Origin: Anaerolineae bacterium
Lineage (GTDB): Bacteria; Chloroflexota; Anaerolineae; B4-G1
Assembly: GCA_016783285.1 (NCBI GenBank)
Contig: JADHWW010000117.1
Span: forward strand, 1 to 29,501
Direction: 5' to 3'
DNA: 29,501 nucleotides
Below the pieces are notes generated by a model that was not told the DNA's origin, did no database searches, and was given only the letters and a program-made list of their open reading frames with translations. A program made the translations under genes and the position numbers. This document shows, one piece after another, positions 1 through 29,501 of the stretch (the first letter of the stretch is position 1; each line of letters starts with the position of its first letter).

Positions 1-1
1 G

Positions 2-217
2 TCGAATGAACCGGACAACGGCCTGGGCGACGGCGACACACCGGACGACATCGTCATCGTGGGCGACTTTACGTTCAAACTGCGGGCAGAGCGTTCTGGC
101 ACCGGTGATGGGCGTATCTACACCATCACCTACCAGGTGACCGACGCCTGTGGCAACAGCACGATAGCGACTGCCACGGTGACTGTGCCGCACAGCCGGG
201 GCGAAGGGGAGAAGTAA
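2..217 (+). CDS. C-terminus of a secreted Ig-like/HYR-type protein (5' truncated)
   Basis: Only the last 71 codons are inside the window. The frame begins at base 2 and ends with TAA at 215-217. The translation contains IYTITYQVTDACGNST followed by an alternating Thr/Val beta-strand and a charged tail (HSRGEGEK). The pattern 'Y-x-I-T-Y-x-V-T-D-A-C-G-N' is typical of the last strands of HYR or bacterial Ig-like repeats that end large extracellular or cell-surface proteins. I infer a secreted structural or adhesion-type protein; the N-terminal part that would tell more lies outside the window. A strong terminator follows about 110 bases downstream, which fits the end of a transcription unit. 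Confidence 0.65.
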   Translation, partial: SNEPDNGLGDGDTPDDIVIVGDFTFKLRAERSGTGDGRIYTITYQVTDACGNSTIATATVTVPHSRGEGEK

Positions 218-326
218 CGAATCCTGACCCGGCACTGCGCCGCTTCTGTCTGGGCTACTGATCGGCAGTTGCGGGAGCGGCATTCAAGTAAACGTGCGGG
301 CAATTCCTTGACTCGCACCGCAGCGC

Positions 327-375
327 GTGCGGAGGACGCAGAACTATCTGTGTCCTCCGCACCGTTTCTTGTCTC
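327..375 (+). terminator. Rho-independent terminator
   Basis: A 16-bp stem (327-342 pairing with 347-362, one G-T wobble) closes a 4-base ACTA loop. It is followed by a T-rich run (GTTTCTT) from 364. It lies downstream of the partial secreted-protein gene and upstream of the sigma-factor promoter, so it separates the two transcription units. Because it is almost perfectly symmetric it could also terminate minus-strand transcription. Confidence 0.85.
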
Positions 376-448
376 CCCCGGCACCCCGGGTGGCCCATCT
401 CGGCCATCAGCATTGTGCCAACGTCCGTAGGGGTGCGGGCCTGGGGCC

Positions 449-477
449 TTGTCCCTGCCACTCAACTGTGCTATAGT
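449..477 (+). promoter_or_regulatory. Sigma-70-type promoter of the ECF sigma gene
   Basis: A -35 box TTGTCC (449-454), a 17-base spacer and a -10 box TATAGT (472-477) give a near-consensus promoter. Transcription should begin near 484, leaving a leader of about 20 bases before ATG 506. A start codon at 449 would lie inside the -35 box, so this also fixes the gene start. Confidence 0.75.
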
Positions 478-505
478 ACATCCTCACCACAGTCAGGTGG
501 AGGAA

Positions 506-1027
506 ATGTCCAGGGACGAAACCAGGCTGATCCAGCGGGCGAGGGAGGGAGACCCGGCCGCCTTCGCTGAGATCTACGACCGGCATCAACCAGCCATCTA
601 CCATTACATTTTCTACCGGGTGGGCGACGTTGCCACGGCCGAGGACCTGACCAGCGAGGTCTTCGTGCGTTTAGTGGAGAGAATTGACCACTTCACCTAC
701 CGGGGCCGTCCGCTGCTGGCCTGGCTGTACACTATCGCCCGCAACCTGATCACAGACTACCAGCGGCAGGCCGGACAGGTTATGACACTTCCGTTCTACG
801 AACAATTAGTGACCGAGGCGGGTGACCTGGAACAGGCTGCGGAGCGTGGGCTCGTCCAACGACGGCTGGCCGCTGCCCTGACCCACCTCACCGAGGACCA
901 GCGACAGGTTGTCATCCTCAAGTTCATCGAGGGATTGGACAACACAGAGGTGGCCCGGATGCTGGGAAAACCTGTGGGGGCTGTCAAGTCACTGCAACAC
1001 CGCGCCCTGGAAGGAAATGGGGGCTGA
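506..1027 (+). CDS. ECF-type RNA polymerase sigma factor (sigma-70 family)
   Basis: A 173-residue sigma factor made of region 2 and region 4. Region 2 (about residues 15-90) includes EDLTSEVFVRLVERI and LLAWLYTIARNLITDYQR. Region 4 (about 115-168) includes LTEDQRQVVILKFIEGLDNTEVARMLGKP, the -35-binding helix-turn-helix. This is the usual two-domain ECF plan that redirects RNA polymerase to a small regulon. I chose ATG 506: it follows GGAGGA at 499-504 and the promoter at 449-477, although the spacing is short. The C-terminus ends abruptly in LEGNGG instead of the usual Leu/Arg-rich helix, so its 3' end may have been altered. An anti-sigma gene normally follows, but here only a 19-codon open stretch remains before a repeat element. 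Confidence 0.93.
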   Translation: MSRDETRLIQRAREGDPAAFAEIYDRHQPAIYHYIFYRVGDVATAEDLTSEVFVRLVERIDHFTYRGRPLLAWLYTIARNLITDYQRQAGQVMTLPFYEQLVTEAGDLEQAAERGLVQRRLAAALTHLTEDQRQVVILKFIEGLDNTEVARMLGKPVGAVKSLQHRALEGNGG

Positions 1028-1029
1028 TA

Positions 1030-1089
1030 TGAATGTCAGCCGTATCTTCGCGCTCGCTGGCCCGTTATTCAAGAAAGCTTCACGGTAAC
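1030..1089 (+). pseudogene. Short open stretch, possible remnant of an anti-sigma gene
   Basis: An ATG lies 2 bases after the sigma-factor stop and opens a 19-codon frame (MNVSRIFALAGPLFKKASR). It is stopped by TAA at 1087-1089, inside the terminal repeat of the element at 1085-1235. Position and spacing are what one expects for a translationally coupled anti-sigma factor gene cut by insertion of that element. The residues themselves are too few to identify a family, so the identity is an inference from context only. Confidence 0.3.
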
Positions 1090-1235
1090 TGCTCAGGCTC
1101 TTCCCAAAACAGGCACAAATAGCACACGGATACACACAGATGAAACGGGTTCTCACAGATTCTTTATCTTTATCTGCGTACATCCGTATGATCCGTGTTG
1201 ATCCGTGTTCTATTTATGACTGGCTGAGCAGTTAC
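1085..1235 (+). mobile_element. MITE-like repeat element, copy 1 (complete, 12-bp terminal inverted repeats)
   Basis: A 151-bp non-coding element is bounded by perfect 12-bp inverted repeats, GTAACTGCTCAG (1085-1096) and CTGAGCAGTTAC (1224-1235). The 7-mer CTTCACG occurs directly before it (1078-1084) and again at 1237-1243, one base beyond its right end. That looks like a 7-8 bp target duplication. The interior has several ATCCGTG-type short repeats and no gene. A second copy in the opposite orientation lies at 18028-18166; the first 59 bases of the two copies differ at only two positions. No transposase family is recognised from the ends. Confidence 0.75.
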
Positions 1236-1386
1236 ACTTCACGCTTGATAGGGAACTAGTTATGAAACGCGAAAGAGACCTTCGGCGAATGACGTTGGTC
1301 GGTGTGTCAGGTCTTGATCTCTGCGTTGGATTTGACTCGTTTGTGAAGGATTTGCACCATTAAGGAGTACAGTGCGAGGAGGAGCG
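1236..1386 (+). other. Intergenic stretch upstream of the patatin gene
   Basis: About 150 bases between the repeat element and the patatin gene. It holds one short open frame (1262-1363, 33 codons, MKRERDLRRM...) with no convincing ribosome-binding site and no recognisable family. The end of the stretch carries an AAGGAG (1362-1367) and the patatin ribosome-binding site (1376-1384). A TTGACT at about 1331 has no good -10 partner, so I cannot call a promoter. Confidence 0.4.
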
Positions 1387-2235
1387 ATGGAAGACAAAAT
1401 CACGCGAGCATTGGTGTTTTCGGGAGGTGGGGGCCGCGGGGCCTACGAGTGCGGCGTCTACAAGTACCTGGAGGAGACCGGGCTGCTGCCAGACATCCTG
1501 GTCGGCACATCCATCGGGGCCATCAACGCGGCCGCTATCGCCTCGGGCCGCAGCGCGGCCGAACTGGAGGAGGCCTGGCTGGCGACACGCACGAGGGATG
1601 TGCAACGCTTCTGGCGGTTGCGTCCCTGGCGAGCGGTCTACGACACCTCCCCCTGGCGCAAGACGTTGCACCGTTTCATTGACTTCGACACACTGACCCG
1701 CACCGACAAGCGGCTGCTCATCGCCGCCACCGAAATCGAGACGGGCCAATTGCGCATCTTCGACAATCAGGAGGTGACCTTCACCCCCGATCACATCCTC
1801 GCCAGTTGCTCCATCCCGCTGGTCTACCCCTGGACGAAGGTAGAGGACCACCACTACTGGGATGGAGCGGTGATGGCCAACACACCACTGGCAGGAGCGA
1901 TTGATGCTGGGGCCGACGAGATCCTGGTCGTGCTACTCTCGCCCACCGGCGAGCAGCGCATAGAGCCACCCCGCTGGCCGTGGCGGGCCTTCGCCGTGAT
2001 GCTCGACCTGGCCCTGAGCGCCACCTTCGAGAACGACTTCAAGCAGTTGGAGAACGTCAACCGGCTGGTGACGGCGCAGTTGGACGAGAAACACCGGCAC
2101 GTGCGCTGCCGGGTGATCATCCCCAGCCGGGAGACAGGTCTGCTGCGCATCATCCGCTACGAGCCAGAGGCCAGCCGGGAGTTGATTGACCTGGGGTACG
2201 CCGACGCCCGGCGCGTGTTGGCGAGAATGGGTTGA
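1387..2235 (+). CDS. Patatin-like phospholipase / lipid acyl hydrolase
   Basis: A 282-residue patatin-family hydrolase, which cleaves acyl ester bonds in membrane lipids with a Ser-Asp dyad. The oxyanion-hole loop SGGGGRGAY is at residues 12-20, the nucleophile elbow GTSIG has Ser42, and the catalytic Asp159 is in WDGAVMANTPL (DG motif). No signal peptide or membrane segment is visible, so it is probably cytosolic or membrane-associated. ATG 1387 is preferred because GAGGAGGAG sits at 1376-1384; an upstream GTG at 1372 is an alternative with its own AAGGAG. It converges with the serpin gene, the two stop codons being only 8 bases apart. Substrate cannot be read from the sequence. Confidence 0.93.
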   Translation: MEDKITRALVFSGGGGRGAYECGVYKYLEETGLLPDILVGTSIGAINAAAIASGRSAAELEEAWLATRTRDVQRFWRLRPWRAVYDTSPWRKTLHRFIDFDTLTRTDKRLLIAATEIETGQLRIFDNQEVTFTPDHILASCSIPLVYPWTKVEDHHYWDGAVMANTPLAGAIDAGADEILVVLLSPTGEQRIEPPRWPWRAFAVMLDLALSATFENDFKQLENVNRLVTAQLDEKHRHVRCRVIIPSRETGLLRIIRYEPEASRELIDLGYADARRVLARMG

Positions 2236-2243
2236 TCTCCCTC

Positions 2244-3542
2244 CTATGCTCCCGGGTTCACGACGCGCCCGACAAACAGAATGGCGCCCGTCTCGATATC
2301 CCGAATGATGAACATGAAGGAGTGGTCAACGGTGACCTCGACCGGCTCCCCTGGCATTGCACTCAACTCCATCACCACCGCCGTGGCCGCTGCCGCTTCG
2401 GTGCCCGCTTCGTCCACCGAGACGAACGCCTTGTGTATGACCTCCCCGATGAACAGATCGCGCGTGCCGGTCATCCCCGAAAAGTCAGCGCCCCCGGAGA
2501 AAGCAACCGGCATGCCCATCGCTGCGAGAGCCTCTACCAGGCTGCAATCCGATTCGAACTCGAACTTTGGCATGGTCAGAGCGACCTGCCTGTACGTCAG
2601 GCTCTTCAGGATACCATCCACTCGCCTGCCATCCAGCGAGCCTTCAAACGTCTCGAACTCGCCCGCCTCGGGAAGCAGGATCACCATCGCCAGTTCCCCG
2701 CCGTCGTATGGCAACTCGACCGCCTGACACCCCTCCCCCTCGGCGTAACCGAAGGACGTCGTCTGCCTCATCATCGGCACGTTGACCTCGCCGCCGTCAA
2801 GCAGGTAGAACGCGCCATCCCCGGTCAGGTCCGGTTCGAACGGCTCGCTCCACGCCGCATTGAAGTAGATCGCGTTCGTGAGCACCAGCCGCGTCAGCGC
2901 GTCAATGACCCCCTGCGGGATCAGGTCCTCTATCCGGCCCTCCGTCTGCTCGCTGACCCAGTCGTTGATCGTGATACGCGATTCCTCCGCTGCACCCGCG
3001 AAATCGAGCAGCCTCAGCCCGGCACCGTAGTTTTCCGCCAGGACATCGAGGAATTCGGGGAGGAACTCGTAGCCCTCCTGCCCCCAGATAGCGTTGACGA
3101 TGTGCAGCCGGAACCCCTCCTCATCCTTGCCCTCCGCGCCCTCGCCGCGACCGGCGAGTTCCAGGTCCAGACCGTTGAACGCGGGATGCAGGCGGTCTTG
3201 CGGGAGCGTGAAGTGCAGGGCGTCCGCCATCTGCCGTTCGGTCTCACCGCGCGCTCCGGCATAAGTCATCGCCAGCGCCAGCGAGATGCTGTGGGGAGAG
3301 TAGAAAAGGTTGTCATTCCCCTCTCTGAGTACCTGGTAGAGATCGAAGGCGAACACGCTGTTTCCGTCCACCACATCCGCCAGGTCCGGGGCGACCACGT
3401 CCGGTGACATCACCCGCTCCCTCTCCGACCGCACGCTCTGTCCCGCTGGCTGACCGCCACTCGGGACACCGCCCGAGCCACCGCAGCCCACCAGGCCCAG
3501 CAGCGCGATCATGATGGTCACACTCCGTAATATGTTCTTCAT
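2244..3542 (-). CDS. Serpin-family protease inhibitor, predicted lipoprotein
   Basis: A 432-residue precursor. It starts with a lipoprotein signal (MKNILRSVTIMIALLGLVGC, lipidated Cys20) and a short Gly/Ser/Pro linker, followed by a full serpin fold of about 370 residues. Recognisable parts are LTNAIYFNAAW (shutter/breach strand), the hinge VDEAGTEAAAATAV and the C-terminal DHSFMFIIRDIETGAILFVGRVVNP. The hinge matches the E-x-G-T-E-A-A-A-A-T consensus of inhibitory serpins, so loop insertion and suicide inhibition are expected. By counting from the hinge, P1 falls near Leu/Ser/Met in MELSAM, suggesting chymotrypsin-, elastase- or subtilisin-like targets. ATG 3542 follows AGGAGG with suitable spacing. 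It is probably anchored outside the cytoplasmic membrane and guards against extracellular proteases. Bacterial serpins are sporadic and usually attributed to transfer. Confidence 0.93.
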   Translation of the reverse strand: MKNILRSVTIMIALLGLVGCGGSGGVPSGGQPAGQSVRSERERVMSPDVVAPDLADVVDGNSVFAFDLYQVLREGNDNLFYSPHSISLALAMTYAGARGETERQMADALHFTLPQDRLHPAFNGLDLELAGRGEGAEGKDEEGFRLHIVNAIWGQEGYEFLPEFLDVLAENYGAGLRLLDFAGAAEESRITINDWVSEQTEGRIEDLIPQGVIDALTRLVLTNAIYFNAAWSEPFEPDLTGDGAFYLLDGGEVNVPMMRQTTSFGYAEGEGCQAVELPYDGGELAMVILLPEAGEFETFEGSLDGRRVDGILKSLTYRQVALTMPKFEFESDCSLVEALAAMGMPVAFSGGADFSGMTGTRDLFIGEVIHKAFVSVDEAGTEAAAATAVVMELSAMPGEPVEVTVDHSFMFIIRDIETGAILFVGRVVNPGA

Positions 3543-3741
3543 TCTTGCTTGCCTCCTGTTCTTGTTTTGGCGACTCCAAGATTGGCCTCGCCATGTTCTA
3601 GACGGATTGCGGGCCGAAAAGGTTCCGCCTTCAAGTGAGCCTGGAAGCAACTTGAGCAGAGGTATGTTTTTAATGAGCAAAAAGGGGTGTAATCCTATGA
3701 GATTCTACAGCCAATTTGTCCTACGGCGTAACCACTCAGGT
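3543..3741. other. Intergenic region upstream of the serpin gene
   Basis: Contains the serpin ribosome-binding site (complement of CCTCCT just above 3542) and a relatively AT-rich stretch at 3655-3720 where a minus-strand promoter could lie, but no convincing -35/-10 pair is visible. From 3710 it runs into the repeat block described separately. Confidence 0.35.
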
Positions 3742-3916
3742 TGATGAGCGAAGGTCTCCCGACCAAGGATGGGCGAAGGTCTCCCGACCAAGGATGGGCG
3801 AAGGTCTCCCGACCGAGGATGGGCGAAGGTCTCCCGACCGAGGATGGGCGAAGGTCTCCCGACCGAGGATGGGCGAAGGTCTCCCGACCGAGGATGGGCG
3901 AAGGTCTCCCGACCGA
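3742..3916. repeat. 25-bp tandem repeat, 7 units (minisatellite)
   Basis: Seven contiguous 25-base units begin at 3742, 3767, 3792, 3817, 3842, 3867 and 3892; the core is GGCGAAGGTCTCCCGACC. The first unit has two changes near its start, and units 1-2 end in CCAA where later units end in CCGA. The last five units are identical. A degenerate inverted unit follows at 3929-3948, so single strands could fold into a long hairpin. The period is not a multiple of three, so the open frames across it cycle through three readings and are not genes. There are no spacers, so it is not a CRISPR array. Confidence 0.95.
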
Positions 3917-3958
3917 GCCCTTTATGCCTCGGTCGGAGACCCTCGGCGAACTTGTCCT

Positions 3959-3987
3959 GTAGGGACAAATTGCCAATTTGTCCTACG
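3959..3987 (-). repeat. Palindrome at the 3' end of the metallocofactor operon
   Basis: Two arms of 13-14 bases (GTAGGGACAAATTG and CAATTTGTCCTAC) meet around a single central base. On the minus strand the hairpin begins three bases after the stop of the last operon gene. There is no T-run after it, so it is more likely a dispersed palindromic repeat that may protect or end the transcript than a classical terminator. Confidence 0.6.
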
Positions 3988-3989
3988 GC

Positions 3990-4202
3990 TTACTCGCGTA
4001 CCATCTGAGTGCCGCACTGCGGACACTTTTTCTGATAGCAGGGCATGCCCACCGCGTGCGGCTCCCGGTGCCCGCAACTGGGGCAGACGCAGTAGCCGCT
4101 CGGCCCGGCGGCCTTGGGGCCACCCATCCGGCCCGGCCCGCGTCCGCCGCCGCGCCCAGCGCCGCCACCGCGACCGCCACCTCTTCCACGATCTCGACCC
4201 AT
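3990..4202 (-). CDS. Small zinc-ribbon-like protein with Gly/Arg-rich N-terminus
   Basis: A 70-residue protein. The first 30 residues are almost only Gly, Arg and Asp. The remainder holds CVCPSCG, then MPC, then CPQCG, a five- or six-Cys knuckle expected to bind Zn or Fe. Small proteins with the motif GYCVCPxCG...CPxCGxxMVRE are common beside PF02579 (NifX/ORP-like) genes in anaerobes. The exact role is unknown; a metal-binding or metallo-chaperone function is an inference. GGAGGAGG lies 8 bases before ATG 4202, which is why this start is preferred over the in-frame GTG at 4211. Last gene of the minus-strand operon, 18 bases after fmdB-like. Confidence 0.75.
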   Translation of the reverse strand: MGRDRGRGGGRGGGAGRGGGRGPGRMGGPKAAGPSGYCVCPSCGHREPHAVGMPCYQKKCPQCGTQMVRE

Positions 4203-4220
4203 GTCACTCACCTCCTCCCA

Positions 4221-4457
4221 CTACCCACGCCAACACGTACCTCCTTCAGAGCAGGGCGGTGTGGCGCAGCGCTCCTCCTGACCGCAGCAGGTATGTCCCG
4301 CCTGCCGGGCCGTCTGCCCGCTCAACACGAAGGGGACAGAAAGCATCTTGTCCAACGACGAATCACCACAATGGGGACAGACAACAGCATCGCCCGCCCG
4401 TACCAGCACCTCAAACGTCGCGCCACAGTTGCGACAGCGATATTCATAGATCGGCAT
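4221..4457 (-). CDS. FmdB-family zinc-ribbon protein
   Basis: A 78-residue protein starting MPIYEYRCRNCGATFEVL, the signature of the FmdB/CxxC_CxxC_SSSS family. The first knuckle is CRNC, the second CPHCGDSSLDKMLS. The C-terminal tail is Cys-rich (HTCCGQEERCATPPCS), as often seen in anaerobes. The family name comes from a putative regulator of formamidase; the real function is not settled. GAGGAG lies 6-7 bases before ATG 4457. The start overlaps the end of the OsmC gene by 14 bases, so the two are probably translationally coupled. Confidence 0.85.
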   Translation of the reverse strand: MPIYEYRCRNCGATFEVLVRAGDAVVCPHCGDSSLDKMLSVPFVLSGQTARQAGHTCCGQEERCATPPCSEGGTCWRG

Positions 4458-4863
4458 CGGACACTCCTCGTTCCTCTGCGAACTGGACAACCACCTCCGG
4501 CGGACGCATAAGCGTGTTGACCAGGGTGGCGTGCCTGGCTACTCCGATCAGCCGCCGCTTCACGTCCTCAGGCGGCTCCGGCTCAATGTGGATCGTCGCC
4601 TCCATCGCGCCGACACGACGGGGCCTTGCCAGTTCCTCGTATTCCATCTCCAGACTCAACCGCGCAAACGGGATGCCTCGCAGCCGGCAGGAGTTCGCCA
4701 CAAACTCCAGAATGCAAGCGCCCATCGCCGCTGCAAACAACTGCGGTGCACTCAGCGCGGTGCCAGCACCCCCATCCTCCGGCGCGGCATCCAGAGCGAC
4801 AATGTGCTCCCCAGCCGTCGCCAGGAAGCGTAGACCGTCCACGTGTTGCACTGCGAGTTTCAC
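4444..4863 (-). CDS. OsmC/Ohr-family redox protein
   Basis: A 139-residue OsmC-like protein. The family reduces organic hydroperoxides with two cysteines. The first is in AAAMGAC (Cys50) and the second in VANSCRLRGIPF (Cys59), followed by the usual beta strand LSLEMEYEE and a C-terminal HATLVNTLMRPPEV helix. I chose GTG 4863 because AAAGGAGG ends 6 bases upstream; the longer frame upstream belongs to a gene remnant. The GTGA start overlaps the TGA of the upstream MBL-like remnant. Cytosolic; as part of the operon it may protect oxygen- or peroxide-sensitive metal centres (inference). Confidence 0.88.
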   Translation of the reverse strand: MKLAVQHVDGLRFLATAGEHIVALDAAPEDGGAGTALSAPQLFAAAMGACILEFVANSCRLRGIPFARLSLEMEYEELARPRRVGAMEATIHIEPEPPEDVKRRLIGVARHATLVNTLMRPPEVVVQFAEERGVSDADL

Positions 4864-4979
4864 TCCGACCCTCCTTTCACCAGGTATGGACGTAACGACC
4901 GCACCCCCAGGGCGTGATGCACTATCTTCACGATGCCGGGATGAGCACACCCGGTGATGATGACCAACCCCTTTTTCAT
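4860..4979 (-). pseudogene. Remnant of an MBL-fold metallohydrolase gene
   Basis: A 39-codon open frame begins MKKGLVIITGCAHPGIVKIV. GLVxxTGCAHPGIVNIV is a hallmark internal motif of MBL-fold hydrolases annotated as dihydropterin-aminobenzene-phosphate synthase-like, where it lies past the middle of a protein of about 270 residues. Neither the N-terminal HxHxDH half nor the C-terminus is present, and an in-frame TAA lies 15 bases upstream of the ATG. The frame ends exactly on the OsmC start (TGA overlapping GTG), so it may still be translated as a leader that couples OsmC. I call it a decayed fragment. Confidence 0.7.
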
Positions 4980-5039
4980 CTCCGTGTTCCCTTATCGCAA
5001 CCAAAGGTAAACGTTTCGCTACAAGCAGGCATCGCCCTG

Positions 5040-5384
5040 CTATAACAGGGCTGGCCAAAAGACGTCATAGAGCAACAGATCCTCGCTCACGTCGAAGATG
5101 CGATGGTTCGTGCCCTGCGGGACGCGTACGATCACGCCCGGTTCAAGTGAAAAGTCCCCGCTTCCGTCCACCCACATCCTGGCCTTACCAGCCAGGGGAT
5201 AGAGGATGTCGTCGGAGCGGTCGTGGACGTGTGCCAGCACCTCCAGACCACGGCCGATCCGGACGAGCATGCAGGTCACATCCGTGCCCTGGGCACCTCG
5301 GGAGACCAGCACTTTGATCTCGACACCCTTCGCTGTTGGGTGCGGCTGCCACTCCAGTTCCTCGACGCTTGTAACAGGCTCCAT
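5040..5384 (-). CDS. Small cupin-domain protein
   Basis: A 114-residue single cupin. Motif 1 is HVHDRSDDILYPLAG, with His52 and His54 as metal ligands and Asp58/59 in place of the usual Glu. Motif 2 is EPGVIVRVPQGTNHRIFD with His94. The fold binds one metal in a beta barrel. Substrate or reaction cannot be assigned; such small cupins often act as metal-dependent sensors or isomerases. GGAGGG lies just upstream of ATG 5384. It is separated from the redox-protein gene by a stretch holding gene fragments, and from OsmC by the MBL remnant. Confidence 0.88.
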   Translation of the reverse strand: MEPVTSVEELEWQPHPTAKGVEIKVLVSRGAQGTDVTCMLVRIGRGLEVLAHVHDRSDDILYPLAGKARMWVDGSGDFSLEPGVIVRVPQGTNHRIFDVSEDLLLYDVFWPALL

Positions 5385-5401
5385 ACTTCTCCCTCCCTCC
5401 C

Positions 5402-5570
5402 TCAGTCTCGAAGCTCCACTCTGCTGCCGACGCCTGCCGGGATGAAGCCCTCCCTGTAGACCTCCTCAAATAGCCCGCGGGCTACCTCAGCAGGCGGCCA
5501 CAGAGGGGACCAGCAATAGGTTGCGTCCCACACACTCCCGCAAGCGGGCAAGGTAGCCAGTTGCACCCAT
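5402..5570 (-). pseudogene. Gene fragments, N-terminus resembling a NUDIX hydrolase
   Basis: On the minus strand a 27-codon frame from ATG 5570 reads MGATGYLARLRECVGRNLLL and continues VPSVAAC before TGA at 5487-5489. This resembles the first residues of many NUDIX hydrolases (Y-x-x-x-L-R-x-x-V-G ... V-P-S-V-A-A). A second frame (5488-5402) carries ARGLFEEVYREGFIPAG and then stops. The NUDIX box itself is absent. I infer a gene that lost its middle by deletion. The first fragment overlaps, in another frame, the odd C-terminal tail of the upstream redox protein. Confidence 0.4.
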
Positions 5571-6015
5571 ACTCAAACTCCCGATTGGCCCCCGCGAGCA
5601 ACTCCAAGAGAATCACCGCCGTTCGCTCGACCAGCAGTGCGCAGGAGCCCAGCCCGCCCGGCGCGTAGACCATCTCCCGCAGTCGGGCACACTGCGTATC
5701 ACCCAGTTCCGCCAGGAAGCGCTCCCTGTAGCGAGCGGCGAGGTCGAGGGCCGGCCGGTCATCTTCATTCAGGCTCTCCCGGCCAAGTGATGCACCGATG
5801 ACCAACACACCGCCGCTCAATGCCCCGCACATCTCCTGCCGGGTGTCCCCCACGCCGCCCGCCAGTCCGCCCGCTATCCGCACCCCCCGCGGCCCCAGAT
5901 CGCCCAGCACGTGCTCGCCCACGGCGAGCAGCATGGCCTCGGCTCAGTGGTAGCCCTGTCCGACCAGGTCACCGGCCCGCGCAGCCGCGTCCTCCCACAC
6001 GTAGTTCTCAATCAC
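5482..6015 (-). CDS. C-GCAxxG-C-C family redox protein with in-frame TGA at the conserved Cys (candidate selenoprotein)
   Basis: Read from GTG 6015 the frame gives VIENYVWEDAAARAGDLVGQ, then GYH, then TGA (5944-5946, codon 24), then AEAMLLAVGEHVLG. In this family the position is normally Cys (GYxCAEAVL). The rest of the family pattern follows: MCGALSGG, LGDTQCARL and GSCALLVERTAVILLELL. Directly after the TGA the RNA can fold into a hairpin: 8 perfect pairs (TGCTCGCC with GGCGAGCA) around a GTG loop that begins 22 bases after the TGA, plus 4 more pairs below one bulge. That geometry suits a bacterial SECIS. GAGGAG lies 9 bases before GTG 6015 (6 before a TTG at 6018). The upstream gene ends 18 bases before the start. 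The last 30 residues look unlike the family and overlap gene fragments. If the TGA is a plain stop, only a fragment from ATG 5934 would be made. Confidence 0.7.
5920..5943 (-). promoter_or_regulatory. Candidate SECIS-like hairpin downstream of TGA
   Basis: In minus-strand orientation the bases after TGA 5944-5946 fold as an 8-bp perfect stem with a 3-base loop whose first base is G, 22 bases from the TGA. Four lower pairs continue the stem past a single bulged C. Bacterial SECIS elements lie within coding sequence right after UGA with a G in the apical loop at about 16-37 bases. GC-rich coding DNA gives such hairpins by chance quite often, so this alone is not proof. The stem itself extends a few bases below 5920. 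Confidence 0.45.
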
Positions 6016-6033
6016 CAATCCAGTCTCCTCATC

Positions 6034-6483
6034 TCAGGCCTCGTCATCCACGTGCCGGTTGGCAATTGCCTCTCGCAGCGTGTTCACCGCCAGTTCGGCG
6101 CAGTGGACGCTCTCCTCGGGCAGGCCGTCCAGAGCAGCGAGCAGGTCTTCCGGCTCGATCCTGCCCGCCTCCTCCAGCGATATCCCCTGCACCAGGCGAG
6201 TGAGCATACTCCCACAGGCCACCGACGGCCCGCAGCCGTTGGTCATGAAAGTGACCTCTCCTATCCTCTCCCCCTCCAGCCGCAGATAGACCTCCATCGT
6301 GTCGCCGCACCAGCCACAAACGACCGCGCAGGCATCCGGCTCAGGCATGCGGCCCAGGTTCCTGGGATTGTGGGCCTCTTCGAGGACCTTGTCCGAGTAA
6401 AGCGCCCGTTCCTGTTCGATAATCTGCTGTTGCAGTTCCGCCACTGTGCGGTCGAAGTTATCTACCTCTCCCTGATGTCCCAT
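6034..6483 (-). CDS. IscU/NifU-N-like Fe-S cluster assembly scaffold
   Basis: A 149-residue scaffold protein of the IscU/NifU N-terminal family, on which Fe-S clusters are built and handed on. All ligand positions are visible: Cys59 and Asp61 in CGWCGD, Cys84 in TNGCGPSVACGSM and Cys128 in ESVHCAELA. The segment YSDKVLEEAHNPRNLG is the usual entry motif. A 28-residue N-terminal helix (DRTVAELQQQIIEQERAL) precedes it, which is longer than in standard IscU. Its ATG overlaps the stop of the MobB-FeS gene (ATGA), and its stop lies inside the leader of the redox-protein gene, so all three are co-translated. There is no cysteine desulfurase gene next to it in the window. Confidence 0.93.
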   Translation of the reverse strand: MGHQGEVDNFDRTVAELQQQIIEQERALYSDKVLEEAHNPRNLGRMPEPDACAVVCGWCGDTMEVYLRLEGERIGEVTFMTNGCGPSVACGSMLTRLVQGISLEEAGRIEPEDLLAALDGLPEESVHCAELAVNTLREAIANRHVDDEA

Positions 6484-7196
6484 CAGATGCTGACCTCAAT
6501 CTTTCCCTTCTTGAACCCCCTGAGCGACGACAGTATTCCCTGGATCGCGCCCCTCACCATGCTGGAGATAAAGGGATTCATGGGCAGCGGCTGCCCGTCT
6601 ATTCTGACTTCCGTGGCTGGCTGCAAAGAGACGCAAGCCTCAATGCTGCCAGTTCCGGCGACGATCTCACAGGCCATATCGTAGCACCGCTCGTGCCCGC
6701 AGCCTCCACAGTCAAGGTTGGGTAACTTGAAGGCTTTTTGCTCCACCAGGTCGGAGACCTTGCCCGCCTCGTCCCGGCCGAAAAGGGGTACGCCTACCCC
6801 CTCCACATGCTCGGCCGGCCCGACGGCACAGATAGCCAGGCCGTCGAAGAGGTCCCGGTCGTCCGGCTCCCCTCGCAGGCACACGATCTTGGGGAAGGTC
6901 TTCTCCATCTTGAAGCCCTCGACCAGGATAATGTCCGCTTCCAGATAGGGGATGACGTCCTCCAGACTCAGCGACTTCCTCCAAAAGACCCCCGACTCCT
7001 GCGGCGAGATAAGCCCCACCTGGCTGACCGTCTCCCCCAGCACAGCGGTGTCCTTCCCTGGGAGGTCCAGGGGGTGGGATGTATGCTTGATCACGGCCAC
7101 CTCGTGGCCTCTACCAGCCAACTCGCGGGCCAGAGCCTGGGTTAGCGTCGTCTTGCCACTGTTCTTGTACCCGATGATACCCACAACTTTGAGCAC
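6483..7196 (-). CDS. mobB: MobB-like GTP-binding protein fused to a 4Fe-4S domain
   Basis: About 237 residues. The N-terminal two thirds are MobB-like: P-loop GYKNSGKTTL at residues 9-18, then EVAVIKHTSH and ADIILVEGFKMEKTFPKI. MobB binds GTP and assists insertion of guanine dinucleotide into molybdenum or tungsten cofactor. The C-terminus carries CGGCGHERCYDMAC (C-x2-C-x4-C-x4-C), a four-Cys Fe-S motif, a further Cys in GSIEACVSL and the conserved tail GQPLPMNPFISSMVRGA. This fusion is known in anaerobes and links pterin cofactor maturation to Fe-S chemistry. I prefer GTG 7196 (GGAGGG 5 bases upstream); GTG 7199 is also possible. A 13-bp perfect inverted repeat lies upstream at 7231-7261. 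Confidence 0.9.
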   Translation of the reverse strand: MLKVVGIIGYKNSGKTTLTQALARELAGRGHEVAVIKHTSHPLDLPGKDTAVLGETVSQVGLISPQESGVFWRKSLSLEDVIPYLEADIILVEGFKMEKTFPKIVCLRGEPDDRDLFDGLAICAVGPAEHVEGVGVPLFGRDEAGKVSDLVEQKAFKLPNLDCGGCGHERCYDMACEIVAGTGSIEACVSLQPATEVRIDGQPLPMNPFISSMVRGAIQGILSSLRGFKKGKIEVSI

Positions 7197-7230
7197 CACT
7201 TCCCTCCGCTTGGAGAGGTAGATGTCGTAA

Positions 7231-7261
7231 CCTTGCGAAGGTTTCTGTAACCTTCGCAAGG
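7231..7261. repeat. Perfect 13-bp inverted repeat between operon genes
   Basis: CCTTGCGAAGGTT (7231-7243), loop TCTGT, and its exact complement AACCTTCGCAAGG (7249-7261). It lies between the NifX-like gene (stop at 7269) and the MobB-FeS start. No T-run follows on the minus strand, so it is not a classical terminator. It is probably a dispersed palindrome or an mRNA processing or stability site. Confidence 0.8.
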
Positions 7262-7268
7262 ATAGACT

Positions 7269-7757
7269 TTAGACTGCCAACTTATCCAGCCGCGCCATCA
7301 CCTCGTCTAACTGTTGCTGCAGCATCTCCGCCTCTTCCCGCAGCCGGCCTACCTCGTCCTGCTCATACTCGCCCTCGGCGGGAATCTCTCCATGTCCGTG
7401 CGAAAGGCTCTCGCGGCACGGCTCGGCCCCCTGCAGCGTCCCGCCCAGGTACTGCTCCAGAGTATGCCGCACCGTGCCAGCAGCGCCCGTCACCGGTTGG
7501 ATGCCGTATTGCTGGAAAAAACCGATGGCCCGCCGGCCCATCCCGCCGGTGAGCATCACGTCGGCCCCCTGATCATGGATGAAGCCCGGCACCTGCCCGG
7601 GCTGATGGTGGCCATAGTAGGGGTTGGAGACGGCGTGGACCGCCTCTACCTCGCGCCCCTCCAGATCCACCAGCACGAAGTAGGGGCAGCGCCCGAAATG
7701 GGGGCTCACCACACTGTCCAGCCCGTTGCTATCGTCTGCTGAAATCGCGATGCGCAT
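7269..7757 (-). CDS. NifX/NifB-C-like (PF02579) protein with C-terminal coiled coil, 1
   Basis: A 162-residue protein. Residues 1-110 are the dinitrogenase iron-molybdenum cofactor fold shared by NifX, NifY, the C-terminus of NifB and the orange protein ORP. MRIAISADDSNGLDSVVSPH opens it, FGRCPYFVLVD follows, and ADVMLTGGMGRRAIGFFQQYG and GTVRHTLEQYLGG close it. The fold binds a metal-sulfur cluster or its precursor. The C-terminal 45 residues are Glu/Gln/Leu heptads (EEAEMLQQQLDEVMARLDKL), likely a coiled coil for oligomerisation with the next protein, which has a similar tail. No nifHDK is present, so a role in nitrogenase is unlikely. GGAGG lies before ATG 7757. Confidence 0.92.
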   Translation of the reverse strand: MRIAISADDSNGLDSVVSPHFGRCPYFVLVDLEGREVEAVHAVSNPYYGHHQPGQVPGFIHDQGADVMLTGGMGRRAIGFFQQYGIQPVTGAAGTVRHTLEQYLGGTLQGAEPCRESLSHGHGEIPAEGEYEQDEVGRLREEAEMLQQQLDEVMARLDKLAV

Positions 7758-7760
7758 CGT

Positions 7761-8324
7761 TCAACCTCCTTTTTCCAGCCGATCAAGCCGCTCAAGAATC
7801 TCAGCCAACTGGCTACGCAACCCGCTGGCCATATCCTTTAGAGCAGCGATCTCCCCCTCGCGGGAAGGGGCAGGGGCCGCCGGAGGCGGAGGTGGCGTCG
7901 GGGGAACAGACCCACTCGCACGGCGGCCCATTTCCATGCCGCGCCCCATCCCCATACCACGGCTCATCCCCATGCCGGTCTGGACGTTGGCTCCGCTGAC
8001 GGGCTGAAGCCCTCCTGCCTTGTATGCCTCGACCGCCTGCCGCACCGTCCCACCCCCGAAAAGGTAAATGGGCACATTGGCGGACTGGAAGACGTTGAAG
8101 GCATTGGGGCCTACATTGCCGGTCACCACCGCCTGTGCTCCATGCTCAATGACAAATTGGGCGGCCTGAATACCCGCTCCGCCGGCAGCGGCGATCGCCG
8201 GGTTCTCCACGGCCTCAAACTCCATCGTCTCCGTGTCCACGAAGACGTACATAGGACAACGCCCGAAGACCGGGGTTGCCAGCGCGTCAAGGTCCGCGCC
8301 TTGGGCTGTAACGACTACCTTCAT
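7761..8324 (-). CDS. NifX/NifB-C-like (PF02579) protein with Met/Gly linker and coiled coil, 2
   Basis: A 187-residue paralogue of the gene downstream. The PF02579 domain (residues 1-110) includes VFGRCPMYVFVD, AVVTGNVGPNAFNVFQ and GGGTVRQAVEAYKAG. A linker then reads TGMGMSRGMGMGRGMEMGRR, strikingly Met/Gly-rich, followed by a Pro-rich stretch and a C-terminal coiled coil (LRSQLAEILERLDRLEKG). Met-rich linkers can bind soft metals such as Cu(I), an inference that would fit the Mo-Cu cluster of ORP relatives. ATG 8324 is preferred over ATG 8330 because GGAGG is then 8 rather than 2 bases away. The two NifX-like genes are 3 bases apart. Confidence 0.92.
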   Translation of the reverse strand: MKVVVTAQGADLDALATPVFGRCPMYVFVDTETMEFEAVENPAIAAAGGAGIQAAQFVIEHGAQAVVTGNVGPNAFNVFQSANVPIYLFGGGTVRQAVEAYKAGGLQPVSGANVQTGMGMSRGMGMGRGMEMGRRASGSVPPTPPPPPAAPAPSREGEIAALKDMASGLRSQLAEILERLDRLEKGG

Positions 8325-8394
8325 TTGCATTTCCTCCTCATGAATTGTACGCTAAACGTGTCTCTTTGTCCGTCAAGACGTGCTGTCAGACTAC

Positions 8395-9258
8395 TTACTC
8401 CTGCCCCTGCCTGAGCACGATGCTCCCAACCGGTACGCCCACGTCGCGGGCGATGACCGGACATTTGGTTTGCAGCAGGCAGAATACCCGCGGCCCCTCC
8501 TCGCTCAACGTCTCATAGTTGGCCTGTCCCTTGGCGATGATCAGTTCGGCCTTTTCGTACAGCCGCCGAAACTCTTCCGAACAACGATCCAGGATCGTGC
8601 CCGGGGCGTCCGAACCGGTACTGACGACCATCGCCACCCGATCCACTCCAGCGACCAGCGCATCCTCCCGCGTCGCGTCGTTCAGGATAGGGCCCTCCTT
8701 CACCGCGTAGACGACCGGCACGTCGAGCGCTTCGATCAGCAGACGGTCGAAGACCGTCTCCCCGGCGTTGTCAGCCAGGTAAAGTAGGGGCGCAGTTACC
8801 GCGCCCCTACCAGCCCTGGAAAGCGCCTCCCGGAGGGCTGCCCCGTCGTCAATGGCGAAGGGTTGGGCCAGCACCCGCTCCACCGTGCCCCACAGATCGT
8901 ACTCCCGAGCCGGCCCCAGGTCAATGATGTTACCCGCGATGCTCAGCCGCACACCCACCTCCAGCGGGTCGCTCGCCTCCGCCAGCAAGACCTTCATCCT
9001 GGGATAGAGAGTCAGCGCCTCACGGGTGCTAGTCTCCTTAACCGCCCGGTACGGGTCGCTATCTCCGATCTCCTGCCGCACGATGCGGTGAACCCGCTCA
9101 GCGGTCTCCGGCGGCGTGCTCGAAGGCCCGGCTTGCTTGAGCACATCAAGCACGCGGTCAAGCACCGCCTTCTGTTGCCGCTCGTCCGCCCCGGCCAACC
9201 GTGCCGCATCCAACGCCTGGCGCAGGAAACAAGGGTAACAATCCAGATAGGTCCGCAT
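8395..9258 (-). CDS. DUF89 / damage-control phosphatase family protein
   Basis: A 287-residue metal-dependent phosphatase of the DUF89 (ARMT1-like) family, whose members dephosphorylate damaged or excess sugar phosphates and cofactor intermediates. Visible signatures are the N-terminal CYPC (residues 7-10), LYLADNAGETVFD with the catalytic Asp/Asn pair, GPILNDATREDA and IIAKGQANYETLSE. The start ATG 9258 is 6 bases after the Mrp stop and has no clear ribosome-binding site, so it probably depends on coupling. Just before LYLADNAGE the gene carries a palindromic 27-base repeat (8784-8810) that adds about nine in-frame residues, GRGAVTAPL, absent from typical members. Its place in this operon suggests clean-up of a phosphorylated cofactor precursor (inference). 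Confidence 0.92.
   Translation of the reverse strand: MRTYLDCYPCFLRQALDAARLAGADERQQKAVLDRVLDVLKQAGPSSTPPETAERVHRIVRQEIGDSDPYRAVKETSTREALTLYPRMKVLLAEASDPLEVGVRLSIAGNIIDLGPAREYDLWGTVERVLAQPFAIDDGAALREALSRAGRGAVTAPLLYLADNAGETVFDRLLIEALDVPVVYAVKEGPILNDATREDALVAGVDRVAMVVSTGSDAPGTILDRCSEEFRRLYEKAELIIAKGQANYETLSEEGPRVFCLLQTKCPVIARDVGVPVGSIVLRQGQE
8784..8810. repeat. Palindromic repeat inserted in frame inside the DUF89 gene
   Basis: GTAGGGGCGC (8784-8793), a 7-base centre and GCGCCCCTAC (8801-8810). The 27 bases equal nine codons and keep the reading frame, encoding part of GRGAVTAPLLYLADN. Typical DUF89 proteins have no such insertion directly before the LYLADNAGE motif. Confidence 0.75.
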
Positions 9259-9264
9259 CTCTAT

Positions 9265-10332
9265 CTAAAAGATCGGCCTGCTCTTCGTCGCTGGCATCCG
9301 CTCCAGAGCCTGCTCAGCGATCGGTCCGAAGGATTCTGCCGCATACTCCTCAATACCCCCCGCGTCGCAGCGGCGGGCTAGTTCAGGGTCCAGCGGGATT
9401 CGCCCCAGAAGCGGTGTCCCCAGTTGCATCGCCGTGTGCATCGCCTGACTGGGGCCAAAGACCTCAATCCGCTCGCCGCATCCAGGGCAGACGGCATAAC
9501 TCATGTTCTCCACCAACCCCAGGGTAGGGACTCCCAGATGCTGGGCCATGCGGGCCGCTTTGCGCACCACCATCCCCGCCAGGTCCTGGGGGGAGGTGAC
9601 CAGTATGACCCCGCTGAGGGGAATGGACTGCATCACCGTCAGCGAGGCATCGGAGGTTCCAGGAGGCAAGTCCACGACCATGTAGTCCAGTTCACCCCAG
9701 ACCACCTCTTGCCAGAATTGTTTGATGGCACTGCTGATGAGGGGACCGCGCCAGATGACGGCCTCGTCCTCATTGGGAAGCAGCAAGTTGATGGACATCA
9801 CCTTGATTCCGGTAGACGTCTCGGCCGGGAAGATGCCCATCGGCCCCATCAGCGGCGGATCGTGGAGGCCGAATATCTTGGGAATGCTGGGGCCGGTGAT
9901 GTCGGCATCAAGCACGCCCACTCGCTTTCCCTGCCGGTTCAGTGTCACCGCCAGCAACGCCGCTACCGACGACTTTCCCACACCTCCCTTTCCGCTCAGC
10001 ACTGCTACCACGTGCGCGATTTTGTTCATAGACTGGACCGGCTTAGGGCCACCCTCGGCCTGCGTCATGAACGCAGCGCGCTCCTGCTGGTTCATCTCGG
10101 CCAGTTTCACCTCGACCTTCAGGCTGGAATCCAGTGCCGCCACCGCCTCCCGCACGCTGCGCACCAGGTCATCCTTGATAGGAACCTCCTTGAAGGGCAG
10201 AACCAGGGTAAGCGTGATCCCCTCGTCTTGCACGACGACGTCCTTGATCATCTCCAGTCCAACCAGATCGCGTTTGATTTCGGGATGCATCACCCCACGT
10301 AAGGCGTCAAAAACCTGCATATCTGTGATCAT
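9265..10332 (-). CDS. mrp: Mrp/NBP35/ApbC-type P-loop ATPase, Fe-S carrier
   Basis: A 355-residue Mrp protein. Residues 1-80 form the MIP18/DUF59 domain (ITDMQVFDALRGVMHPEI, ITLTLVLPF). The ATPase follows with the deviant Walker A SGKGGVGKSS (113-122), LDADITGPSIPKIFG, DLPPGTSDASL and the CxxC of VCPGCGERIEVFG (Cys282, Cys285), which binds the bridging cluster in dimers. Mrp proteins carry and insert 4Fe-4S clusters; relatives occur with orange-protein operons. AAGGAG precedes ATG 10332. It is preceded by a 123-base spacer after DUF364, the largest gap in the operon, where a secondary promoter is possible but not visible. Confidence 0.96.
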   Translation of the reverse strand: MITDMQVFDALRGVMHPEIKRDLVGLEMIKDVVVQDEGITLTLVLPFKEVPIKDDLVRSVREAVAALDSSLKVEVKLAEMNQQERAAFMTQAEGGPKPVQSMNKIAHVVAVLSGKGGVGKSSVAALLAVTLNRQGKRVGVLDADITGPSIPKIFGLHDPPLMGPMGIFPAETSTGIKVMSINLLLPNEDEAVIWRGPLISSAIKQFWQEVVWGELDYMVVDLPPGTSDASLTVMQSIPLSGVILVTSPQDLAGMVVRKAARMAQHLGVPTLGLVENMSYAVCPGCGERIEVFGPSQAMHTAMQLGTPLLGRIPLDPELARRCDAGGIEEYAAESFGPIAEQALERMPATKSRPIF

Positions 10333-10395
10333 TTTTCTCCTTCAATAAGACTGTGTTGTTGTTGCCCTCAGCCCGGCAGTTCACGACAGGCTCCT

Positions 10396-10455
10396 GGGCT
10401 TCATCACTTGCTCACTCGTCACTCGTCATTTGTCATTTATCATTGCTTCATTGCT
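10396..10455. repeat. Low-complexity short direct repeats between DUF364 and mrp
   Basis: A run of near-repeats, CACTCGTCACTCGTCATT, then TGTCATTTATCATTGCTTCATTGCTTCATT in the same style, fills most of the 123-base gap between the two genes. Nothing coding is visible. It resembles dispersed simple repeats seen in many genomes. Confidence 0.5.
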
Positions 10456-11190
10456 TCATTCTCTCACCATCGTCAGCAGCCGTTTGCCCGGTATCTGGCG
10501 GAATGTAGCCCCCTGACTCACGGCCCGCAGCACAGTCGGCACGTCCACCACCAGCGTCCCAGCGACGGCATCCACGCGATGATCGAACAGAACTGGCGAA
10601 AGCGGGGCACTGGCGCCGAGGAGGATAACGAATGTGCCGGGCCGGCAGAGAGCCACCAGGTCGTCGAAGGTGTGGTTGATGAGCGACGTGCCGGTAAGCG
10701 CCACCACGTCCGCCTGGGGCAGCACCTCGCCAGCCCGCTCAGCAGGCACGTCGCCAGGGCGGGGGTGCAGCTCCACTATCCAACATTCAGCCGCCGCTCG
10801 CCGTACCCGCTCGGTGAAGGGAAAATGGCCCACGACGACCACCCGCCGGCCGGCTCCCCGCTCCAGGATGATCCTCTCGGCGTTGACCTCGGTGCAGACC
10901 CCTTCGTCTACCTCCAGCAGCGCGTTGAAGGCCGCCATGCCGATGCTGGCCTTCAGGGTACTGGAGGAGCGTAACCATCCGGCCAGTTCCCGCCCACTGT
11001 GTTCCAAGAGACGCCCGGCCTGGGGCACCGGCGGGCCTGCCGGGTGGGTGGCTGGGCGCAGCGTCGAGGCCAAACCGCCACGGGGCGGGTCGGTGTCCAG
11101 CACCACCACCGTCCAGAAGGCCCCCACCAACACCTGGCGGACCGGCGCGTCGGTCTGCAAACTCCCCAACAGCGCCTCAATGGTATTCAC
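10456..11190 (-). CDS. DUF364/DUF4213 putative heavy-metal chelation protein
   Basis: About 244 residues. The N-terminal part (VLVGAFWTVVVLDTDPPRGG) matches the DUF4213 enolase-like segment. The C-terminal part matches DUF364, a Rossmann-like domain annotated as putative heavy-metal chelation: VVVVGHFPFTERVRR, ELHPRPGDVPAE, ADVVALTGTSLINHTFDDLV and FVILLGASAPLSPVLFDH. Members accompany metal-cofactor and transporter genes in anaerobes, but no member's reaction is firmly known to me. GTG 11190 follows GGAGGAGGG at about 5 bases. The first codons overlap the end of the PadR gene by 14 bases, which indicates translational coupling. Confidence 0.88.
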   Translation of the reverse strand: MNTIEALLGSLQTDAPVRQVLVGAFWTVVVLDTDPPRGGLASTLRPATHPAGPPVPQAGRLLEHSGRELAGWLRSSSTLKASIGMAAFNALLEVDEGVCTEVNAERIILERGAGRRVVVVGHFPFTERVRRAAAECWIVELHPRPGDVPAERAGEVLPQADVVALTGTSLINHTFDDLVALCRPGTFVILLGASAPLSPVLFDHRVDAVAGTLVVDVPTVLRAVSQGATFRQIPGKRLLTMVRE

Positions 11191-11578
11191 CTTCGCCCTC
11201 CTCCATGTGCCGGCCGTAGGCACCCAGAATGTAGTCGATCAGCCCACGCGTCTCCTGCAAATCCTGTGTATACCATCCCAACACCTCGTTCCCCAGCGCG
11301 GTAAGGCAATAGACACGTCGGGGCGGTCCCTGCGCCCGCTCCTCGTCCCAGGTCGAAGTGACCCAGCCCTTCGCCTCCATGTCCCGCAGCGTCCGGTAGA
11401 CCACACTGGGATTCAGGTCCCCCAGACCAAACTCCCCCAGCCGCTCCAGGAGAGTGTAACCATGTGATTGGCTGTGATGCAGGAGCAGAAGCAGCGTCGG
11501 CACCAGCATCCGCACCGCCCGGCGAGAACATCCCCGCTGACGCCATCCCTGCCCTCGTCCTCGTCCTCGTCCTCGCAT
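11177..11578 (-). CDS. PadR-family transcriptional regulator
   Basis: A 133-residue winged-helix regulator, first gene of the operon. After an Arg/Gly-rich leader (MRGRGRGRGQGWRQRG) comes the PadR core: LVPTLLLLLHHSQSHGYTLL, LNPSVVYRTLRDMEAKGWV and the wing PPRRVYCLTALG. A final helix (DLQETRGLIDYILGAY) would dimerise. PadR proteins are usually repressors that respond to small ligands; being first in the operon it probably autoregulates through the promoter at 11643-11671. The positively charged leader could add DNA contacts (inference). The purine-rich stretch GAGGGAGAAAGAAGG precedes ATG 11578. Confidence 0.92.
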   Translation of the reverse strand: MRGRGRGRGQGWRQRGCSRRAVRMLVPTLLLLLHHSQSHGYTLLERLGEFGLGDLNPSVVYRTLRDMEAKGWVTSTWDEERAQGPPRRVYCLTALGNEVLGWYTQDLQETRGLIDYILGAYGRHMEEGEGEYH

Positions 11579-11642
11579 CCTTCTTTCTCCCTCACAGGCT
11601 CCCTTACAGGATCAATGTTCGTGTTCCGTCTCGAGTGGCCTG

Positions 11643-11671
11643 ATTATACCACACTATATGCAAATTGCCAA
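11643..11671 (-). promoter_or_regulatory. Promoter of the PadR-metallocofactor operon
   Basis: On the minus strand -35 TTGGCA (11671-11666), a 17-base spacer and a perfect -10 TATAAT (11648-11643). Transcription should start near 11636, giving a leader of about 58 bases to the PadR ATG. The spacer and -10 contain the partly symmetric ATATAGTGTGGTATAAT, a possible operator, though it does not fit the classical ATGT-N8-ACAT PadR site. Confidence 0.75.
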
Positions 11672-11820
11672 TAGTCAGACTGCATAGAGAGGGCACTGGC
11701 TGCTATGGAGAGCCACAAGCAAAGAGATGCCCGGCCCGCTGAACGTTCCGAGCATCGTCGTGTTGCTTTTCCAAAGGCAGCCATCTAGCCTCAGAATCGT
11801 CAGTAAAGGGCGACGAGTGA
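11672..11820. other. Intergenic stretch
   Basis: About 150 bases between the PadR operon promoter and the penicillin-acylase remnant. I see no coherent reading frame, repeat or promoter here other than the upstream flank of the operon promoter. Confidence 0.4.
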
Positions 11821-11965
11821 CTACTGCGTGACGGTAATCGCTTGCAGAAAAACAGTGTCCTCGGCGGCGACGGGGAGCCGGGTGGTGGTCTCAGCAACGT
11901 ACCAGCCACGGCTCGATCAGGTCGTCGTAGTGGGAACTGCCCAGTTGTCCCGACTGCCAGCCCTG
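11821..11965 (-). pseudogene. C-terminal remnant of a penicillin acylase family gene
   Basis: Minus-strand frames read GWQSGQLGSSHYDDLIEPWL and, after a frameshift around 11900, VAETTTRLPVAAEDTVFLQA before a TAG at 11821-11823. The motif G-Q-S-G-x-x-G-S-x-H-Y-D-D-L-x-x-x-W-L is the C-terminal signature of penicillin acylase-type Ntn hydrolases. Only about 45 residues of a protein of about 800 remain, and they start right after the amidase stop. I interpret this as what is left after a large deletion that fused the amidase locus to the end of an acylase gene. Confidence 0.55.
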
Positions 11966-11972
11966 ACGATGT

Positions 11973-13679
11973 CTATTCCGCCAATATCTCGTAATACACC
12001 TGCGGCGCTTGCCGTTCCACTGTCTGCTCGGCGGCCAGCGCCAGGCCTAGCAGAGTGTGTTCCTGCCAGGCGCGGCCTATGGCCTGCATGCCGATTGGCA
12101 GCCCGGCGTCGTTGTAGCCCGCCGGGAAGGAGATGGCGGGCAGCCCGGTGAGATTGGCTTGCGTCGTGAAACGCATAATCTCCATCAGTGTGGTCAGATC
12201 CGACTCGCCGTGCGGCAAAGCGGCCTGGGGGATGGCGGGGGCGGTCAGCCCAGTGGTTGGAGTGACGATCACGTCCACCTGTTCCAGAGCGCGATTGAAA
12301 TTAGTCATCAACTGGGTGCGCGCCCGCTGGGCCTGGATATAATCGCGGGTGGTGAATGCACGCGCCAGCGCCAGGTTGGTGCGCACGTCCAGGCCATGCT
12401 CGCGGCGGTGGTCGGCGTAGTACCGGCCCATCGCCTGGGTCATCTCCCCGGCAATCGTTATCGTGTGCGCGACCCGCCCGTTCTCCAGATTGGGGAGTAC
12501 GATCTCACGTACCTGGACTCCCATGCGCTCGAACTCCTCAAGCAACGATTCGCAGGCCGACACCACATCGGCGGTAGCGTGCCGGAACCACGGCCAGTAC
12601 ACCCCCAGCGTCAGGTTGCTCAAATCCAGGCTGTCCCATCCCGCCAGCGTGGGTGGGGGTTGGTGCAGGGAGATGTGGTCTTTGGGGTCGGGGCCGGCCA
12701 TCACGCCGAAGGCCAGGGCGGCGTCGGTAGCGGTGGCCGCCAGCGGCCCTAAGTGGGCGACGCTCCAGCACAACGGCGCGGCCCCAAACTCGCTCACCCG
12801 CCCAAAGGTGGGTTTCAGCCCTACCAGCCCGCAGAACGACGACGGGATACGGATCGAACCACCGCCATCCGCTCCGATGGCGACCGGACAAAGCCCCGCG
12901 GCCACAGCCGCGCCCGGCCCGCTCGAACTGCCCCCGGTGTAGTGGTCGGGGTTGTAGGGGTTGCGGGGTGTCCCGTGGTGGGGATTCAGTCCAGTCACCC
13001 CGATGCCGATCTCGTGCATGTTCGCCTTGCCGATCAGCAACGCGCCCGCCGCTCGCATACGGGCCACCACCGTGGCATCCTCCTTTGCCGGGGAACTCCC
13101 CAGGAAAGCGGTGCCCACCGTGGTAGGGTACGGCGCCATGTCCACCTCGTCCTTCACTGCCACTGGCACGCCATCGAAGGCGCTCAGTGGTTGCGCGCTC
13201 TTGAGGCGCTCCGTGGACGCATGGGCTTGCTTCAGCACCTCCTCGCGCTCCACGGCGATGATGGCGCGTAGAGGCGGGTCGGCAGCGTTGCTGGCCTCAA
13301 TCGCTTCCAGCACCTTGTGCGCCACTTCGTCCGGGGTGGTTTTCCCTTCCCGGTATGCTCTGGCGTAGTCGTGCACGGTGGCGAAGTTGAAGCCGGGGCC
13401 AGGTTGAGCCGGTGGGCTGGGCCACTCGTCCTGCGGTACGCTCCCCGCCTCGGAGGTCAGTGTGCCCGTGGCGTGTATCGGGTGCAGGGTGGGCGGTTCG
13501 TCAATCTGTTGGTCCCGCAGGCGGGCGATCCCGGCGCTGCGAAACAAGTTGGGGAGCAGCAAACCGCTCAGTGGGCTTTCCAGCAGCGTCACGAACAGGC
13601 GCAGCGGCAGCCCCGCCAGATACGGCAGTTTGACCGATTTGAGGTCGTATTCCACCTTTTGGGTTACTTGGTTGGTCAT
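11973..13679 (-). CDS. Amidase-signature enzyme (GatA/fatty-acid-amide-hydrolase-like)
   Basis: A 568-residue amidase with the Ser-cisSer-Lys triad: Lys176 in VAVKDEVD, Ser251 in TGGSSSGPGAAVAAG and Ser275 in GADGGGSIRIPSSFCGLVGLK. The family hydrolyses C-N bonds of amides. An N-terminal extension of about 100 residues (with LRDQQIDEPPTLHP) precedes the amidase core, as in FAAH-like members, and argues against tRNA-dependent GatA; no gatB/gatC is nearby. GGAG precedes ATG 13679. Third gene after glpK and the pRiA4b-like gene on the same strand, 62 bases after the latter, so probably co-transcribed. The substrate is unknown. Confidence 0.93.
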   Translation of the reverse strand: MTNQVTQKVEYDLKSVKLPYLAGLPLRLFVTLLESPLSGLLLPNLFRSAGIARLRDQQIDEPPTLHPIHATGTLTSEAGSVPQDEWPSPPAQPGPGFNFATVHDYARAYREGKTTPDEVAHKVLEAIEASNAADPPLRAIIAVEREEVLKQAHASTERLKSAQPLSAFDGVPVAVKDEVDMAPYPTTVGTAFLGSSPAKEDATVVARMRAAGALLIGKANMHEIGIGVTGLNPHHGTPRNPYNPDHYTGGSSSGPGAAVAAGLCPVAIGADGGGSIRIPSSFCGLVGLKPTFGRVSEFGAAPLCWSVAHLGPLAATATDAALAFGVMAGPDPKDHISLHQPPPTLAGWDSLDLSNLTLGVYWPWFRHATADVVSACESLLEEFERMGVQVREIVLPNLENGRVAHTITIAGEMTQAMGRYYADHRREHGLDVRTNLALARAFTTRDYIQAQRARTQLMTNFNRALEQVDVIVTPTTGLTAPAIPQAALPHGESDLTTLMEIMRFTTQANLTGLPAISFPAGYNDAGLPIGMQAIGRAWQEHTLLGLALAAEQTVERQAPQVYYEILAE

Positions 13680-13741
13680 TTTGTTATCTCCTTCACTTCA
13701 ACACCCAACAAGCGCACTTAGGTGCACACTACGAACGGCTC

Positions 13742-15667
13742 CTACACTTCGTCCTCGTCCTCCTCCCACTCTTCGTCGTCCCAATCCGGGTATTGTGATG
13801 GGTTCTTGCCGTGGCGCTCCACCACTCGCGGATAATCTCCCTTCGGCGCGTCGGGGTTGATGCCCACCAGTTGGACCTCGAAACGATGCTCGTCCCCGTA
13901 GTCGAACAGGTACAAGAACCGTTGCTTCATCCGCAAATTCAGGTCGCGAATCTTAATGCGCGCTGCGCTGGGACCGTCGGCGGAAGGAGCAGCATACTCC
14001 GTGCTCTTGTCCCAGGCATGGCTGCTCATGAAGAACGAGTAGAGGTGGTCGGCGTCGAAGTCCACGGCCCTTTGAATGGCATAGTGCAGGTTGTCCAGAG
14101 TCTGATCCTCAGCAATCTCAATGGTGCGCCAGACATCGGGGGCGCGCAGATAGGTGATCTTGAAAGCATAGGTCAAGAGTGCGCTGAGGCGAGGGGTGGA
14201 TTTCTCTGGTTGGGGCGTGGGGGAAGCGGGCGGGGTCGCCCGGGCTTCAGCCAGCACAGGGTCGTTCCGCAGACCGTCCAGGGTCTCTTCCGACCAGGCA
14301 GCCACCACCGCATCCACGGCGCGGGGGTCGGCCCCATAGTTTTCGAGCACGCGAGACAATTGCTTTTTCAACGGCTGCAACTCCGTCAGCGCCGCGTCCA
14401 TCTCGGCGGGATGGATCAGCCCCAGCCGGGCCAGGAAGTGCAGGTAGGCGGGCAGGAGTTCCAGCACGGCCGCTGCCTTGTAGGGCTGCGCGCCCAGGAA
14501 GGGGAACAAATCAACCAGCACCTTGTCCATCGTCTGGTAACGGGGTACCAGGGGTGAGGATGGTGCTTTCGAGCGGCTCTTACCGCCGCGTCTCTTTCCC
14601 TTTCCCTTGTTCTTACCCCTGCCCCCTCCATCTCGGGGGCGGGGAGGCGCTGCAGGTACGACAAACTGTCGTTCCAGCGCTTCGGCTAGTTGCGTCCAGG
14701 CCAGGTTCCCGCGGCCGTAGGGCACGCCGGCCCGGTGCAGGTCGGCGACGAACTCGGCCAGCAGGTTGTTGATGTTGTCGTGCCACTGGTCAGCATCCAC
14801 CGCCTCGCCGAAGTCGGCCGGCTGCCAGGGAGAGTGGTCCGACGCAGTCAGGCGAGGGACGAACCGCTCCAGCCAACCTTTCTTCCACACGCCATAAGGA
14901 TCTGTGGCCTCCAGTATCGCTGGGTCGTCAGCGCAGGGAACGGGGGCTGTCTCCATATAGTCCAACAGGCTCAGGTGCATTAGATTGCCGGCGAACTCAT
15001 TAGTGGCCCATGGTAGGATTTCGGCCGATTCCGAAACCTGCGGCCAAGCCTGGGCCAGCACCTGGATGAGGGGCCGGACCTGGCCGTGGTACGACAGTTG
15101 GTCAATAACGCGAGTGAAGGTCTCGATGGTGCGCTCCGGTTCCTCAGCGAAGGGAACCAGCAACTCAGGGAGGGCCTCCCAGCGGCCGTCAGCGACGGCG
15201 TCGTGGATGAGGTTTGCGTGGTAGTAGGCTATGCTCTGACGGTACAACTCGGGGGCGTGCTGGCGCAGCCGCTCCACCAGTTTCGCGTAGCGGAGGCGAC
15301 CCTCCCGGTCGCGCAGATCAAGTTCCGAGCGGATGCCGTTCAGCATCCCAAAGGCGTACTCGTCGTCCAGTTTGCCCGCCTCCAATGTGCTCAGGAAGAT
15401 GATCTCCTTGCCCTCCAGATTGGCCCTCTCGAACTGCGCCCAGAGCCCGTCCTCCTCCGATGCCACGGGTTCATCCGGGAGCGGTGAAGACAGGGGAGAC
15501 TCACTTGGAAGAGGCAGAGGATGATGATGATGATGATGATGAGGTGGTGGTGGTGGAGGTGGCGCAGTGGCGTGCTGTTCCTCAACGGCTTTCTGGAGCC
15601 GTTCCAGTGCTTGCCGCCGCCTTGCCTCAGATTGCTCTCTACGCTTTTTCTTCCGTTTCTTGCTCAT
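13742..15667 (-). CDS. Protein with C-terminal pRiA4b ORF-3-like domain and poly-Pro/poly-His tract
   Basis: A 641-residue protein. It begins with a very basic helix (MSKKRKKKRREQSEARRRQA). Then come seven Pro (36-42) and seven His (43-49) in a row, a long helical middle region with no recognised family, and a second basic linker (GGGRGKNKGKGKRRGGKSRS). The C-terminal 120 residues (YAFKITYLRAPDVWRTIEI, FFMSSHAWDK, YLFDYGDEHRFEVQLVGI) match the plasmid pRiA4b ORF-3 family, whose function is unknown. It ends in an acidic tail. Its start ATG lies 1 base after the glpK stop (TGATATG), so translation is probably coupled. The basic segments suggest nucleic-acid contact; the His run may bind metal. 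Both are inferences. Confidence 0.85.
   Translation of the reverse strand: MSKKRKKKRREQSEARRRQALERLQKAVEEQHATAPPPPPPPHHHHHHHPLPLPSESPLSSPLPDEPVASEEDGLWAQFERANLEGKEIIFLSTLEAGKLDDEYAFGMLNGIRSELDLRDREGRLRYAKLVERLRQHAPELYRQSIAYYHANLIHDAVADGRWEALPELLVPFAEEPERTIETFTRVIDQLSYHGQVRPLIQVLAQAWPQVSESAEILPWATNEFAGNLMHLSLLDYMETAPVPCADDPAILEATDPYGVWKKGWLERFVPRLTASDHSPWQPADFGEAVDADQWHDNINNLLAEFVADLHRAGVPYGRGNLAWTQLAEALERQFVVPAAPPRPRDGGGRGKNKGKGKRRGGKSRSKAPSSPLVPRYQTMDKVLVDLFPFLGAQPYKAAAVLELLPAYLHFLARLGLIHPAEMDAALTELQPLKKQLSRVLENYGADPRAVDAVVAAWSEETLDGLRNDPVLAEARATPPASPTPQPEKSTPRLSALLTYAFKITYLRAPDVWRTIEIAEDQTLDNLHYAIQRAVDFDADHLYSFFMSSHAWDKSTEYAAPSADGPSAARIKIRDLNLRMKQRFLYLFDYGDEHRFEVQLVGINPDAPKGDYPRVVERHGKNPSQYPDWDDEEWEEDEDEV
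15520..15561. repeat. Trinucleotide microsatellite coding for poly-His and poly-Pro
   Basis: On the plus strand seven GAT units plus one GAG are followed by five GGT-like units. On the coding (minus) strand they read as a run of CAT/CAC-type His codons and CCA/CCT-type Pro codons in the pRiA4b-like gene. Such runs change length by replication slippage, so the tract is likely variable between strains. Confidence 0.85.
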
Positions 15668-15668
15668 A

Positions 15669-17177
15669 TCACTCCACCCAACCCCGGCTCCGCTCCACCG
15701 CTTTCTTCCACCCGGCGTAGGCTGCCTCCCGCCGGGTCTCGTCCCACCCCGGCTCGAAGACCCGGTCCATGCCCCAGTTGGCCCGCAGTTCGTCCAGCCC
15801 CGACCACAGTCCGGTCGCGAGCCCTGCGGCGTAGGCCGCGCCCAGCGCCGTCGTCTCGTGCACTACCGGGCGCACCACCTCCACGCCCAGGATGTCGGCC
15901 TGCAATTGCATCAGGAAGTTGTTGACGGTCGCGCCGCCGTCCACCTTGAGCGCGGCCAACTCGATGCCGGAGTCGGTCCGCATCGCCTCCAGCACGTCCC
16001 GCGTCTGATAGCAGATGGATTCGAGCGTGGCGCGGACGACGTGGGCGCGGTTGATGTAGCGGGTGAGACCGACGATGACGCCGCGGGCGTCCATGTCCCA
16101 GTAAGGGGCGAAGAGGCCGGAGAAGGCGGGGACGAAATAGATGCCCCCGGCGTCGTCCACCGACCGAGCGATTTCCTCCGTCTCTGCGGCATTCTGGATG
16201 AGGCCCAGGTTGTCGCGCAGCCACTGCACCGCCGCGCCAGTGATGGCGATGGAACCTTCCAGCGCGTAGGTCGTCCCCTCCGGCAGGCCGTAGCCGACGG
16301 TGGTGAGCAGGCCGCTCTTCGATGGGACGGGTTCGGACCCGGTGTTGAGCAACATAAAGCAGCCCGTGCCGTAGGTGTTTTTCGCCTCGCCCACGTCGAA
16401 GCAGGTCTGGCCGAAAAGGGCCGCTTGCTGGTCCCCCAGGTCGCCACAGACCGGCACCGCGCCGCCCACAGGCCCGTCGGCCTGCGTCATGCCGTAGAGG
16501 GCTGGATCGGACGATGGGCGGATGGCCGGCAGCATCTGGCGCGGGATGGAGAGGATCTCCAACAATTCATCGTCCCAATCGAGGGTGCGCAGGTTCATCA
16601 GCATCGTGCGGGATGCATTGGTCACGTCAGTAACGTGCGCCCCTCCCTGCGGACCGCCGGTCAGGTTCCATACAACCCAGGCGTCTACGTTGCCAAAGAC
16701 GGCCTCGCCCGCCTCCGCTTTCTCCCGCAGCCCAGGGACGTGGTCGAGCAACCACTTCAGTTTGGGGCCAGAGAAGTAGGTGGCAACCGGCAGGCCAGTC
16801 TTCTCACGGAAGGTCGGCTCCAGTCCATCGGCGATGAGCCGCTGGCACATCTCACGGGTGCGCGTGTCCTGCCACACGACCGCGTTGCAGAGCGGTTCGC
16901 CGGTGGCGGGGTCCCAGACAATCGTCGTCTCCCGTTGATTGGTGATGCCGATGCCGGCAATCTCCGCTGGTCGAACACCGCTCTCGGCCAGCGCGCCGCC
17001 GATGACACGGCGTGTCTTGGCCCAGATTTCCCCGGCGTCGTGCTCGACCCAGCCGGGCTGGGGGTAGATCTGGGTGTGTTCCTCATACATCGAAGCGACC
17101 ACCTGTCCCTGCCGGTCGAAAATCATGAAGCGGGTGCCGGTGGTCCCCTGGTCCACTGCGGCTGCGTATTCTGCCAT
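15669..17177 (-). CDS. glpK: Glycerol kinase
   Basis: A 502-residue FGGY-family kinase that makes glycerol-3-phosphate from glycerol and ATP in the cytosol. Length and motifs fit GlpK throughout: DQGTTGTR (residues 9-16), [89 protein letters not shown] and [19 protein letters not shown] place the start at ATG 17177 because GGGAGGA lies 5 bases upstream and the longer frame above it overlaps the promoter. No glpF or glpD is next to it; instead it heads a unit with the pRiA4b-like protein and an amidase, where amidase-released or scavenged glycerol could be a link (speculative). Confidence 0.97.
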
Positions 17178-17214
17178 GTTGTTCCTCCCGTGTGGCTTTG
17201 TCGTGCTACCCCAG

Positions 17215-17243
17215 ACTATACCGTTTTTGTCGAGAGTTGGCAA
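17215..17243 (-). promoter_or_regulatory. Promoter of the glpK transcription unit
   Basis: On the minus strand -35 TTGCCA (17243-17238), 17-base spacer and -10 TATAGT (17220-17215). The predicted start is about 30 bases before ATG 17177. Its form matches the other promoters in the window. Confidence 0.75.
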
Positions 17244-17301
17244 GCCAGGCGTAGTGCGTAAACGGGGGGAATATAGAGTTTGGTTTTCGGGAGGGGCGTG
17301 G

Positions 17302-17949
17302 TCACTTTTTCTTCCTTCGCTGCGGTTCGTGCCAAATCGGTAATGAGTGGAGACCGCGCAGCGGTTGAGATTCCTCCCCTTTCTGCCGCAAGATCTGGCG
17401 CAGACTGCGTAGAATCTCATCCTGGGTGGCAATTACTTCCTCGTTAGCAGCCAGGGGCCGCAGCAGTTCCATGATGTGGCTCATCGCCTCCACCAGGTCT
17501 TTGTCCACCTCCTCCTCAGGGATGCTGAATTCCCGTTCGACGACCAGTTGCCCCAGGAGCTCCAGGGCGCGCTGCCAACTGGGGCTGTAGGCGGCATCCA
17601 GCCAGGTCTGCAAACTGCCGGCTGCCATCTGACGAGCGGTCTCCAGGCCGTATTCCCGGCATCCCACCAACAACGACAGGCGAATAGCACTGGAGACGAA
17701 CATCCGGGCATCTCCCCGCGCCCAGGTGCGATCTAGCAACACGGTGATGAAATCCTCGGCATCCGAGGTGAGCAGCCGGGGATGGTCGTCAATGTACATC
17801 AAGGCTGTTTCCACGTCTTGAAGCGATAGATACTCAAAGATGATTGGCTGCAGGCGTCGGAACTTGAAAGCCCGGTAGCCGAGCCAGAGGAAGAGTAACA
17901 GGATCAGCGCGCCAATGGAACCAAGAACCCACCACAGAATCGTCAGCAT
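17302..17949 (-). CDS. Single-span membrane protein, unknown family
   Basis: About 215 residues. The N-terminus [20 protein letters not shown] is one membrane segment, ending at GYRAFKFRR, so the rest should be cytosolic. The remainder is helical: [39 protein letters not shown], a Glu-rich segment and a basic end PQRRKKK. I recognise no family. The frame is open further upstream into repeat copy 2, but those codons lie in non-coding repeat, so ATG 17949 (or ATG 17988) is the likely start; ribosome-binding sites are weak for both. The gene stops 58 bases before the glpK promoter box. Confidence 0.7.
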
Positions 17950-18004
17950 CCACCCTGCCTTTCCAGTCTGCAAAGCCCCTGTCTGCATAATCGGGCGACG
18001 ATCA

Positions 18005-18031
18005 GGCAGACAATTCACAGGCAGACAATTC
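18005..18031. repeat. Short tandem duplication GGCAGACAATTCA
   Basis: GCAGACAATTCA occurs twice in succession, about 15 bases apart, at the left edge of the repeat element copy 2. It may mark the site where that copy lost its terminal repeat. Confidence 0.6.
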
Positions 18032-18166
18032 ATAAATGGGACACGGATCAAATACGCAGATAGAGATAAAAAATCTGCGAGAACCCGTGTCAACGGATGC
18101 GGCCAGTTCATCCGTGTGTATCCGCGTGCTATTTGTGCCTGTTTTGGGAAGAGCCTGAGCAGTTAC
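18028..18166 (-). mobile_element. MITE-like repeat element, copy 2 (one end missing)
   Basis: Inverted copy of the element at 1085-1235. Reading the minus strand from 18166, the terminal repeat GTAACTGCTCAG and the following ~47 bases match copy 1 with two differences. It then carries about 20 extra bases, resumes similarity (ACGGGTTCTCGCAGA) and ends near ATTTATGA without the second terminal repeat. It lies between the membrane-protein gene and the AT-rich pseudogene. Confidence 0.75.
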
Positions 18167-18274
18167 AAAAAAACAGTAATGCCGCTATAAGCCACCAAGT
18201 CTTCCTTTCCATATTCTCATAATAGCCTTATTCTTCTCTTTTCGTCAAGTTAATTAGAAAAACTCACTCGGAGA
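18167..18274. other. AT-rich intergenic stretch
   Basis: About 110 AT-rich bases between repeat copy 2 and the pseudogene. No gene or clear promoter is visible. The base composition changes sharply here from the GC-rich flank. Confidence 0.4.
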
Positions 18275-19285
18275 TCATTGAGGGTCGGAAACAGTATTAA
18301 CTAAAAGTGCCGCGTAGCCTACACCACCACCATTCATATAGACAACTTTAGACAGTACGCTCCAGGGAATATCGTTAGCATGCTTTGCACCCTTTGGATT
18401 GTCAATCTTATACTGTGCATCTCTTGCTGGAGTTGATACAAAATAGGGATTCAAATGTCTTGAAATCACACGAATCTGATTTATGCAAAAAACACTAAGA
18501 CCCGTTTCGCTCATGTGGGAAATTAGGTGAAGCCGATTCCGAGCGCCTTTTTAACCACCACATATAGGGAATGCTCGCTGGCAAAACCATATATGGGGGC
18601 AAAAATGGGTTGCTTGGAGCATTTCACCTAATTCCCGATATGAGCGACCCGTTTTAGGAAGCTCGTTTAAATCAACGCCACCAGTAGAGTTTATCATCCA
18701 CCTTTCTCTGGATCCCATTAACACCATTGGCGTACCATCCCGAGCGTAGCCAATAAAATGACGGTTAATCATGCCATTTGTAGGAATTTGTTCTATCCAG
18801 CCGACAACATCTCCTTCTTCCATAATTTCTGCTGGAGGGTAATTAACCTTACTGTTTACCTCCCCGCCGTAATACACCATTATGAGTCCTTTTTCCCGCG
18901 CCGAGTCAGCAAAATCCCTCAAATCTTTCTCGCTCGAGTTTTGTGCAGCATCCAAGGCCGTCAAAATAGCTCCTTCTAGAGCACTAGACGCCCAAGTATC
19001 AACATGGTTTTCGAGCAACAAATCCATTGCTTCTTCCCATTCTTCAATATATTGTGGAGTAATCATTGCATATTTATCATCTTCATCATCGGACTCTCGT
19101 TCCTTTAACCTATTCAAACTATCTTCTAACATTCCTTGCACAATGTCTTTATTATCGGCAATTATTATTGATCCAATCCTAGGGACATCCTCTGCAATAA
19201 CCATTTGAACACTCACTTGACCTAAATCCCATTCTTCACCTACCCAACGAAATTGTTCGTACCACTCCTGCATCTCTGTATCCAC
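18275..19285 (-). pseudogene. Hypothetical gene split by a MITE
   Basis: Two same-frame pieces are separated by the element at 18508-18646. Removing the element and one copy of the 8-bp duplication joins ...NELPKTG directly to LSVFCINQIRVISRHLNPYF... in frame. A protein of about 287 residues from GTG 19285 is restored. As it stands, translation reads into the element and stops at 18551. The frame is also open 32 codons further upstream, up to the TAG that ends the lipoprotein gene, and no good ribosome-binding site marks a start. No family is recognised; the middle part has acidic helices and a strand-rich C-terminal half. It is clearly more AT-rich than its neighbours, suggesting foreign origin. 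Confidence 0.75.
18508..18646. mobile_element. 139-bp MITE with 24-bp terminal inverted repeats and 8-bp target duplication
   Basis: The ends (18508-18531 and 18623-18646) are inverted repeats of 24 bases with three mismatches; both start CGCTCAT and end AATTAGGTGAA. The 8-mer ACCCGTTT lies immediately outside each end (18500-18507 and 18647-18654), a textbook target-site duplication. There is no coding capacity. The element interrupts a gene whose frame is restored by its precise removal. An 8-bp duplication occurs in several IS families (for example IS66, IS256, ISL3, IS1595), but I cannot assign these ends to one. Confidence 0.93.
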
Positions 19286-19381
19286 CGCCTCTACCCAAAC
19301 GCCTTGTTCGTTAAGGATTAGGGCCGGGAGCGACTGGACTTCGTTGGTTTTGCCACCTTTGTCTTCCCCGCCTGTAACCAG

Positions 19382-20200
19382 CTAAAAAGCCTGTTGGGCA
19401 ACAGTTTGGCCTTGTTCATCAAGACCCTCTTTTACTAAAATCAGGTGGTTTTCGCCGGCGGCGTCTTGATACATGCCAATTGACCAGCCTAACCAGGCTT
19501 CCCTTGGCTCATCGTCGTATGCTTCAATCGCCGGATTATCTCTTAATGCAAGAACAAAGTTTCTTATTTCGTCCAGACCGAGTACTTCTGAGGCCATGGG
19601 TTGGATCCTGATCGCCCGGCGTTCAACCGGGCCGCTGGAAAGTTTAAGAGCAGACGCGTTCTCCCGGCTCCAGATCCAACCTAAATCACTGTCATAAAAA
19701 AGGTCGTAATGAATCAGGGTGCCGTCGGTTCTATTAATATCCAGGGCAAACTCCCCTTCATCCTCGTGATAACTGAAAGGTGCGGACTCAACATCGCGTT
19801 CCATGTCTGCCGACAGTTCATCCGGCGGCGGGAACACATCATAAGCCAGTTTGCCTGTCTCAGCGTCGATCCCAGTGACAAGAACGAGGCTGTCAATTCC
19901 CACCCCCCTCGTATGTACGAAGTCCACCTCGTTGTCTGAACCTGGGTGAGGAACGGCCTCATAAAGAGCACCGCTTTCGCACAAACTGTTACCGGTCTCA
20001 TCTTCAACGGCCAGAATCAACTCCGCAACTAAAGCGTCCGCATAGCCATGGGCCTGGTCTGCCTGTTCCTTTGGAATATGAAAGACAAAGCACGGGCGCG
20101 GTTCTTCAGGGGTTGTCGATGGCTCAGGCGTGGGGCCAGGGGCGCAACCGGCTAGAATCAGGAGTACAGCCATCACCAGACTCAGTTTGCGTGCAGGCAT
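19382..20200 (-). CDS. Predicted lipoprotein of unknown function
   Basis: A 272-residue precursor with a lipoprotein signal peptide (MPARKLSLVMAVLLILAGCA, lipidated Cys19) and a Pro/Thr/Glu linker (PGPTPEPSTTPEEPRP). The mature part mixes helices and strands: AHGYADALVAELILAVEDE, GVGIDSLVLVTGIDAETGKL, TLIHYDLFYDSDLGWIW. I recognise no family. AAGGAG ends 4 bases before ATG 20200. After its TAG (19382-19384) the same frame stays open into the next pseudogene, so the two could be read as one protein if the stop were suppressed; the difference in base composition argues that they are separate genes brought together by rearrangement. Confidence 0.75.
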   Translation of the reverse strand: MPARKLSLVMAVLLILAGCAPGPTPEPSTTPEEPRPCFVFHIPKEQADQAHGYADALVAELILAVEDETGNSLCESGALYEAVPHPGSDNEVDFVHTRGVGIDSLVLVTGIDAETGKLAYDVFPPPDELSADMERDVESAPFSYHEDEGEFALDINRTDGTLIHYDLFYDSDLGWIWSRENASALKLSSGPVERRAIRIQPMASEVLGLDEIRNFVLALRDNPAIEAYDDEPREAWLGWSIGMYQDAAGENHLILVKEGLDEQGQTVAQQAF

Positions 20201-20522
20201 TGCTCTCCTTCTTTGTTCTTCCCAGGCAAGTGGTCAGGGCAGTGGCCAATCTCCGCCAGGCCGATTAGCGGTCCCGCATCAGACCCCGTCCTTAGCATCT
20301 CCTCGGCTTACTATAGAATTACCCTACAACATTTGCGTTGTCCGCGAGAATCATGATTGGCAGACTTTCAGATTTACGACTTTGCCGCGCTATGCTTGAG
20401 CAGTTGCTACTGGCGTTATTAGTATACCCGGACGCCGGTTCTGTGCAAGTTGCCTTGGCGAGAACTGAATAGCGGGGCGACAGCCTTGTCCTGGGCGTAG
20501 TCGAAGGGGTAGTCTCGAGTTA
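20201..20522. other. Intergenic region with one REP-like repeat
   Basis: About 320 bases with no supported gene. It contains a REP-like unit (20484-20507). A TATAGT on the minus strand near 20310 could be a -10 box for the lipoprotein but lacks a clear -35 partner. Confidence 0.4.
20484..20507. repeat. REP-like short dispersed repeat, copy 1
   Basis: CCTTGTCCTGGGCGTAGTCG followed by AAGG. One of four related units in about 770 bases (others at 20647, 21203 and 21228). The consensus CTTGTCCTGRGCKTRGTCGAAGG is a short repeat widely scattered in bacterial genomes. Confidence 0.75.
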
Positions 20523-21142
20523 CTACAGTGCCAGGGCACGGCGCAACCGCTGGTCTACTTGCGCCAGGTCTGTCGGGGTCAGCGCACCGAGGCGATAGAT
20601 CACGCGGGCAGGATCAAGCGTGAACAGCACGGGTTTGAGTGCCGAAGGGCTTGTCCTGAGCTTGTCGAAGGATGGCGTAAACCGGCTGTGCGCCAGTCGC
20701 TCAGCAGATAGTCAAACGGGCCTGTCGCCGTCGCAACTTTGGAAGTAAGCGCAGCCAGGAGAAGGTCAGGTTCAGTTGCGTGGTACAGAGAACTGCTCAC
20801 AACTACGGCTGGCCTCACTTTGGTCGTACTGAGGTCACTGAACGGAAAGGGTACCAGGACCACGCACTGCGCTGGAACTTCATACAACTCTCTCCAGTTG
20901 TCGTAGATGGCATCTTCTTCATTGTCCCATACGCGCTGCAAGGCAGCTTCGGAGAGGAACAACCAACCCTGTCGTTCAGTGCGTTCATCAAGCAGATCGG
21001 TCAAACTGAAGAGAATGTCCAGCGCCTTTTCGACAATCTGATCTTCGTGAATCCGGCGGGCCTGAGACAGACGGCCCAGACGTTCAGCACATTCTACAGA
21101 CAGTTGAATGCGTTTCTCAACAACATTCGATATACTGCTCAT
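20523..21142 (-). pseudogene. Broken PemK/MazF-type toxin-antitoxin locus (antitoxin fused to frameshifted toxin)
   Basis: From ATG 21142 (GGAG 7-8 bases upstream) the frame first encodes an antitoxin-like segment of about 92 residues. This starts MSSISNVVEKRIQLSVECAE and ends NWRELYEVPAQ. It runs without a stop into a PemK/MazF toxin: VVLVPFPFSDLSTTKVRPAV and GPFDYLLSDWRTAGLRHPS. At that point a 23-base REP-like insertion (20647-20669) shifts the frame and translation ends at 20600. Beyond the insertion, in the next frame, the expected toxin C-terminus continues (LKPVLFTLDPARVIYRLGAL, ...RRALAL, TAG at 20523-20525). Removing the 23 bases gives RHPSALKPVLF in frame. The toxin lacks its usual N-terminal RGD segment and its own start, so the endoribonuclease is almost certainly inactive. 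Confidence 0.85.
20647..20669. repeat. 23-bp REP-like insertion in the toxin gene
   Basis: Insert begins GGGCTTGTCCTGAGCTTGTC and ends GAA. The 6-mer CGAAGG occurs at both junctions (20643-20648 and 20666-20671). Its length is not a multiple of three, and its removal restores the toxin reading frame exactly. Confidence 0.85.
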
Positions 21143-21202
21143 TTCACATCTCCAGTTCAAGATACCACTCGATCACATCACCGTCATGTGTCTCCATCGC
21201 TG

Positions 21203-21251
21203 CCTGTTCCTGGGCGTAGCCGAAGGGGCCTGCCCTGGGCTTGTCGAAAGG
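21203..21251. repeat. Two adjacent REP-like repeats
   Basis: Units at 21203-21227 (CTGTTCCTGGGCGTAGCCGA core) and 21228-21251 (TGCCCTGGGCTTGTCGAAAG core) lie head to tail in the same orientation, between the toxin-antitoxin locus and the transposase remnant. Confidence 0.7.
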
Positions 21252-21302
21252 CCGGTGCACACGTCCGCGCTGTCGTGGCTAGTGGCACATCCCCATTATA
21301 TC

Positions 21303-21630
21303 CTAACGGCAATACTTGCACAACATCCGCCATCTCGCTTTCCCCACCCCAACCGGCGACAGTTGGGCAAAGTGTGCCCTCACGAGTGGGCCGATGGTGT
21401 GGGAGCAGCAGACGCACGGATACATCTCCAATTCTTTCGAGAAGCCCAGCGTCTTGCGAGTCAACCGCTTGAGCGTCTCGAACACTTCGATGCTGGCTTC
21501 CGTTTCCGTTTCCGTTTTGGCAATGCCACGAGTCAGAGTCAGCGTGTCGATGATCTCGTCTTCGGGCGTGCGGCGGCGATAGAAGATCGTTCCTTTGGTC
21601 TCGACGAAGGTGCAATATTCACCTGAAAGG
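21303..21630 (-). pseudogene. Internally deleted transposase remnant (IS1-like)
   Basis: A minus-strand frame reads YCTFVETKGTIFYRRRTPED followed by EIIDTLTLTRGIAKTE. This matches the region between the zinc finger and HTH of IS1-type transposases (ETRGTLFYxRKTPEDEI...LARG). It then jumps to EVFETLKRLTRKTLGFSKEL, typical of the C-terminal end of the catalytic part. The DDE core in between is missing and the frame closes at TAG 21303-21305. The upstream edge coincides with the point where the GAF-domain gene loses similarity to its family, so the element probably landed at the 3' end of that gene. Confidence 0.6.
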
Positions 21631-23722
21631 AACTGGCTCCATCACTGGCTCCTAATTGAATCAACCCGTCCGAAGCCTGTAATGCCTGCCCTAGTTCCCG
21701 AATCGCTGTCTGGAGGATGGTGTCCACATCAGTAGAGGCGTGGACCCGGGCTGTGATCTCGCTCACGTGCCGTTCATACTCGGCGCGCTGTTGTGTTTCT
21801 TCGAGCAGGCGAGCGTGCTCCAGTGCTACCGACGCCTGGTCACTCAGTGTCTCGTAGAGTCGCAGCGCGCTCTTAAGGAATGGGCCGGGAGTGGTGCGCA
21901 ACACCACCACCTGACCGATTGTCTCCCCTCCAGCGCGCAGCGGAATGTTGACAAGCGCCTTTGCATCCGTCGCCTCAAAGACTTGGCGCGCACTCTGAGG
22001 CAAGCGCTCGTCCCTCTCCACGTCATCTACCACCCAAAAAGTGCTCACCATCTCGAAGGGGAAAGGGCTCTCTGCGATTGGAAGCCGCATGCCGGTTTGA
22101 AACAGTGGCTCCCGGTCTCGCCGCCATGCCCTCAGGTACAAAAGGGCCTCGGGTTCGCCAGCAGGCGAAAATTCAAACTGTACCACGATGCACCCATCGG
22201 CCCGCGTTTCAGCCACGGAGTCTATGATTGCGTCAGCCACCTCGCTGGTCGTCGTCGCCGTAGTCAGGCGACGGCTGGCGCGGTGGATGGGGCTGGTCGC
22301 CTCGAGCAGCAGCGCCTCATCAGAAAACTTGCGCGCGTTCTCAATCGCCACCGCGACCTGGTTGGCCATGATACGCAATGTGCGGACATCGTCCTCGTCG
22401 AAAGCGGCCTCCCCCGTGCTTTGCACGTCCAACACTCCCAGCAGCCGCCCACCGACCAACAGAGGCAGCGTCATCTCGGAGCGGGTGTGGGGCAACAGAG
22501 GGTTGTCGAAATGGGCCGCGTCTCTTCCAATGTCGAGGTCGGTGCGAGATTGGCGGTGTACGGCGGTCCACCCAACCATCGAATGGTCATCTACCGCCAG
22601 CCTGTGTCCTTGCGCTTTCATCTGCTGGCCCACCTCACCAGTTGCCTCCTGCAGCACCGCCCACTCGCCGGTTTCATCTATCAGAAACACGCCAACGTGG
22701 TAGAAACGGAACTCGTCGTGGATAAGGTTCACTGTGGTATGGAGAAGTCTGTCTATGTCCAAGATAGATGTCGCAGCGTGGCCTATTTCGACGCTGGCGC
22801 GCAGTTGGATAGCGCGCTGTTGGAGCCGCCAGTTGGCCTTTTGAAGTTCCCGCGTTCGCTCCGCTACTTGCTCCTCCAGTCTGGCCTGGTGAATCTCCAA
22901 TCCCTGGGCCAGGTTGCGGCTCCGGGTCAGGGAGGCGGTGAGGCGAGTAGCCAGACAGTTCTGAGAAATCATCGGTAGAGTGGCCAACATAAGGAAAATG
23001 ACGATGTTGCTCAACCACGCAGTCGGATCGGCGGAAGTGGCCTGTTTCTCCACGGAGACGACGATGTGACCGGTGGAAAAGGCCCAACCGAAAGCCACCA
23101 GCGTCAGGGCAGTGAGGATCAAGGCAAAGATGCCCTCACGCCGCCCGAAGAAGAGGGCGGCCAAGAAGGGGATGGCCAGCAGGAAGATCCGGCCGTCTCC
23201 GCCTTTCCCGACCTCGATCAGATCAAGGAGACCCAGACCGTAAATCAGGCCCAGGAGGACTCCGGCCTGGAGAGCGTATGAGACTCTCCGCCAGAATGTG
23301 ATCAGGGTGAGAAAGGCATAAGCGCCCAGGTAGAACGGTATCACCCACACGTCCCCCTTCGTGTAGGCAAAATAGGAGCCGACCAAGACCGCCAGAGCCC
23401 CGATGGGGGTCAATGCCCGAAACACTCCCCGAATTAACTGTCGTCGCCAGGTCTGCATGTCCTCCGGAGGGGGAGTGGTGTCCTGAAGCGCCGTTTTCTT
23501 TTCGTCTGTGCTTTCCTCCCGCTTATCTGGCGTGGTTATGCCCCGAGATGGGGGACCTGCAGGGGCTCCGGTGGGCGACGGCGGTTTCGTCTTCGGTTCA
23601 GGCGGCTGGCCTTCCGTTGGCGGAAGGGGTGGAGCAAATGGCTTGGCTTCGGCCTCCGGTGCTGGCAGTGAGATGTCGGAGAACAACTTCTCCAGAGAAT
23701 GTCTTAGTCTGTCGTCACTCAT
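21539..23722 (-). CDS. Membrane protein with two GAF domains, 3' end altered
   Basis: About 727 residues from ATG 23722. Residues 1-90 are Pro-rich and cytosolic. Residues 100-255 hold about six membrane segments (IGALAVLVGSYFAY ... WLSNIVIFLMLATLPMI). A coiled coil (LEEQVAERTRELQKANWRLQ) leads to GAF 1 (about 320-475; LDIDRLLHTTVNLIHDEFRF, MTLPLLVGGRLLGVLDVQ) and GAF 2 (about 500-660). The final helix is VDTILQTAIRELGQALQASD. There is no kinase or cyclase domain, so it may act as a sensor partner for the histidine kinase, whose coiled coil and GAF are similar. The last ~30 residues (PSSRPKERSSIAAARPKTRS) are read from transposase-remnant DNA. The start overlaps the ParA stop by 8 bases. Confidence 0.88.
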   Translation of the reverse strand: MSDDRLRHSLEKLFSDISLPAPEAEAKPFAPPLPPTEGQPPEPKTKPPSPTGAPAGPPSRGITTPDKREESTDEKKTALQDTTPPPEDMQTWRRQLIRGVFRALTPIGALAVLVGSYFAYTKGDVWVIPFYLGAYAFLTLITFWRRVSYALQAGVLLGLIYGLGLLDLIEVGKGGDGRIFLLAIPFLAALFFGRREGIFALILTALTLVAFGWAFSTGHIVVSVEKQATSADPTAWLSNIVIFLMLATLPMISQNCLATRLTASLTRSRNLAQGLEIHQARLEEQVAERTRELQKANWRLQQRAIQLRASVEIGHAATSILDIDRLLHTTVNLIHDEFRFYHVGVFLIDETGEWAVLQEATGEVGQQMKAQGHRLAVDDHSMVGWTAVHRQSRTDLDIGRDAAHFDNPLLPHTRSEMTLPLLVGGRLLGVLDVQSTGEAAFDEDDVRTLRIMANQVAVAIENARKFSDEALLLEATSPIHRASRRLTTATTTSEVADAIIDSVAETRADGCIVVQFEFSPAGEPEALLYLRAWRRDREPLFQTGMRLPIAESPFPFEMVSTFWVVDDVERDERLPQSARQVFEATDAKALVNIPLRAGGETIGQVVVLRTTPGPFLKSALRLYETLSDQASVALEHARLLEETQQRAEYERHVSEITARVHASTDVDTILQTAIRELGQALQASDGLIQLGASDGASSFQVNIAPSSRPKERSSIAAARPKTRSSTR

Positions 23723-24614
23723 AGTCCTCTTGCTCCTGTTTGACTCCCTCGCGCCCTGGCACTGGCACGGAAGCGCTGGTTGGCGGCGTGATGGGCTTCT
23801 CAATCGGCAAAGGTACTCTCCTGGTTAATGACTCCGTGAGTTCTGTGGCAGAAGACAGATAGGTGGTCAACTCCTGGGCCAGGGCGTGGTACTGGCGGGT
23901 GGCCCGCGTGCGGGGCGCGTATCGGGTGACTGGTAGTCCGAAGGTCGGGCTCTCTCGCAGCCGGGTGTCCACCTGGATGATGGTCCGGAACAGGGCATCG
24001 GTGAAGCGGGCATGCAGATGCTCCAGGATCAGCCGGTGGATCTTATTCCGTACATCGAACATAGTCACCAGTAGCCGATAGCCGAGCCGAGGATTGGTCT
24101 TGTGCCGTACCATGCTGACCAGGTCCAGCACTTGATGGAGCGAACGCACGGCGTAATACTCGCATTGGACGGGGATGATGAGCAGATCGGCTGCCGTCAG
24201 TGCGTTGAGCGTCAGCGTCCCGAAGGCTGGCGGGCAGTCCATCAGGACGATGTCGTGAAGTTCGTAGCGTGTGTGCTCCAGACCTCGCTTCAACCGATAC
24301 TCATATTCCGAGCGCTTGTACAGTACCTTGTCCAGGACCGCAAGTTCCTGATTCGCCGGTACCAGATCCAGGCCGTCCACAGAGGTCTCACGGCTGACGG
24401 CGACCAGGGAACTCTGGCCCAGCAGTACGTCGCTCACCGTGCGGCGCACCGTCTCCGATTCGATGCCCAGCGACGCGGTCAGGTGCGCCTGGGGGTCCAG
24501 GTCTACCAGCAGCACCAGCCGGCCCTGTTCGGCCAGACTGCTCCCTAACGAGAGGCAGGTGGTGGTCTTGGCTACGCCTCCCTTGTTGCTGGCGATTGCG
24601 ATCACTGTGGTCAT
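23715..24614 (-). CDS. ParA/Soj-family partition or positioning ATPase
   Basis: A 299-residue ParA-type ATPase. The deviant Walker A SNKGGVAKTTT is at residues 9-19, the switch LVDLDPQAHLTASLG and the Walker B VLMDCPPAFGTLTLNAL follow, and the C-terminal part has IIQVDTRLRESPTFGLPVTR. These proteins form ATP-dependent dimers on DNA or membrane and position plasmids, chromosomes or signalling clusters. There is no parB gene nearby. It lies inside a two-component operon, overlapping the kinase gene by ATGA and the GAF protein by 8 bases, so a role in placing the sensor complex at the pole is a reasonable inference. An extra Pro-rich tail (VPLPIEKPITPPTSASVPVP) may be a docking segment. Confidence 0.93.
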   Translation of the reverse strand: MTTVIAIASNKGGVAKTTTCLSLGSSLAEQGRLVLLVDLDPQAHLTASLGIESETVRRTVSDVLLGQSSLVAVSRETSVDGLDLVPANQELAVLDKVLYKRSEYEYRLKRGLEHTRYELHDIVLMDCPPAFGTLTLNALTAADLLIIPVQCEYYAVRSLHQVLDLVSMVRHKTNPRLGYRLLVTMFDVRNKIHRLILEHLHARFTDALFRTIIQVDTRLRESPTFGLPVTRYAPRTRATRQYHALAQELTTYLSSATELTESLTRRVPLPIEKPITPPTSASVPVPGREGVKQEQEDYE

Positions 24615-27052
24615 CGTGTTTCCTCCCTATCCTGGACCTCATTCAGTGTTTCCCGATTCTCCAGAGGGTGCAGTGGCAGGCTGAAGGTGAAAGTCGAGCC
24701 CTCTCCCACCGCGCTCTCCACCCAGATCTTTCCACCGTGCATCTCGACGAATTCCTTGCTCAATGCCAGTCCCAGTCCGGCCCCGTTGGGCTGGCAGCCG
24801 CTTCCCAAAGCGCCCCTCTCGAATCGCTCGAAGACGCGCTCTTGGTCTTCCGGCGGGATGCCCACGCCGGTGTCGCTGACGCTCGTCAGCGCCTGCTCAT
24901 CGGTGAGCCAGGCCCTCACGGTGATAGATCCCTGCTCCGTAAACTTGGCCGCGTTGGCCAATAGCCGCAGCAATACCTGGCGGATGCGGGCTGCGTCGGC
25001 CTGTACCGTTGGCAGGTCCGGAGCGATCTCCTGGCGCAACTCGATCTCCTTGTCGCGCACCAGCGCACTGGCGGTAGCCATCACGCTGTTGATGACCTCC
25101 GCCAGGTCCAGTTCCTGGAGTTGCAGTTCCATCAGCCCAGCCTCAATGTGAGAAATGTCCAGCAGGTCGTTGATCAGGCCCAGCAGGTGATGGCTGTTAG
25201 CGTAGATGATCTGGAGGTCATGTCGCTGTTGATCGCTTATGGGACCATCCAGCCCTTTGAGAATCAAGCGGGAGAAGCCGATGATGTTGGTCAATGGCTC
25301 ACGCAGTTCGTGACTCATATGGGCCAGGAAGCGAGAGCGGAACTCCTCCGCCTCACGCAGGCGACGGGCCGTCCCCTTTTCCTTCTCATAGGCCCGGGCG
25401 TTCTCCAGCGCGATGGTGATCTGGTTGGCGACGTTTTGCAAGACAGGGACATCGTCTTCGTCGAGGTCGCTCTCATGGGTGATCAGGACGTCGAGCACAC
25501 CGATGACTCGCTCGCTTAGTTTGAGCGGCAGCGCTGCCTCCGCACGGATATAGGGGGAGGAGAACGCCTGTTGTGAACTCTCCATATCCCATCTGATGGT
25601 GTGGGGCTCTCCCGTTTGTGCGGCCAGCCCGACCGCGCTTCCGTCTCCGACCCGCACAGGCTGTGCCTTGACGGCCGCCACCACCTCCTTGCCGCCCATC
25701 GCCTCTCTTAGTATGGCCCATGCTCCACTTTCGTCCAACAGATAGACTCCCACGTAGGAGTAGACGAACCGATCGTGTACCAGCCGCACCACCTCTCGCA
25801 ATAACTGATCTGGCTCCAGGATTGAGGTGGCTGCCTGGCTGACATCTACGGTGGCGGCAAGTTGGATGGCCCTCCGCTGGATCTGATAGTTGGCTTCCTG
25901 TAGAAGTGCCGTGCGTTGGGCGACCTTATCCTCCAGGCCGTCGTACAACGTCTTCAGTTCCACCGCCATGCGGTTGAATACGTGCGCCAGGATGCCGATT
26001 TCGTTCCGCGACGTGACAGGCACGCGCTGCTCCAGATCCCCCTCTGAGATGTTGATCGCCGACTCGGTCAACTGCACGACCGGGCGTGTGATCTGCCGCG
26101 TCACGACTGCTGCAATGACCGCAGTAACTAGCGCCACTACCAGTGTGGCCCCGATGACGGCGGCGGTGACACCATCGGTCGTGGCGAAGGCTTCTTCTTG
26201 AGTCTGCTCTGCCACCAGTGCCAACTCCAGTTCCGGTATCCAGCGGTAGATCCCGATGACCGGAACGCCAATGTAGTTCTCGTAGAGCCCCTCTCTATCC
26301 TCTCTATCCTCGCTGTCCAGGACGGCTTCAATGCCCGGATTGGTCACTGCCTGCCCCTGGGGCAATGCCATTCCGCTGGCATCCACCAGGTAAACCTCCC
26401 CTGTCTCCCCCAGTTCACTAACCGCCTCCAGGCTGGCGACCAGGTCGCTCAGGTTGAGCCAGCCGGTCAGCAGTCCGAGATCCTCGTCGTCTGGTGCGGT
26501 GATGCGCTGGGTGACTACCAACCCCACATCGGCTGTTGGGTCGAGTGTGGTGAACCAGAGGCTGTGGGTTTGCTCAGGCTCAAGCATGGTCATCTGTTCT
26601 GTCGGCGAGGCCTCACCCGGCAGGTTGGTGGAGACCAGTATCTGTCCCTCACGATCCAGCACGGCCAGGCGGTGAAAGGATGGGGCGTGTTCCAGCACGG
26701 CGCGCAACTGGGTGCGCAATGTGTCGCGAGCGGTGCTGGTGTTGGCGCCGCTGGTGGTCAGGGCGACTACGTTTTCTCGAACGGCAGGCAGGGTTGCCAG
26801 AAACGCCAGGTCTGCAACGTGGCTTTCGGCCCATCGGATGACTTGTGTTTCCACCATCGCGGACACGGAGGACAGTTTGGCAGTGACCTCACGTTGAATG
26901 TCGTGCCGCTCGCGCTGGGTGGCGTACCAACTGATGGTGCTCAGCGGCACGATTGCCAGAATCAGGAAGGCGGTCAGCAGGGTCTTGCCTAGCCCTCCGC
27001 GCATCCCAGTAGTCGGTATCTGAGGCCGTTCTTCCAAGCCTGGCGAAGACAT
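24611..27052 (-). CDS. Sensor histidine kinase: dCache-like, HAMP, GAF, HisKA, HATPase
   Basis: An 813-residue kinase from ATG 27052. Membrane segment 1 is at about 22-42 (LLTAFLILAIVPLSTISW), a double-Cache-like extracellular sensor spans 45-290 and membrane segment 2 is at about 294-318. HAMP (319-372, RQITRPVVQLTESA) and a coiled coil follow, then GAF at about 408-555. HisKA has phospho-acceptor His581 in FLAHMSHELREPLTN. The ATPase has N box ANAAKF, G1 DTGVGIP and G2 GAGLGLALSK. The ribosome-binding site GAGGAG is 14 bases from this ATG, so an in-frame ATG at 27103 cannot be excluded. Its ligand is unknown. Probable phosphate acceptors are the two receivers encoded just upstream. Stop and ParA start overlap as ATGA. 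Confidence 0.94.
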   Translation of the reverse strand: MSSPGLEERPQIPTTGMRGGLGKTLLTAFLILAIVPLSTISWYATQRERHDIQREVTAKLSSVSAMVETQVIRWAESHVADLAFLATLPAVRENVVALTTSGANTSTARDTLRTQLRAVLEHAPSFHRLAVLDREGQILVSTNLPGEASPTEQMTMLEPEQTHSLWFTTLDPTADVGLVVTQRITAPDDEDLGLLTGWLNLSDLVASLEAVSELGETGEVYLVDASGMALPQGQAVTNPGIEAVLDSEDREDREGLYENYIGVPVIGIYRWIPELELALVAEQTQEEAFATTDGVTAAVIGATLVVALVTAVIAAVVTRQITRPVVQLTESAINISEGDLEQRVPVTSRNEIGILAHVFNRMAVELKTLYDGLEDKVAQRTALLQEANYQIQRRAIQLAATVDVSQAATSILEPDQLLREVVRLVHDRFVYSYVGVYLLDESGAWAILREAMGGKEVVAAVKAQPVRVGDGSAVGLAAQTGEPHTIRWDMESSQQAFSSPYIRAEAALPLKLSERVIGVLDVLITHESDLDEDDVPVLQNVANQITIALENARAYEKEKGTARRLREAEEFRSRFLAHMSHELREPLTNIIGFSRLILKGLDGPISDQQRHDLQIIYANSHHLLGLINDLLDISHIEAGLMELQLQELDLAEVINSVMATASALVRDKEIELRQEIAPDLPTVQADAARIRQVLLRLLANAAKFTEQGSITVRAWLTDEQALTSVSDTGVGIPPEDQERVFERFERGALGSGCQPNGAGLGLALSKEFVEMHGGKIWVESAVGEGSTFTFSLPLHPLENRETLNEVQDREETR

Positions 27053-27080
27053 GGCAGTTCGTTTATCTCCTCTACCCGGA

Positions 27081-27491
27081 TCACTCCGGCTCCCAGATTT
27101 CATCTCCTTGGAGGATGCGGCGAATCTGGGAGAGGAAGCGGTCTGGGTCGAGTGGCTTGCCGATGAAGCCATCAAAGCCGGCGCTGCGGGCGCGTTCCAT
27201 GTTGCTAACAGAAGTATCGACGGTCACGGCGGCGATGAGGGTGTCTTTGAAGCGCGGATGAGCGCGCAACCTGTCCAGTACCTGGTACCCGTCCTCCTCT
27301 GGAAGGAAGATATCCATTAAGATCAGGTCAATGTGCGGTAGTGTCTCCGCGAACTCCAGAACCTGCCAACCTGAGGCCTTCCACTCACATTTCTTCACGC
27401 CCATGTAGGACAGCAGGCGTGTGATGAGCACGAAGTTCTGGAAGTTATCCTCGACGACGAGGATAATGGCGTCCTTTGGTTGTATACCCAT
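27081..27491 (-). CDS. Single-domain response regulator (receiver), 1
   Basis: A 136-residue stand-alone receiver. The acidic pair Glu14/Asp15 is in VVEDN, phospho-acceptor Asp60 in LILMDIFLPEEDGYQ, the Thr switch in AAVTVDTS and Lys112 in GKPLD. There is no output domain, so it works by protein contact, as CheY- or DivK-like proteins do. It lies 8 bases after receiver 2 and 28 bases before the kinase gene. The insert KKCEWKASGWQ after the first helix is less usual than in receiver 2. Confidence 0.93.
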   Translation of the reverse strand: MGIQPKDAIILVVEDNFQNFVLITRLLSYMGVKKCEWKASGWQVLEFAETLPHIDLILMDIFLPEEDGYQVLDRLRAHPRFKDTLIAAVTVDTSVSNMERARSAGFDGFIGKPLDPDRFLSQIRRILQGDEIWEPE

Positions 27492-27499
27492 GTTGGCCT

Positions 27500-27880
27500 C
27501 TAATTGTGAGTTCTCTGCAGTGCTGCCCTGATCTGCTCCGGCAGTCGGTCTACATCAATCGGTTTCTGAATGTAACCATCGCAGCCTGACGCCAGTGTGC
27601 GCTCCCGATCCCCTTTCATCACGTTGGCTGTGATGGCCAGGATGGGCACCTGTTGCAGGTCGGGCGTGTCGCGGAAGTGTCTGGCCAGGTCGTAACCATC
27701 TATTTCTGGGAGGTTGATGTCCAGCAGGATCAAATCTGGCCGTTCTTGAATGGCCACTTCTAAACCCGAAGGGCCATCCATCGCTTCCAGAAAAGAGTAA
27801 CCCTCTGCCTCCAGAATGCGCCTCACCAGCAAACGATTCTCATGGTTGTCCTCGACGTAGAGGATGCGAGCATCATTCAT
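27500..27880 (-). CDS. Single-domain response regulator (receiver), 2
   Basis: A 126-residue receiver close to the DivK/CheY type. Glu10/Asp11 are in YVEDNHENR, phospho-acceptor Asp54 in LILLDINLPEIDGYDLAR, Thr84 in LAITANVMKGD and Lys106 in GYIQKPIDV. No output domain. It is the first gene of the signalling operon, with GAGAGG 6 bases before ATG 27880 and a promoter at 27953-27981. The DINLPEIDGYDLAR and ITANVMKGD segments are very close to receivers that sit in phosphorelays. Confidence 0.95.
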   Translation of the reverse strand: MNDARILYVEDNHENRLLVRRILEAEGYSFLEAMDGPSGLEVAIQERPDLILLDINLPEIDGYDLARHFRDTPDLQQVPILAITANVMKGDRERTLASGCDGYIQKPIDVDRLPEQIRAALQRTHN

Positions 27881-27952
27881 CAGGTACCTCTCCCATATCC
27901 GGTTCTATGCGGCCCATGGTGGCACGACCGCGACGGTCTGCGCGTACTTCTG

Positions 27953-27981
27953 ATTATATCAGATTACAGCGTATATGACGA
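27953..27981 (-). promoter_or_regulatory. Probable promoter of the signalling operon
   Basis: Minus strand: -35 TCGTCA (27981-27976), 17-base spacer, perfect -10 TATAAT (27958-27953). The -10 sits inside the small palindrome CTGATATAATCAG, a possible operator. A second candidate -35, TTGACA (28017-28012), has only a poor -10 at the right distance. Confidence 0.6.
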
Positions 27982-28144
27982 TTCCGCTGCGTTACGGATT
28001 GGTTACAGTATTGTCAATCGACTCTTGCCTGGTCACACCCATAGGATACACCAAAGAGCGAGTTTTTACAATAGCATGTTTTGCTCATCAGTGTTCGTCA
28101 ACAGGGCGAAACTGCACTACGAGGAGCACGGTGCCGGGTGGGAT
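27982..28144. other. Intergenic region between the divergent units
   Basis: About 160 bases without a supported gene. One plus-strand stretch at about 28077-28132 reads VFVNRAKLHYEEHGAGW, which resembles the first strand of alpha/beta hydrolases (KLHYEEHGAGxPLVLLHG), but the sequence loses the pattern at once. At most it is a tiny remnant. Confidence 0.3.
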
Positions 28145-28178
28145 TTGTCTTTGTCTGAATGGCGAAGTATGATAGAAT
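28145..28178 (+). promoter_or_regulatory. Promoter of the GIY-YIG / DUF624 unit
   Basis: TTGTCT (28145-28150), 17-base spacer, TATGAT (28168-28173). A second overlapping pair, TTGTCT (28151-28156) and TAGAAT (28173-28178) with a 16-base spacer, is also possible because the -35 hexamer is repeated. Confidence 0.6.
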
Positions 28179-28202
28179 ACCGTTCGGTGGTAGGCAGAGT
28201 GT

Positions 28203-28229
28203 GAGCCCCGAGGCCCGACCTTGGGGCTC
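28203..28229 (+). promoter_or_regulatory. Leader hairpin before the GIY-YIG gene
   Basis: GAGCCCC (28203-28209) pairs with GGGGCTC (28223-28229); four inner pairs including one G-T extend the stem to 11 pairs around a CCCGA loop. It lies between the promoter and the start codon and is followed by only a weak T-run. It may be an attenuator, a 5' stabiliser or a terminator of upstream reads. Confidence 0.5.
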
Positions 28230-28250
28230 TTGACCGACGCGAGGTGGTAC

Positions 28251-28541
28251 GTGGGGAGACAGGCGTGGTCTCTTTATGCCCTGCGCTGTGCCGGTGGTAC
28301 GCTTTATGCTGGTGTCACCACTGACCTGGCACGGCGTGTGGCGGAACACAACGCCGGACGGGGAGCGCGTTACACGGCAGGCCGTCGCCCTGTGATGCTC
28401 GTTGCCGCCTGGCGCTTCCCCGACCGGGGGGCGGCACAGCGGGCCGAGGCTCGCTTCCGGCGGCTGTCTCGGGCGCAGAAACTGGCGTTGATCGCGCAGA
28501 GGCTACCCTTCGAGGGCGCGGTCTTCTGCTGCGATGAGTGA
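28251..28541 (+). CDS. GIY-YIG nuclease-like protein (UPF0213/YhbQ type)
   Basis: A 96-residue GIY-YIG domain protein. WSLYALRCAGGTLYAGVTTD carries the LY-x11-YxG variant of the GIY-YIG motif, followed by LARRVAEHNAGRGARYTAGR with the conserved Arg and His, and the Glu helix RAEARFRRLSRAQK. The short stand-alone form is typical of the UPF0213 family, thought to act on nucleic acid, perhaps in repair, though its biological substrate is unclear. GTG 28251 is chosen because GAGG lies 6 bases upstream; a TTG at 28221 lies inside the hairpin. The stop overlaps the in-frame ATG 28534 of the next gene. Confidence 0.88.
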   Translation: MGRQAWSLYALRCAGGTLYAGVTTDLARRVAEHNAGRGARYTAGRRPVMLVAAWRFPDRGAAQRAEARFRRLSRAQKLALIAQRLPFEGAVFCCDE

Positions 28542-28590
28542 TCATGTCCTCGTGGTGCTGGCCGATGGGGCCCAATGGATGGAGCAGAAA

Positions 28591-29229
28591 ATGAAGGACG
28601 TTTTTCGCATCTTCTGGGAGGCGCTGAAGGACTTCTGGGATGCGTTGTTCCTACTGGCGCTGATGAACGTTGTTACCGCGCTGCTGGCGATCCTGGTGGT
28701 CACGTTTCCGCCAGCCTTGGCCGGCCTATGGAGTACTGCGAACCGGGTGGTGCAGGGGAAGGCCGTCGGCTGGAGCGACTACCTCGAGGGCTTCCGGCGC
28801 TATTTCTGGAAAGCGTGGGGGCTGGCGCTGCTCAATGTTCTGGTAGTTATCATCGTGATCACCAACGTCCGCTTCTACACATCGGGCAATGCACCGTTTG
28901 AGATTAGTTCCACCTTGAGTCTTTGGATACGCGCGTTTTGGGCGGCGGCGGCATTCCTGTGGCTGATCCTCCAGATGTACCCTCTGGCGCTGCTGTTGGA
29001 GCAGGAGGATCAACGGCTGCGGGTGGTGTTGCGCAACGCTGCTGTGCTCTTCGTCGCCAACCCTGGCTTCAGTCTCGTTCTGGCACTGCTGCTGTTGGTG
29101 GTGGCTGTCATTAGCGTGTTGTTCCCGGTGCTGTGGTTCTTCGTCACGCCAGCACTGTTCGCCGTTGTGTGCAACAAGGCTGTGCACCACTTGCTGGAGC
29201 CGTACCGGCCTGAGGCTGGACAATCTTGA
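28591..29229 (+). CDS. DUF624 / YesL-like integral membrane protein
   Basis: A 212-residue protein with about five membrane segments. It begins MKDVFRIFWEALKDFWDALF, the usual entry of YesL-like proteins, then LNVVTALLAILVVTFPPALAG-type spans, WGLALLNVLVVIIVI, AFWAAAAFLWLILQMYPLAL and a C-terminal LVLALLLLVVAVISVLFPVL. The PPALAGLW segment and the amphipathic Trp/Phe-rich linker (GWSDYLEGFRRYFWKAWG) fit the DUF624 family, found near carbohydrate-uptake genes but without a proven function. ATG 28591 follows GGAG with 6-base spacing; an in-frame ATG at 28534 overlaps the GIY-YIG stop and is an alternative. Confidence 0.88.
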   Translation: MKDVFRIFWEALKDFWDALFLLALMNVVTALLAILVVTFPPALAGLWSTANRVVQGKAVGWSDYLEGFRRYFWKAWGLALLNVLVVIIVITNVRFYTSGNAPFEISSTLSLWIRAFWAAAAFLWLILQMYPLALLLEQEDQRLRVVLRNAAVLFVANPGFSLVLALLLLVVAVISVLFPVLWFFVTPALFAVVCNKAVHHLLEPYRPEAGQS

Positions 29230-29285
29230 CAGTTGCTCACATCAATGCCACAATTTGTAGCAAATATCCGGGAGACACGTGACGG

Positions 29286-29501
29286 TTACGTACTATCCCG
29301 ATACAGCGCCAGGTACGCCTCTGTCACCTTCGGCCAGGTGAACCGTTCCTGAATGCGCTGGTGAAAGGCCAGCGCCCGCGCTGCCGTCGCTTCCCAGGTC
29401 TCCAGCGTCCACGCCAGTGCCTGGGCCACGTTCGGGGCCAGGTTCTGCTCTGGGTCGCCGGTGCGCCGTGTCAGGACGCCGTAGTCAGTCGTCATTCCCC
29501 A
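29286..29501 (-). CDS. C-terminus of a probable glycosyltransferase (5' part outside window)
   Basis: The last 71 codons of a minus-strand gene, open to the window edge and ending at TAA 29286-29288. It reads WGMTTDYGVLTRRTGDPEQN and later RALAFHQRIQERFTWPKVTE followed by AYLALYRDST. The final F-T-W-x-K-V-T-x-x-Y-L-x-L-Y motif after a helix that starts near Arg is usual at the end of GT-B glycosyltransferases of the GT4 type. The donor and acceptor sites lie outside the window, so the substrate is unknown. An internal ATG (29495) is visible but is not the start. Confidence 0.55.
   Translation of the reverse strand, partial: WGMTTDYGVLTRRTGDPEQNLAPNVAQALAWTLETWEATAARALAFHQRIQERFTWPKVTEAYLALYRDST

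Follow-up and report, generated by a model that had tools for sequence, protein, structure and literature searches.

A clade of C-GCAxxG-C-C family proteins in Chloroflexota with a probable selenocysteine at the first cysteine position

We analysed a 29,501-nucleotide stretch of DNA from an Anaerolineae bacterium (hereafter, the window) and found that one of its genes very probably encoded a selenoprotein, in which the UGA at codon 24 would be decoded as selenocysteine (Sec24). This reading had been proposed in a first-pass annotation of the window. It was now supported by the alternation of TGA and Cys codons among homologous genes, by a covarying SECIS-like hairpin behind the TGA, and by the presence of the Sec machinery in most of the carrier genomes. 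Selenoproteins of this kind were already known; the clade described here was new and apparently unannotated. The coordinates of the gene, its parts and its upstream neighbours are collected in Table 1.

Table 1. Features of the candidate selenoprotein gene and of the genes upstream of it (positions in the window)
Feature	Position	Strand	Basis or remark
C-GCAxxG-C-C (PF09719) selenoprotein gene, candidate	5482..6015	minus	part with counterparts in relatives ~5575-6015
Start codon GTG	6013..6015	minus	sequence
Ribosome-binding site GAGGAG, 9 bases ahead of GTG	6025..6030	minus	sequence
In-frame TGA at the column of the family's first Cys (putative Sec24)	5944..5946	minus	codon and alignment
SECIS-like hairpin with an 8-bp stem; triloop GUG, 5922-5920; 21 bases from TGA to loop	5912..5930	minus	comparative alignment and folding
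Cys63 of CGAL, invariant	5827..5829	minus	alignment
Cys109, invariant	5689..5691	minus	alignment
Cys125, invariant	5641..5643	minus	alignment
NifU N-terminal-domain (Fe-S scaffold-like) protein, directly upstream	6034..6483	minus	PF01592
MobB with Fe-S domain	6483..7259	minus	PF03205 and PF04060
NifX/NifB-type FeMo-co carrier domain protein	7269..7757	minus	PF02579
Second NifX/NifB-type FeMo-co carrier domain protein	7761..8330	minus	PF02579
ARMT1-like damage-control phosphatase	8395..9258	minus	PF01937
Mrp/ApbC-type Fe-S carrier ATPase	9265..10332	minus	PF10609, PF01883
DUF4213/DUF364 'putative heavy-metal chelation' protein, head of the run	10456..11223	minus	PF04016, PF13938

The frame was open from GTG 6015, as had been annotated, and ran to a TAG at 5482 with a single TGA inside it (5946-5944, residue 24, in the context GYH-TGA-AEAMLLAVGEH). 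The good ribosome-binding site described ahead of this start was also found, as GAGGAG nine bases before the GTG. With Cys written for Sec, the product passed the cut-offs of both family models (60.7 vs. 27 bits for PF09719 and 51.3 vs. 47.4 bits for TIGR01909), and the four defining columns of these models (C, GCA, C and C) were kept as U24, C63, C109 and C125, one of them as the predicted Sec. The family alignment placed the TGA at the first redox Cys, exactly where it had been supposed to lie, and the remaining cysteines, reported earlier as intact, were invariant in 54 aligned rows. The suspicion that the C-terminus was disturbed also proved right: 52 residues followed C125, compared to 15-44 in the best 120 database homologues. 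The part of the protein with counterparts ended near residue 147, its last helix (125-146) was complete in the structure model, and the frame overran the usual family end by about 30 codons. This extra tail suggested a minor change in length close to the gene end, either real or derived from the assembly. Behind the gene, at 5402-5594 on the minus strand, there was a short frame starting with MGATGYLARL and a second piece in another frame, overlapping the odd tail; these pieces had no Pfam match and looked like a small or decayed gene.

The first-pass annotation had suggested that an alignment of homologues should reveal whether TGA and Cys alternated at this column, and they did. We searched 346 genomes of one Chloroflexota class (that of locus L002, an Ardenticatenia bacterium) and found homologues in 49 of them, as well as in 3 of 400 genomes sampled from the phylum of L002 and in 2 of 46 genomes from the class of locus L001 (Candidatus Zipacnadia). 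The TGA form was present in 39 of the 346 and in 2 of the 46 genomes, respectively, and most finds of the clade came from the only Chloroflexota class searched in depth. Among 54 distinct homologous genes, including that of the window, the column codon was TGA in 43 and TGT or TGC in 11, and no other codon occurred. Apart from that of the window, the TGA genes numbered 42 and were spread over 41 genomes, and the identity of the window protein to its homologues ranged from 28 to 73%. In these counts, each gene that carried two locus names (L001/L053, L002/L021 and L003/L046) was counted once; L068 was left out as the same gene as L022; genome G655, one of the 51 places from the 346-genome search, did not enter the codon reading; and G507, with one TGA and one Cys copy, was counted among the TGA genomes. 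Another locus, L004, was dropped as a homologue, being a weak match with no visible family-like frame. On the tree, the window gene grouped with L024 and L025 (support 99/95). The distribution of the TGA and Cys labels over the tree needed six changes, at least three of which were forced by well-supported branches; thus, Sec and Cys have been swapped several times.

A hairpin with a G-first loop had been noted behind the TGA, and we confirmed it as a helix of 5930-5923 with 5919-5912 closing the loop GUG (5922-5920), together with a bulged lower stem. Taken alone, the window hairpin proved nothing, as a fold this stable could arise by chance in so GC-rich a region (z of -1.16; 21 of 200 shuffles folded as well), and we accepted it as real because of the comparative evidence. 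Namely, the 43 TGA genes aligned without gaps from the TGA onward and shared a helix of columns 17-24 with 28-35 that closed a GUN triloop 21 bases behind the TGA. In the 42 distinct TGA rows, 96.1% of the helix cells were paired, and sliding the pairing partner lowered this value to 27-50%. Covariation of the SECIS stem, which serves as a criterion for bacterial selenoproteins, was evident in these genes: four of the eight pairs were altered on both sides, giving 10 compensatory cells vs. 1.6 in shuffles. RNAalifold recovered the identical helix from the TGA genes unprompted. Moreover, codon choice under the helix was constrained, with GCC making up 38 of 40 Ala codons at +7 (43% elsewhere) and GGC 40 of 43 Gly codons at +9 (48% elsewhere). 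Residues +6 and +10 also covaried, with Asp at +10 in 5 of 7 Ile rows and in 0 of 30 Leu rows. As quoted in PMC13188914, the bSECIS model calls for a loop of 3-9 bases, a stem of 4-16 bp, a G in the first two loop positions, a spacing of 16-37 and an MFE of at most -7.5. The hairpin of the TGA genes lay within these limits (loop 3, stem 8, spacing 21), its loop read GUN in all 42 distinct genes, and the limit of -7.5 kcal/mol was reached by 43 of 43 TGA genes vs. 2 of 11 Cys genes. In the latter group, 48 of the 88 equivalent helix cells were paired; the Cys genes did not keep the hairpin.

The machinery for Sec synthesis and insertion occurred in most, not all, of the genomes with the TGA form. 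Across the 41 TGA-form genomes, SelA was found in 39 and tRNA-Sec in 34. A SelB match of E 1e-50 or better was present in 35 of 39 (34 of these at 1e-87 or better), with the restriction that at E 1e-50 the profile also picked up related factors in control genomes; this tally omitted G001 and G705, the second of which had SelB over the cut-off in a separate search. Ten genomes were counted as Cys-only, G655 among them solely because the genome search showed no stop inside the gene, and G077 (locus L023, Cys) stood outside the comparison; SelA was found in six of the ten, tRNA-Sec in five and SelB in five. The Fisher p values accompanying the comparison of Cys and TGA genomes, in which kinship was ignored, were 0.042, 0.010 and 0.011, and SelB was common across the class of L002 anyway (276 of 346 genomes over the cut-off). 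The genomes nearest to the window, G641 and G657, had SelA, SelB and tRNA-Sec, the tRNA-Sec of G641 bearing the anticodon UCA. The window itself gave no Rfam match at gathering thresholds and no tRNA with ARAGORN and thus held no tRNA-Sec. SelD served as an inner control: it was over the cut-off in 8 of the 10 genomes searched (G002, G471, G641, G447, G470, G610, G414 and G657; two of these genes being L141 and L142), each time with one in-frame TGA, and these bacteria therefore read UGA inside genes. In these Chloroflexota, SelD thus seemed to be a selenoprotein as well.

We infer the decoding of UGA24 from the codon and the hairpin, which were observed in the gene, and from the machinery, which was observed in relatives. 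In the proposed mechanism, SelB carrying Sec-tRNA-Sec would bind the hairpin by its GUG loop 21 bases behind the UGA, and the ribosome would then read UGA24 as Sec. It was very improbable that UGA was instead read as Cys or another residue by a suppressor tRNA or under a changed code. Two observations spoke for such a reading. The first was an Arg at the column in a database protein of 144 amino acids (P0044), the sole one of the best 120 homologues that started ahead of the Sec column. The second was that SelB was not found in three carriers. In G610, a single 5.35-Mb contig (loci L032, L093, L129 and L130), SelB was detected neither by the profile, nor by the SelB of a relative, nor beside selA or tRNA-Sec; this genome had the TGA-form gene, SelA, tRNA-Sec and the TGA-bearing SelD, and the absence would be explained if SelB had diverged, its gene were broken or the sequence were masked. 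G420 likewise showed no SelB, and G001 had no Sec component above its cut-off; G470 and G437 had short SelB pieces only, as broken assemblies give. However, TGA ended 13 of the 21 window genes checked and many of the homologues, so there was no general reassignment of UGA, and the hairpin, the tRNA-Sec and SelA of most carriers and the SelD genes all pointed to Sec.

The second alternative, that the true product was a short protein starting at Met28 and the TGA genuinely terminated an upstream frame or a leader, had a similarly slim chance. Gene callers do choose this product: 119 of the best 120 database homologues began behind the Sec column, at or a few residues around Met28, as truncated proteins would, and 98 of the 120 started at the Met28 position itself. 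These starts were read from the proteins and, for P0116 alone ('MAG: C_GCAxxG_C_C family protein [Anaerolineae bacterium]'), also from DNA: its sequence equalled the L025 frame of G657 from Met28 onward, and that gene has the TGA. However, conservation extended upstream of the column, where both TGA and Cys genes encoded the consensus RAxxLxxxGYH, the column alternated with Cys, and the covarying hairpin right behind the TGA would be left without a role. According to the structure model, the short product would also lose helix 2-19 along with residue 24. The remaining doubt raised in the first-pass annotation, that a decaying Cys gene had lost codon 24 to a nonsense mutation, was extremely improbable and was refuted as a general cause by the TGA column in 43 of 54 genes: the TGA was one base from TGC and TGT, and the C-terminal frame was some 30 codons too long, but 41 further genomes carried the same TGA in a total of 42 genes, C63, C109 and C125 were invariant, and the hairpin covaried. 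On this evidence, a pseudogene, an internal start and a general reassignment of UGA were all rejected, and the selenoprotein reading was retained.

The question of whether Sec forms of this family had been catalogued could be answered positively. The NCBIfam name of TIGR01909 is 'C-GCAxxG-C-C family (seleno)protein'; in the portions consulted, PMC9312934 lists one Sec form of the family and PMC13188914 lists Sec forms 1 and 2, in both cases without a Sec motif. The word 'Chloroflexi' was absent from both papers and 'Chloroflexota' from PMC13188914. Other recoding and Sec formate dehydrogenases, a different family, have been described in Chloroflexi (PMC5424206 and PMC5736913). Our literature search, which lay mostly outside subscription papers, retrieved only PMC9312934 and PMC13188914 as pairing the family name with selenoproteins, and returned no report describing this clade, its truncated database entries, or a Sec residue at the split-Soret site discussed below. 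The clade came from many environmental Chloroflexota genomes, and almost all of its database forms were missing the N-terminal helix together with the critical residue; therefore, its selenium use was invisible in the databases.

The modelled fold of the window protein matched that of split-Soret cytochrome c (structure 1h21), and Sec24, Cys63, Cys109 and Cys125 each lay at a helix start in the model. The four Cys columns of the family were also Cys in split-Soret cytochrome c relatives, with Sec replacing the first. In an hhalign comparison, alignment A3 and one split-Soret protein were matched with a probability of 27% and an E value of 0.00069, with Cys24 on Cys and CGAL on CGAL. Searching solved structures with the single sequences P0001, L023 (1h21 at E 6.3) and L074 yielded no useful hit. 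The cytochrome family (NF047622) differed in that haem motifs were added behind the shared fold: it had CxxCH motifs, an apparent export signal and Cys at the position of the window's Sec, whereas the window protein had no CxxCH motif and matched three NCBIfam families, NF047622 not among them. Two proteins of 279 residues, P0123 and P0125, scored over 500 bits with NF047622. The iron centre of split-Soret cytochrome c is stated in the title of the 1h21 structure paper; the split-Soret passages seen in PMC8840924, PMC5701242 and PMC8105010 do not describe it. A related domain was found in the DVU_1555 family C-GCAxxG-C-C protein (NF045669; 50.2 bits, under its cut-off of 103). The N-terminal part of the HUGP/GUXX-star fusion selenoprotein (NF045501) matched weakly (29.6 bits, E 4.6e-07), far below the cut-off of 325; NF045501 is a fusion with a second domain, and its name would place its Sec at the CGA cysteine rather than at the first.

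Since the same positions are Cys in a cytochrome with an iron centre, we proposed that Sec24, Cys63, Cys109 and Cys125 may form one metal or redox site. Most likely, Sec24 would there serve an iron(-sulfur) centre, either as a ligand or as a redox-active selenol alongside. The iron-centre step stood at an even chance. More tentatively, and on balance rather unlikely, the domain could represent the split-Soret cytochrome c core without haem, with Sec24 directly ligating its unusual iron(-sulfur) centre. A selenoprotein without metal, that is, a plain thiol/selenol oxidoreductase with Sec24 paired with Cys63, Cys109 or Cys125, would compete with the iron-centre step only, and its probability was considerable, though somewhat short of even. 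It agreed with the Pfam description of the family as putative redox-active, but all four cysteines were common to the cytochrome relatives, and the genes upstream encoded Fe-S and metal proteins. The split-Soret iron-centre link would make the family function, 'putative redox-active', testable.

Given these upstream genes, the Sec protein may work with Mrp, NifU-N, NifX and MobB-FeS in the delivery of Fe-S clusters or metallocofactors; neighbourhoods were read by tblastn of the window proteins. Sec at a cluster is known from HdrA of some methanogens. Were Sec24 indeed a direct ligand, the proteins would make up a widespread bacterial class that carries a Sec-ligated Fe-S cluster and acts in an Mrp/NifU/NifX/MobB metallocofactor pathway, and their naturally occurring Cys-ligated twins could be compared with them. 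The existence of both Sec and Cys versions in related genomes offers a natural experiment on why selenium is used.

Several other features were seen on the downstream side of the gene. An OsmC-like protein at 4444-5058 (minus strand) weakly matched the NCBIfam model OsmC_like_Se (20.1 vs. a cut-off of 95 bits). At 3716-3976, the translations showed a series of short, nearly identical direct repeats, and a bacterial serpin (PF00079, E 4.3e-116) at 2244-3680 on the minus strand adjoined a patatin-like phospholipase at 1372-2235.
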